Virus record (IMG/VR): IMGVR_UViG_3300020469_000068
Location: 1-50,958 of that record
Origin: a virus
Strand: one strand, 5' to 3'
DNA: 50,958 nucleotides
Below are positions 1-50,958 of this stretch, in pieces; positions within the stretch are counted from its first letter, which is position 1; the number at the start of each line of letters is the position of its first letter. The notes beneath the pieces are model-generated. The model had not been told where the DNA came from. It ran no database searches and worked only from the letters and a program-made list of their open reading frames with translations. Position numbers and translations under genes: made by a program.

Positions 1-1814
1 CCTGAAGCATTAGCAATATTAAATGTATCAACATTCGTGCCGGTAGTTCTTTCATCTTTTAATGCTAATCTAAATGAATCTGTTGTAGAAGCTCCGTTGA
101 TTGCAAATACATTAGTACTTGGGTTCATGTCCAATATAGTATTGCTGGCTAATTCATCTCTAAATTGGTGTCTAGCTGAATCATAATATATTCTATTAGC
201 ATGGCTACTATCAGTTGAACCATATAGTTCAATATTACCACCGCCGGCCGCGGATGCAGTATTACCTTGTAATGTAAGGGCAGTGCCTGAACTCCGACGT
301 CCTATTCTTCCATCGTGAATTGTAACCCCAGCATTTGCGATATCTAAATCAGTAAGAGGATTATTTGTTCCAATACCAACTTCATTTGTAGATACATCAA
401 CGAATAAAGTATGGTTAGCATTTGAGCCAACGTCTAAATCACCATGTGTATGGGTATCACCTGTAGTATTTACGATTCCAAATTTAGCATCAGCCGTTGT
501 TGTATTAGTACTACTTGAAGGGCCGACTCTAAAGTCTTGAATAACATTTAATCCACCAGAACCATTGGCTACTACAACACCGGTTGCCGAAATAATTCTA
601 TTTCGTACAGAATCACCGTCGCTTCCATCGAGTGCTGTACCTCCAGCTCTGGTTTCTAAAGTGGTTAATCGATTAGCATGCGTTATCCAGTCTGATTCTC
701 GTGGTACATTTAAATCAAAAGTTTGTCCTGTATCATATCCACCTTCGACAGCAGTTTTCAATCCGTAAGTAATAAGTGATTGTTCTAATTTACTGATGTG
801 GCCATATGCATCAACTTCTAAATCTGAAATTCTTTTAAATGAATTATGTGGGTGACCAGGCGTATCATTTACATTTCCGGTATGAGCAAAATCTTTATTG
901 GTAACTCCCGAAGCAATAGTATTATGTTTTATTTCATAAGTTGATACTTGAGATGCGGCTGCATTAAGGGTGAAAGAGTTTGTACCATTTAATCCATTGA
1001 CACCATTAATATTAATAGTCGTATTATTCGCGGAACGCCCTTCATGAGTGCCAGCAAAAGTTAATTGCCCTTGAGCGTTGACTGTAAATCTTGGCATCGT
1101 AATTACTTTTTGATTCTGAGAACCAATAGAACCATAAGTTCCGGCTGTAACTGCGGTATCAGTAATAGACACAACCTTTGTGGTTGTTTCAGTGTCAGCT
1201 CCAGTAACTGTAATACCAGTCGATGCATTAACATCTTTTACATAATCTCCAGTTGTATCAACTCCCAATTCAACTGCATTTGGCACGATAGTCATCACAC
1301 CAGTACTACTAATTGCAATATCTCCGCCTTCTTTAACACCACCGATTTCACCAGATGTAGCTACGTTAAGTGACAAATCTCTATCTGCTTGAAGATTCGC
1401 AGTATTTCCACCATCAATAGATAACCCAGTAGAAGCAGTAATAATAAGTCTATCATATGCTTTTTGGTCAAGGTCTCTTGCAATATGTCCTAAATCAACA
1501 TCATGCTCACTAAGCTTTGTTGCAACAGTATCTAAATCAGTATCATTTCGAGCAACTTGTAATTGCAGACTATCTAATTCAGTGTTAAAGTCAATTGCTA
1601 ATTGATTAAAGTTTCTACGAAAATCATCAATAGTAGCTGTGGTTTTTAATCCGCCACTAGGAAAGGCTAATGTGTCAGCGGCCGCAATAGACAAGCCATA
1701 ATTAACTGGAATTGTTCCAGTTAAATTTGTACCTAAAGTTAATGGTGTGTACGATGGAGTACTATGCTCTCCGCCTAATGCTCCGTTCGGTGTATTGTTT
1801 CCGCCTATTGCCAT
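1..1814 (-). CDS. Tail fibre-like virion structural protein (3' end outside window)
   Basis: An open frame starts with ATG at 1814 (MAIGGNNTPNG...) and runs off the left edge, leaving about 604 visible residues. Early residues contain a helical, Asp/Leu-rich stretch (LDSLQLQVARNDTDLDTVATKL), then long Gly/Thr/Ser/Asn-rich beta sequence. The passage VGIGTNNPLTDLDI near the left edge is typical of phage tail-fibre shafts that often end in an S74 intramolecular chaperone; the C-terminus is not visible, so this cannot be checked. It is the last gene of the fibre/baseplate operon seen here, 9 bases after the stop of the small coiled-coil gene. Role inferred: adhesin or fibre on the virion. The frame and general class are secure; the receptor and exact T4 equivalent are unknown. 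Confidence 0.8.
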   Translation of the reverse strand, partial: MAIGGNNTPNGALGGEHSTPSYTPLTLGTNLTGTIPVNYGLSIAAADTLAFPSGGLKTTATIDDFRRNFNQLAIDFNTELDSLQLQVARNDTDLDTVATKLSEHDVDLGHIARDLDQKAYDRLIITASTGLSIDGGNTANLQADRDLSLNVATSGEIGGVKEGGDIAISSTGVMTIVPNAVELGVDTTGDYVKDVNASTGITVTGADTETTTKVVSITDTAVTAGTYGSIGSQNQKVITMPRFTVNAQGQLTFAGTHEGRSANNTTININGVNGLNGTNSFTLNAAASQVSTYEIKHNTIASGVTNKDFAHTGNVNDTPGHPHNSFKRISDLEVDAYGHISKLEQSLITYGLKTAVEGGYDTGQTFDLNVPRESDWITHANRLTTLETRAGGTALDGSDGDSVRNRIISATGVVVANGSGGLNVIQDFRVGPSSSTNTTTADAKFGIVNTTGDTHTHGDLDVGSNANHTLFVDVSTNEVGIGTNNPLTDLDIANAGVTIHDGRIGRRSSGTALTLQGNTASAAGGGNIELYGSTDSSHANRIYYDSARHQFRDELASNTILDMNPSTNVFAINGASTTDSFRLALKDERTTGTNVDTFNIANAS

Positions 1815-1823
1815 ATTTGTATC

Positions 1824-2048
1824 CTATTTTTGGTTAAGAGCTCCGCCTTCAACCATTTTATAAATCATATCTTTTAAATCTTCTATTTCTTTTCTTAAGC
1901 TCACTATTTCTTGGTCTTTGGTTAGTTGATGTTTCTTTTTTTCCATGTACCTTTCATAAGCTTCGTTGTCTATATTTATAACAGCGTGCGATGATTTATC
2001 GCGAACTAAACTAGGATTATTTTCAACATGTAAATATTCTTCACTCAT
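1824..2048 (-). CDS. Small coiled-coil protein between structural genes (unknown)
   Basis: A 74-residue acidic and lysine-rich protein. Residues about 30-68 form a strong predicted coiled coil (YMEKKKHQLTKDQEIVSLRK followed by EIEDLKDMIYKM). Its ATG overlaps the stop of the upstream 1742-residue gene by one base (TAATG), which indicates translational coupling. I do not recognise the family. Its position between two large tail genes suggests a chaperone or connector for fibre assembly, but this is inference from context only. Confidence 0.75.
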   Translation of the reverse strand: MSEEYLHVENNPSLVRDKSSHAVINIDNEAYERYMEKKKHQLTKDQEIVSLRKEIEDLKDMIYKMVEGGALNQK

Positions 2049-5000
2049 TATGCTGTTGCTATCGCTCTAAAGTTCATACATCTTGGAATTATTGCGCTGT
2101 CATCTCCTGTAATATTTCCTGCGGTGTGTGTACTTAATACTAATTTAATTTGGAATAAATCAAAGTTATATTCAGCAGCAGCCGCAGAGTCAGGTGTTCT
2201 AAAGTGGACTTCGTTGAATCCGCCTGCTACAGGTATTTCGACCGAATCTAATTTAGTAAACGTCCCACCTCTTGTAAATCTGATATAAGCTTCTACATTA
2301 GCCTGTGGTGCTGGTCGTTGTACATCTAGATAACAATCTACTCTTGAAGCAGCACTATCTAGTCTAACCATATTTGTAATATATCGAGCCTTAGCAGTAC
2401 CATGAGTAGCGCCTGTTTCTCCTGTTAAATTTGCTCCACCATTAATTGTATTAGCAAAAGTCAGTAAAGATAATCTATCCAAATCAATAGTCGGTGTTAA
2501 GAACTCGTTTCCGGTCGATAATTCACAATATAATTGAAGTTGAGTAGGATCGTCATACTTAATAGTTTCGCCTAATTCTAGTACTTCATTAGGTTCTATT
2601 TGATACGTTGTTGTTACATTTGCTTGAGATTTTACTTTCAAGAAATATCTTATTTCGGTTTCTGGTAATACAACTGATTCTGCTATTAAATTAATAGAAT
2701 CAATTCTTAGTTGATTACTTGAACTCAATGCTGCGTCATAAACATTTTCAGGTGATATCGTTACAAAATCTCCGTATGCAGTGTGTGTTGAAGAATTACC
2801 AACTGTTCTAGAGTATGGAGAGGATGTTGATAATTCACTTTCGTTGAACTTAGCATATCTTAAGTGAAACTTAAAGTCTTTATTCTGGTCTGGTGTCCAA
2901 GTTGATGCATTAGCTGATTTAAGAGCTACACCAGTATAAGGGTTCTTTGTAATTCTTTTACCAGTAGTGACATCATCTTTACCAACTTCTGAATGCCATA
3001 GGAAATATTCAGGCGAATTAGATAATACTACAATAGCATATTCAACCCCGCCTTTAAGATGGACTAATGACTCAAAAGTAAATGTTGTTGCAGTCGCTGC
3101 AGTAGTAGATACATTAACTTCGTCAAATTCTTTTTCTACTTCAGAAAAAGGAATTACGTTTTGAGTTGGTATACCATTTTCACATGGTACAAGCTGTATT
3201 CTCACTGGTAATGCGTTGTGCTTCTGTCTGAAGAACAAGTCAACATCTTTTACAAATACTCCTGCAGGATATTGGTCGGGGTCTACTACAAACGTTTGAG
3301 CTAATGGGTCAACGTGACGAATAGCCTTAACAGCTTCTTCAGTTCTTGTAACAGACTTGCTCTCTTTTACTCTTCGCTCACTAACTTTTACAGTTCTTGT
3401 TGATATTATAGTCTCTTGGAGTGTATTTACTATACCACGAGCAGTATACGTAGCCATGGCATAAGTAGTTGAGATTGATAAATCATTTGAAGTATTATCA
3501 ATTAATCTAAATTCTCTTTCTCCAGTTTTAAATCGTAATCTTCTCTGATTAGGAATAATAAAATCACCGGAAACTCTACCTCGACTATCACTTACAATCG
3601 CGCTACTGGTAATGCTACCACCTTCGCTAGTGGGCCGACTATTGAATCTGTCTCGTCTAGTTATATTGTTTCTCCACCTTCTACGAGTATAACTTGAATT
3701 TCCTGTGGCGTAACTAGAAATATTTACACCATCAAAAAACGGGTAAAGAGTAGTATTTGGTTTAAACCCGCTTCCGAAAAAATAAACTCTCCTAGAACGA
3801 ATAAATGGTACAAAAGATACATCAACTATCTTATCACCTAAAGATTGCGTGATTGGTGGACCTTCTTCGGCGAATTGCCTAATACCAGTCCTTGTCATAG
3901 TACCTTTTTCTGCTTTTTGCTCAATTTGAACTCGAGCTCGCCGTAAATTTGTAGTACTTACTGTGCCTCCATTAAATGTTGGAAAATTAGTAGATGCTGG
4001 TGTCCACCGCCATCTTCTATTGCTTCTCAGCCGCCAGCTACGCGTAGCGGCCGTAGGCCAGAACCCAGGTGTTGTAGTTCCTAATCCACGAGCTACAGCC
4101 TGCGCGCCAGTTATTTCACCTAAATTTGTTTTAGTTACCTTACCACTCCAAGTAGTATTCCAATCATTCCAGCGGGTGCCTTGAGAAGCTAACTGCTCAT
4201 TCATTACATTTAATAACGCATCTACGTTACCATCTTGTTTAATAATAACATCTGGTCTTCGTCTAGTATCTTTCCAATGGTCTGACGATGGAGAGAGTCT
4301 TACTTTACCTACCCAAGATGCAACATCGAATGGATTAACACTTACAGCAACTGCTGCTTTGTCTTGATTAATTAAAGTTCTTACAGAAGTAACTGGTAGT
4401 CTAATTAAGTCTTCTCCTGCTGGGTCATTTGCTGCTCCAGTTTTTGGTGTAGAACCAAATGTCGCATCAGTAGTAAGATTTGTAGCAGTATTTCTAATGC
4501 CCAAATCCTGAGAAGTGAACGAAGGTCTTAATACACCTTCTTCGGGGTCTACCGCAATAGCAAATCCAGGGTCGCGAGTATCAGATTTGCCGTGTCCTTT
4601 AAACTCGTCAACTAAAATACCATTCTTGAATCGGTCACCAGTATTATCAAATATTTGTTTATCTGATGTAGCTTGTTCTAATAAAGATAATGATGTATAA
4701 TATTCTAAACTCTTAACCCGCTTTTCAAGTTTACCAATGTCACGCATTGTGTATCTTTTATTATTTTTATATTCAATTTGAATGTTTTGAACCGAATTTG
4801 TAAATGGAGGTATATACAATTCGTAAAGCATCATTGAGTCATCTGGTACTTCAAGTGGAGCTCCCGCGATTGAGTTACCTTCTAAATAAACAAATTTACC
4901 AGCAGTATTTAATACTATACGGTCGTGACGATCAAGATAAAATTCTATTCCGCCTATTTCGATTATACCATTTGGGTCTAAATCTGAATGAGAAGTGTGT

Positions 5001-7276
5001 CTAAAATCTAAAAAGTCACTTGCAGGAGCACCATCAACAAATGGTAACTCAGCTCTGTCTAAATCGCCGACCCCAGTATCATCTAAAGGATAAGAGTCTA
5101 CAGAAAAGAAGCTTCCTGGTGTAGTATGCTCAAGGTATCTATATGCAACATTAACTGCAGTAGAAGATAATGCTTTAATACAAATCAATCGGCCATTTCC
5201 ATAAGTTGTGGCAGTGGCGCCATCTTCCATTATAAAGTTATCTGCTAAATCTGTTCCACTTCCGTCGGCGGCTGAATTAATTGAAGTTATTGAAATTATA
5301 TCACTGTTACTTAAAGCGATTGTATCACCAATAGCATATGCTGCAGCTCCAACAGTTGTTGAACCATCAGTTTTTAAAGTTTTAGTACCGGCCGAACCAG
5401 TAATTCTCTTGGAGAATGTAACATCTACATTACCAGAAGATAATCCTAATGTTAATGTTGCGGTGTCCAGAGTAGAAGTTGTAGTACTTAATGCAACATT
5501 TGTCACAGCAACCGGAGCACCTGTAGATTCATTTACTACAATATACTCGTTTGGATTATCGTGATATAATTCGGCCGAGGTTATAGTAAACGCAAGAGTA
5601 TTGCTACTTACTGATTGATTTTGTAATTTATCTCTAACTGGAATTTTAATTCCAGTAGATGTTACACCACTTGGTGTTAAAGTTTTAATTACTTCGTAGG
5701 GTAAATAGAATATGTTATTATTCTCGCCAGTCTGCTCAATGTTCATGCCCCGCGACTTGGCATTTAAGTATCCATAAAATCGGTTTGAGCCATCGTTTTC
5801 GGCGGAGGAAGTACCCCCATAAATTGTTCTTCCACTTGAAATAGGCTCACTATCAGTATTATCCACATGCTGAGCGACATCATAAACAAAAAGTCTATAT
5901 TTTTTGCCGGTATATTCTATTCCTTTTATCTTACAAGTTGCAATATTTAATGTACCTGCAGCAAAACCAGAAGTACTGACTCCATTTGAAATAGTATAGG
6001 TTTCAGTATTTACAAGCTTGGGTAAAAAATCTATTCGGTCTACTTCAATATAAGAGCCAAAGGTAGCCTGAATTTTAATACCTTCCTCTTTATCAGTAGT
6101 ACGTCCTTTGTTCTGAGTTGAGGTTTGCTTATTTAAAATTTCAATTCTTTGGCCCTTAACATATGCGGTAGAAGGTTCAAGTGTTACAGTAAATTTAGCT
6201 TTATCACCACTATCGGAACGGCCGTTATTAAAACCAGTATCAAAGTCTTCTCTTAAATCTAATTGGAATGGCTGTAGCGCATAGTCACCACTCTCTTCAA
6301 ACGTCCTTAGTGCTAAAGTTTCTCCTATTCTGCTATATTTTGTGTCTACTGGTATTACTGGCTTTGACTCGGTTGCTATAGGTAATACATCAACAGTGTT
6401 TAATACAGTAGTTGCAACAACATTATTTGTTCTATCAATATCTGTGTTATCTGATATTAAAACCAATGTAAGTTGCATTGTATATCTATCAGCACCTGGA
6501 GCAGAAAAGTTTGGTGAACCAGTAGCATTATCATATAAAGTAGAATCATTTGTAGCATTTATAATTGGTTCTGTAATAAGAAATCCAACCGACCCTTCAA
6601 TTGTTTCGAGTGGAGCAGATGAAGTGGTGTCGACATATTTAGTTTGCTCAGGCGCTTCTACAAAATATCCTTTTACGAAATAAATTCCCTTTGCATTGTG
6701 CATCTTAAATGCATAACCAGATGTTATTGCTCCGGTACCATTTCCAATTGCAGCATCAGAGGCTATAGTAATACCTCCACCAGAAAGAGCTTCACCCGTC
6801 TTAAAGTCAGCAAAGGTTCTACTTCCGCCCGCAAAATTAGTAGTGTCTGAAGTATACCTAAGATAAAATCTGTAGTCATTATCAGATTTTAATTCATAGT
6901 CCATAATAGTCGCAGAAACATCAGCCCCATCATAGCCCGAACCAGAAGCTCGGCAATATATCTTTTTACCAACTAATGGTCTAGTAGTATCTGCTGCAAC
7001 TAATGCTCCGTTTGCAGTTAATGTAACATCTATCCATTGAACTTTATTATCAACATCAATTTCGCCATCTAAAACTGTAGAGCCATCTTGAAATATGTGT
7101 TGACCAAACTTATCAATTTGGTCTTGTATAGCAGACTGCATTTGATTCAACTCGCGGGTCTGTACTGCTCTACCGGGCTGAAATAGTATTCTTAAATAAT
7201 TCTTTGATGAATTACCTTTATCGCTATAGTCGTCCCAGTAAGGGCTTCCTTGAGTTGTTGTTGTATCGATAGCCAT
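2048..7276 (-). CDS. Large virion structural protein, DUF4815-type
   Basis: A 1742-residue protein. The N-terminus has the DUF4815 signature seen in T4-like marine phages: an aromatic YWDDYSDKGNSSKNYLRILFQPGRAVQ-type segment (residues about 13-40), then RELNQMQSAIQDQIDKFGQHIF and a DGS turn. A later segment, DPLAQTFVVDPDQYPAGVFV, followed by DVDLFF, resembles the PLAQTF motif of baseplate/short-fibre proteins. A short Arg/Trp-rich patch (SWRLRSNRRWRW) lies near residue 1060. The rest is mostly beta sequence. Likely a baseplate-periphery or fibre-attachment protein on the virion. It lies 10 bases after the 597-residue structural gene and overlaps the small coiled-coil gene. Family assignment is fairly sure; the precise place in the baseplate is not. 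Confidence 0.85.
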   Translation of the reverse strand: MAIDTTTTQGSPYWDDYSDKGNSSKNYLRILFQPGRAVQTRELNQMQSAIQDQIDKFGQHIFQDGSTVLDGEIDVDNKVQWIDVTLTANGALVAADTTRPLVGKKIYCRASGSGYDGADVSATIMDYELKSDNDYRFYLRYTSDTTNFAGGSRTFADFKTGEALSGGGITIASDAAIGNGTGAITSGYAFKMHNAKGIYFVKGYFVEAPEQTKYVDTTSSAPLETIEGSVGFLITEPIINATNDSTLYDNATGSPNFSAPGADRYTMQLTLVLISDNTDIDRTNNVVATTVLNTVDVLPIATESKPVIPVDTKYSRIGETLALRTFEESGDYALQPFQLDLREDFDTGFNNGRSDSGDKAKFTVTLEPSTAYVKGQRIEILNKQTSTQNKGRTTDKEEGIKIQATFGSYIEVDRIDFLPKLVNTETYTISNGVSTSGFAAGTLNIATCKIKGIEYTGKKYRLFVYDVAQHVDNTDSEPISSGRTIYGGTSSAENDGSNRFYGYLNAKSRGMNIEQTGENNNIFYLPYEVIKTLTPSGVTSTGIKIPVRDKLQNQSVSSNTLAFTITSAELYHDNPNEYIVVNESTGAPVAVTNVALSTTTSTLDTATLTLGLSSGNVDVTFSKRITGSAGTKTLKTDGSTTVGAAAYAIGDTIALSNSDIISITSINSAADGSGTDLADNFIMEDGATATTYGNGRLICIKALSSTAVNVAYRYLEHTTPGSFFSVDSYPLDDTGVGDLDRAELPFVDGAPASDFLDFRHTSHSDLDPNGIIEIGGIEFYLDRHDRIVLNTAGKFVYLEGNSIAGAPLEVPDDSMMLYELYIPPFTNSVQNIQIEYKNNKRYTMRDIGKLEKRVKSLEYYTSLSLLEQATSDKQIFDNTGDRFKNGILVDEFKGHGKSDTRDPGFAIAVDPEEGVLRPSFTSQDLGIRNTATNLTTDATFGSTPKTGAANDPAGEDLIRLPVTSVRTLINQDKAAVAVSVNPFDVASWVGKVRLSPSSDHWKDTRRRPDVIIKQDGNVDALLNVMNEQLASQGTRWNDWNTTWSGKVTKTNLGEITGAQAVARGLGTTTPGFWPTAATRSWRLRSNRRWRWTPASTNFPTFNGGTVSTTNLRRARVQIEQKAEKGTMTRTGIRQFAEEGPPITQSLGDKIVDVSFVPFIRSRRVYFFGSGFKPNTTLYPFFDGVNISSYATGNSSYTRRRWRNNITRRDRFNSRPTSEGGSITSSAIVSDSRGRVSGDFIIPNQRRLRFKTGEREFRLIDNTSNDLSISTTYAMATYTARGIVNTLQETIISTRTVKVSERRVKESKSVTRTEEAVKAIRHVDPLAQTFVVDPDQYPAGVFVKDVDLFFRQKHNALPVRIQLVPCENGIPTQNVIPFSEVEKEFDEVNVSTTAATATTFTFESLVHLKGGVEYAIVVLSNSPEYFLWHSEVGKDDVTTGKRITKNPYTGVALKSANASTWTPDQNKDFKFHLRYAKFNESELSTSSPYSRTVGNSSTHTAYGDFVTISPENVYDAALSSSNQLRIDSINLIAESVVLPETEIRYFLKVKSQANVTTTYQIEPNEVLELGETIKYDDPTQLQLYCELSTGNEFLTPTIDLDRLSLLTFANTINGGANLTGETGATHGTAKARYITNMVRLDSAASRVDCYLDVQRPAPQANVEAYIRFTRGGTFTKLDSVEIPVAGGFNEVHFRTPDSAAAAEYNFDLFQIKLVLSTHTAGNITGDDSAIIPRCMNFRAIATA

Positions 7277-7286
7277 ATTTTATCCT

Positions 7287-9080
7287 TTAAAATTGTAATA
7301 TAAGTCTTACTTCTTCAGTTTGTTGTGTATTTCTTGTAATTGGTTTTCTAGTATCTACAAATAATACATCGCCTTCACCTTGAACATATTCACCGCCTTT
7401 TATTACAGTATATGCAAGAGCAGAACTTCCAATTTGTGTACCATTTGGATTTCTAAAAGTAAGACTTCCGCTGGACGAAAAGGGAAATTGATTTATTTGC
7501 CTAGCCGAATTTTGATGGAAATAAATTCTGAAACCACCTTGTTGATTACCAGCATCGTTAGGATCAGCATCTGCGGGATCACTAGTTTCAAGTCTAGATA
7601 CTTGGTCTAACCAAGCCCTTGCTTTCACTCCGCTACCAATATCTTGTTCGACATAAGCACCTGGAATTGCATTTGCTGCAGCAGCATTAGCTTGAGCGGT
7701 AGAATCATTTAAACATTGGAAATATTGTAAACAATTTAAAGCTTGTTCTGCAGTGTAGTCGGTTTCTGACCAAGGTGAGTCATCTTCAGCATGATCACCA
7801 GAACTGTATTTAGTTGCCATAGTATTATTAGTGTCAACTAGTAAAGATACTTCTCTAATCTGAACATCTACTAAAGCTTCTTCAACATATTCATTTTCGC
7901 CAGCGTTATCTCCAGTTGCCTCATTACCAACTCCGCCTTTAAAGTCTGCAGAAATACCTGCGTAATAAGAAGGCATATCTAATTGTGGTGAATGACCGAA
8001 TCCATTCTGTGGTGCTATCAAGCAATCTATTTCAGCTTTTTCAAATCCAGCAGCATCAAAATCTCCTTGTCCTGTTGCAATTCCACCTACAGTTAATGAA
8101 GAATCTGTGATTACTAAACTAGCTTCTTTAATTCCACCACTTCCAGTTTCTGTTAGCCCGCTCACAGCACTACCAGCAGAATTTGTAGTATTTGTTCTTC
8201 CATAACCTAAAGCCTGAGCTTGTGTTAAAGTCCAATTTACTCTTGCAATCTCCCCGTTAGTTCCTGTAGTCACTGTGCATGTATTATTTGCACTGATCGT
8301 GTCACCATCAATATGTTTACCTACAATAGTTGCATTTAAAGTTGTGGGGTGAACGCCTGGATAGCTTTTCCCGTTTCTAGTTGGGTGTATATGAAATCCA
8401 TATAGTAGACCAGCAGTTCCTTGTGCTGATCTTGAACGCCCGTTAGTAATGCCTGATAAAATTGTATCAACATCTTCATTTCTAGGTAAATCGATGAATG
8501 TTCTAGAGTCAGAAAATTTATTAGCATCTACTCTATTAAAAGTAAAAGCATACGCCCAAATATAATTATCAGTTGAATTTTGGACTGCCGTATATGGAAA
8601 TAAAGTACCGGCTATCATTGGTGGAATTACTTCAGATGTTACTCCACCATTATTATTTCCTAAACAAACATATACTCGTTGTACATTATCAGTACCAGTA
8701 TATAAAGCATAACATGGAAGAAAGTCACCATCATTTGCAGCGTCAAAACAAGTTGGGTCGGACGGATTATATACTTTGAACTTTCTACCAATTTGAAACT
8801 TTATCTGTGGCACTAATCTTTTAACATCAGTGGTTCCAACCTTAATCAAAGTCATAAGATTCTTTTTAACATCATCTTTTTCTATTACACTACCAGTAGG
8901 TACGGGTGGGTCAAACGCAGTAACTGATTCTAAATCGCCTTCGGTGTCTGCCTCGTATGGGTCTGTCTTACCAATTCCCACGTAATAGTTTTTACCACCT
9001 GAGCCTTGAGCCGTAAACACATCATTAAAAAATCTGTCGATGTTGTTTTTTCTAAAATCGTCTGTTATAATTGCTGCCAT
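7287..9080 (-). CDS. Virion structural protein of the baseplate/fibre cluster
   Basis: A 597-residue protein. The N-terminus (MAAIITDDFRKNNIDRFFND, then YYVGIGKTDPY) matches a conserved structural protein that in marine T4-like phages sits between the baseplate wedge genes and the DUF4815 protein. The rest is Gly/Thr/Asn-rich beta sequence, ending in a conserved-looking block (GGEYVQGEGDVLFVD...EEVRLILQF). A TATAAATA late box lies about 28 bases upstream of the ATG, and AAAGGT gives a ribosome binding site, so this gene probably starts its own late transcript after the giant gene. Function inferred: baseplate or fibre-network component. No enzymatic motif seen. Confidence 0.8.
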   Translation of the reverse strand: MAAIITDDFRKNNIDRFFNDVFTAQGSGGKNYYVGIGKTDPYEADTEGDLESVTAFDPPVPTGSVIEKDDVKKNLMTLIKVGTTDVKRLVPQIKFQIGRKFKVYNPSDPTCFDAANDGDFLPCYALYTGTDNVQRVYVCLGNNNGGVTSEVIPPMIAGTLFPYTAVQNSTDNYIWAYAFTFNRVDANKFSDSRTFIDLPRNEDVDTILSGITNGRSRSAQGTAGLLYGFHIHPTRNGKSYPGVHPTTLNATIVGKHIDGDTISANNTCTVTTGTNGEIARVNWTLTQAQALGYGRTNTTNSAGSAVSGLTETGSGGIKEASLVITDSSLTVGGIATGQGDFDAAGFEKAEIDCLIAPQNGFGHSPQLDMPSYYAGISADFKGGVGNEATGDNAGENEYVEEALVDVQIREVSLLVDTNNTMATKYSSGDHAEDDSPWSETDYTAEQALNCLQYFQCLNDSTAQANAAAANAIPGAYVEQDIGSGVKARAWLDQVSRLETSDPADADPNDAGNQQGGFRIYFHQNSARQINQFPFSSSGSLTFRNPNGTQIGSSALAYTVIKGGEYVQGEGDVLFVDTRKPITRNTQQTEEVRLILQF

Positions 9081-9108
9081 ACTTACCTTTTATTATTAGA
9101 ATTATCCT

Positions 9109-9116
9109 TATTTATA
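9109..9116 (-). promoter_or_regulatory. T4-type late promoter box TATAAATA
   Basis: A perfect match to the T4 late -10 box on the minus strand, in a 77-base gap, 28 bases before the ATG of the 597-residue structural gene. A normal leader with an AAAGGT ribosome binding site follows. In T4 such boxes are read by gp55/gp33-modified polymerase; a gp33 homologue is present in this window. Confidence 0.7.
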
Positions 9117-9157
9117 TAGTTTTACCTACTTGTTTTTAATAAATTATTAGACTTATG

Positions 9158-12100
9158 CTATACTACACCGCCGTCTGTTATTATCCAGTTTTTACCTGTT
9201 ATACTTGATGCCGAAGATGTATGAGAAGTTGTCAATACTGCCTTAGAGGTAACTGGATTAGTTAATACTGAATCTACCGTTGCGCTAGAATCAAGTTGAG
9301 TTGTTTTTGCTAATATATTTTTATAGTTACTACTTCCAAAATGAGCATTAAATTTATCTGCATCAGTAAATTGGATTGTCATAGCATTTGTACCTGGCGC
9401 AGCTATAACTGCAGAGATTACGGGTTCTGCTTGATTAGTTGCATCTGTAACTTTAGGAGTACCAGAAATTCCTGTTCCACTTACAGTCATTCCATTTACT
9501 ATAGTGCCTGATAGAGTACCAGTCAATTTAAGTTTATTTGATGTGAACACCAAATTTGAGTTGTTGCCTACAACGCCATCTCCCGTAGAAGTCAGTGCCG
9601 GTGTTATAGTAATTGTTCGTGCTCCGACTGCTGTTACTGTACCAGGATTTGGGAAATCCGCGTCTCCCATATCTACTGTCATACCAACTTCGATACTTCC
9701 AATAGCATTACCAGATGCTCCTGTAAATGTATCGACCGGAATTACTGTATGACCAGCTATACTTGGGAATTGAAATTGGACATTAGTTGTAATATTTTGA
9801 GTCAGGTTAGCGGCTGCTCCATTATCTTGTCTTACGATAGTAATAACATTTCCAACTATAGAACCAATTACTACTGTCATACCACTTGGGAACCCCGCAT
9901 TTTGTGATTTAACTATATCACCGACTGCTAAGTCCGCAATGGTTTGTGTTTCTCCATTTGTGAAGTCCTTTAACGTAATTGTATTTGAACCACTGGCAAC
10001 TGAACTAGCAGCTTTTGCAAACTTCTGATTTATCTTAGCAGTAACAGCTGCTGTAGCAGTTCCACCAGTAATCGCTCCGGTAATAAATACTCCGCTAGGT
10101 AATGAACTATTTTGTGACCAAGTTAGATAGCATCGGTTTAGTTCGTCTGTATTAATTTTGTTATTAAGGAACGCGTCTTTGAGACCTCCAGCGGTTCCTC
10201 GAACTAAAGAGTTTATATTTCTACTATGCAATCCAATAACCTTTAGCGTTCCACTAGTAGCACTAGATAATTTAGCTAAGTTAGCCATAGTTGTTACATT
10301 AGAAGTATCCATACCTCTCATATCAAGAGTTACTAGAGCTGAGCAATTTTCGAATGCAGAAGTCATATCAGTTACAGCACTAGTATTAGTTACTCCTGCA
10401 ACAGTTGTAACACTTTTCAGTTTTACGCAATCTTTAAACATTGTAATCATACCAGTTGAACTAAATGGATTGTTACCAATATATGCGGTCTCTAAAGAAT
10501 TTTTCCAATTAGCTCTTGCTGTGGTTTTAGCCGAACTGGATGCAGTTGATGAACTAGCAGATGTAGTACTAGAAGAGTTTAGTACATGATAGCTGCCTGA
10601 TATTTTTATGTCATATGTATTTCCAACTCCACCAGTGTATGTGTGATATAAATCTTTGTCTCCGGTAAATTTAATAATATTAGTTGAACCATCACCCCAG
10701 TCCACGAATGCGCCCATTGCGCCACTAACATTTTGTAATGGCAGAATAATTGAAGCATTAGTTCCAGTAAAGCCATTAGCTGCAGAGAAGTTAACATTGA
10801 ATACTGAATCAGTACTACTAGGTATTGGTGTAAATTTTTCTTCGGCAATATCAGTATAATTTGTTGTTTTATTATTTACTGTAAATGATTCATTTAACTT
10901 TACACTAAATTTATCATCTTCAATCGCGTGGAAATACTCGCCGAGTGTTTTCTTATTATCTGATATAACCCCTCTCCAAGATATAACTGGTATTTCTTTA
11001 GAAGTCATTTGTAGATTAGTTTTATATGTAAATTCACCTTCTACTAACTCTTTAAGCGAAGGTTCTGAGCCATCAACTAAATCAACACGAGGACTATAAA
11101 ATTGTACTGGGTCTTCTGTATTTCTTGGATTTCCTTGTATTAAGCAATCGACTTTGATGTGAGCAATATTTGAACTAAATATCCAATCACCCTGTTTAGT
11201 ATTTGTAACAGTACTTATCTTATTGGTATTACCTGCAAGGTATATTCCACTATCAGCATGAGCTGAAAATCCAGTAGGGTCTGTAGATGCTGGGTGTATG
11301 TGAGCTACGAACAATAACCATTTATCATTATTTCCTTTAGCAGATTCTGCAACACTTGTAGCAGAGTTCGGCCCAATATCAAAATCATTAATAAATGTTC
11401 CAATTGGTGTTTGGGTATTTCCATTACTCACTTCTAACGGAGTTGTAATTGCAGCATCAGTAGCTCCACGCCATCTAATAATTTTGTGAGCTCCCATATC
11501 ACTAGTATAACTAGAAGAGCCGGGTGAATCAGCAGAGAATGTAGTATCAGATTGTTTTACCCAAACTGAGAATCGATACATTCTTTTGCTATCTACCGCA
11601 ACTGATGGAGTCCTAAATCCACCATCAAAGTAACTAAAGTTGGTTGAAACATTACCTGGGCTATCATCTCCTGTTGGGTCTTCTGATATATTACCCTTAA
11701 TAACTTCTCCAGTTCCTTTTTCTAATCCAAATAGAGGGTCTTCATAAGCTACTACTTGGCCATCGGTTAGTGAATTTGTGAAATAATCAGTCACGACTTG
11801 CGTCTGACCAGGGCTTTGGTGTACAATTGATTTTATGTTAAGAGGAGACCCTATGTAAAGCGTTTCTTTCATACCTGCTTTAAGCACCCCACTACCAACA
11901 GTACCAGTTTTTGCAGCCCGCTCTTTTAGGTTAATAGTTCGAGTTGCTGGTCTAAATGTTAAAGTAGTATTATTGCTAATAGTAGCTGCTTGGCTTAATA
12001 CAATAGGAATAACAGACTTTCCAGTATCATTATCTCCTTTAGTGCCTTCATAATTTACTGATGCGACAGTAACAGTTCCACTGATTCCAGTTCCAGTTAC

Positions 12101-15100
12101 CCGCATACCTGGTTCGATCGCCCCCATTGTTGTAGCTGGGCTATTTCCAATATTATAATTAGTTGTACTAGTAGCAGTCCCTGTTACCTGACTCTTACCT
12201 GCAATTGAAGGTGCAGTTTGGTTACCATTAATTTTAGCACTAACGGCTTCTGGCGAATCACCATAGGCATCAGATACTGTAACGGTTCCCATTCCGTTTG
12301 TTTCAAAATTACTTGGAAGAGTTGATAAGCCATAATCTTTTAGTGGACCAGTCGCAGTAAATATATCTCCGACAGATGGTGTAAAGGTTCCAGCTAATCC
12401 TGTTGGGTGTATCGACCGCCATTCTCTTGGGGAATTATTTCCAACTGTTTTAACTGTAGCCCGTTGCCCAGCGACTAATTCTGAAATTGGAATGTCTTTT
12501 GTTGCATCATCTCTTGCAGAAGCTGCATTAAATTTAGGTCCGACAGCAAATTTCATTGGTATACCAAATATAGCGGTTTGATTTCTTCCGTAGTTAAACC
12601 CTCCTTTACCACTCACCATTGTTACACTTTGAATTACTCCACTATTCTGAACTATTACATTTGCAAGACCACCTTTACCGACAGCCTTTGAGCCAGTATC
12701 AATTATAGGAACGTTTGAATATGTCTTACCACCACTTGCTCCCGTAAACCCAGTGCCGGCAGTAGTTCTAGTAAATTTTCTTAATACTCTAAAAGTATTA
12801 TCTGTATTTCTTGCTTCCCATATTGCGTCTCTACCACCGAATGGGGTCAAATCCATTTTACCAATATTTTCGTATGTAGTGGTGTACGGTGAATTAGATG
12901 AACCAGAATTTATTTTTGTAGGATTGCCAACTGGAGTAAAGAAGTTGGGTGAGTTAATTAAATCTGCCGGAGTATTACTTTCATTTCCACTTGTGGTTGT
13001 GTGAATATTAATATGTTCATTGCCGTACGACGCAGTCAATGTGCTAGCATTTAATGGGAAAGGAAGATTACCTGCAAGTAAATTACTTTCTTGACCATTT
13101 AAAGTATCTAAAGTAAGTAATGAATTTGAGTAGGGCTTTGTATTATCGCCCATTCTTAGTTTATACGTATTAGTTGCAGCTCCAAATTTTATTCTAGTTG
13201 AGAATAATGAATCTTCGCCAATACCTGGAGTATTAGATTTTAAATCATATTTTCTTCTATCGATAACATTAATTATTGTTTCTCTTCGTGCATCAATAAT
13301 CTCTTTACCTTCTGCGAGGTCGGGGTCAACACCTTCTTTAACTCTTAAAGATTTAATATAAAAGTATTCGCCTGATGCATCTCCACTATAAGCTGCAACA
13401 TCTCTTTCGGGTATTGCATTTCCGTTTAGATTAGACACAAACCTAAATACTGGTGTTGGGTCTTCTGTATCAGATCGAGTAAAGAACTTATGAGTGAATG
13501 GAACCCAAGAACCCTTAGTAGTAATTACAGTTTTGTCCGTAGAAAGATAGTCAAATCCTGCACAAGGCCCAGTATTTATTTGGTGTGTACCCTTAGTATT
13601 TTTAAATAGTGGATTTCCGTTAGCATCTGATACTGGCTGTCCTCTAGTCTCAGATAATTTTCTTGGATTGACTCCAGCCATCACACATAATTTTTGTAAC
13701 TTACTATTACCACTTGGAATAAATACCTGTCCACTTATTTCGTATTGTGTATTCGGAGTATATGTTCTATCTCCGGTTGTAACGTCATACGGGAATATAG
13801 TTCTATCACTACCAAAATCAACATAATGAATATTTTGTGAAGTCGCAATAAATTTAAGAACCCCGTAATTTCCTTTAGGTATACCCAAGTATAAAGTGCT
13901 ACCACTTTTCTTATTGCCAACCTGAGCGTCCGAATCATATGTCTCAATAGATGGTACTATAACTTGTCCGCCCGTAGCTAATGCTCCATCAACAGCTGTA
14001 ATACTAGAAACATCAAGTGGTCTATACGCAGCGGTTCCATAATTTGGGTCAGTGTTTACTGAACCAGTGAAAGTTACTGGTGGGTCTGCGACTATTGATT
14101 GGAATTTTCCTTTATAAATAAGTTTTCTTTTCTTTCTGATATTTAAATTTTCTAATTTATAAGCAAATGCGTGTTTCTTTTCGTGAGCATTAACAATTGC
14201 AGAAGCTTCTACGCTTCTTCCAGTATATCTAGTTGCATCTCTGTCAGTTACATTATCTAAAACAATTTTAGAATTGGCAGTATTACTATCCATATATACG
14301 ACATGCTTATTAGCACCATCTCTTACTAATCCATTATTAGCTCCTGCTGGTAATACTTCTATAAATGCACCGGTCATACCGTCACCACTAACTGAGTAAA
14401 ATTGAATAACATTTTCTCCATAAGTTAGCCATTCAGTTTCAAACATAAACAATCCGTAATCATTTAGTGCACCTGGGAAAACGCCGTCATAGTTATGATG
14501 TGCTTCATTGTCCGCAGATAATCTAGCTGAATGGTCCATTTGGAAATTATCATCTGGTATTGAGATAGTCTGATTATTAAACTGCCACTGTTGTGGTATT
14601 TTTGCTATTCCTATTCTGTCACTATTAGTATTTTTAACTCTTAGTGTATGGCCATTATGAGCTAATAGCCAACCATTTTCGACTTCTTTTACAGATAAAA
14701 AGATTCGTGCAAAGCCTTCTGCAGAACTATGGAATATAAATTCGTGTGGACCATCACCATTACCACTACTTTGTGGTACATGTGGGTTTCCTCTAGCATT
14801 GTTCATACCAGCATACCCAAATAAATTATGGTATGAACCAATCTTATCGCCCCCGCCTATGTATAGATTACTAGGAAAGTTATAATCGTATAAACGTTTA
14901 CAATCGAAATTAACTTCATATTCTACTTCTTTGTCGAAGAGTCGGTTATCTCCAATAGAATTAAGTTCTGTAGAATCTGTACTAATAGAATCCTCGAGTG
15001 TAAAAGTAACTGGTTTAGTTACAAGTGATAATGGTTTAGTAGAGTCTGGTATACTAATCTTACCCGGCGCTAATCTAGATACTTTAATTTGTAATGCAGG

Positions 15101-18100
15101 AGCTCCTGAGCTTCCTATTTTTGCATCTGCTATTGTAATTATTTCGCCTTCTCTAAAATTACATCCTGGTTCTAATATCTGCGACCTTGCATAATAATGA
15201 TTACCGGCTTTGCCAAAAGTAATTAACAATTTAGCTCCAACACCAGAATGGCTGGTAGTATAATCAGAATCAGTTAAAGTGAATGCGGTGGCGGTAAGAC
15301 CTGAATATAAGATATTGGAATGGCCATTGCTTACATCATCAACATTTTTAATACCACCCGATTTTAATACAAGGGCATTTCCACCAGCATTTAATATAGC
15401 ATTTTTAAGTTCGCCATTTAAAATTTTATTTTCTAAAACTGCACCATTTGGAATAACATCTGGTCTTGCACCTGATGTTTCGGTAGCAGGTATTGATGTT
15501 ATCGGTTGGGCTTCATATGCATGATAGGATTCGCCCGAAACTGTTTCATCGGTGGCTCCTCTATCGTGTTCGGATATTGTATATCTGAAATCAAATTCTT
15601 TTGTATTGCCTCCTGTTAATGTAGATTTATTAACTAAAGCTGCTGATGCGACATTAATACTAGCTGGATATTGAGATACTCTATGTTTTGGAAGTGTTAA
15701 GCATTCTTCGTGTGCTCTTTCAGTGCCATCTAAAACTTCTACAGTCGGAGTGCCAAACTCTATTTCGTCGGCTGAAGATGTAGCATTATAGAATTGATAT
15801 GCCCTAACCAATAGCCTTCTAGTTTCAGTAGAAGCAAGCTGGAACGATTTAGTTTCAAGGTTTTCTATCTTTTTACCAGTAGAATAGTCCCATACCCCTA
15901 CAAAGTCTGGTATAACACCTTCTATAAATGTAGGCCTTGCGTTATCATCAGAAGTTACATTCCTTGTAGCTTTAATATAGCCACTTACTAGATACCATTT
16001 ATTTGATTCTAATTGCGTGTTTTGAAGATTATAACCAAGGAAATAACGATTCTCTGCCCCTATTTTAACTACTTGTGGATTATTTACAAAGCTAGTAATC
16101 ACTGCGGCGTTTCCGCCATTAGTAATTTTATTAGCAGTTCTAGATATATTAGTAAACAGTTGGATTCTTTTATTTCCATTGTCTGCATCACTCAAGCGAT
16201 TTATGTAATAATAATCATAGTTGCTACCATGATTTAATTCTTGGTTACTTGAGTCAAAATCACTATTGCTGAAATGCTTAAATAATACTATATTACCTGT
16301 TGATATTGAAAATGATGAAGGTACTTCAACTATAGTAGAATTGGCTGTACAAGTAACCGATTGAACTGTACGGGTATGGTATGTAGACAATCCAGTTTCA
16401 CTCCCCTCTGCGAGATCAATTAATGGAATATCGGTAGAACTATTTGATACGTCTCCAACATTTCTTCCTCCGCCGACCTGACTAGAACCAGCTTCTTCAG
16501 CATTATAAACACCAAAGTATATGTTACCATCATTACCAGCTCTAGATTTTATTTTAAACGGGAATGTAAATTTATGATCTTTATAAGGGTTGACTTCGAC
16601 GTATGGTGAGTGATATCCGCCATCTTGTGCATTATCGGTAGAACTATTTTTTGCAATCCATGTAACTTCTTTTTCGCCGAATGGACCAGTAGAAATACTT
16701 CTTAGTTGTTCTTCAGCTGAACCATTCATACTCCACTGTGAGCCATTGACAATATTATCTCCATCGCCAGGCGTCCATGGTAAATAAGGACTCAGTAAAT
16801 TTGTATCGGTAAATGAATCATCGACTTCGTGTAAGCCCGATAGTTTTTGATTTCTATTTAATGTTCCAATTGCTATACTATTTGTTTTAACACCATTAAC
16901 AGTACCAGAATCTAATAGTGCTGGAAGAACTTGGGTTTTTCTTATTAAAGTAAAGTTAGTAATTGTTACAACTGCGTCAGAGTCGTCCGCATAGAAATAA
17001 AGTCCTCGGTTGTCTGATTCAGTCGCAGTAAGATTTGTTAAGCTCACCGTTCCACTAGTTGCAGTTGTTCCTAGGGTATGTCCTCCAACACCTTCAAAGT
17101 TGAAATATGCAGTTCCTGTTGAAATAGAATTGATTTCAAAATCAAAACTAATATCATAATTACCCGCTCCTATTTTTTCACCATTGGGTAATCTAAGATT
17201 ATAATATCTACTAGCACCTGTACTAAATTGAATTTTAAAATCTTTAATATCAGTGGTAGCTGACTTTATTACTGTTATACCAGAACTTACACTGCTCTCT
17301 TTTAAAGTGTTGGATAAATCTACTGAGCCAGAGAAAGTTGTCTGAGGCGCATCTAAGCTATTCATGTGTAGAATATTTTTGATACCCCATTCTGGTGCAT
17401 ACTTTGGAATACTATCAAATTCAATAGCTTCACCATCAACTCGTTTTATAGAAACCTTTTTAATTAACAAAGATGGAACGTGAGCACCAAGCGCGCCTGA
17501 ATTTGTATAATTATTAATAAGTACTAGATTAAATTTCTTGGCTCCAAAATCAAATTTACTAGCAGAATCGGTTGTTACATCTTGATAACCGTGCTCTGGG
17601 TCAAAGGGCGGGTTAATCCCACCAACCGTTTTAGTAAACGTTTTCTCTACACCAGCATTTAACAAGAAATTACTGGCTATGCCCCAGTTATATGTATTAA
17701 ATCTATCAGTAGCTAAGCTATTATTAGATGCATCTAAACTTTGCAGTCCAGCATATACTCTTATATTTCTGTTCGATATATTTTTATAGGTAACTTCTAT
17801 TTCAAACTTAGTATCTAAATTATCAATTATAGAACGATTATTAAGATTAAGCCATCTAGTACCACCAGTAACTACAACGCCATTTAATTCATCGTCATAA
17901 TATATCGCGCCGGAGTTGTCTCTGTTAGTTAATGAATCAATGTCGCGGAAACCCTGACTAGTAAATGCGTCACTAAAATCATAATTTTCTAATAAAATCT
18001 CTTTGACATTTTTAGGAGAAGCCGCTTCTTTTTTGCTACGAAGAATAGCGTCGTCGAGCATAACCTGGCCATTAGCATGAACCCGCAATGTTTTGAATGT

Positions 18101-21100
18101 TCCAGCAGTTCCTAAATCAACTATAAGTGGTGCGGAATAATTTAATCCCTTTTCAGCATCTGGTAGTTGGTAAAATTTATCTCTTTCAAATGGACCGTGT
18201 CTTATAATTGGAATTGCCGGTGTACCGGATAATCCAGCAGTACTAATTGTATTTGATTGATACTGCAGAGATACCGTTTTTGCTGCAGTATCACCTGTAT
18301 TTTCACTAATTCTTTCTATACATCTTTCTTCATCAAGGCCCACTGTGGTCGAGGAATCAGTATTAGAATTTCTTACACCAATAAATGAATGGGAAATTCT
18401 CTCGCCATTGATATCACTTGACTGAGCAAATTCTGTTTGTCTGTTGGGTGCTCCAAAGTATCTTGCCAATGCCCATCTTAAACCTTCAGTGCCTACCGCT
18501 CCAGAAGTATATTGATAACCAGTAGCAGAATCAAAATTATATCCACCAGTTGGCTTTACCGACGTGCCTAATCTAGTTGCGTTAACTTTACATTTTGCTG
18601 CATCGTATGTGTATATAGCAACTATTAAACCAGATTCAGTATTTTTAAGTTTATCGTGAAGAGCATGTTCAGCTTCATCAGAAGTAGAATGGCCAGATAC
18701 ACTCCCGCCATAAGTATCAAAGTAAAAATGTCTGTACTTGTTAGGCGCGTATGTGTCTCCGTCACTGGTGACAGTTCCACTGGTTTGATTAAATATAATT
18801 ACATTGTGGCCTCTAAATCGTTTATTGTAAGTATTATCACCACTACCACTTCCATTACCAGAAGTCTCTTGAGAAACGGAAGGGTCACTAAATTTAACAC
18901 CATGCCCCGAGGTGTGGTAATTTAAATTAGTACCAGTACATTGTATTGCATCAAATACTCTACTGTCATTTTGGTCTTCGGGCCTACCAGAAGCAGTTGA
19001 ACTATAATCTGAAACAACAACTTCAACTTTATTATCTGCATAGCCTTTAATTGATAGTTCTCTAAAATTACCATCAGCCACTCCACGAAATTTAGTTCCT
19101 GCTAAATATTTTCCTTTAATAGAGGTACCACTGGTTTCTTTAAGTTTGAATTTTAGTTCTAATTCGCTTTCCTGAGTCAGCTCTCCGCCCGTACTAATTG
19201 CAGTACCATTACCGTCAAGCTCGATATATCTTTCATCAATTGTAGTTGAATCATCAGTAGTATCTAAAATTGCCTTTTTGGCATTTCCACTCAATACATC
19301 AGATGGACCTTCTAGTTTTAATCCTTTTTCATAGTTATAGGCTACATCACCCATTCTATTGAACTGAGATTGTTTCTGCGCAAAGAAGGCCGATTGAAAT
19401 TCGTATAGAATAATTTCTAAGTAAGCGTTATAGAAGTATTCTAACCAACCAGGCTGGTATGTAGGACTATGAGAACCGTCACTAACTTGGTTTTGAAGAA
19501 GTCTAAAGGTACCAATAGGATCAGAAGCTTTAAACTCTGGTGGCTTAAAGAATTCGCCTTCAGCATTTGGAGCTTCAACACTATCACCTAAAGGCATATA
19601 TGTGTCTTCTTGATAAGGCTTTCTTATTTTTACCAATTCCAAGAAAAGAGCCGTGAAGAATTTCATTCCAGCTGGGTGAACTAATTTATTAAATTCTGTT
19701 TCCCAACTGTCAACTGATAGCTTAGTTCGAACAACATAAGAAAACTCTTGAAAGTAATCACCATCATGCAATTTCATAGCATCAGATAAATATCCGCGAG
19801 TATCTTTCCAGCGAATCACTCTTGGATACGCAGTACCACTCGAAGACAGACCATAATTTAATTCTTCAATTACTGGAATAGATGTAACATCTGGGTTATC
19901 ATCATATCCACCACCTTTAATAGCTTTTGCAACCACGATGCTCGAGCCTTTATTTGTGATATTCACGCTTCCGCTGTTATCTAAATCAATATCAATTATC
20001 GTATTCTGTGGTACAACCTTATTAGAAAGAAAGTTAGACATCTCAGTATCAGATGCTAATGTAGGAATAAAGCTAAATCCGTAATAATACAATGGACCAT
20101 CGGGGTTCTCTACCGCCGCGCCAGTCAATGAAGGCTTTAGTGCAGAGCTTCCAACACTACCGAAATTGTAGGCTGAACCAATTGCACCCGGGTATAAATT
20201 TACTGTATTCACTCCACCACCACTGGTTGATGCATTAGTTAGACTAGATGTCAATGGCGCTGAAGCGTAAGCGGTATTTAACGCAGCAATTTTAACCGCA
20301 GTCAAAGTAAATTCATTTCTTTTAAATTCTAACGACTGGCCCGTGTTTAAATTTACTGGATTAGTAACAACCAAAGCTCCGGTGGAGGTATTATAACTTA
20401 CAACAACAGTACTGCCTTGTTGGTTTGATATTCCAACACCTATTGCATTTCCAACTGTCATATATTGCCCAGCTTCTATAGTTCCAGTTACTGTAGATGT
20501 ATCAAGTGTAAGCGAAGTAACGCCATTAGCATCAGCATTAAGAGAAGCTACTGCTTTATTTCCAACGGCTGAAGCCTGAGTTCGACTAGAGTCTACAGAA
20601 ATAGCTAATCTTAATCTTTGCTTTGATAAATTTATTTCTGACCTAAATGGGTAATCGGTTGAATTATCAACATAATTATTAAAGGTAGCATTAAAATCAT
20701 TTTGCCAATTGCCAAGCCTTCCTCCAATTGCGAGATGACCATCACTGGTAATTTTTAGAAAAACACCAGCGTTTTTAATCGAATCTCTTGTAAATGTTCC
20801 GCCTGTTACTGAGCTCGCCGAAAAGAGATGCGTATTGGGAAATGAAGCTATCGCATGTGTGTTTGGTAAATCAGTATTAGAAACACCTAACTTAAAATCG
20901 TCTCCAAATTCTATGTCTAAGAAATAAGTACCCTGCCGTACATCAGCATACGTACTATTCCTGTAAAAATGAAGCCTTCGCATATTATCATAACCTTTTT
21001 TATAATAATACTTTTCTTTTGTAACTGCTTCGGCTGATGTTCCTTGGTAGTCACCATCAGATGTTTTAAATAATACTTCTTTAGGATAGGATACAGAAAC

Positions 21101-22171
21101 AATTTCATCAAAGAATATTTTAAAGAATGACTCAATGCTTGATTCACTACCTCGAGTATTATAATATTCTACAATCTTTTTATATAAAGCGTTTTTATCT
21201 AAGTTCTTTGCATCAGGTATACCCTTTGCAATTTCCATAGCAATTCTATCGATATAATCATCAGTAGTTTTATCAATATCATGTTCCTGTAAAACTCTTC
21301 GAGTAACATTACTTGGAGAAGCTATTACTTCTGAAACTGAAATCACTGATGATTGTAAAATCGGCAATTCCATATAATCGTCTATTCTATAACCGTAGCC
21401 GGATTCGTTAGGAATTACACTTACTACTTTACCGTTATCAGCAGTGATGTCTAAGGTCAAACCTTTACCGTGTCCACCACTAGCTACAATATTAGAAAAA
21501 TTAACTAAAGTAGTTTTAATCGAGGTTTGACTATTGACAGAAGAAGCTAAAGCAATAGGGTCTATATTACCAGCAATAAATGCTCCAGCATCTCCAGTGT
21601 CTAATGTGTTGAATGACCCACCGGAGTTTCCTCTAAAGACTATACTTGATACGTCATCGGTATTTGAACCAGTCGCAGTATCTGCAAGGCTATCATAAAA
21701 ATCGCATTGTAATGAACCATTATTATTATATGCCATTACCCATGTGTTATACAGAGCAGTACGTGAAGCTCCAGCTCCAACGTTTTTATCCATTTTCAAA
21801 AGAAAATAATTAGCATTTGTTAATCCACGATATGCAATGGCTGAACCAAAATTAAGTGCGGAATTTTCTACATCCGTTAATTTAATATATTGCTGATTAT
21901 AATTTGACGGTACGAAAGAAAAACATTCAGCGCCAACTATTGCAGTTGATTGTAATAAATCCGCATAAGAAATAACTGAACCAGTTCCTGGTGATACTAT
22001 ATTTAATGCTTTAACGATACCATCTTCATTCATGTAATCATAATACTCAGTTAAGAGTTCAATTAGATTACTTGCTTGATTGCGTAATTGGTCTGGTACC
22101 AAGGCTCTAGTCCTTGATGCCTCTACATTATGTGGTACAATTGCGAATGATTCAGTTGATTCGTGCGACAT
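9158..22171 (-). CDS. Giant baseplate/adhesin-like structural protein (4337 aa) with BspA-like LRR segment
   Basis: A single uninterrupted 13-kb frame starting two bases after gp6. Residues 1 to about 1000 look like the conserved baseplate-associated part: an N-terminal RNQASNLIELLTEYYDYMN helix, an IPDAKNLDKNALYKKIVEYY block followed by NTRGSESSIESFFKIFFDE (about 310-350), and a HPAGMKFFTALFLELVK block (about 830). Residues about 1000-3800 are Gly/Ser/Thr/Asn-rich beta-sandwich-like sequence. A PKD-like VDWGDGST strand lies near 3823. Residues about 3890-3990 carry BspA-type leucine-rich repeats (MTSAFENCSALVTLDM, then GMDTSNVTTM). Short modules of the form 'I..GM.V.GTGI.GT..V' recur near residues 560, 3350 and 4050-4230. 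It occupies the gp7 position of T4. Likely a huge wedge-linked adhesin; no enzyme motif was found. Confidence 0.85.
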   Translation of the reverse strand: MSHESTESFAIVPHNVEASRTRALVPDQLRNQASNLIELLTEYYDYMNEDGIVKALNIVSPGTGSVISYADLLQSTAIVGAECFSFVPSNYNQQYIKLTDVENSALNFGSAIAYRGLTNANYFLLKMDKNVGAGASRTALYNTWVMAYNNNGSLQCDFYDSLADTATGSNTDDVSSIVFRGNSGGSFNTLDTGDAGAFIAGNIDPIALASSVNSQTSIKTTLVNFSNIVASGGHGKGLTLDITADNGKVVSVIPNESGYGYRIDDYMELPILQSSVISVSEVIASPSNVTRRVLQEHDIDKTTDDYIDRIAMEIAKGIPDAKNLDKNALYKKIVEYYNTRGSESSIESFFKIFFDEIVSVSYPKEVLFKTSDGDYQGTSAEAVTKEKYYYKKGYDNMRRLHFYRNSTYADVRQGTYFLDIEFGDDFKLGVSNTDLPNTHAIASFPNTHLFSASSVTGGTFTRDSIKNAGVFLKITSDGHLAIGGRLGNWQNDFNATFNNYVDNSTDYPFRSEINLSKQRLRLAISVDSSRTQASAVGNKAVASLNADANGVTSLTLDTSTVTGTIEAGQYMTVGNAIGVGISNQQGSTVVVSYNTSTGALVVTNPVNLNTGQSLEFKRNEFTLTAVKIAALNTAYASAPLTSSLTNASTSGGGVNTVNLYPGAIGSAYNFGSVGSSALKPSLTGAAVENPDGPLYYYGFSFIPTLASDTEMSNFLSNKVVPQNTIIDIDLDNSGSVNITNKGSSIVVAKAIKGGGYDDNPDVTSIPVIEELNYGLSSSGTAYPRVIRWKDTRGYLSDAMKLHDGDYFQEFSYVVRTKLSVDSWETEFNKLVHPAGMKFFTALFLELVKIRKPYQEDTYMPLGDSVEAPNAEGEFFKPPEFKASDPIGTFRLLQNQVSDGSHSPTYQPGWLEYFYNAYLEIILYEFQSAFFAQKQSQFNRMGDVAYNYEKGLKLEGPSDVLSGNAKKAILDTTDDSTTIDERYIELDGNGTAISTGGELTQESELELKFKLKETSGTSIKGKYLAGTKFRGVADGNFRELSIKGYADNKVEVVVSDYSSTASGRPEDQNDSRVFDAIQCTGTNLNYHTSGHGVKFSDPSVSQETSGNGSGSGDNTYNKRFRGHNVIIFNQTSGTVTSDGDTYAPNKYRHFYFDTYGGSVSGHSTSDEAEHALHDKLKNTESGLIVAIYTYDAAKCKVNATRLGTSVKPTGGYNFDSATGYQYTSGAVGTEGLRWALARYFGAPNRQTEFAQSSDINGERISHSFIGVRNSNTDSSTTVGLDEERCIERISENTGDTAAKTVSLQYQSNTISTAGLSGTPAIPIIRHGPFERDKFYQLPDAEKGLNYSAPLIVDLGTAGTFKTLRVHANGQVMLDDAILRSKKEAASPKNVKEILLENYDFSDAFTSQGFRDIDSLTNRDNSGAIYYDDELNGVVVTGGTRWLNLNNRSIIDNLDTKFEIEVTYKNISNRNIRVYAGLQSLDASNNSLATDRFNTYNWGIASNFLLNAGVEKTFTKTVGGINPPFDPEHGYQDVTTDSASKFDFGAKKFNLVLINNYTNSGALGAHVPSLLIKKVSIKRVDGEAIEFDSIPKYAPEWGIKNILHMNSLDAPQTTFSGSVDLSNTLKESSVSSGITVIKSATTDIKDFKIQFSTGASRYYNLRLPNGEKIGAGNYDISFDFEINSISTGTAYFNFEGVGGHTLGTTATSGTVSLTNLTATESDNRGLYFYADDSDAVVTITNFTLIRKTQVLPALLDSGTVNGVKTNSIAIGTLNRNQKLSGLHEVDDSFTDTNLLSPYLPWTPGDGDNIVNGSQWSMNGSAEEQLRSISTGPFGEKEVTWIAKNSSTDNAQDGGYHSPYVEVNPYKDHKFTFPFKIKSRAGNDGNIYFGVYNAEEAGSSQVGGGRNVGDVSNSSTDIPLIDLAEGSETGLSTYHTRTVQSVTCTANSTIVEVPSSFSISTGNIVLFKHFSNSDFDSSNQELNHGSNYDYYYINRLSDADNGNKRIQLFTNISRTANKITNGGNAAVITSFVNNPQVVKIGAENRYFLGYNLQNTQLESNKWYLVSGYIKATRNVTSDDNARPTFIEGVIPDFVGVWDYSTGKKIENLETKSFQLASTETRRLLVRAYQFYNATSSADEIEFGTPTVEVLDGTERAHEECLTLPKHRVSQYPASINVASAALVNKSTLTGGNTKEFDFRYTISEHDRGATDETVSGESYHAYEAQPITSIPATETSGARPDVIPNGAVLENKILNGELKNAILNAGGNALVLKSGGIKNVDDVSNGHSNILYSGLTATAFTLTDSDYTTSHSGVGAKLLITFGKAGNHYYARSQILEPGCNFREGEIITIADAKIGSSGAPALQIKVSRLAPGKISIPDSTKPLSLVTKPVTFTLEDSISTDSTELNSIGDNRLFDKEVEYEVNFDCKRLYDYNFPSNLYIGGGDKIGSYHNLFGYAGMNNARGNPHVPQSSGNGDGPHEFIFHSSAEGFARIFLSVKEVENGWLLAHNGHTLRVKNTNSDRIGIAKIPQQWQFNNQTISIPDDNFQMDHSARLSADNEAHHNYDGVFPGALNDYGLFMFETEWLTYGENVIQFYSVSGDGMTGAFIEVLPAGANNGLVRDGANKHVVYMDSNTANSKIVLDNVTDRDATRYTGRSVEASAIVNAHEKKHAFAYKLENLNIRKKRKLIYKGKFQSIVADPPVTFTGSVNTDPNYGTAAYRPLDVSSITAVDGALATGGQVIVPSIETYDSDAQVGNKKSGSTLYLGIPKGNYGVLKFIATSQNIHYVDFGSDRTIFPYDVTTGDRTYTPNTQYEISGQVFIPSGNSKLQKLCVMAGVNPRKLSETRGQPVSDANGNPLFKNTKGTHQINTGPCAGFDYLSTDKTVITTKGSWVPFTHKFFTRSDTEDPTPVFRFVSNLNGNAIPERDVAAYSGDASGEYFYIKSLRVKEGVDPDLAEGKEIIDARRETIINVIDRRKYDLKSNTPGIGEDSLFSTRIKFGAATNTYKLRMGDNTKPYSNSLLTLDTLNGQESNLLAGNLPFPLNASTLTASYGNEHINIHTTTSGNESNTPADLINSPNFFTPVGNPTKINSGSSNSPYTTTYENIGKMDLTPFGGRDAIWEARNTDNTFRVLRKFTRTTAGTGFTGASGGKTYSNVPIIDTGSKAVGKGGLANVIVQNSGVIQSVTMVSGKGGFNYGRNQTAIFGIPMKFAVGPKFNAASARDDATKDIPISELVAGQRATVKTVGNNSPREWRSIHPTGLAGTFTPSVGDIFTATGPLKDYGLSTLPSNFETNGMGTVTVSDAYGDSPEAVSAKINGNQTAPSIAGKSQVTGTATSTTNYNIGNSPATTMGAIEPGMRVTGTGISGTVTVASVNYEGTKGDNDTGKSVIPIVLSQAATISNNTTLTFRPATRTINLKERAAKTGTVGSGVLKAGMKETLYIGSPLNIKSIVHQSPGQTQVVTDYFTNSLTDGQVVAYEDPLFGLEKGTGEVIKGNISEDPTGDDSPGNVSTNFSYFDGGFRTPSVAVDSKRMYRFSVWVKQSDTTFSADSPGSSSYTSDMGAHKIIRWRGATDAAITTPLEVSNGNTQTPIGTFINDFDIGPNSATSVAESAKGNNDKWLLFVAHIHPASTDPTGFSAHADSGIYLAGNTNKISTVTNTKQGDWIFSSNIAHIKVDCLIQGNPRNTEDPVQFYSPRVDLVDGSEPSLKELVEGEFTYKTNLQMTSKEIPVISWRGVISDNKKTLGEYFHAIEDDKFSVKLNESFTVNNKTTNYTDIAEEKFTPIPSSTDSVFNVNFSAANGFTGTNASIILPLQNVSGAMGAFVDWGDGSTNIIKFTGDKDLYHTYTGGVGNTYDIKISGSYHVLNSSSTTSASSSTASSSAKTTARANWKNSLETAYIGNNPFSSTGMITMFKDCVKLKSVTTVAGVTNTSAVTDMTSAFENCSALVTLDMRGMDTSNVTTMANLAKLSSATSGTLKVIGLHSRNINSLVRGTAGGLKDAFLNNKINTDELNRCYLTWSQNSSLPSGVFITGAITGGTATAAVTAKINQKFAKAASSVASGSNTITLKDFTNGETQTIADLAVGDIVKSQNAGFPSGMTVVIGSIVGNVITIVRQDNGAAANLTQNITTNVQFQFPSIAGHTVIPVDTFTGASGNAIGSIEVGMTVDMGDADFPNPGTVTAVGARTITITPALTSTGDGVVGNNSNLVFTSNKLKLTGTLSGTIVNGMTVSGTGISGTPKVTDATNQAEPVISAVIAAPGTNAMTIQFTDADKFNAHFGSSNYKNILAKTTQLDSSATVDSVLTNPVTSKAVLTTSHTSSASSITGKNWIITDGGVV

Positions 22172-22173
22172 AT

Positions 22174-24036
22174 TTAAGCGTCCCTAGTAAACGTATTATA
22201 TTTAGATGACCCAGCCGACCCTGCGATACTCATGTTATCAATATCTCCAGTGATACTAGTTGCGTCTATATCAATTTGTAAAATTTTCTTTTTCTCTGAA
22301 ATAATATCATCGGATGCTGGTCGTACTTTTATTTGTACACTCTGATCGTTATCATTTAATAAACCAGCCAAATCAACTAATCCAGTTGACGGATATACAA
22401 ATCCAATTTTATTGTTTGTTCGAACTATCTGTCCGTCCGCGCCTATTTTAAATGAATAAACTCTTCTCTTTTGAGTATCACCTACTATAGGCTCATCTGC
22501 CAATCTAACGTTCTCTCCACCTACTACAATATCTGAAGTTGCGATCATTGAGCTGGCCTGTTGAACATCACCATCGAGCGAAAATCCAAAGTCGGCTGTT
22601 GTGGTATCCGCGGCTGAAGACGTGACTTTAACATTTTTATATGTATATACTCGAGCAGTCGTATTTAAAATTGCTGGACTAAGAGCATCAATCGCAGAAA
22701 CTAAATTAGAATGTCGATATACACCCGCGAAATTATTTAACTTAGTGCTATTATAACTCATTAAGGCCTGTTTAACCGATGCAGATAAAGCTCCGGCTGA
22801 AGAAGACGTCGCAGATGGATCGTATTTATAGAAAATTTCAAAATATATAAAAGTGTATTCGGGGTCTACTATAATTGGTGTTAATCCAACAACTTTTTTC
22901 TTGGCTAAATATGCTAGGATTTCATCTTTCTGAGCTGAAGTTAAAAACTCAGTTGCTGTAGGTTTAACCGATAAGTAAATTCTTCCATATTGAGCAGGTA
23001 CTTCTGTTTCACCACCCCATGCTGCAACGTTTTCAATACCAGTAAATTTTTTCATTATCAAAGACTTATAGTCGTCTGATGTTACTGCTCTTTCTTGAGC
23101 TATAAAAGATAAAGGTGCATTATATTTAATAGAATCGATACCTTCTGCAGCGCTTCCACTGGCAGCCTGAGCCACTGTTGATACAATTACTGATGATTGA
23201 ACTCCAGTCACTTGACCAGATTTAAAAGAGAATACTTTAGCACCATTAGTTAAAGCTCCGTCAGATACTAAGTATGTTAATCTAACTAAACCAGATGCCT
23301 GAGGTCTTTTACCAAATAAGCCATTACCAAATCTAATTTCATAGCTGCCATCTGCATTTTCGTCAATAAAATAAATTTTAGATGTACCATCAACATTTGG
23401 GAAATCAGAAAACAATTCATAAATTTCTGAAACACCAGAGCCATCAAGTGTAGGAAATACTTCAACTTTTAACGTAGAGGTATCAACTTTATTAGAATTA
23501 ATAACAAATCTTTGGTCATAACTATTATCAACAGAATAATTTTCTATTTTAGTAGTACCTTGTTTAATAATTAAATCTCTAAATGTAAATGTATTACCAG
23601 TTCCACTATCAATTTCTACCGTAGCAGCATCCATTGTCTCAAATGAATATGTAATATCATTAATATTTGAAATAAACTGTGTGCCAGCTGGAAGAGTTAA
23701 TGTTCTAGAACTTGTGTCGGAAGCAGCTCTATTAAATACTACATTAACTGTAGCTGCCGGAGCAGTTACAGACTTAGGAGTATATCCAAGAAGCTTAGCC
23801 CTGGAAACCACATTACCACGAACCTGAGCAGAATCAAGGAATGACTCATTCATAGCCATGTGAGAATTTACTGCATTATAATGAGTATTATATGCGAGGA
23901 TGTCCATTAGCTGGTCCATGCCCGACCCAGTAAAATCGTAATCTCTAAATTGCCCGCCTTGTCGCTTAAAGTAACTAATTAAGTTTCCTTTAATTTTATC
24001 GAAATCTAGTTCCGTAGTATTAAATTGTTGTGCCAT
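22174..24036 (-). CDS. 6: Baseplate wedge protein gp6
   Basis: A 620-residue homologue of T4 gp6 (660 aa), the protein that forms the inner ring joining baseplate wedges. The N-terminus is diagnostic: TELDFDKIKGNLISYFKRQ, FRDYDFTGSGMDQLMDILAYN, then AMNESFLDSAQVRGNVVSRA. The central part has the gpJ/Mu gp47-like wedge fold (YEIRFGNGLFGKRP, VTSDDYKSLIMKKF). It begins one base after gp25 ends and stops two bases before the giant gene, the conserved T4 order 25-6-7. Highly confident. Confidence 0.95.
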   Translation of the reverse strand: MAQQFNTTELDFDKIKGNLISYFKRQGGQFRDYDFTGSGMDQLMDILAYNTHYNAVNSHMAMNESFLDSAQVRGNVVSRAKLLGYTPKSVTAPAATVNVVFNRAASDTSSRTLTLPAGTQFISNINDITYSFETMDAATVEIDSGTGNTFTFRDLIIKQGTTKIENYSVDNSYDQRFVINSNKVDTSTLKVEVFPTLDGSGVSEIYELFSDFPNVDGTSKIYFIDENADGSYEIRFGNGLFGKRPQASGLVRLTYLVSDGALTNGAKVFSFKSGQVTGVQSSVIVSTVAQAASGSAAEGIDSIKYNAPLSFIAQERAVTSDDYKSLIMKKFTGIENVAAWGGETEVPAQYGRIYLSVKPTATEFLTSAQKDEILAYLAKKKVVGLTPIIVDPEYTFIYFEIFYKYDPSATSSSAGALSASVKQALMSYNSTKLNNFAGVYRHSNLVSAIDALSPAILNTTARVYTYKNVKVTSSAADTTTADFGFSLDGDVQQASSMIATSDIVVGGENVRLADEPIVGDTQKRRVYSFKIGADGQIVRTNNKIGFVYPSTGLVDLAGLLNDNDQSVQIKVRPASDDIISEKKKILQIDIDATSITGDIDNMSIAGSAGSSKYNTFTRDA

Positions 24037-24037
24037 A

Positions 24038-24472
24038 TTATCTTAACCTCTCTAAGTAAAAATCAACTGTTTGTTCATTTGCTACACTTGTTACATTAAA
24101 TGTTACTGTAACATGTACCGAATTTTCATCTAACTCTTCTTGAAGTTGAACTCTTATAGAATTAATTCTAGGCTCAAAAGAATTTAACATATCTTTTATA
24201 TTCTGTCTAATTGTTTCGTATACAAATGGATTAGCATTTTCAAATAGTTGATGCGTTATATTACTTCCTACAGTTGGTTGAAACGGTCGGTCTCCTTTAT
24301 TTGTTAATAGTAAATTTTTAACTGAGTTCTTTACCGCGTCAATGTCTGTTAATGGTGTGATATCATTAAACGCAGGATGTTTAGTTAAACTCAAATCCAA
24401 GTCAGAATACACCCTATCCGAGGTAGGTACTATAATCTGTGATTTCCCTTGGTTGTAATCTGAGTAACTCAT
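24038..24472 (-). CDS. 25: Baseplate wedge protein gp25
   Basis: A 144-residue member of the GPW/gp25 family (T4 gp25 is 132 aa). The family core is plain: AVKNSVKNLLLTNKGDRPFQ, then PTVGSNITHQLFE, and a C-terminal VTFNVTSVANEQTVDFYLER strand pair. It acts in the wedge at the sheath-baseplate interface. It is followed directly by gp6. A TATAAATA late box ends 6 bases before the ATG, and there is no Shine-Dalgarno sequence in the usual place, so its own late transcript would be practically leaderless. Confidence 0.93.
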   Translation of the reverse strand: MSYSDYNQGKSQIIVPTSDRVYSDLDLSLTKHPAFNDITPLTDIDAVKNSVKNLLLTNKGDRPFQPTVGSNITHQLFENANPFVYETIRQNIKDMLNSFEPRINSIRVQLQEELDENSVHVTVTFNVTSVANEQTVDFYLERLR

Positions 24473-24478
24473 ATCAAC

Positions 24479-24486
24479 TATTTATA
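24479..24486 (-). promoter_or_regulatory. Late promoter box placed 6 bases before the gp25 ATG
   Basis: TATAAATA on the minus strand followed by GTTGAT and ATG. With T4-like spacing (box at about -13 to -6) transcription would begin one base before the start codon, leaving no room for a ribosome binding site. Confidence 0.65.
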
Positions 24487-24510
24487 TAAAAAGCTGATGT
24501 TTTTTTCAGA

Positions 24511-26001
24511 TTAAGATTGAGAATGCATATATCCTAACTTAGAAAGACGCACATGCTCTGGGTATGTGTTAACAAAAATAGTACTTCCTGATTTATACAT
24601 ATAATGTGGCTGGAATGAACTAGAAGAATACACCTCTAGTTGCTCTCTTTGTTCGTCACTAACATCAGCAAAGGTTTGTACTTCATACATAGGACGATTC
24701 CCGCCCAAGGGTTTTATTAAAAACTCTTTATAATCGGGTAGCTCTGATACTACATCTTTAAATAATTTCCCTTGTGCATATGCAGTTCTAGAAGCCAATG
24801 CGCTTAAACCATTACTCATTTTGGCTTCGAACATTGCCTTTAATACATCTTCTACTATAGTTTTATAATTCTCATCGGCTACTGTACCACCGGCAGCATT
24901 TGAATAATCTATTAAACTATAATTTACCGGAGCTTTCGAAGCAGTATAATTTTCGGGTGATAATTTAAATGCTGGTAGTATTCTAGTTTTAGCTAGTTTA
25001 GTTTTAAATAAAGCTCTAAATTTAGTTCCATAATTAGAAGTACCTTCTGAAAGTCCATAACCGTGGTGCATATAATAATGTTTGGCTATTGGTTCGTCAA
25101 ATAATGTCATATCAGAATAGTCTTCTCCACCTTCCGAGAAAAATGATTTGACCATTTGTTCAGTAGCTTCAACGCTTTTTAACATTTCAGACAAATGTGT
25201 TTTTGTATTATAAAGAAGGCACGCTTTATTTACTTTATCTGGTGGTGTTTCACCATTTACTAAATAATATTCATATACTGAAGCACCGGGATATGATTCA
25301 AAAAATGTTTTGGGTAAGCCTCTTTTGACCTTTGAAAGATATGCTCGTTTAGTTATTTCTTTGTATTCTTTTGTTGTACTTTTAAATTTATCCTCTAACG
25401 GCTTCTTCACGGCTTCAATTGCAATTCTTATTTTAGCATCGGCTTCTTTAGCCATAATTTCTGTTATGTCTGAACCCGAAACATTATCTTCGTCTTTTAT
25501 CTCTACCTCATCTGCTTTTACCACAGCAGCAGGAACAGCTTCTTTCTTCGCAGGTTCTGTAGAATCTTGAGCAATTAGTGGTTTCTCTACGGCTTTACCA
25601 TTTTCTAATTCAACATCTTTTTGTTTACATATATCAAGTTTAAGTGCTTCTAAAGGATTTTGCGCTATTTTTCCAAGAGTGTCAAGGGTGTCTTGAAGAT
25701 CGTCAATAGCATCACCCCACTGAGCTTCAAACTCACTTAATTTATCAGCCCAGCCTTCAGTTTTATTTGCAATAGCATTTTTAAGTTCATCTAATTCTTT
25801 TTGAAAGTCTGGTAATTTAGGAATTTCTGGCACAGCAGCTTTTAAATCTGCTAATAATTTTGCCTTAGCTGCTTTTATTTCGGCTAAAGCCCCACTAACG
25901 TCAACACCAGGAACTTTAATAGCAGCCATTTTTTCTTTCAATGCATTTTTAGCATCTTGAACTGCTTTTAATAAAGGATTTTCTCCACATGGAAATGACA
26001 T
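24511..26001 (-). CDS. Coiled-coil tail protein between PAAR tip and gp25 (unknown)
   Basis: A 496-residue protein. Residues 1 to about 135 are Ala/Lys/Glu-rich helix with several proline breaks (DLKAAVPEIPKLPDFQKELD). A charged linker follows (about 140-200, rich in Glu/Lys/Val). Then there is a globular part with an aromatic C-terminus (YSSSSFQPHYMYKSGSTIFV). N-terminal Cys5 is in MSFPCGENP. I do not recognise a named family, though position (after the spike tip, before gp25) suggests a baseplate hub or wedge-hub linker. The ATG follows the PAAR stop by 6 bases. Structural role is inference. Confidence 0.75.
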   Translation of the reverse strand: MSFPCGENPLLKAVQDAKNALKEKMAAIKVPGVDVSGALAEIKAAKAKLLADLKAAVPEIPKLPDFQKELDELKNAIANKTEGWADKLSEFEAQWGDAIDDLQDTLDTLGKIAQNPLEALKLDICKQKDVELENGKAVEKPLIAQDSTEPAKKEAVPAAVVKADEVEIKDEDNVSGSDITEIMAKEADAKIRIAIEAVKKPLEDKFKSTTKEYKEITKRAYLSKVKRGLPKTFFESYPGASVYEYYLVNGETPPDKVNKACLLYNTKTHLSEMLKSVEATEQMVKSFFSEGGEDYSDMTLFDEPIAKHYYMHHGYGLSEGTSNYGTKFRALFKTKLAKTRILPAFKLSPENYTASKAPVNYSLIDYSNAAGGTVADENYKTIVEDVLKAMFEAKMSNGLSALASRTAYAQGKLFKDVVSELPDYKEFLIKPLGGNRPMYEVQTFADVSDEQREQLEVYSSSSFQPHYMYKSGSTIFVNTYPEHVRLSKLGYMHSQS

Positions 26002-26007
26002 AATATT

Positions 26008-26298
26008 TTAACCTCCTGCAAAAACGTTTGATGAACCTGCCGCTACTGAAGTACATCCACTAATACCATCACCAACTCTTCCGCATCCTAATCCATTTAC
26101 CTTTACCGTAGACGACCCTGCTGCTATTGGAGCAGAATGAGAACCACATGGAGAAGGTGGTAGTTTATGACCAGTATTATTATCGCCTTGCCTAGATACT
26201 GGAATCCCATTGGCGAAGACATTACTACTCCCCGCCGCTCTCACCATTCCACTACAGTGAGCCACATCTGCATCTCCTATTCTTGTTACTGCTGGCAT
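26008..26298 (-). CDS. PAAR-repeat baseplate spike tip (gp5.4-like)
   Basis: A 96-residue PAAR protein (T4 gp5.4 is 97 aa). It is rich in Gly, Cys and His with the repeating 'AAGSSxVxxNGxxxxRxGD' pattern: SGMVRAAGSSNVFANGIPVS, then IAAGSSTVKVNGLGCGRVGD, then TSVAAGSSNVFAGG. His and Cys residues (H13, C14, H43, C51, H54, C72, C82) fit the metal-bound cone that caps the gp5 needle. It sits downstream of gp5 and the GH10 gene. A TATAAATA box is exactly 5 bases before its ATG. Confidence 0.92.
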   Translation of the reverse strand: MPAVTRIGDADVAHCSGMVRAAGSSNVFANGIPVSRQGDNNTGHKLPPSPCGSHSAPIAAGSSTVKVNGLGCGRVGDGISGCTSVAAGSSNVFAGG

Positions 26299-26303
26299 AT
26301 CTC

Positions 26304-26311
26304 TATTTATA
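26304..26311 (-). promoter_or_regulatory. Late promoter box 5 bases before the PAAR-protein ATG
   Basis: TATAAATA, then GAGAT, then ATG on the minus strand. With the T4 late spacing the first transcribed base would be the A of the start codon, giving a leaderless mRNA. The box is in the 15-base gap between the GH10 gene and the PAAR gene, so it is not explained by coding. Confidence 0.65.
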
Positions 26312-26313
26312 TC

Positions 26314-27927
26314 CTAAGTTGCGGTTTCCATAAAACCTTTTAACCATGTTAGTGCTGGTCTTTCACCCGTACCATCACGATTAATTAATCCAGTCTGATG
26401 GCCCTGGTCGTATCTCCAGTTCTCTGTATTAATATATCCCCAAAGAGTTATTCTTTCTACATTAGGGTGATTCCATAGTGCAGGAAAAATAACTTGATAT
26501 CTATCTGATTGCTTTGTGTCTATATCGATACTATCGCTGTTCGTGCCTGAAATATCAAGCTCAGTAATATGAATGGGCAATCCAGTTTGAGCATGTACAT
26601 CATCAATCGCTGCAGTAATTTGTGCTGCGGTTAAATCATTAATATTAAAATAATGAGATTGCATACCCATAGCATCAATTAAATTTGGATTATGATTCTT
26701 AATAGCATTCGCAACAGCACAATTTTCATTTCTTACTGTTTGATTACTCATCATACCAAAATCATTTATCCAGAGTTTTGCATTTGGAAAATAATGTCGA
26801 GCCGTCTCAAAAATATAAATCGCCCAATCATATCCACTCGTACCTGCTCCACCTAATTGATTTATTAAACGAGTAGTACCAGCATCTTGGTGACCTGTAG
26901 CAATTTCATTTAATGTTTGTATACCATAGATATCATCACCATAGCGAGTAGCAATAGCACTGCACCACGCTTCGAAAGCTGCTTTACTTGCGGATTCACT
27001 AAGACCTTCCCACCAATCAGGCGTTCCCTGGTCTGCTCCCCAAATTAAAGTATGCCATAACATTTTAATTCCATTCATTTTACATTGAGCATGTAGTATA
27101 TCAGCTCCGCTAAAATCAAATATACCTTGATTCTTTTCAACCGGTTGCCATTTGCATAAATTACCAGCAAGAGCGGTGTTCCATAGGTCAGCATAATTTG
27201 CAGAATTTAACTCAGTAACAAAAGGTTGTGTGCTTTGTATCTCACTCATCTGAGCGGTATTGATATTACCAAGTAGTTTACTCTTTTGATATGCTAATGC
27301 TCCTAGATTATCTGCAACTTGTACTCGTTGCGCGGCGGCTCTACCTATAAGCTGAGGAAAAACATCTTGGCCATTTAAAACTGTGTGGGTAAAAGATTTA
27401 CTTTCAGTAACGCTTGAACCGGAAAGAGTATATGTAATACTCACAGTATAATTTACATCAACTTCTGCAGTAGAACCCTGAGTGGCTTTAATTAATTCGA
27501 CATTCTCAGGCAAATCCATTATATTATTTGCAAAAGTTGGTACCACAATACTTGGAAAATTTTGTTGTTCTATTACAAACTCTTCTGCAGTTAGTTCTCT
27601 TTCTACAAGATTCTCAACCTTTGTTTTTGCGCTTAATCCAGCTGGTACATGTTTTACAACATCATCGGTGAACGCATGATCGTATTTTCCAATCAATCTC
27701 ATCTTCACCACACTCGAAGCGGTCACTGCCTGCGGAAAAGATGCGGCAGTATCATCGACCTCTAAAGTAATAGTAACGGAATCAGTACCTGTGCCTGGAC
27801 CACTGACTAATGAAAACGCAGTAATTTCTGTAATAAGTGCATCGTCAAGAGAAATTTCTTTTTTAATATCAAAAACCTCGCTTCGGTTTTTATCTTGAGA
27901 ACCAATATTTGTAATTGTAATAGACAT
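26314..27927 (-). CDS. GH10 endo-beta-xylanase-like enzyme in the baseplate operon
   Basis: A 537-residue protein. Residues about 1-220 are a beta-rich N-terminal part of unknown fold. Residues about 225-537 are a complete glycoside hydrolase family 10 (beta/alpha)8 domain: NLCKWQPVEKNQGIFDFSGA (about 256), the HTLIWG strand (His292), the acid/base glutamate in IQTLNEIA (Glu341), WINDFG, MGMQSHYF, the nucleophile in IHITELDIS (Glu456) and a C-terminal ITLWGY with following Trp. Family members cut beta-1,4-xylan or related glycans. No signal peptide is seen, so delivery is probably as part of the virion. The gene is embedded (TAATG overlap) between gp5/65-aa genes and the PAAR tip, suggesting a tail-borne glycan depolymerase. 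The catalytic call is strong; substrate and virion location are inferred. Confidence 0.9.
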   Translation of the reverse strand: MSITITNIGSQDKNRSEVFDIKKEISLDDALITEITAFSLVSGPGTGTDSVTITLEVDDTAASFPQAVTASSVVKMRLIGKYDHAFTDDVVKHVPAGLSAKTKVENLVERELTAEEFVIEQQNFPSIVVPTFANNIMDLPENVELIKATQGSTAEVDVNYTVSITYTLSGSSVTESKSFTHTVLNGQDVFPQLIGRAAAQRVQVADNLGALAYQKSKLLGNINTAQMSEIQSTQPFVTELNSANYADLWNTALAGNLCKWQPVEKNQGIFDFSGADILHAQCKMNGIKMLWHTLIWGADQGTPDWWEGLSESASKAAFEAWCSAIATRYGDDIYGIQTLNEIATGHQDAGTTRLINQLGGAGTSGYDWAIYIFETARHYFPNAKLWINDFGMMSNQTVRNENCAVANAIKNHNPNLIDAMGMQSHYFNINDLTAAQITAAIDDVHAQTGLPIHITELDISGTNSDSIDIDTKQSDRYQVIFPALWNHPNVERITLWGYINTENWRYDQGHQTGLINRDGTGERPALTWLKGFMETAT

Positions 27928-28124
27928 TACATCGTTTCCCGTTCCATTAATTCCTGTAACTTACCTTCCCATTGTTCCATTTCCTCATGCTGCTCATCGG
28001 TATGAGGAGGCTCAGGAACTTCAGGTACAAATGCAATTACATTTTCAAAAGACTCTGGTATTTCTTCGAAATTCTGATATACCTTTGCTCTTCCATTTAT
28101 TAAAATTTTAAAATAGTGGGCCAT
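27927..28124 (-). CDS. Small acidic protein after gp5 (unknown)
   Basis: A 65-residue acidic protein (AHYFKILINGRAKVYQNFEE..., Pro/Glu-rich middle PEVPEPPHTDE, helical end). It overlaps both gp5 (TAATG at 28124) and the GH10 gene (TAATG at 27927), so it is translated as part of the hub/enzyme unit. I do not recognise the family. It may be an assembly factor for gp5 or for the GH10 protein; this is contextual inference. Confidence 0.7.
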   Translation of the reverse strand: MAHYFKILINGRAKVYQNFEEIPESFENVIAFVPEVPEPPHTDEQHEEMEQWEGKLQELMERETM

Positions 28125-29476
28125 TAGTTCAAGTCAATTCGTGCACCATCGACATCCACATTTGCTGGGGTTGTCATAGTAATATTTCCTACAGCATCAA
28201 CGTCTAATATAGACTGGGAATTAATAATTAAATCACTTCCAGTAGTTACACTCCATTTCTGACTAAATGTCATTGATGCATCCAGTGCTACTCCTAAATC
28301 AAGTACACCGTCAATGCTTTCCGTCTTATCGACATTAATTTGAATATCTTGATTTCCGAAAATTTCAATATCTTGTTTAAAGTTATCAGGCGAATCGCCA
28401 GTTTTCATATTAGCGCCAATAGTTCTTTTCTCTTTCGCACCGATTCTTGTAGTTACTAAGCCACCAATATTTTCTTTTTGGTCTGCGACTATTTCTCGAT
28501 ATTCACTCTTACCAATTTTTTCATGTTTCATACCATGAATATTAGTATAATGATTACCTTCAACCTCCATATAGTAATCACCTTTAATTAATGTTCGAAC
28601 ATCTTTATTAATTGTTAAATTACATGCTCCTTTTATATTAACATTTTTATTATTAAAGTAAACTTCATACCCATCACCTTTTACCACAGTAGTTTTTGTG
28701 CCATCTTTATCAATTTCTTCGAAGGTGCCGGTTTTATGGAATGTTAAAATTCTTTCTTTACCATTAGTGTCATCTAGTTCTATAGTATGACCTGATTTCG
28801 TTTCTTTAGTATGACAATTAGGATATAAAGGCAGTACTATATCGTCTTGTTCTGGTTGAATAAATGTTTTTCTGTCAAAAAATGGGTCTGGTTTTCCGTC
28901 AGCATCTGGGTATTTTACTTTTAGAGTTTCTGTTCCCGGTGGTATCGCAGTTGGAACACCACTCGGCGAATCTCCTACGTTTTCCGAGTACTTAGTTAAT
29001 ACCCGTGCATCTGATTTACTAATATAAGATTTAGACTCCGAGTATGCTTCGGTTGAACCTTTTGGATTATCAACATAATTTTCGTCTCTTGGATTACCAT
29101 TAGGTGTGGGATCACAAAATCCTTGAGACCTATCAGACGGATTAGGATTATTTGTTTGAGAGGGTAAGGTTCCCATAATAATAGGGTCTTGACATGCTTC
29201 ACCATCTCTAAAGAATCCAATTACCCAAGAGCCTGGTAATATTCCAGTAGCAGACTCACCAATACCAGAACAAGAAGCAGATGTAATAGGCATTAATACG
29301 TGAGCCCATGGCAGTGCTTCGGTGGGTATACCAATTCCTGCTCTCTTATCAGCAGTATGATAACCATACGCTCTTACTTTAACTCTGCCCATCTCGAGCG
29401 GATCGTTAATATCTTCAATAACTCCTGTAAACCAGAAGAAATTGTTATTAATAAAATTATTGCCTTCGAATCCCAT
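28124..29476 (-). CDS. 5: Baseplate central spike/hub protein gp5, without lysozyme domain
   Basis: A 450-residue gp5 homologue. Residues about 10-110 are the OB-fold (NNFFWFTGVIEDINDPLEMG, VKVRAYGYHT, then LPWAHVLMP and SWVIGFFRDGEACQDPIIMG). From about 230 on, short alternating repeats (TIKGDYYMEVEGN, KENIGGLVTTRIG-type) form the triple-stranded beta-helix needle capped by the PAAR protein. T4 gp5 (575 aa) has a T4-lysozyme domain between these parts; here only about 110 residues of low-complexity linker are present and no lysozyme catalytic segment is visible. Overlaps the gp27-like gene upstream (TAATG). Confidence 0.9.
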   Translation of the reverse strand: MGFEGNNFINNNFFWFTGVIEDINDPLEMGRVKVRAYGYHTADKRAGIGIPTEALPWAHVLMPITSASCSGIGESATGILPGSWVIGFFRDGEACQDPIIMGTLPSQTNNPNPSDRSQGFCDPTPNGNPRDENYVDNPKGSTEAYSESKSYISKSDARVLTKYSENVGDSPSGVPTAIPPGTETLKVKYPDADGKPDPFFDRKTFIQPEQDDIVLPLYPNCHTKETKSGHTIELDDTNGKERILTFHKTGTFEEIDKDGTKTTVVKGDGYEVYFNNKNVNIKGACNLTINKDVRTLIKGDYYMEVEGNHYTNIHGMKHEKIGKSEYREIVADQKENIGGLVTTRIGAKEKRTIGANMKTGDSPDNFKQDIEIFGNQDIQINVDKTESIDGVLDLGVALDASMTFSQKWSVTTGSDLIINSQSILDVDAVGNITMTTPANVDVDGARIDLN

Positions 29477-30837
29477 TAGTATATTGTGTCCTTTTTCACT
29501 TCTAAATCAACGAAGTGTTCGTCTCCGCCTTCTGTGCCAAATTCAAATCTATGAATAGCAGACGTTATTAAATATGTGCCTGATAAAATTTTATCTTTCG
29601 GTACTTGAGTATATTCATCGCTGATTGCTTTATATGCTGCAGCTTCTATTGACCTAGGATAGAATAATTTAATTTTTCTTCCTGCGTTTAACATAAAATC
29701 TCCGTGAAGTTTAATAGTCTGAGACACGGAATCCATTAATGCCATATAACAATTAAGAGCTTCAACATTTTCTGCCATATCTCCATTATAATTTGACTCT
29801 TCTCCGAACGCTGAAGAGTTAGTGGCTAAAAATTCTTGGTGAGCATCAGGTAATTGATTTAATGAATTAGAGTTATCTCTACCTATTTTAAAATCTTGTG
29901 AAAATACATTCCTGCCATTTCCAGTAGCATTTTCTCTTATTGCTCCACTCTTTTCTGAGGTGTAATCAAATATTTTATTCGTATAACTCTTATTAGTAAT
30001 ATCCAATGAAAAATTGTTTGATGCATATGCGCCAGAAGAAGCCTGGAAAGCCTTTGACATTTCTAAGTTAGACTTAGTGTCAAGTATTCGCTGAGCTCTT
30101 TCTATATAATCTTCTTGAGTGTTGGGATTAGCTATGTAGCCTTTTAAGAATACGTATTCGTTATATGATGGATTAATAATATCATCATTCATATTAGTAA
30201 GAGACCTAACATTAACCATTCCGTTTAGTGTTTGATACACAAAGAACGGAGCGCCTTTATTGTCAAAGGCAGCTCTTCTTAAATGTTCTATTGCCGCCAT
30301 AGGTTCTTGAATATTAAGAATCCCTTTATGTGAAGTAGAGTCATCACCAGAAATACTTATATTATTAAAAAATAAATCATTCGCAAATATTTTTTGTATT
30401 TCTGCAGTACTACTATTACTGTACGCTCTAGAAATTTTTAGAAATTTAGAATTATATGCAAAGGACGATACGCCCTTCAAAGTATATGCTTGTGCAGTAG
30501 CACTAGTTTCTGATTTTTGAAAAGCAGAATATTCAGTTACATAAAATTCTAAATCGACGTTTTGAGTTACATCTGGGTCGATAATAGCAGTTCTTTCCAT
30601 ACTTAAAGTAATCTTTTCTTGGCCAGATAAAGACCATTGTTCGAAAAAATTAACAGTATCTTTTAGTGTTGCAGTGAGAATTAATGTAGGTAAAAATATA
30701 CTTTCTCTGATTTGTACTTCAGAAAGCATATTATTAATTTCTACTTCTTCTCCACTAAATGTTGTAAGTATTGCTGACCTCAATCTGAATGCTTGAGGCT
30801 GAATACTTTTTCCATCAGCTGATAATATTGATGCCAT
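29476..30837 (-). CDS. Baseplate hub protein, gp27-like by position
   Basis: A 453-residue protein next to gp5. The N-terminal half (FSGEEVEINNMLSEVQIRES followed by IFLPTLILTATLKDT, then FFEQWSLSGQEKI) looks like the beta-barrel layout of gp27-type hub proteins. IMAAIEHLRRAAF-type helix and an extended FFVYQTLNGMVNVRSL strand follow, as in gp27/VgrG-N domains. T4 gp27 is 391 aa and binds gp5 as a trimer; the overlapping start/stop with gp5 here supports the same pairing. Sequence resemblance is only moderate, so the assignment leans on context. Confidence 0.7.
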   Translation of the reverse strand: MASILSADGKSIQPQAFRLRSAILTTFSGEEVEINNMLSEVQIRESIFLPTLILTATLKDTVNFFEQWSLSGQEKITLSMERTAIIDPDVTQNVDLEFYVTEYSAFQKSETSATAQAYTLKGVSSFAYNSKFLKISRAYSNSSTAEIQKIFANDLFFNNISISGDDSTSHKGILNIQEPMAAIEHLRRAAFDNKGAPFFVYQTLNGMVNVRSLTNMNDDIINPSYNEYVFLKGYIANPNTQEDYIERAQRILDTKSNLEMSKAFQASSGAYASNNFSLDITNKSYTNKIFDYTSEKSGAIRENATGNGRNVFSQDFKIGRDNSNSLNQLPDAHQEFLATNSSAFGEESNYNGDMAENVEALNCYMALMDSVSQTIKLHGDFMLNAGRKIKLFYPRSIEAAAYKAISDEYTQVPKDKILSGTYLITSAIHRFEFGTEGGDEHFVDLEVKKDTIY

Positions 30838-30851
30838 AATATATTATATTC

Positions 30852-32201
30852 CTAGTAACTACTTCCACCACCACCGCCGCCGCCACCGCCACCACCGCCG
30901 CCATAAGCACCAGTAGTAGAACTAAGTCCACTACCACCTATAGTGGGAGAAGTAGGAGAAACAGAAATTGCTTCCGGTACTCCTTCAACGCTTTCTATTC
31001 TAGTTAGACCTGAATTTATTTTATTTTCAAAGGCCTCAGCAAACGAACCAATTAAATCTGGTGCAATTACTTTTATTCGACTCTGAGATTCTGTGTGTCT
31101 TACTTCATGTTGGTAAAAAGATTCAAAATTCATTGGGTCAAACCCGCCTGACAATGCATCGTATGCACTAATTTTATTCTCATTAGTATATGCTGTTGAA
31201 TTATAATAACAAAATGGTGCATCTCTAGCCGATAAGAATGTATGTTGTTTAGTATCAGTAGGTCTTAGATAAGGAATAAACCCTCGGTGTCTTATTTCTC
31301 CAACCTCCCACTGATCGTAATGAGTAAAATATCTAGTAAATACAGTCAATGCAGCCTGTTTAGCGCCACTCTGAATTTTATTTGTATTATAAACATTAAG
31401 TGGAGTATCTGCTCCAGTATTTACTCCGCCAGTTAGATTACTTTCAAACCATTCAAATAAACCAACCATCCATTCTAATCTCTTAGTAGTTATAGTTGAA
31501 AGATAATCAAATCCTGCACCACTTTCATTATTTTGTCCTAACACAGGCCAATCATTGAATGTAAATGAGAGCGCTCCTTTAAATTTAGATGAATTCCATG
31601 TATTATTATTTGGGCCTAACTCTACATTCGTGAGATAGTCCATAATATCTCTTTCATCTGCCATGAAGCGGTTTCTGTTTGTAAAGTCTGTTAAAAATAA
31701 TTGTTGTCTTGTGTTATCCCATTTAATTGGTCGCGCGGTTTCGTAATTTCTAAAAAATCTAATATCTTCATAAGTTAAATCTAATCCAGCTGGTGTATTA
31801 TCTACAATAGCAAAGACCTCATCTCCTGGTATGGAAGATGTAGTTATACTTGCCTTTTTAAAACTAGGTTTAATTGAAGGCATAAAAGACATAACAGAAA
31901 TATTATCATATTCTCTTTGCATCTCAGTTTCAAGAGATTCGTATGAAACTGGCCAGTCATCAATTCCTTTTTTTAAATTTTCGTTTACAATAAAAAATGT
32001 CCAATAATAATCTGGCGTACCATATAATCTCTGAGACAAATTATCTGGCCGTTCACCATCTTGAATTGTTTCATACAAATAATTAGTAATATCAGATGCA
32101 AGAAGGTCATTGACATCTACGTGACGAAAGAAATCAACTACGCTTTTAACACGATCGGCTAAAAAATAATTTGCTGTTGGAAATTGTTTAAAAAATGACA
32201 T
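30852..32201 (-). CDS. 53: Baseplate wedge protein gp53 with poly-glycine tail
   Basis: A 449-residue gp53-family protein; T4 gp53 is only about 196 aa. The family signature is at the N-terminus: FPTANYFLADRVKSVVDFFR, then YLYETIQDGERPDNLSQRLYG and PDYYWTFFIVNENLKKGI (about 35-80). The extra residues after about 190 include conserved-looking aromatic blocks and end in a run of 13 glycines followed by SSY. Gp53 clamps neighbouring wedges together. Its ATG overlaps the gp48 stop (TAATG at 32201). Confidence 0.88.
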   Translation of the reverse strand: MSFFKQFPTANYFLADRVKSVVDFFRHVDVNDLLASDITNYLYETIQDGERPDNLSQRLYGTPDYYWTFFIVNENLKKGIDDWPVSYESLETEMQREYDNISVMSFMPSIKPSFKKASITTSSIPGDEVFAIVDNTPAGLDLTYEDIRFFRNYETARPIKWDNTRQQLFLTDFTNRNRFMADERDIMDYLTNVELGPNNNTWNSSKFKGALSFTFNDWPVLGQNNESGAGFDYLSTITTKRLEWMVGLFEWFESNLTGGVNTGADTPLNVYNTNKIQSGAKQAALTVFTRYFTHYDQWEVGEIRHRGFIPYLRPTDTKQHTFLSARDAPFCYYNSTAYTNENKISAYDALSGGFDPMNFESFYQHEVRHTESQSRIKVIAPDLIGSFAEAFENKINSGLTRIESVEGVPEAISVSPTSPTIGGSGLSSTTGAYGGGGGGGGGGGGGSSY

Positions 32202-33631
32202 TAACTTATTTTCTCCATGTCGACATCAAGTAATCCATAATTGACTACATAAAATCCATTATTATCAGTTGAAACTGCGGGGTGTTTAGAATCTATTTCT
32301 AATAAGTCCTGAGCCATTACTCCTCGGTATCTATCTACACCATCAATATATTTAAATTCATATATCTTAATGCCTGATGGAGATACATCAACTTCATATA
32401 TATTTTCTTTTAGCCGAATATCTGAACTTGCTGTGCCATATCCCGACCTCGGGCTAATGCCTGGATTAACGCCATCTCTCGCATTTCTAAGAGTGGCCGC
32501 GTCTGTGTGGCCTAAAACTTGAATTTCTTCGGCAGTAACGCCCTTTTTGTTATCGCCTTCGTCAGCCTGCTGTATGAATCCTTGTAATGAATTATCTGGT
32601 GCTGCAGTGGCTCGACCTTTAAGACCGATTCCTCTTGCTGCTTGGTTTTCTATTTCGTTATCGTAATAATTTCCATTGCCGGCAAGACCTTCAAGAGCAT
32701 TGATATCTATTGCATTAAGAGCTCTTGATTCGGTAAAGGTTAGTGATACATCAACTTCAAGTGGAGCTCCACCTGGGTGCCAAGCAGCGGCAGTAGTATT
32801 AAAGGTAGCATTAAATCCACCCAAGTAACAAGCAAATATTTTTGGTAGGTATGGATTAAATTTCGCTCCTTCAAATCCTACACTCTCTAAAAAATCTATT
32901 TCCCATATTGGAGGGTAAGATAAAAAGGCATTAAATTTACTATCCCCTTGGGCCTCATTGCCACCATACATATTAGCTCTGAAGAAATGGTCTATTTTCT
33001 TAATCATTGTAGCATCAGCCTCAGAGCTTGCTACCATCTTAAAATTGAAAGTAAAACTTCTAACATTATTTCCTTGAAATGTAGTGTTAGTAAATTGATT
33101 CATAGATTGTTTCTTAATAGCTTGAGCTTTTGTTAAACTTCCACCCAATGCTGCGTCCAATCCACCTAAAAATGTTTTACCAATTGCTTTCTTTGTGGCT
33201 TCAAATGCGCCCATCGCTTTATCGCTACCTGAAGCACCTGTATTGTAGATCATATCAGCTGCAGCACCTGCGATTCCTAAATCAATAGAAGACAAATTTG
33301 CTGCATCGCCAAATGCAATATTAGCAGGACATGGAAAATAGCAAGATTCGCGAGTTAATTGTGTGACTTCTTTAGAGGGGTAAGTTAATTTAACGCATGA
33401 AAATCTTACTTGAGGTCTTTCTGCAGCTAAATCATCTTGAGACGGAAAATAATAAGTCTCACCCTGAGCAGCCGTCTGTCTTTTTGGACTTACATTACCA
33501 CTGATGCCGCCTCCTGCTCTTATAGCATCTGCCTTCTTCGACAGCTCTTTGCCATAATTACCTTTATTCCAACGACCAGATTGGTTGGTGTTTTTTCCTA
33601 AAAGTTCTAAGTCTGCTTTTGATGCTACCAT
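32201..33631 (-). CDS. 48: Baseplate tail-tube cap protein gp48 with C-terminal S74-type chaperone domain
   Basis: A 476-residue protein. The middle carries the gp48-type tube fold: VRSFTFNFKMVASSEADATM, IKKIDHFFRANMYGG, LSYPPIWEIDFL, and LEVDVSLTFTESRAL. Residues about 403-476 are a peptidase-S74/intramolecular chaperone domain: SSDIRLKENI, YEFKYIDG, YRGVMAQDLLEI, and GFYVVNYGLLDVDM. The Ser and Lys of the SDxRLK motif, implicated in autocleavage in fibre proteins, are both present. It is the first gene of the left structural operon, 32 bases after a TATAAATA box, with an AAGGA ribosome binding site. S74 domains normally end trimeric fibres, so this fusion to a hexameric tube cap is odd. Confidence 0.82.
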   Translation of the reverse strand: MVASKADLELLGKNTNQSGRWNKGNYGKELSKKADAIRAGGGISGNVSPKRQTAAQGETYYFPSQDDLAAERPQVRFSCVKLTYPSKEVTQLTRESCYFPCPANIAFGDAANLSSIDLGIAGAAADMIYNTGASGSDKAMGAFEATKKAIGKTFLGGLDAALGGSLTKAQAIKKQSMNQFTNTTFQGNNVRSFTFNFKMVASSEADATMIKKIDHFFRANMYGGNEAQGDSKFNAFLSYPPIWEIDFLESVGFEGAKFNPYLPKIFACYLGGFNATFNTTAAAWHPGGAPLEVDVSLTFTESRALNAIDINALEGLAGNGNYYDNEIENQAARGIGLKGRATAAPDNSLQGFIQQADEGDNKKGVTAEEIQVLGHTDAATLRNARDGVNPGISPRSGYGTASSDIRLKENIYEVDVSPSGIKIYEFKYIDGVDRYRGVMAQDLLEIDSKHPAVSTDNNGFYVVNYGLLDVDMEKIS

Positions 33632-33641
33632 ATTTTTTCCT

Positions 33642-33649
33642 TATAAATA
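33642..33649 (+). promoter_or_regulatory. Late promoter box for the rightward structural operon
   Basis: TATAAATA on the plus strand, 30 bases before the gp4 ATG, with AGGA placed as ribosome binding site. It is one arm of a perfect 9-bp inverted repeat with the opposing box at 33662-33670. Confidence 0.75.
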
Positions 33650-33662
33650 GTTTTAGTATCTC

Positions 33663-33670
33663 TATTTATA
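33663..33670 (-). promoter_or_regulatory. Late promoter box for the leftward structural operon
   Basis: TATAAATA on the minus strand, 31 bases before the gp48 ATG. It faces the plus-strand box at 33642-33649. The T4 spacing puts both start sites at about 33655-33657, so each polymerase must cross the other's box when leaving. Confidence 0.75.
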
Positions 33671-33679
33671 GGATTTGGC

Positions 33680-34126
33680 ATGGCATATCGTGGAAAATAT
33701 AAAGTTAAGAAACCAGAAAAGTACGAAGGTGACTTTACTAATGTTGTGTATCGTTCTCTATGGGAAAGACAATTCTTTAGATGGTGTGAGGCTAACGATG
33801 AAGTAGTTCGTTGGTCTTCTGAGTCTGTTGTTATTCCTTACATATGTAAGAGTGACGGTAAGCCACACCGCTATTTTATGGACGTAAAAGTAAAATTCAC
33901 GTCTGGGAAAACCGTTTTGATTGAAATAAAACCAGAGATACAAACACAACCACCAAAGAAACAATCTAGAAAGACAAAGAAATATTTAAATGAGGTAATG
34001 ACCTATGCTAAAAATATTTCTAAATGGGAAGCGGCTGAAAAATATTCTGCTCGGCGAGGCTGGGAATTTAAAATCTTCACAGAAAAAACACTTAAATCGC
34101 TCGGTATACGGCTCTTAAACTCATAA
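33680..34126 (+). CDS. 4: Head completion nuclease gp4 (gp50)
   Basis: A 148-residue gp4 homologue (T4 gp4 is about 150 aa) with a TnsA/PD-(D/E)XK-like nuclease core: YRSLWERQFFRWCE (Glu near 30), VRWSSESVVIPYI, HRYFMDVKVKF (Asp near 70), and a ...VLIEIKPEIQTQPPKK segment giving the E-x-K pair. Gp4 is needed to finish packaged heads before tail joining. It is the first gene of the rightward operon, directly after the divergent late promoters; in T4 gene 4 also neighbours 53. Confidence 0.9.
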   Translation: MAYRGKYKVKKPEKYEGDFTNVVYRSLWERQFFRWCEANDEVVRWSSESVVIPYICKSDGKPHRYFMDVKVKFTSGKTVLIEIKPEIQTQPPKKQSRKTKKYLNEVMTYAKNISKWEAAEKYSARRGWEFKIFTEKTLKSLGIRLLNS

Positions 34127-34129
34127 ATA
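34122..34129 (+). promoter_or_regulatory. Late-box variant CATAAATA 5 bases before the next ATG
   Basis: CATAAATA, then GAGTT, then ATG on the plus strand. It overlaps the gp4 stop codon. One mismatch from the consensus, but the spacing to the ATG is the same 5 bases as at the PAAR gene. Weaker than the perfect boxes. Confidence 0.4.
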
Positions 34130-34134
34130 GAGTT

Positions 34135-34725
34135 ATGGCAAAGTCTTTATTAAAAAAGTTTGAGGGTGGATTATCTTATAATGAGATAAGTAAATTCACG
34201 TCGAAGGCCCGTACTTGGTATATCAATGAACTAAAAAGTATGAAGGTTAACCGCCAAGCACTATTAAGAGACTCGGAGGTTATAAAGAAAAATCGATTCT
34301 TGCCAGGAAGAATGTTTATGTTTTTCTATGATCCAAAACATAAGGCTACACTACCATACTATGACCAATTCCCTTTGATTCTAGCTGTTGAAAAGGTAAA
34401 AGGCAAACCTGGGTTTTATGGATTAAATTTTCATTATCTTGACTATAGAAAAAGAGCAATATTATTGTCTAGACTATTACAATATTCTAATAATAAAAAA
34501 TACGACGAAAGTACTCGATTGAAATTAAGTTATAAATTATTAAAAAATGCAGCAAAGTTAGAAGCGTTCAAGCCGTGCTTTAAACATTACTTACCGAGCC
34601 AAATAAAAGGACAAATAAAAATGGTTCCTGCAGATTATTGGGAAACAGCACTATTTTTTCCAAGCGAACAATTTAAAGGCGCTGCTAAAAATTCAGTATT
34701 TTCAGATAGTAGGAGTAAAATTTAA
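34135..34725 (+). CDS. Conserved T4-type morphogenesis protein (function uncertain)
   Basis: A 196-residue basic protein. The middle has a distinctive block: LPGRMFMFFYDPKHKATLPY, then YDQFPLILAVEKVKGKPGFY and GLNFHYLDYRKRAILL. Proteins with this YYDxFPL...GLNFHYL layout occur in many T4-like phages; I am not certain of the name, though the location next to gp4 is where T4 has gene 2 (DNA end protector). It lies 8 bases after gp4, and its stop overlaps the next ATG (TTTAATGG). Virion or head-tail role is inferred. Confidence 0.75.
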   Translation: MAKSLLKKFEGGLSYNEISKFTSKARTWYINELKSMKVNRQALLRDSEVIKKNRFLPGRMFMFFYDPKHKATLPYYDQFPLILAVEKVKGKPGFYGLNFHYLDYRKRAILLSRLLQYSNNKKYDESTRLKLSYKLLKNAAKLEAFKPCFKHYLPSQIKGQIKMVPADYWETALFFPSEQFKGAAKNSVFSDSRSKI

Positions 34726-35426
34726 TGGGACTATTCGATACACTTAAAGATATTGCTTTCAAAGCAGGAGGTCAACACGAGATTGACGATTTCAAAGCAA
34801 TGGTAGGTAAACGCGGTGGATTAGCTAAGCCTAATCGCTTTGTTGTAATGATGAATCCACCAGCCGCATCTTTTATTAATACTGATTGGCAGGGTATGAT
34901 ATCTTCTGCTCTTACTGGTAATTTAGGGTTTAACGATTTAATTAATGACCCAAGAGACATGGCAATGTTATGTAAGTCTTGTTCTTTCCCAGGTCAAAGT
35001 ATGAATACTATTGAATACGAAAGAAACGGATTTAGAAATCAAGTTAAAGTTCCATACACATACAGTAATGAAGACGTAACTATGACTTTTCATCTAACTA
35101 ATGATTATTACATGAAGAAGACTATGGACAAATGGATTAACTTACCAATTGACCAAAAGAATCATACAATAAGATATAAAGATTCTTATGTTGCGGATAT
35201 AATTATTCAACAGCTTGACAATGAAAATCGACCAATTTATGGAATAAAACTTATAAATGCATATCCAGTTGCAGTGAATAGTGTAGCTTTAGATAACGCA
35301 GCAAGTGATACAACAGCAGAATTATCTGTAACATTTACATACGATGAATTTATACCAGAAGGTTCAATAAGTTCTATATTCTCCGGTGGAAAAAATCTTC
35401 TTGGCGGATTAGGAAAACTATTTTAA
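34725..35426 (+). CDS. Tail-tube fold protein, probably gp54 tube initiator (gp19/gp54 family)
   Basis: A 233-residue protein with the tube-protein fold shared by gp19 and gp54: RFVVMMNPP, LCKSCSFPGQSMNTIEYERN, VKVPYTYSNEDVTMTFHLTN, DYYMKKTMDKWINLPI, and LINAYPVAVNSVALDN with a final LSVTFTYDEF strand. In T4, gp54 sits on gp48 and starts tube polymerisation; gp19 is the tube itself and is normally beside gp18, which is not in this window. Adjacency to hub, cap and tape-measure genes favours gp54. T4 gp54 is longer (about 320 aa), so gp19 remains possible. Confidence 0.8.
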   Translation: MGLFDTLKDIAFKAGGQHEIDDFKAMVGKRGGLAKPNRFVVMMNPPAASFINTDWQGMISSALTGNLGFNDLINDPRDMAMLCKSCSFPGQSMNTIEYERNGFRNQVKVPYTYSNEDVTMTFHLTNDYYMKKTMDKWINLPIDQKNHTIRYKDSYVADIIIQQLDNENRPIYGIKLINAYPVAVNSVALDNAASDTTAELSVTFTYDEFIPEGSISSIFSGGKNLLGGLGKLF

Positions 35427-35448
35427 ATTATAAAAAGGAAATAATATT

Positions 35449-36165
35449 ATGGCACTACCAAAACTAGAAACACCTACATACCAGACGACTATACCGTCTT
35501 CGGGTAAATTGATTGACTATCGTCCTTTTCTCGTGAAAGAAGAAAAAATATTGATGATGGCTCAAGAATCACAAGACCCTGCTCAGGCAATGGTCGCTCT
35601 CAAGAGAATTATCAAGGCTTGTACCTTTGATAAAATAAATCCTAATGAGTTGACTACCTATGATGCAGAGTTTTTATTCTTACAACTTAGAATTAAGTCA
35701 GTAGGAGAAACGGCTGAGTTCCAACTTCCATGTGAAGGTTGCAAAGAGATGCAAGATGTTAAAGTCGACTTAACAGAGGTCGAAGTTAATATGCCGGACG
35801 AAAAACCAGAATCAAATATTAAACTAACAGATGATGTTGGTATAATTCTAAAAGAGTTAACTCTAAATGATGCAGTTGGAATGACTGGTAAAGATATGGA
35901 CGACATTAGTTCTTTAGTATCTTTAGTAATCGATAGTATATACGACGAAGAAAAAGTATATAAGGCAGATTCAGTATCTAAAAAAGAACTAGCTGAATTT
36001 GTTGACCAATTAAATCATGCACAATTACAACAGGTTCAAGCGTTTATCTCGGCTCAACCCGCAATTGAGAAGACGATAGCGTTTGGATGCAACAATAAAC
36101 AAGCAGGATGCGAGGGATGTAAGACAGAAGTAACAATGAGAGGACTAGCGGATTTTTTCGCATAG
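35449..36165 (+). CDS. 26: Baseplate hub protein gp26-like (zero-frame product)
   Basis: A 238-residue protein of the T4 gp26/T4-baseplate family: LETPTYQTTIPSSGKLIDYR, PFLVKEEKILMMAQES, and FLFLQLRIKSVGE. Two cysteine pairs (C95-x2-C98 and C221-x2-C224, plus C214) suggest a zinc site. T4 gp26 (208 aa) is needed for hub assembly. A good AAAAGGA ribosome binding site precedes the ATG. The frame ends ...ADFFA-TAG, with a TTTTTTC slippery heptamer over the two Phe codons (236-237) and a long open -1 frame behind it. It lies immediately upstream of the tape measure, the position of a tail assembly chaperone. Confidence 0.88.
   Translation: MALPKLETPTYQTTIPSSGKLIDYRPFLVKEEKILMMAQESQDPAQAMVALKRIIKACTFDKINPNELTTYDAEFLFLQLRIKSVGETAEFQLPCEGCKEMQDVKVDLTEVEVNMPDEKPESNIKLTDDVGIILKELTLNDAVGMTGKDMDDISSLVSLVIDSIYDEEKVYKADSVSKKELAEFVDQLNHAQLQQVQAFISAQPAIEKTIAFGCNNKQAGCEGCKTEVTMRGLADFFA
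36153..36159 (+). other. Putative -1 ribosomal frameshift site (T TTT TTC)
   Basis: In the gp26 frame the codons read GAT TTT TTC GCA TAG, so T-TTT-TTC is a canonical X-XXY-YYZ heptamer two codons before the stop. An SD-like AGAGGA (36139-36144) lies 8 bases upstream and serves no start codon. A 6-bp hairpin (36182-36187 with 36201-36206) follows at a rather long distance. The -1 frame is open from here to 36347. Confidence 0.6.
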
Positions 36166-36347
36166 GCCTTTCGCATGATTCGTTAGTTAACCATATTCAG
36201 ACTAACTTTAATATGATGCAACATCATAAATATAGTCTGACTGAATTGGAAAACATGTTACCGTGGGAAAGGCAGATTTATACAGCCTTACTCATCGACC
36301 ATATTAAAGAAGAAAACGAAAAAATCGAACGGGAAAGAATGAAATAA
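36159..36347 (+). CDS. -1 frame extension of gp26 (gp51-position / GT-like domain)
   Basis: After a -1 shift the ribosome reads 62 more residues: RIGLSHDSLVNHIQTNFN, then MMQHHKYSLTELENMLPWER, then QIYTALLIDHIKEENEKIER. The fusion would be 299 residues. The frame has the composition and helix pattern of real protein. The only ATGs (36213 and 36216) have no Shine-Dalgarno sequence and are buried in a 7-bp hairpin (36212-36218 with 36222-36228), which argues against separate initiation. The stop is one base before the tape-measure ATG. The extension lies where T4 has gene 51 (hub assembly), but I cannot show homology. Alternative: a separate small gene started at 36213. Confidence 0.6.
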   Translation, partial: RIGLSHDSLVNHIQTNFNMMQHHKYSLTELENMLPWERQIYTALLIDHIKEENEKIERERMK

Positions 36348-36348
36348 A

Positions 36349-38499
36349 ATGGCAGACGAACAACATAAGAAAGCGATTATAGAAAACTCTAAAGCATTAA
36401 GAGAGTTAACTAAGTCTATGTCTAAGTCACAGGCTGGTGGCGGTACACCTTCTGAAGAAAAGCAGAAGAGTGAAGTCACTGGCATCAAAGCCGTTGACAG
36501 TAAGATAGAAGATATTAAGTCTGCTTTCTCGAACAATAACACTATCAAATTCTTCAAAGACCCCGTGGGTCAACTCGGTGGTGGTATTAAGTCTGTGTTA
36601 TCACCTTTTACAGAATTGGGTGAATCATTCAAAGATGGCTTTGGTAAATTAGGTTCTTTCTTTAGTGGAAAGAATAAAGTGAGTAAGCACGATAAGATGG
36701 TGCTTAAAGAATTAAAAGCTATCAATAAAGGAATAAAAGGCGGATTTAGTAATATGACCCAACAAGGGTTTGCATTAAATAATGAAGCGGTTCTTTCTGA
36801 AGCAATCGGCCAGGTTGTCGGTCGTGAATTTATACAACACACCGGGTTTGGTGAGTCCGTAGGATTCTTAACTAAGATTCAAACAACTATGTCTCTTTTA
36901 CCTCAAGCGATTATGGGTAAAGGTGCTCAAGTTATTAAAAATAAACTTGACCCATTATTAGGAAAATTAGGTAAGTTTTCTGGCATTGCAAATTTCTTTA
37001 AGAAAGACGCAAAGGACGATAAAGGATTGCCTGAAGGCTTTGCTCAATTATTCGCTCAAAGCGCTAGTAAAAATGAAAAAGACAGCAAGTTTCACGATGA
37101 ATCCACTGGGCTTTTTGGTGATATTAAATTGGGGTTTGGCCATCTAATTAATGCGACTAATAATATGTCAAATGTTATTAGGGAATCTGTTGGATTAGAC
37201 CCGATTGAACTTTCTAATGCTACAGCTTCTGCTTTAGAAGCATCAGATGCAGATAAAGATCAAGTCGAAAGAGAAGCTCGTAAAGACGATAAGCTATTTC
37301 AAATTGGTCAGAATGAGCAATTATTATTAGCCCTTGAGCATGCTTCAGAGAAATTTGGATTAAAGAATGTTAAGGAATCTATCAAAGGTACCTCATTTAG
37401 TATAATTGATTACTTTAAAAGGATGTTGGCTGGAGCTGGTACTGCAGCTGTCGGTGGAGCTGTTGGTGTTGGTGCAGGTATAGCAGGATTCTTCAAAGCT
37501 ATTGGTAGTGGCTTTATGTTCCTTGGTGCTAATCTTCCAATGTTTGCGAAGGGCGCTGCAGCAATCGCTTTAATGGGTGCTTCTTTTATTCCGTTCGCAG
37601 GAGCTTTATATTTAATTAATGAAGCATTAGAAGGTTTTACTGGTAAAAAGCTTGGTGTATTTGCTGGAGCCTTAGGAATATTGGGTGCTGCGATTGCGGG
37701 ATTTGGACTCGCAATGAGTAGCGGTGTAGGTACCGTCATTATTGCAGGAGGTATTACAGCTCTAGCTCTCGCCGGAGCTGCTTTAATTCCATTTGGATAT
37801 GCAATGAAACTCGCGGGGTCTGGATTAGAATCAGCTGCTGTATTATTTTCTGAATTAGGTGAAGTAGGTTGGGATAAAGTTTCTCAGGCTGCTCCAGCAA
37901 TGAAAGATTTAGCAGTTGCGTTTAGAGATTTAGCTTTCGGTGGAATAATTGAAAAAATAACTGGTGGTGGATTTGGCGGATTTGTACAAAACTTAAAAGA
38001 CTTTGGAACTGAATCAAGCGCGATTGTTGCCTTAGCCGCAGCGATGAAAACTTTACAAACGTCAGTTAAGCCATTTCAAAATATGCAATTTACTACTAAC
38101 ATTGAAGACATGTTAGATTCTGTAGTGTCATACGGGAAAAAACTGGATGGTGGTTTATTTGACATCAACACTAAAAAGGCTACTGAAGGTTTAGGATTAT
38201 TTTTAGGAAAAATTACCGAGCACTTAAATTACAACGAAGGCCGAGGAGCACTAATGGATTCAATGAGTAATTTATTAGATAGGTCTGTAGCTGCTCAATC
38301 AGCATTCTCCAGTAATAACTCTGCGGCTATGACCGGTGGAATGCAATCCGCTGGATTCGGTGGAGCAATGAATATGCCAGTTATAGTTAATCAAGGTGCC
38401 ACTGTTACAAACAGTAATCCGGTTCAACATATAACTCAAGATGTTCACTTGAATAATCGGACTATGGAGTTCTTCTTAAACAGTAAGAAGGCTCAGTAA
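36349..38499 (+). CDS. 29: Tail tape-measure protein (gp29-like)
   Basis: A 716-residue protein (T4 gp29 is 590). The N-terminus is helical and charged (HKKAIIENSKALRELTKSMS). A long Gly/Ala-rich hydrophobic region (about 360-500, including GAGTAAVGGAVGVGAGIAGF and later ALAGAALIPFGYAMKLAGSG) is typical of tape measures, which pass through the tube and contact the host membrane. The C-terminus is Gly/Asn/Met-rich with HITQDVHLNNRTMEFFLNSK. It directly follows the frameshift cassette. At about 0.15 nm per residue it predicts a tail near 105-110 nm. Last gene of the rightward operon; a minus-strand tRNA begins 5 bases later. Confidence 0.82.
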   Translation: MADEQHKKAIIENSKALRELTKSMSKSQAGGGTPSEEKQKSEVTGIKAVDSKIEDIKSAFSNNNTIKFFKDPVGQLGGGIKSVLSPFTELGESFKDGFGKLGSFFSGKNKVSKHDKMVLKELKAINKGIKGGFSNMTQQGFALNNEAVLSEAIGQVVGREFIQHTGFGESVGFLTKIQTTMSLLPQAIMGKGAQVIKNKLDPLLGKLGKFSGIANFFKKDAKDDKGLPEGFAQLFAQSASKNEKDSKFHDESTGLFGDIKLGFGHLINATNNMSNVIRESVGLDPIELSNATASALEASDADKDQVEREARKDDKLFQIGQNEQLLLALEHASEKFGLKNVKESIKGTSFSIIDYFKRMLAGAGTAAVGGAVGVGAGIAGFFKAIGSGFMFLGANLPMFAKGAAAIALMGASFIPFAGALYLINEALEGFTGKKLGVFAGALGILGAAIAGFGLAMSSGVGTVIIAGGITALALAGAALIPFGYAMKLAGSGLESAAVLFSELGEVGWDKVSQAAPAMKDLAVAFRDLAFGGIIEKITGGGFGGFVQNLKDFGTESSAIVALAAAMKTLQTSVKPFQNMQFTTNIEDMLDSVVSYGKKLDGGLFDINTKKATEGLGLFLGKITEHLNYNEGRGALMDSMSNLLDRSVAAQSAFSSNNSAAMTGGMQSAGFGGAMNMPVIVNQGATVTNSNPVQHITQDVHLNNRTMEFFLNSKKAQ

Positions 38500-38503
38500 T
38501 AAA

Positions 38504-38580
38504 TGGTACTCCGAGCAGGACTTGAACCTGCGACCCACGGTTTAGAAAACCGTTGCTCTATCCAACTGAGCTATCGGAGC
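38504..38580 (-). tRNA. tRNA-Arg (anticodon TCT) with encoded CCA
   Basis: Read on the minus strand, a full cloverleaf of 77 bases is present: acceptor GCTCCGA with TCGGAGT (G1-U72 wobble), D-arm GCTC...GAGC, anticodon stem ACGGT/ACCGT around loop TTTCTAA (anticodon TCT, reads AGA), T-arm GCAGG-TTCAAGT-CCTGC, then ACCA. AGA is common in this AT-rich genome, so the tRNA probably supports phage codon use. It begins 2-3 bases after the gp32 terminator. Confidence 0.95.
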
Positions 38581-38582
38581 AT

Positions 38583-38610
38583 AAAAAAGGCCACCCCGAA
38601 AGATGGCCTT
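38583..38610 (-). terminator. Rho-independent terminator of gp32
   Basis: On the minus strand: stem AAGGCCA (38604-38610) with TGGCCTT (38587-38593), a 10-base loop, then a run of six T (38583-38588). It lies 17 bases past the gp32 stop. The tRNA-Arg follows at once and would need read-through or processing. Confidence 0.8.
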
Positions 38611-38627
38611 CTCGTTAATTTTCCATT

Positions 38628-39521
38628 TTACTCTTGAGCGAGCTTTGCGAAGAATGACATTGCGTCATCATCTTCACTCTTAGCTGCTGCTGGAGCGGGA
38701 GTTGAAGCTGTATCTGTATAAGGTACATCTTCATCTAGAACAACAGACTCAGCTGTTGTATGAGTGTTTGATACTTCAGTCTCACCGATTACTTCGAAGA
38801 GTTTCTTCTTCAAATCACCATAAGACTTGTATTGCTCTGGGTCAATATACTCACCAAGATTGTGGAGAGCACCGTAGACTGCTTCAAGCTTAGCATCTTC
38901 TGCACCAAGGAACTCTGAAGAATCAGCGAACTCAGATTTATCGTAATTACGATAACCTTCTACTTGGCGAATCTTCAACTTGAAGTCTGCACCACCCCAA
39001 AAATCGAAAGGATTTACAGGTGTTTCATCTTGAAACTGTGGTTGCATCACATCCATAATCTTATCAAAGATTTTCTTACCATACTGATAAAGGAATACTT
39101 TACCTTCATTTTCTGGTGCAGATGGATCGCTTACGACATAGATGTTAGATACATAGTGCAAACGACGCTTACGGTCACGAGCAACTTGTTTATCTTCTTC
39201 TCTGCCTGAGTTCCACAGTTGTGAGTTCATTTCTGATACAGGATCGTCTTTACCAATAGAGGTAAGTGACTTCTCAATATACCAACGACCTGTTGGGCCC
39301 TTGAACCCGTGGTCCCAGTATCTAACCCAAGGTACATCTTGACCTTCGGCTGCTGGAAGAAAACGAATAACGGCATATCCGTTACCAGCCTTATCGACTG
39401 TTGGTTTCCATTCACGTTCGTCCTTATAGGACTTCTTCTCTCCACCTCCTGCTGTTTCCGCCGCAGCCAACAATTTTCCAATTGCGGTGTCTCTAGCTGC
39501 CTTCATGTTTTGGAATGACAT
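38628..39521 (-). CDS. 32: Single-stranded DNA-binding protein gp32
   Basis: A 297-residue gp32 homologue (T4: 301). The basic N-terminal segment, the core (YAVIRFLPAAEGQDVPWVRY, WDHGFKGPTGRWYIE, FLYQYGKKIFDKIMD, NPFDFWGGADFKLKI) and an acidic tail (KSEDDDAMSFFAKLAQE) are all visible. It coats ssDNA in replication and recombination and binds gp59 and UvsX. The protein has no cysteine, so the T4 zinc site (His64, Cys77/87/90) is lost; the aligned region reads SLTSIGKDDPVSEMNSQLWN. It has its own promoter (39570-39598) and terminator. Confidence 0.95.
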   Translation of the reverse strand: MSFQNMKAARDTAIGKLLAAAETAGGGEKKSYKDEREWKPTVDKAGNGYAVIRFLPAAEGQDVPWVRYWDHGFKGPTGRWYIEKSLTSIGKDDPVSEMNSQLWNSGREEDKQVARDRKRRLHYVSNIYVVSDPSAPENEGKVFLYQYGKKIFDKIMDVMQPQFQDETPVNPFDFWGGADFKLKIRQVEGYRNYDKSEFADSSEFLGAEDAKLEAVYGALHNLGEYIDPEQYKSYGDLKKKLFEVIGETEVSNTHTTAESVVLDEDVPYTDTASTPAPAAAKSEDDDAMSFFAKLAQE

Positions 39522-39569
39522 AGTATTTTATCTTTCTGTTTGTTATTATTATTATTTTGTATATACAAT

Positions 39570-39598
39570 ATATTACACTGTATGTTCTAAGTTGTAAA
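39570..39598 (-). promoter_or_regulatory. Sigma70-like promoter for gp32
   Basis: On the minus strand: -35 TTTACA (39593-39598), a 17-base spacer, -10 TAATAT (39570-39575). It overlaps the last codons of gp59. The -35 context GTCTTTACAACT is shared with the uvsX promoter at 50796-50801. Confidence 0.75.
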
Positions 39599-40207
39599 GA
39601 CTTTAATTGCAATCTTTTTCAACTTCTCTTTATTTATCCACTGGGACAAAAATGTTTTATTATTTTTATAATGAGCCAGTTTTTGTGGCCATTGTAAAGT
39701 CTCTTGGCATACCCTTTCTGCTCGAGATACAAAGTCAGTCATTAAGTCTAATGCTACAATTGTATTCATAGAAGTATGTTTAAATACTGGTGGTATACTA
39801 TTAGTATCTGCTGTTAATATCTCATCAAACGATTGGCCTTCTTTGGTTGCCTTCTTTAATTCTCTTTCAAAGTTATATGCCTGAGACTGTAACCAAGATT
39901 GTAATTCTTCATACAGACTCTCGTCGTATTCTCTAATAAAATAGTTTCCTACATTGGCATTCACATATGCTAATTTGATTACCGAGTCTTGAGTAGGGTA
40001 ATCTCGAGCTATCTTTTTATATAACCATTGGTTCTTATCCGCCGCGAACTTGTTACGATTAAACCAAGGCATCTTATATCGATACTTGACTGCATCATAG
40101 CTCTTTGTTCTAAAGTGGTGAGTCACTGCATTACAGATACACCAAGCTGCGTATGGGTCTGATTTAACCAAAGGGTAATTCGTTGCCGTTCGTATTTGGG
40201 ATAACAT
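39587..40207 (-). CDS. 59: Replicative helicase loader gp59
   Basis: A 206-residue gp59 homologue (T4: 217). The N-terminal part DPYAAWCICNAVTHHF...YDAVKYRYKMPWFNRNKF matches the gp59 pattern '..Y.. I..H..G.YDVIKYNW.M', and the helical C-terminal half (WLQSQAYNFERELKK, MNTIVALDLMTDFV) follows. Gp59 loads gp41 on gp32-covered DNA. T4 gene order 33-59-32 is kept. The start overlaps the gp33 end by 44 bases; the conserved DPYAAW block begins at residue 17, so the early start is credible. Confidence 0.88.
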   Translation of the reverse strand: MLSQIRTATNYPLVKSDPYAAWCICNAVTHHFRTKSYDAVKYRYKMPWFNRNKFAADKNQWLYKKIARDYPTQDSVIKLAYVNANVGNYFIREYDESLYEELQSWLQSQAYNFERELKKATKEGQSFDEILTADTNSIPPVFKHTSMNTIVALDLMTDFVSRAERVCQETLQWPQKLAHYKNNKTFLSQWINKEKLKKIAIKVFTT

Positions 40208-40415
40208 TAAATCGCATTGCTTCCGCTTCTAACTTAGCCTTGAGTGGCCCTTTAACTAATTTCGCAATGTCATGTGGGTCAATATCAAACTGCTCGCATA
40301 CGTCGAGTAAAGCCTCAGAGTATTTCATTCCATCGGTGTGTACTAATAAGCAGACTTTTTCTGCTAATGATTTTTTCGTGAAAGCCACTGGGACTTCAGG
40401 TTTTTTATTTGCCAT
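40164..40415 (-). CDS. 33: Late transcription co-activator gp33
   Basis: An 83-residue protein (T4 gp33: 112). The helical middle (YSEALLDVCEQFDIDPHDIA, KLVKGPLKAKLEAEAMRFNV) fits the gp33 RNA-polymerase-flap binding domain. The C-terminal NELPFG could be a sliding-clamp peptide. In T4, gp33 links polymerase to the gp45 clamp at TATAAATA late promoters, and such boxes are present in this window. It is first in the 33-59 unit, with a consensus promoter and AAGGAG ribosome binding site ahead. Identification rests on synteny plus sequence pattern. Confidence 0.78.
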   Translation of the reverse strand: MANKKPEVPVAFTKKSLAEKVCLLVHTDGMKYSEALLDVCEQFDIDPHDIAKLVKGPLKAKLEAEAMRFNVIPNTNGNELPFG

Positions 40416-40440
40416 AGTTCTCCTTTAAAAATATGATACT

Positions 40441-40469
40441 ATTATACCATTTCTGGTGTAAAGTGTCAA
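40441..40469 (-). promoter_or_regulatory. Consensus sigma70-like promoter for gp33-gp59
   Basis: On the minus strand: -35 TTGACA (40464-40469), 17-base spacer ending ATGG, -10 TATAAT (40441-40446). Both hexamers match the E. coli consensus exactly. An AAAGGAGAAC ribosome binding site and the gp33 ATG follow 26 bases on. Confidence 0.85.
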
Positions 40470-40584
40470 CTCTTATCCTCGTAAATAATAACATATATTA
40501 ATCGACATATAGCATATACGCTTACTACACCAATGACTACAGTTCCGAACTCAGCTAATTTTGATAACATATAATTACTCATCT
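40466..40584 (-). pseudogene. Small membrane-protein gene interrupted at an A6 run (broken or frameshifted)
   Basis: ATG at 40584 has a good AAGGAGA site 9-10 bases upstream and overlaps the end of the preceding gene. Zero frame gives MSNYMLSKN then TAG. At the A6 run (about 40559-40564 on the minus strand) a -1 slip on A-AAA-AAT, or one extra A, restores LAEFGTVVIGVVSVYAICRL and IYVIIYEDKS, a clear transmembrane segment ending at TGA (40466-40468). Either a decayed gene, a sequence error, or slippage-expressed. The downstream stop overlaps the gp33 promoter -35. Confidence 0.45.
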
Positions 40585-40862
40585 GGCAGCATCTCCTTAA
40601 TTTGGTGCGGGGTATAACCTTCTTGTTCTAATAGTTCTATTACTATTACTTTATCTACGTAACCATACACCTGATCGCCATTTGGCTCGAGTTCTGGTAT
40701 CTTAGCAAAGTCGTCTCTTTCATTAAAGAAAGCAAGCTCATAACTAAAATATGGACCTTGGTTATGTTTAGGCGAGCAATAGTTATACTCACTGGCCTGT
40801 ACTGACAAGAAGCCACTGCGGAATGGTATCCGTGGATTATGTGGTTTCATTTCAATATTCAT
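40575..40862 (-). CDS. Conserved-looking small protein (unknown)
   Basis: A 95-residue protein from ATG 40862, chosen over an in-frame TTG at 40865 because AAGGAGA lies 5 bases before the ATG. It starts MNIEMKPHNPRIPFRSG and has an acidic C-terminal half (VYGYVDKVIVIELLEQEGYT). The short YGYVDKVIVIELLE strand/helix is the most structured part. No family recognised. It overlaps the 55-residue gene upstream (11 bases) and the small membrane gene downstream. Confidence 0.75.
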   Translation of the reverse strand: MNIEMKPHNPRIPFRSGFLSVQASEYNYCSPKHNQGPYFSYELAFFNERDDFAKIPELEPNGDQVYGYVDKVIVIELLEQEGYTPHQIKEMLPDE

Positions 40863-41019
40863 CAATCTCTCCTTTATAGCCAGCGTGGACTAATACGCTT
40901 GGTGTGACTTCGTCTTTAATAGACTCGACAAACTCTGGGTCGAGCTCTAATAGCTTTGTAATTATCTTGACCATCAGTTGTTCTGATAGTGTCAGTTTAG
41001 TTAATTGGATTATTTGCAT
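40852..41019 (-). CDS. Small 55-residue protein (unknown)
   Basis: ATG at 41019, stop TGA at 40852-40854. The protein is mostly helical (MQIIQLTKLTLSEQLMVKII, then TKLLELDPEFVESIKDEV). It overlaps the 372-residue gene's end by 10 bases and the next ATG, the same stop/start overlap style as its neighbours. There is no clear ribosome binding site, so expression is probably coupled to the upstream gene. No family recognised. Confidence 0.6.
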   Translation of the reverse strand: MQIIQLTKLTLSEQLMVKIITKLLELDPEFVESIKDEVTPSVLVHAGYKGEIDEY

Positions 41020-42128
41020 AGTATAATTTTACAGTGTTCATTCACTCTGCCATTCACTGGCTGTTTGTTACCTTTTAGTTTATCCCAACCTTTTACCAAA
41101 TCAGCTGTAGATAGTATTGTTTCTACTTGATTGGCTCGGACTGTAAATTGTTGACTCTTATCTTTGTCAAAGTCTTTGATTGATGTACCTCGTACAGATA
41201 ATCCATTTCGCGTAAGAGCAGAATACTTTTGTAATTTTCTGGTCTTTTGATTGAATAAGACTACATGGACTGAACCAGGAATCTTAACCGCTGACACATC
41301 GGAATTTTCTTTATCGTAATTCATGTCACGAACTTGAGCGCCCGCAGGCTTCACTTTCTTGACTCGAACAATGGCTTTGGTGTTAGCTTTTTCGTACTTA
41401 GATACGTCAGCTTTCATTTTTTCTAAAGTCTTAACCCATTTGTTCAGTTCACGTCTGCTGAGGAAAGAATAACCTTCTACCATTTGGTCGCAGGTTTTCT
41501 CGTATGCTTCTTTAGCTTCATTGATATATCTATCTAAAAACTGATGAACAAACTTACAGCCTTTTGCTGGAATATTTGCACCGGCTAATAGTGTGGCGAT
41601 ATGTATTGAAGCAATATTACTTGTATCTTCAGTCCACTCATCAAGAGCATAATCAATATGAGAGATAACCTCAGCATCTACTTTCTGTTCCAATCGTTTC
41701 ATTGGCGAGATAGCAGGAGCTTTTGGTTTCTTCACTAAGCTAGAATCTTCTTCAAGTGCTACAAAGTCTAGATTCTTAGCCTTTAGAATGCAGGTGCTGA
41801 GATTATTTTTTAGATATGGATTGGCATAAGGCATTCCACGATTAATCATTCGAGCAATCTTTCCTAGGGTAGTTACACCAACCTTTTCACCATGCTTCTT
41901 AATTAGTTTAATATCTTTCTTTGTGTAATTATTATCAGCCATGTATGCTAATAAGTCTGGTATCAAATCCTTAGCGGATGTATAATACGCATAGAATCCT
42001 AGAGCGCTGCTGAATTTCTTTTCAACTGCCTCTGGTGATAATAGACTGATATCGTCCCAAGTTGGTTCGGTACCAGTGTACTTAGCATCATCTGCTTTTA
42101 CTTCGCCTGTTCTTGTGAATACTCCCAT
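41010..42128 (-). CDS. Lysine-rich 372-residue protein (unknown)
   Basis: A basic protein in three parts: a helical N-terminal region (VEKKFSSALGFYAYYTSAKD, LIPDLLAYMADNNYTKKDIK), a charged helical middle with many Lys/Glu (residues about 195-260), and a beta-looking C-terminus (VHVVLFNQKTRKLQKYSALT) that resembles a small nucleic-acid-binding or capsid-like beta domain only in composition. It is in the replication-side gene train, so a DNA or RNA role is possible, but I recognise no family and see no catalytic motif. Its ATG overlaps the stop of the 64-residue gene. Confidence 0.75.
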   Translation of the reverse strand: MGVFTRTGEVKADDAKYTGTEPTWDDISLLSPEAVEKKFSSALGFYAYYTSAKDLIPDLLAYMADNNYTKKDIKLIKKHGEKVGVTTLGKIARMINRGMPYANPYLKNNLSTCILKAKNLDFVALEEDSSLVKKPKAPAISPMKRLEQKVDAEVISHIDYALDEWTEDTSNIASIHIATLLAGANIPAKGCKFVHQFLDRYINEAKEAYEKTCDQMVEGYSFLSRRELNKWVKTLEKMKADVSKYEKANTKAIVRVKKVKPAGAQVRDMNYDKENSDVSAVKIPGSVHVVLFNQKTRKLQKYSALTRNGLSVRGTSIKDFDKDKSQQFTVRANQVETILSTADLVKGWDKLKGNKQPVNGRVNEHCKIILCK

Positions 42129-42322
42129 TATAGATATGTCCCCATTAGTGATAGTTCATCTTGAATGTCATCGTCGGTAGTCGGTAACGCATCATATGCG
42201 AAGACGCCTTCGTTGACGTTAATTTTGCTGCCTTTCGGGTCAGCTACTGGTTCTCCAGTGTTTTCATTGTACCAACCGATCTCGTCGTCGTACAATATTT
42301 TATCTTTTTTTGGTCTTGCCAT
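42128..42322 (-). CDS. Small acidic protein (unknown)
   Basis: A 64-residue protein: a short basic start (MARPKKDK), then DDEIGWYNENTGEPVADPKG and an acidic end (TTDDDIQDELSLMGTYL). ATG overlaps nothing upstream; a 47-base AT-rich gap without visible signal separates it from the membrane protein. Stop overlaps the 372-residue gene start (TATAATG region). No family recognised. Confidence 0.65.
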   Translation of the reverse strand: MARPKKDKILYDDEIGWYNENTGEPVADPKGSKINVNEGVFAYDALPTTDDDIQDELSLMGTYL

Positions 42323-42369
42323 AATATAATTTTTTCCTATTTGATTGTTACAATTTCTAATTTACACTA

Positions 42370-42564
42370 TTAATCGTCATCTGTCAATATAAATTTATCA
42401 ATAAATGGATTTAAAAATGGAAATACACATCGAAAAACTAAATACAAAATTTGAATTGGTACTATTATCAATACCAAAAGAAATTCTCTAGATGTGTGTA
42501 GTAATACGCTAACACTAGCTTCAATAGATGCATCTAAATGTTCGAAGTATTCTCTAACTGTCAT
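42370..42564 (-). CDS. Small membrane protein (unknown)
   Basis: A 64-residue protein with an N-terminal amphipathic helix and one or two hydrophobic segments at about 27-55 (FLLVLIIVPIQILYLVFRCV, then FPFLNPFIDKF). It ends in DDD. It overlaps the 75-residue gene upstream by 11 bases. Possible inner-membrane effector or early host-takeover peptide, by analogy with the many small membrane proteins of T4-like phages; no family recognised. Confidence 0.65.
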   Translation of the reverse strand: MTVREYFEHLDASIEASVSVLLHTSREFLLVLIIVPIQILYLVFRCVFPFLNPFIDKFILTDDD

Positions 42565-42781
42565 TTATAATGTTGTTAATAGTTTCTGTAACCGATTTTA
42601 ATTCATTACGTACATCATCTTTATGTGATGCATAATGACCCATTGCTTCGTCTAATCTCTCGACTGCCACTTTAGCAATCTTCGCGCGGTCTTCTATAAT
42701 CGCCGCGGGTTTTGTGCTTGAGGTATTACCACCAGTTATTTCTAGGATAACCTCAGTTTGCGTTTTGTATTCTTTTTGCAT
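42554..42781 (-). CDS. Small helical protein (unknown)
   Basis: A 75-residue protein: beta-like start (EYKTQTEVILEITGG), then a long charged helix (AKIAKVAVERLDEAMGHYAS, DDVRNELKSVTETINNI). It precedes and overlaps the small membrane protein, so the two may act together. No family recognised. Confidence 0.65.
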   Translation of the reverse strand: MQKEYKTQTEVILEITGGNTSSTKPAAIIEDRAKIAKVAVERLDEAMGHYASHKDDVRNELKSVTETINNIINDS

Positions 42782-42793
42782 AATAAATTTCTA

Positions 42794-43075
42794 TCAAACT
42801 GCTTGGTTTGAGCCGTAGCTATCAATTTCGTAATAATAACCATCAGCGTGTGACGCGTCTTTTAGTGAAATACAAACACAATATGGCCATCTGCCAGATT
42901 TAGTAAGATACTTATATCGATTTGGATTGTTCTTTCCAAGTCGACCTTGTAACTTTAGTCGTATTCCAGTTCCACGAATAGCTTTACGGATCGCAGCAAC
43001 TGCTTCCATATCTTTAACGCTATCCATATTGAACGTTCCAGCGTAACCTGGCACTCTACCATTTTTTATTTCCAT
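42794..43075 (-). CDS. Small basic protein (unknown)
   Basis: A 93-residue basic protein with a Lys/Arg-rich middle (AIRKAIRGTGIRLKLQGRLG) and an aromatic C-terminus (YCVCISLKDASHADGYYYEI). Composition suggests nucleic-acid binding, but this is only composition. It starts 3 bases after the 60-residue gene stops. No family recognised. Confidence 0.65.
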   Translation of the reverse strand: MEIKNGRVPGYAGTFNMDSVKDMEAVAAIRKAIRGTGIRLKLQGRLGKNNPNRYKYLTKSGRWPYCVCISLKDASHADGYYYEIDSYGSNQAV

Positions 43076-43078
43076 AAT

Positions 43079-43261
43079 TTATTTAATACTTTCTTGATAA
43101 TTTGCTTCTAATTTCTCGGCTAAATCTTTACCGAATACTTTATCCATACCTTTGTATGGGCAACCTAATTTACCACGATTGTGATTATAATTAGCTTGGG
43201 TCAATGTGTCAACCAAAGACTTTGTCTCAGCTGAGTTTGTTGGTAAATTAATGCTATACAT
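43079..43261 (-). CDS. Small protein (unknown)
   Basis: A 60-residue protein (MYSINLPTNSAETKSLVDTL, then NRGKLGCPYKGMDKVFGKDL). One cysteine, mildly basic. It overlaps the stop of the 34-residue gene upstream (TATAG/ATG overlap at 43254-43261). No family recognised. Confidence 0.6.
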   Translation of the reverse strand: MYSINLPTNSAETKSLVDTLTQANYNHNRGKLGCPYKGMDKVFGKDLAEKLEANYQESIK

Positions 43262-43358
43262 TTTTTGGTTTCTCCAATTCTATTAGTCCTAACTTATAAA
43301 GAACTTTCTGTATAAGTGTTGCTTTGCGATATAAAAGACGTTGATATCTTGCTGTCAT
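43254..43358 (-). CDS. Very small basic protein, 34 residues (unknown)
   Basis: ATG at 43358 preceded by GAGGT at 7 bases spacing, stop TAG at 43254-43256. The peptide is Arg/Lys-rich and helical (MTARYQRLLYRKATLIQKVL, YKLGLIELEKPKN). It fills the 99-base space between two genes exactly (2 bases after the upstream stop, overlapping the downstream start), which with the ribosome binding site supports a real gene. Confidence 0.55.
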   Translation of the reverse strand: MTARYQRLLYRKATLIQKVLYKLGLIELEKPKNV

Positions 43359-43360
43359 AA

Positions 43361-43855
43361 TTAGTACCTCACTCCTGTCCAACGAACTGATTTGACCCGT
43401 AAGTCTTCGACTGAATCGTCGATAACATTTCCTCGAGCGAAGTTTCGAGCGGGAGCGTTATAACCTGCTGCCTTTAGAAGGTCACCATATTTAAATTTCT
43501 TGTCATTCTTAGTATTAACGATGAATCCCCAAACTGAACCACCAGTAGTAATCTTGATGTATTTGGAACCTTTCTTTTCGCCAAGTGTTGTAGCGAACTT
43601 GTGGTACATATTTTCTGAAATCACATCGGACTCACCGGGCTGACATTCATAAGCTGTCTTGTCTTCTGGTATCTTAGACCACCTTTTGTAATCTTCTGAT
43701 ATTAGACATTTAATCAAATCAACCGCGTCATACATTTCGCGGCCCGCTTTAACTAGATGATGATCGGCAGGTAAATCCCCGCCTAAAACCTTAACCACTG
43801 CCGGTTCCGATTTGTTTGCCTTAGCGTCGGTCGCTACCCAATTTACTAAACTCAT
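43361..43855 (-). CDS. 164-residue protein, first gene of a promoter-led unit (unknown)
   Basis: I choose ATG 43855 (MSLVNWVATDAKANKSEPAV) because GAGGG lies 10 bases upstream and the promoter at 43884-43912 would start RNA near 43877, inside the longer frame that opens at 43933. The protein has a helical centre (REMYDAVDLIKCLISEDYKR) and a beta-like part (YIKITTGGSVWGFIVNTKND) that could be a small nucleic-acid-binding fold. No family recognised. It heads the gene train running down to the 372-residue protein. Confidence 0.7.
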   Translation of the reverse strand: MSLVNWVATDAKANKSEPAVVKVLGGDLPADHHLVKAGREMYDAVDLIKCLISEDYKRWSKIPEDKTAYECQPGESDVISENMYHKFATTLGEKKGSKYIKITTGGSVWGFIVNTKNDKKFKYGDLLKAAGYNAPARNFARGNVIDDSVEDLRVKSVRWTGVRY

Positions 43856-43883
43856 ATTTGATTTTCCCTCTTTCATATGTATA

Positions 43884-43912
43884 TTATACCATATTTGGGC
43901 ACTATTGTACAC
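43884..43912 (-). promoter_or_regulatory. Sigma70-like promoter with extended -10
   Basis: On the minus strand: -35 TGTACA (43907-43912), 17-base spacer, -10 TATAAT (43884-43889) preceded by TGG (extended -10). The downstream context ACATATGAAA and the spacer GCCCAAATA are shared with the promoter at 47093-47121. Confidence 0.75.
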
Positions 43913-43983
43913 GGCTTTCTGAGAAAAGTGCATCTATAAGTCGTTGACTGCCAAGGACTTGTGTTTTTAATGAAAAAAACCAT

Positions 43984-44032
43984 AAAAAGTGTATAAGTGA
44001 TACAGCCGCAAGGACTTAGACTACTTATACAC
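43984..44032 (-). terminator. Probable terminator of the 44-kb unit
   Basis: A perfect 10-bp inverted repeat (GTGTATAAGT, 43989-43998, with 44023-44032) overlaps the stop of the 87-residue gene and is followed on the minus strand by TTTTT, and further on by TTTTTTT. The stem is AT-rich and the loop long (24 bases), so it may be weak. A new promoter follows at 43912. Confidence 0.5.
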
Positions 44033-44284
44033 AATATCGGCCAGATGGCTTTCGAACTTTTCGATTACCTGTACCCTATTCGGCCAAAGAATATACTCTT
44101 TATCGGGGTTTTGTTTAAGGTTAGCCAATAGAGGCTTTACTGCGTTATGCAGTTTCTTTAATTTCTCTTCGTTTTCATTCGCAGTTGATGCGGATGCAGA
44201 AGCTTTCTGAGCTACTTCTAATTCACTTTCATTGACTGCGGTAAACCCGAAGTCGTCTATTGTCCAAAATTCGTCTGCTGCCAT
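44021..44284 (-). CDS. Conserved-looking 87-residue protein (unknown)
   Basis: An acidic start (DEFWTIDDFGFTAVNE), an Ala/Ser/Glu middle helix, then KLKKLHNAVKPLLANLKQNP and YILWPNRVQVIEKFESHL. This Phe-Trp-Thr...WPNRV arrangement looks like a small protein common in marine T4-like phages, but I know no function. It is the last gene of the lysis/envelope side, 4 bases after the 95-residue membrane protein. Confidence 0.7.
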   Translation of the reverse strand: MAADEFWTIDDFGFTAVNESELEVAQKASASASTANENEEKLKKLHNAVKPLLANLKQNPDKEYILWPNRVQVIEKFESHLADIVYK

Positions 44285-44288
44285 AATA

Positions 44289-44576
44289 TTAATCCTTTTC
44301 TAAATCTAGATTACTACGATGTTTGTCTGTGATATGTCTTTCTTGTATTAGAATCTTTAGTTTCATATCCAGGCGAATCATGTCATTATCTAGAGCTTGT
44401 ATTTGTTTCTTTAGTTTACCTAATGAAGCACTAGCTTGGCTAAGAGCGGGCTTTACTTCTTTAGTTACCCATTTCCAAATATACCAAATAAAATATCCAG
44501 TTAAAAGCAAGGCAATAACAGGAAACCCGAAGGTTTGGATTGTATCTGCCCAAAAGTTAAAATCTCTCCCACTCAT
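44289..44576 (-). CDS. Membrane-anchored coiled-coil protein, paralogue B
   Basis: A 95-residue protein: one transmembrane segment (about 14-35, FGFPVIALLLTGYFIWYIW) and a C-terminal coiled coil (KKQIQALDNDMIRLDMKLKI). It aligns over its length with the 94-residue protein next to it (IQ..G.P....L.TG.F......K, then L..L......NDM/DI.++D), so the two are tandem paralogues. The layout resembles BhlA/UviB-type holin-like proteins. The gap to its neighbour is 1 base. Function is not proven. Confidence 0.7.
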   Translation of the reverse strand: MSGRDFNFWADTIQTFGFPVIALLLTGYFIWYIWKWVTKEVKPALSQASASLGKLKKQIQALDNDMIRLDMKLKILIQERHITDKHRSNLDLEKD

Positions 44577-44577
44577 A

Positions 44578-44862
44578 TTAGTCGTCTCTACAATCTTCTT
44601 TGCCTTCGCTTGCTGCGACTCGCGCGAGATTTGGTTCTACATTGAATGCACTAGAAAATAAACAATCAATCTTTACTATATCATTATTCATTATATCGCA
44701 TTTGTTCTCTAACGAAAGCAATGAATTTGATATACCGGTTATCTGGTCCTTTACTTGAGCCAAGATAAATTTAAGAATTAGGAATAAGAATCCACCTGTT
44801 GCTAACGCGACAGTAATTGGTACTCCTACGGATTGAATGAAATTTAGAATATCTCCAGTCAT
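44578..44862 (-). CDS. Membrane-anchored coiled-coil protein, paralogue A
   Basis: A 94-residue protein: one transmembrane segment (about 11-33, SVGVPITVALATGGFLFLIL) followed by a coiled coil (ITGISNSLLSLENKCDIMNN) and an acidic tail. Paralogous to the next gene. Its ATG lies exactly 5 bases after a TATAAATA late box, with no ribosome binding site in place. BhlA/UviB-like holin or pinholin accessory is possible. Confidence 0.7.
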   Translation of the reverse strand: MTGDILNFIQSVGVPITVALATGGFLFLILKFILAQVKDQITGISNSLLSLENKCDIMNNDIVKIDCLFSSAFNVEPNLARVAASEGKEDCRDD

Positions 44863-44867
44863 ACTTA

Positions 44868-44875
44868 TATTTATA
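44868..44875 (-). promoter_or_regulatory. Late promoter box 5 bases before the paralogue A ATG
   Basis: TATAAATA, then TAAGT, then ATG on the minus strand. It follows directly on the T-run of the barrel-gene terminator, so it clearly starts a new unit. Start-site spacing as in T4 would make the mRNA leaderless. Confidence 0.7.
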
Positions 44876-44876
44876 C

Positions 44877-44909
44877 AAAAAGACCCCTACAACTACAAAG
44901 TTATAGGGG
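44877..44909 (-). terminator. Rho-independent terminator of the outer-membrane barrel gene
   Basis: Minus strand: 11-bp stem (44899-44909 with 44884-44894, one G-U pair) with a 4-base loop, then TCTTTTT. It lies 16 bases past the barrel-gene stop. Confidence 0.85.
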
Positions 44910-44925
44910 CCCAATTGTTATTTAA

Positions 44926-45624
44926 TTAGAAGCTAAAAGCTAAACCAAAATCGACAGTACCTGCCCATTCATCATTGGTTCCAGCGCTTCCGCTCAAATC
45001 ATTGTTTAAGTAATTATACTGAGCGTATAATACATCATGTTGGACTCGAACGAATCCTAGTGTATATGTATAATCATCTGAATATCCAAATGATTGACCA
45101 TATCCACCACCAACATAAACATCAAACGTTTTGATTGATGTTAGGAGTTGAGCAACCGAGGCTTCAATTACTCCCGCTTCATCTTCATCAATAGAAACAT
45201 CGACTTGTGTGGTAAACACATCAAGCACGTTAAGATCGTATACAGCATATAGCTCATACAAATCTTCACTACCATCAGACTGTGATAATAGTACTCCTGT
45301 TCCTAATGCACCGATTGGTGTACTTAGTGTAGTTCCTACTGAAGCGTATAGCTCAGAAGAATCTGAATCAACATACTCTAAATCGCCGCGTAGACCAAGT
45401 GCCTTAAAGATAGGCAAGTCTGCTCCGACTTTATAATATAGAGAATCTTCTGAGCTGGTATAAGCACCTGAGTCGATTCGTTTTTCATATTGACCAATTT
45501 CTACGTCAAAGTAAGTCTTAGCTTCAATTTCTTGAGCATCAGCCTTACCGGTGAAGAAGAATAGGTATCCAGCAACCACTACAACCGCAGCGATCACCCA
45601 TTTGTTTTTTAGTATTTTATTCAT
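44926..45624 (-). CDS. Phage-encoded outer-membrane beta-barrel protein
   Basis: A 232-residue protein. Residues 1-30 are a Sec signal peptide (MNKILKNKWVIAAVVVVAGY, cleavage site ADA before Gln31). The mature part alternates polar and hydrophobic residues with many Tyr/Asp/Gly turns (YFDVEIGQYEKRI, LYYKVGADLPIF, YGQSFGYSDDYTYTLGF, VLYAQYNYLNNDL) and ends GTVDFGLAFSF with the terminal Phe used by the BAM machinery. About 10-12 strands are likely. It has an AAGGA ribosome binding site and its own terminator, downstream of the holin-like gene. It may alter the host surface (superinfection exclusion, permeability) or aid lysis; function is inference. Confidence 0.8.
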   Translation of the reverse strand: MNKILKNKWVIAAVVVVAGYLFFFTGKADAQEIEAKTYFDVEIGQYEKRIDSGAYTSSEDSLYYKVGADLPIFKALGLRGDLEYVDSDSSELYASVGTTLSTPIGALGTGVLLSQSDGSEDLYELYAVYDLNVLDVFTTQVDVSIDEDEAGVIEASVAQLLTSIKTFDVYVGGGYGQSFGYSDDYTYTLGFVRVQHDVLYAQYNYLNNDLSGSAGTNDEWAGTVDFGLAFSF

Positions 45625-45645
45625 ATTTCCTTTTTGTTGTTAAAC

Positions 45646-45665
45646 GAGTGCACGGAAGTACACTC
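45646..45665 (-). other. Stable hairpin between holin-like and barrel genes
   Basis: An 8-bp stem (45646-45653 with 45658-45665, one G-U pair in RNA) closed by a tetraloop, TTCC on the minus strand and GGAA on the plus strand. It sits in the 76-base gap. There is no strong T-run after it on the minus strand, so it may be an RNA processing or attenuation element and not a terminator. Confidence 0.5.
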
Positions 45666-45700
45666 ATTAAAGTTTTTATTACTCCCAAATGGCTCTGTGG

Positions 45701-46186
45701 TTATCTCTTTCCACCTGGTGTGAAATAGAACCCGATGATTGCCCCCAAAGTGGTAATCGATATGAGCGAGATGTGCCCGGTTGTAATTGATGTGGTAACT
45801 CCACTGTCGAGGGGCATTTTGAACAATCCCCAAAAGATACTGATTTCTTTAAATTGCTCAGGTGGAACAAAGGTGACGAGGTCAATGCCGGGGTAGCAAG
45901 TGCAGAGGATTGAGATGGTTGCAAAGTTGAGCATCCCAATAAGTGCGATAAGACGACGAGTAGCACGAGTAAATAAAGAAGATTCTGTATCTGTTGCTTC
46001 TCCAAAAACAGCTTTCTGAAAAGCGAGATTCGAGTTGCCCATTTGCATGTCTCTAACGAGTTCTCTTTTTGCTTTTGCTTCTTTTGCTTCATTTGCACTT
46101 TGTATAAATCCGCCAACTATCTTGAGCATCGAACCCATTCCGGTTGCTCCTAGAGTCGACAATAACATTGTAATCAGTCCGAACAT
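45701..46186 (-). CDS. Putative 3-TM holin-like membrane protein
   Basis: A 161-residue protein with three hydrophobic stretches: about 2-28, 78-100 (LIALIGMLNFATISILC) and 135-155 (ISLISITTLGAIIGFYF). Between the first two is a charged helix (SANEAKEAKAKRELVRDMQM). The C-terminus IIGFYFTPGGKR resembles the end of 3-TM phage holins. It lies among small membrane genes after a SleB-type hydrolase. Holins open the inner membrane for lysis; here the call is by topology and context, not firm homology. Confidence 0.6.
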   Translation of the reverse strand: MFGLITMLLSTLGATGMGSMLKIVGGFIQSANEAKEAKAKRELVRDMQMGNSNLAFQKAVFGEATDTESSLFTRATRRLIALIGMLNFATISILCTCYPGIDLVTFVPPEQFKEISIFWGLFKMPLDSGVTTSITTGHISLISITTLGAIIGFYFTPGGKR

Positions 46187-46222
46187 AAAAATTGTGGTGG
46201 TTTGAAACGGCCCACCAACCGG

Positions 46223-46396
46223 TTATTTACCAAGATGTTTCTTCCACTTAGCGGGAAGGTCTTCAATCTTAGCTTCTAGTTCCTTAGCCGTTTCTTCAGC
46301 TTCAGCCACTAACTTATTTACTTTCTTGATGTTATTGCGTACGATCAATGCGCCGACAACAAAACCAACAAAGAATGTTATAATTGATGTAATCAT
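46223..46396 (-). CDS. Small single-TM coiled-coil protein (lysis cassette, unknown)
   Basis: 57 residues from ATG 46396 (AAGGAAA ribosome binding site at 8-9 bases) to TAA 46223-46225. An N-terminal hydrophobic segment (MITSIITFFVGFVVGALIV) is followed by RNNIKKVNK and a helix (LVAEAEETAKELEAKIEDLP). The layout recalls inner-membrane spanins, but the positive charges just after the membrane segment predict the C-terminus inside, which argues against that. No family recognised. Confidence 0.65.
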   Translation of the reverse strand: MITSIITFFVGFVVGALIVRNNIKKVNKLVAEAEETAKELEAKIEDLPAKWKKHLGK

Positions 46397-46413
46397 TATT
46401 TAGTTTCCTTTAT

Positions 46414-46545
46414 TTATTCAACGATGTCGCATGCAGCTTCGCTGCCACAGCCACCGCCGAAGATTGAATTTAGGATTATTAGTCCTACTATAACAAGGCC
46501 GATTATGACCTTCTTGTCCTTTAGGTATTTTGTGTATTTTTCCAT
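46414..46545 (-). CDS. Small single-TM Cys-containing peptide (lysis cassette, unknown)
   Basis: 43 residues from ATG 46545 to TAA 46414-46416: a basic start (MEKYTKYLKDKK), a hydrophobic segment (VIIGLVIVGLIILNSIF), then GGGCGSEAACDIVE. The positive-inside rule puts the short Cys-rich acidic tail in the periplasm. The GGGC is not a canonical lipobox. A TATAAATA box lies 9 bases before the ATG. It could be an outer-spanin-like or pinholin-like part; this is context inference. Confidence 0.6.
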   Translation of the reverse strand: MEKYTKYLKDKKVIIGLVIVGLIILNSIFGGGCGSEAACDIVE

Positions 46546-46553
46546 AGTAATAT

Positions 46554-46982
46554 CTATTTATAAAAGATATGCCGTCCAATTACCACAGTTTTTTCCATAC
46601 TTTTTGCCCAATATGGATATACATAATCTGCATGATAATGGTCAGCTCCTTTAGTATAATTAGTCTCCTTTTCTAAAATGTTTCTAGCAATAATCCAACG
46701 CTTATGCTTTTTCGCTATTCTAATACCATCATCTAATGTAAGGTCATTCCAACAAGAGAATTGTTTTCTCTGTAAGCATACTTCTGCCGGAGTTAGATTT
46801 CTTTTCTTTGCTCGATTGATTATCACTTCGTGAACTGCTTCAAGAGCTCCAACGTGATATTCACCACCCGCTTCTAAAATAATAGTTGCCGTAACAATAT
46901 TGTTTTCAAATACGCCGCCTTCACAGCTTTTGCAACTAATAATTGCAGCCATCATAACTAACCATGCTAATATAATCTTCAT
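46554..46982 (-). CDS. SleB-type cell-wall hydrolase (endolysin) with lipobox signal
   Basis: A 142-residue protein. Residues 1-17 are a signal with the lipobox IISC (Cys17). The rest is a hydrolase_2/SleB domain: IILEAGGEYHVGALEAVHEV (catalytic Glu37), INRAKK, the VCLQRKQFSCW block, and GADHYHADYVYPYWAK with the final IGRHIFYK. These enzymes cut peptidoglycan as lytic transglycosylase-like proteins and serve as endolysins. A signal with lipobox implies export and anchoring to a membrane, unusual for an endolysin; a plain signal anchor is the alternative. It follows tRNA-Glu by 7 bases and heads the lysis cassette. Confidence 0.82.
   Translation of the reverse strand: MKIILAWLVMMAAIISCKSCEGGVFENNIVTATIILEAGGEYHVGALEAVHEVIINRAKKRNLTPAEVCLQRKQFSCWNDLTLDDGIRIAKKHKRWIIARNILEKETNYTKGADHYHADYVYPYWAKSMEKTVVIGRHIFYK
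46555..46562 (-). promoter_or_regulatory. Late promoter box for the small lysis-membrane genes
   Basis: TATAAATA on the minus strand, overlapping the last codons of the SleB gene, 9 bases before the 43-residue ATG. T4-like start would leave a leader of about 4 bases. Confidence 0.55.
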
Positions 46983-46989
46983 AATAAAT

Positions 46990-47066
46990 TGGTACCCCTA
47001 CACGGATTCGAACCGTGGTTGACGCGATGAAAACGCGGTGTCCTAACCTGGCTAGACGATAGGGGC
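46990..47066 (-). tRNA. tRNA-Glu (anticodon TTC) with encoded CCA
   Basis: A 77-base cloverleaf on the minus strand: acceptor GCCCCTA with TAGGGGT (G1-U72, as in the tRNA-Arg), TCGTCTAG D-arm typical of tRNA-Glu, anticodon loop TTTTCAT (TTC), T-arm CACGG-TTCGAAT-CCGTG, then ACCA. Position 27-43 of the anticodon stem is a C-U mismatch. A strong promoter starts about 20 bases upstream. Confidence 0.93.
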
Positions 47067-47092
47067 ATAAAATTCTTAATTTTCATATGTAT

Positions 47093-47121
47093 ATATTACC
47101 CTATTTGGGCCTCATTGTCAA
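47093..47121 (-). promoter_or_regulatory. Sigma70-like promoter for tRNA-Glu and lysis genes
   Basis: Minus strand: -35 TTGACA (47116-47121), 17-base spacer, -10 TAATAT (47093-47098). It overlaps the last codons of the 164-residue gene at 47096. The expected start is near 47086, 20 bases before the tRNA. Confidence 0.8.
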
Positions 47122-47590
47122 CTACCAATTCACGTAAAAATTGGACCTCCACAGTCTTCCTAAACTTACACCCTATGAAGGTTGTCTCAAATAGAGACCG
47201 TTTATCATTGGGTATTTCGTAGAGGGGCACTAGGGTGTACTCAGAGGTGTCAGATAGGGCATTTTCAGCCTTTGTAGCCAGCACACAGTCATCATATTTT
47301 ACCATATATTCCCACCAATCGTCGATTGATTTCCACTCTTTTCCTCGAGCTCGTTCGAACACTTCAAACCTAGAAACTGTATGAGCTCGATGGATTCCTT
47401 TCAAATCACTGAAATCCTTTGATATTAAAAGATTCATAGCATCTTTAGTTATGCCACGTGGTCGCCAAGCGCCTTTCCACGCCGAGAAACATGACGCCCA
47501 TGCTCTAGTGATATACGACGCAGGTATTTCTTCACTATCAGCAAAATGCTTGAAGATGCCAAATAATTCTTGTTTTAGGTTTTCGTTCAT
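47096..47590 (-). CDS. 164-residue protein (unknown)
   Basis: A Trp-rich protein: ITRAWASCFSAWKGAWRPRG, MNLLISKDFSDLKGIHRAHT, VSRFEVFERAR, and WWEYMVKYDDCVLATKAEN. The 'GIHRAHTVSR' stretch is reminiscent of His-containing nuclease or DNA-binding motifs, but I do not recognise a family and do not assign an activity. The C-terminal codons carry the next promoter. The 52 bases between it and the 78-residue gene show no feature. Confidence 0.7.
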   Translation of the reverse strand: MNENLKQELFGIFKHFADSEEIPASYITRAWASCFSAWKGAWRPRGITKDAMNLLISKDFSDLKGIHRAHTVSRFEVFERARGKEWKSIDDWWEYMVKYDDCVLATKAENALSDTSEYTLVPLYEIPNDKRSLFETTFIGCKFRKTVEVQFLRELVVDNEAQIG

Positions 47591-47642
47591 AAAATAATAA
47601 GCAGTTTAAACTCATGCTTAGGAGTATCTCTATTAGATAAAT

Positions 47643-47879
47643 TTATAGTTTGAAAATGTTATTATTATCGTAATTTTCTTTAATAGTTTTTTTAACGTTT
47701 TTCTGTAAACTATCTTCCCAACCAAAGCCTACTCTGTGTGATAAGACAAACCATAACCATCCACGATGTACATAAGCATATCCTTTTTCTTCACGTTCAT
47801 CTTCAAATTCAAACTCCACTCTATACCATGGTCGCCATTCAAACTCAGTTATATCTAAGCAATATTTTCCTATATTCAT
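47643..47879 (-). CDS. Small acidic aromatic protein (unknown)
   Basis: 78 residues, rich in Trp/Tyr/Glu: CLDITEFEWRPWYRVEFEFE, then YAYVHRGWLWFVLSHRVGFG. Its ATG overlaps the preceding stop (TAATG at 47879). No family recognised. Confidence 0.65.
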   Translation of the reverse strand: MNIGKYCLDITEFEWRPWYRVEFEFEDEREEKGYAYVHRGWLWFVLSHRVGFGWEDSLQKNVKKTIKENYDNNNIFKL

Positions 47880-48031
47880 TAGTTCTCTTTTATTTCTACT
47901 TTAATTAAATCTTCTTTTAATTGCCCTTTTAGAACTTCAACATAATGTTCACATTCTTCTTTTGGCATATCAATTGTTTCTCTAGGATGTAACTTACGTC
48001 CATTCTTTGTTCTTGTATATTTTACTATCAT
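47879..48031 (-). CDS. Small basic protein after gp41 (unknown)
   Basis: 50 residues. I take ATG 48031 (MIVKYTRTKNGRKLHPRETI) because AGGAAAA lies just upstream; a longer frame from 48091 would overlap gp41 and has no such site. The C-terminus is a charged helix (EECEHYVEVLKGQLKEDLIK). No family recognised. Confidence 0.65.
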   Translation of the reverse strand: MIVKYTRTKNGRKLHPRETIDMPKEECEHYVEVLKGQLKEDLIKVEIKEN

Positions 48032-48038
48032 AATTTTC

Positions 48039-49415
48039 CTATACTGTAAATGTGCTGAAGTCTTGAGTGTTAGAAGAGGCCGATTCACCAATTGTGTATT
48101 CGTGAACGTCTGGCATTATATCTTCTTGAGCACTTTCGTCTAATTCATATAATCTCATCTTTGGTCGGTCGATGCCAACTACAAAGCGTTTGTTCTTTGT
48201 TGGGTCATTGTAACGGTTCTTTAATTGTTTGAACATTACTTGATTCATACCTTCGAGCTGCTCGGTAGATATCATCGCCAACATTAAGTCAGCTGTTGCC
48301 GGCAAACCAAATGATTCTGAAGTATCAGTTAGTTCTACATCAGATGAATTAAATCCACCACGAGTAACTTGAGTCGCTGACCAAATAGGAACATTGAACT
48401 CTGCAGCCAAACCACGAACTTCTTCGGCGATTGCTTTTACCATGTGATAAGTATTTACTGAACCACTAAGACCTTTGATTCGAGCTGAACCACAGATGTT
48501 TAGATAGTCGATGTAAATCATATCTGGCTTGAAGTCTTTCTTTAATTCTAGTTCATTCAATAGAGCACGGAAGTGGCCAGTATGAGCTGATGCAGTTGGG
48601 TACTCTTTGATTATCAATCTGCCACGAGTCTTTGATTTGATCTTGTCAATGTGAGATTCAAATTGATTCTTACTTAGAGCATTCAATTGGTCAATCTCGA
48701 CATCCATAAGATTCGCATCAATACGTTCAGCGATTCTTTCTTCAGCCATCTCAAGAGTAATGTATAGAACATTCTTACCTTGGTCTAATGCGGCTGCAGC
48801 AAAGTGACACATCGCGAGAGATTTACCAACACCAGTTCCTGCAAGAATAATGTTCAATGTCTTCTTAGTGATACCACCATTGGTAATAGTATTGAGCATT
48901 GGTATGTCAAACGGAACCTTTTCTTCAACCTTGTGATAGAAATCAAATCGGCCAGAATAGTCTTCGATATAATCGTGACCTACATTTCTGTCGAATGAAA
49001 CTTGAAGAGCCTTTTGTAATATATCAGGTATTGCTCCTGTATCTAGCTCTGGCTCTTTACCGTCTATAATTTGAATAGACTTCATAATGCCAAGAAAGAC
49101 TGATCGCTCTTTACACCAAGCTTCAGTGTGTTCTAACATCCACTTATCGTCAATCTTCTCGTCAACAATACAGTCATTGATAATATCAAGAACGTCTTGA
49201 TTGTTTTCTGTATTCTTAGCAGAGTTTACGAACTCAACCTGAAGAGTTGATTTAGACGGTAATGAATTATAGTCTGTAATAAACTTTAGAATTAGGTCGT
49301 AAGCAATTCGGTCTTGGCCTTCAAAGTATTCGGGCTTTACGAACGGTAATGCTTTACGAGCAAATTGTTCATCATTACAAATTTTCTTTAATATTAGCCG
49401 CTGTATGTTCGTCAT
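48039..49415 (-). CDS. 41: Replicative DNA helicase gp41 (DnaB-like)
   Basis: 458 residues from ATG 49415 (MTNIQRLILKKICNDEQFAR; a TTG three codons upstream is less likely). A DnaB N-terminal helical region is followed by the RecA-type core: Walker A GTGVGKS (near residue 195), YITLEMAEERIAERIDANL, Walker B MIYIDYLNI, and a late VGIDRPKMRLYELD strand. Gp41 unwinds the fork as a hexamer and is loaded by gp59. It overlaps the upstream gene by 41 bases, keeping the T4 order uvsX-40-41. Confidence 0.95.
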   Translation of the reverse strand: MTNIQRLILKKICNDEQFARKALPFVKPEYFEGQDRIAYDLILKFITDYNSLPSKSTLQVEFVNSAKNTENNQDVLDIINDCIVDEKIDDKWMLEHTEAWCKERSVFLGIMKSIQIIDGKEPELDTGAIPDILQKALQVSFDRNVGHDYIEDYSGRFDFYHKVEEKVPFDIPMLNTITNGGITKKTLNIILAGTGVGKSLAMCHFAAAALDQGKNVLYITLEMAEERIAERIDANLMDVEIDQLNALSKNQFESHIDKIKSKTRGRLIIKEYPTASAHTGHFRALLNELELKKDFKPDMIYIDYLNICGSARIKGLSGSVNTYHMVKAIAEEVRGLAAEFNVPIWSATQVTRGGFNSSDVELTDTSESFGLPATADLMLAMISTEQLEGMNQVMFKQLKNRYNDPTKNKRFVVGIDRPKMRLYELDESAQEDIMPDVHEYTIGESASSNTQDFSTFTV

Positions 49416-49704
49416 ATTCTCCAAATTCTTCTTCTAAAATGTATTTCAATATATCTGCAATGTAGGTTTTGAATTTTTTACTATCGTTTAATTCATCAAT
49501 ACCATACCGAGTATTACCTTCTTGAACCACAAACCTAAAGTTTAATGCAAGTTGGTCGTTTTCTTTATCTTCTTTTAAATCAACTTTACCGAAAGAGAAT
49601 ATAACTCCTTTGAACCGGCCTTTCTTAATGTTGATTGCGTATACTTCAGCATCTTCTTTTTCTACATACGCGAAGCTATCTGCTTTAATCTTCGATTGTG
49701 TCAT
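49375..49704 (-). CDS. Protein between uvsX and gp41 (gp40 position)
   Basis: A 109-residue protein: beta-rich N-terminal half (DAEVYAINIKKGRFKGVIFS, then FGKVDL, LALNFRFVVQEGN) and a helical acidic C-terminus (FKTYIADILKYILEEEFGEY). T4 has gene 40 (114 aa, head-vertex assembly chaperone) at this place, and length and layout agree, but the sequence resemblance I can see is weak. It overlaps both neighbours (20 and 41 bases). Confidence 0.75.
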   Translation of the reverse strand: MTQSKIKADSFAYVEKEDAEVYAINIKKGRFKGVIFSFGKVDLKEDKENDQLALNFRFVVQEGNTRYGIDELNDSKKFKTYIADILKYILEEEFGEYDEHTAANIKENL

Positions 49705-50749
49705 CTTCTGTGTCTTCTACTTTTTCGGTTATCATTGAAACATGACCTACAGAGAACTTGTCTTTGATAGCTTTAGCCAAGTCTGTCTTAGCAAAGATAC
49801 CAGACCAAAATTCTTCAGTCAATGTTTCTTTCATTCGTTTATTGCCAGTTAGTTCTTCTCCTGTTGCAGGATTAACTGCTTGATACCAGCCAACCTTTGG
49901 CTTCTTAACGTATCCTAATTGAAGAGCAACATCTGTAAGACCAGACCATTGTGCGATACCACCTTCCCATGTAACTGAGATAGGAATCTTTGATTTCTCT
50001 CTTACGAAGCGAGATTTCTCAACATTGATTACGAAGTTGTAACCTTTGATTTCTGTACCTTCTTTTTCTTGTTGCCTTCCGATAATCCATACATTATCAG
50101 CTGAGTACATAATACCAGTACCACCTGAAACGATTGCTTTAGGGAATAAACCAATTTCTTGATACGTGTGATTAATCGCAAGAAGCGGAATGTTTTTCAT
50201 TGTAAGATAAGGAGTAACCATACGGAATAATCCTTTCAATGCTTTTGCACGAGTCATATCAGCGACTGATTTTTCATTGATAGCATCTTCGAGTTCTTTC
50301 TTCGAAGCAAGGTTACCAACTGAATCAATCATAACAATCACTTTATCGCCACGCTCAATTGCTTCTAACTGACCAACCAAATCAAACTTGAGTTGCTCTA
50401 CATTAGGAATTGGAGTGTGAAGAACTCTGTCTGTATCGATGCCAAACGCTTCGAAGTAAGACTGAGGTGAACCGAACTCAGAATCATAGAAGAGCAATAC
50501 TGCATCTTCGTGTTTCTTGAGATAAGCTGCAGCCATCAATAGTCCAAATGATGTTTTGAAATGCTTTGATGGGCCAGCGAGAACCGTAAGACCAGATGTT
50601 AGACCACCATCGATTGAACCCGATAGTGCTACATTAATCATAGGGACGGATGTTTGACAAACATCCTTTTTAGAATACAGGGCAGACTTCGATAGAATAT
50701 CCGCACCTGGAATTTTTGAGTTTTTCTTTAATTTATCTAATAGAGACAT
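49685..50749 (-). CDS. uvsX: Recombinase UvsX (RecA family)
   Basis: 354 residues. Walker A GPSKHFKTS (59-67) matches the unusual UvsX form. AVLLFYDSEFGSPQSYFEAF, the Walker B VIVMIDSVGNL, the MTRAKALKGLFRMVTPYLT helix and the loop GGTGIMYSADNVWIIGRQQE are all typical. UvsX drives strand exchange and recombination-dependent replication with gp32. It has its own promoter and an AAGGAAAA ribosome binding site. Confidence 0.96.
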   Translation of the reverse strand: MSLLDKLKKNSKIPGADILSKSALYSKKDVCQTSVPMINVALSGSIDGGLTSGLTVLAGPSKHFKTSFGLLMAAAYLKKHEDAVLLFYDSEFGSPQSYFEAFGIDTDRVLHTPIPNVEQLKFDLVGQLEAIERGDKVIVMIDSVGNLASKKELEDAINEKSVADMTRAKALKGLFRMVTPYLTMKNIPLLAINHTYQEIGLFPKAIVSGGTGIMYSADNVWIIGRQQEKEGTEIKGYNFVINVEKSRFVREKSKIPISVTWEGGIAQWSGLTDVALQLGYVKKPKVGWYQAVNPATGEELTGNKRMKETLTEEFWSGIFAKTDLAKAIKDKFSVGHVSMITEKVEDTEDDTIED

Positions 50750-50772
50750 AATTTTCCTTTTTATTGTGTATA

Positions 50773-50801
50773 ATTATACACCGTTCTTGCTTAGTTGTAA
50801 A
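50773..50801 (-). promoter_or_regulatory. Sigma70-like promoter for uvsX-gp41
   Basis: Minus strand: -35 TTTACA (50796-50801), 17-base spacer, -10 TATAAT (50773-50778), 24 bases before the uvsX ATG. Shares the GTCTTTACAACT block with the gp32 promoter. Confidence 0.8.
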
Positions 50802-50806
50802 GACAT

Positions 50807-50958
50807 TTATGCAAGAAATTCTTCCAATGTGTTCTCCTCAAGCTCGTGAGAAGTGTTCGTGTTATTTTGTCGTATGAATTTGGTCTTCATAATATCGAGC
50901 TTACCATCAAGATAGTCTTTAACAGACTGAGCCATGTCCTGTGCTGTAGTGACGGGCA
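50807..50958 (-). CDS. C-terminal end of an unidentified gene (cut by window edge)
   Basis: The last 49 residues before TAA 50807-50809: PVTTAQDMAQSVKDYLDGKL, DIMKTKFIRQ, ending ELEENTLEEFLA. A helical end with an acidic LEEFLA tail, which could bind the sliding clamp or another partner, but too little is visible to name it. Confidence 0.6.
   Translation of the reverse strand, partial: PVTTAQDMAQSVKDYLDGKLDIMKTKFIRQNNTNTSHELEENTLEEFLA

Follow-up and report, generated by a model that had tools for sequence, protein, structure and literature searches.

A probable −1 ribosomal frameshift and a conserved, covarying downstream RNA stem at the gp26–gp51 locus of a T4-like phage

From the sequence of a viral genome and its relatives, we conclude with high confidence that ribosomes translating a gp26-like gene would slip back by one base close to the end of that gene, yielding a tail assembly chaperone of two lengths, with a long-range RNA stem downstream of the slip site as the likely stimulator. 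A −1 slip that makes a gp26/gp26–gp51 protein pair is very likely at this locus and is known in kind; the idea of chaperone frameshifting in T4-like phages was already reported in 2022, and this phage is a further member. The apparently new element looks to be the conserved, covarying RNA stem situated just 3′ of the slip site.

The DNA that we analyzed (the window, 50,958 nucleotides) is one strand of viral DNA comprising positions 1–50,958 of IMG/VR record IMGVR_UViG_3300020469_000068. Its gp26-like ORF matched the Pfam family T4_baseplate (PF12322) with an E value of 3.6e-51 (174.4 bits, versus a curated cut-off of 24.5) and PHROG_150 (baseplate hub) with an E value of 7.1e-57. Both the sequence and the ORF list bear out the observation in an earlier note on this DNA, made from the letters alone, that the gene ends GAT TTT TTC GCA TAG, and the heptamer T-TTT-TTC within this end sits in the phase required for a tandem −1 slip. 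The −1 frame, which that note had also reported to be open, runs from the start of the heptamer to a TAA at 36345–36347, a span of 64 sense codons that includes both Phe codons and 62 codons beyond them, and the TAA ends one base before the ATG (36349) of the next large ORF. This 716-aa ORF had no match in Pfam or PHROG; its position directly 3′ of the extension suggests that it encodes the tape-measure protein, and we call it the tape measure for that reason (Table 1). Elsewhere, the minus strand of the window carries a tail-tube-cap-like protein (PHROG_230; 32201–33631) whose C terminus is a Peptidase_S74 chaperone domain, an unusual combination, as well as a single ORF of 4337 codons (9158–22171), very large for the window, and phage tRNA genes for Arg (TCT; 38504–38580) and Glu (TTC; 46990–47066).

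Table 1. Features of the putative frameshift locus, in window coordinates.
Feature	Position	Strand	Evidence
gp26-like gene, 238 aa; putative short chaperone form (TAC-N)	35449..36165	+	ORF, Pfam, PHROG
SD-like AGAGGA; possible minor stimulator	36139..36144	+	sequence; anti-SD pairing
Slippery heptamer T-TTT-TTC	36153..36159	+	sequence; conservation
−1 frame extension (gp51 family); would give the long form gp26–gp51 (TAC-NC)	36153..36347	+	open frame; PHROG_634
5′ arm of long-range mRNA stem, beginning 6 nt past the heptamer	36166..36177	+	fold, RNAalifold, covariation
Internal 7-bp hairpin within the loop of the long stem	36212..36228	+	predicted fold
3′ arm of long-range mRNA stem, in the codons of a conserved P-W-E-R motif	36262..36273	+	fold, RNAalifold, covariation
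Next large ORF, 716 aa	36349..38499	+	ORF; tape-measure label by position

By itself the heptamer was unremarkable, the window containing 25 copies where 24 would be expected. Because the motif is common, the case for it rests on conservation, and it is conservation across loci, not rarity, that counters the possibility of a chance occurrence. Every one of the 84 loci in our first set has TTTTTTC or TTTTTTT close to the 3′ end of gp26, and when these were reduced to 42 non-redundant loci (<85% nucleotide identity) xxT TTT TTY was kept in 42 of 42; for the two synonymous positions, retention on this scale would have a probability of ~10^−17.8 on the assumption, not fully valid, that the loci are independent. 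Further scans widened the set to 334 related loci, in 325 of which our script scored the heptamer. Among the nine that the script missed, all six that we re-scanned were heptamer-positive (L028 and L294 among them), L029 had been positive in an earlier scan, and L291 has a sequence tail identical to that of L028 and L294; LIS04 was the sole locus of the 334 found truly to lack the heptamer. A scan of viral contigs with the Caulobacter protein as the query returned two loci, and one with the Vibrio protein returned none. The heptamer and −1 extension were also present in phages of Caulobacter, Acidovorax, Agrobacterium, Stenotrophomonas, Aeromonas, Citrobacter, and Vibrio. A comparison of homologous gp26 loci, of the kind that the earlier note had suggested as a check on the frameshift, found the heptamer and the open −1 frame conserved and revealed no conserved start codon for the extension.

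Some loci depart from the standard layout. Pelagibacter phage Mosig (L085) keeps the heptamer and has its 0-frame stop 24 nt past it, such that the short form would gain a few extra residues, and 32 of 253 distinct loci share this heptamer-to-stop spacing. Three phages of Gram-positive hosts, LIS04 (L095, Listeria), SP-15 (L341, Bacillus), and GXN1 (L342, Streptococcus), have no T-TTT-TTY heptamer at the end of the gp26-like gene and carry extension-like sequence in a frame offset by +1, which equals −2. A CCCGATT element also occurs close to the 3′ end of this gene in each of the three phages, so that a shift by +1 or −2 is possible there.

The extension matched PHROG_634 (phage gp51 family) with an E value of 4.7e-25 as well as the C terminus of PHROG_150 (gp26 family), and a tblastn search with the extension found matches in 520 phage records. 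Separate gp51 CDSs are annotated in the records of P-SSM2, P-RSM6, Mosig, Cr30, and Vibrio phages, as would be expected if the extension were a small gene in its own right, with a separate start reached by translational coupling or by re-initiation close to the stop codon of gp26. The start codons of these annotated CDSs, however, are not conserved, and most loci have no start codon at all near the junction; where one exists its SD pairing is weak, and the same calculation applied to gp26's own start gave strong pairing (mean −5.5 kcal/mol). In the window, the −1 frame contains in-frame ATGs at 36213, 36216, 36255, and 36339. The earlier note had placed the only internal ATGs within a hairpin; the hairpin does appear in the predicted fold, and the ATGs at 36255 and 36339 must be added to those it contains. 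The alignment to gp51 homologues begins at the slip-site Phe codons, in T4 a gp26 domain and the extension form one in-frame fusion, and independent initiation would have no need of a heptamer. We rejected an independent gene with its own start, for want of a conserved start codon, and consider it extremely improbable.

The relationship to T4 supports a frameshifted origin of the longer protein. T4 gp51 matches both PF12322 and PHROG_634, indicating an in-frame fusion of the extension to a gp26-like domain. It therefore has the same composition as the predicted long product of this phage, a gp26-like domain followed by the same extension, but is encoded by one uninterrupted gene, a second PF12322 copy, with no heptamer. 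T4 gp26 ends GAG TTC TTT GAG TTA CTA TAA and also contains no heptamer. Because PF12322 was present in one copy in each of 12 heptamer-bearing genomes versus two copies in T4, frameshifting and gene duplication look like alternative routes to the same protein pair. Copy numbers were two in Campylobacter phage CP21 and one in LIS04; the second match in CP21 (L096) is partial and lies elsewhere in the genome, reminiscent of T4's two-gene layout. The earlier proposal that gp26 and its extension may be the T4-lineage counterpart of lambda G/GT is strongly supported by the conserved heptamer and −1 frame, the homology to gp51, the lack of a conserved start, and the fused paralogue in T4.

Single-sequence folding of the window yielded an outer stem (z −4.1) of 11 bp that closes an 84-nt loop coding for the extension and whose 3′ arm ends 75 nt upstream of the next start codon. 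When RNAalifold was applied to 39 loci aligned gap-free from the heptamer, it recovered a helix in which columns 15–25 pair with columns 110–120; for this structure 90.9% of cells in the alignment pair and 30 cells are changed on both sides, none of 500 shuffles reached its pairing score, and versions slid by 1–3 columns scored much worse. In 117 loci that use CTY for Leu and TCN for Ser, the synonymous third bases of the Leu codon and the Glu codon covaried with a phi of 0.70, the top value of all columns tested. Base composition is not the explanation, because both third bases correlate weakly and negatively with GC3, and shared ancestry was likewise rejected, as none of 1500 simulations on the gp26 tree reached a phi of 0.70 (maximum 0.52). 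A covariation test restricted to independent pairs gave 2.6 same versus 0 opposite, which is in the expected direction, with supported pairs too few to be decisive. Across 96 divergent loci, 61 had a stem (≥7 bp) that starts 4–9 nt past the heptamer, compared with 23.8 expected from synonymous-codon shuffles.

We rejected the idea that this exact stem is universal: across 230 loci of standard spacing, a fit was obtained for the Leu-Ser lineages, whereas the Met-Ala (P-SSM2-like) lineages did not fit. In P-SSM2 a local hairpin follows the heptamer in place of the long-range stem, and P-RSM6 has a different local stem. The phages Vibrio D481 and Mosig have a long-range stem after the heptamer, and Citrobacter Ci1 and Mendera have no stem of this kind at the site. 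A search of Rfam identified no known RNA family there. Judging from its position and conservation, the 11-bp stem most likely raises the slip rate. On balance we also favor a broader proposal, in which T4-like phages would share a long-range stem ~6 nt after U-UUU-UUY that encloses the extension and determines how much long chaperone is made relative to short, with P-SSM2-type lineages having swapped in a local hairpin.

The position of the 3′ arm relative to the next start codon would also suit a stem that is real and serves a different role, controlling translation of the next gene or mRNA stability without stimulating slippage. We regard such a role as unlikely, given that the 5′ edge of the stem lies ~6 nt past the heptamer in many loci, including lineages with other pairing partners, and that the stem leaves the start of the next gene free. 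The placement of the stem, at a distance typical of ribosomal −1 sites, also speaks against a change of frame by RNA polymerase, rather than the ribosome, slipping on the T run. Slippage of that kind is made conceivable by a site consisting of six or seven T, but in 200 of 253 distinct loci a C ends the run after only six T, a short run for polymerase slippage; moreover, the phase xxT TTT TTY is fixed. Polymerase slippage is thus very unlikely to account for the site, and ribosomal slippage remains our preferred reading.

Upstream of the heptamer, the AGAGGA stretch, which the earlier note likened to dnaX-type stimulators, ends 8 nt before the slip site; a function beyond protein coding is weakly indicated. 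Anti-SD pairing of the upstream region in 97 loci was slightly stronger than after synonymous randomization (−6.3 versus −4.8 kcal/mol). The same Arg-Gly-Leu residues are retained in T4 gp26, where there is no heptamer, which argues that conservation of the SD-like stretch is partly due to the protein, and we view the stretch as a possible minor stimulator. The internal hairpin encodes a conserved MMQHH, and its conservation may likewise be due to the protein.

In the mechanism that we propose, most ribosomes would terminate at the gp26 stop codon and release TAC-N, like lambda gpG, and a minority would slip back one base on U-UUU-UUC, read the extension, and produce gp26–gp51 (TAC-NC), like lambda gpGT. 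The long-range stem beginning 6 nt past the heptamer would most likely boost the slip, perhaps assisted by the weak SD-like stretch upstream. TAC-N and TAC-NC would be expected to hold the tape-measure protein encoded by the next gene and to recruit tail-tube subunits. The structure of gp26 was predicted confidently; a search of the PDB with it gave no match at an E value of 0.001 or better, and the model matched predicted phage baseplate hub proteins. In a review of T4, gp26 and gp51 are listed as hub assembly chaperones, with gp51 absent from the final particle, and reports of gp26 in the hub are cited (PMC3004832). Slippage in cells and its rate, stimulation by the stem, and the chaperone function of the two products are all features that we infer.

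Tail assembly chaperones of T4-like phages were identified by Vladimirov, Gautam, and Davidson in 2022; their abstract reportedly describes frameshifting as apparently conserved in several T4-like groups, with genes 26 and 51 used in the T4 group. The earlier note's statement that no case had been described in T4-type gp26/51 does not stand, as the citing passages of two papers credit work on T4-like slippery sites and on a two-gene alternative to Vladimirov et al., 2022. One of these passages cites that study (Virology 566:9–15) for polyT slippery sequences in the TAC-N genes of T4-like phages (PMC12846349), and the corresponding passage of the PRFect paper, also citing it, describes some T4-like phages as encoding the short form and the fused long form in separate genes, with no frameshifting (PMC10885494). 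As portrayed in these passages, the 2022 system has the same gene families and polyT site as ours; the passages make no mention of a downstream stem. Our search of the literature, which covered Vladimirov et al., 2022 through papers citing it, found no description of the stem.

Among better-known systems, lambda makes a short product (G) and a long one (GT) through a −1 slip close to the 3′ end of the gene that precedes the tape measure (Levin 1993; Xu 2004; PMC5009743), the same arrangement that we propose here, whereas the lambda heptamer is G-GGA-AAG rather than T-TTT-TTC. The −1 sites of the dnaX type combine a heptamer with a downstream structure and often an upstream SD motif (PMC7618472). 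Our locus shares the heptamer and the downstream structure, with the covarying stem at the right distance, but differs from these sites in that the stem closes a loop of 84 nt in which the extension is encoded, and its SD-like element is weak.

Many public genomes annotate the extension separately or omit it, with the consequence that the fused product is absent from their protein lists. As for the stem, its covariation makes it a concrete, testable candidate stimulator of the slip. In a 2016 review, T4 is still named as the one that departs from the G-T frameshift rule for phages with long tails (PMC5009743); this locus and its hundreds of relatives, many of them from marine samples, indicate that the rule holds in the wider T4 lineage, with T4 itself using a duplicated, fused gene instead of a frameshift.
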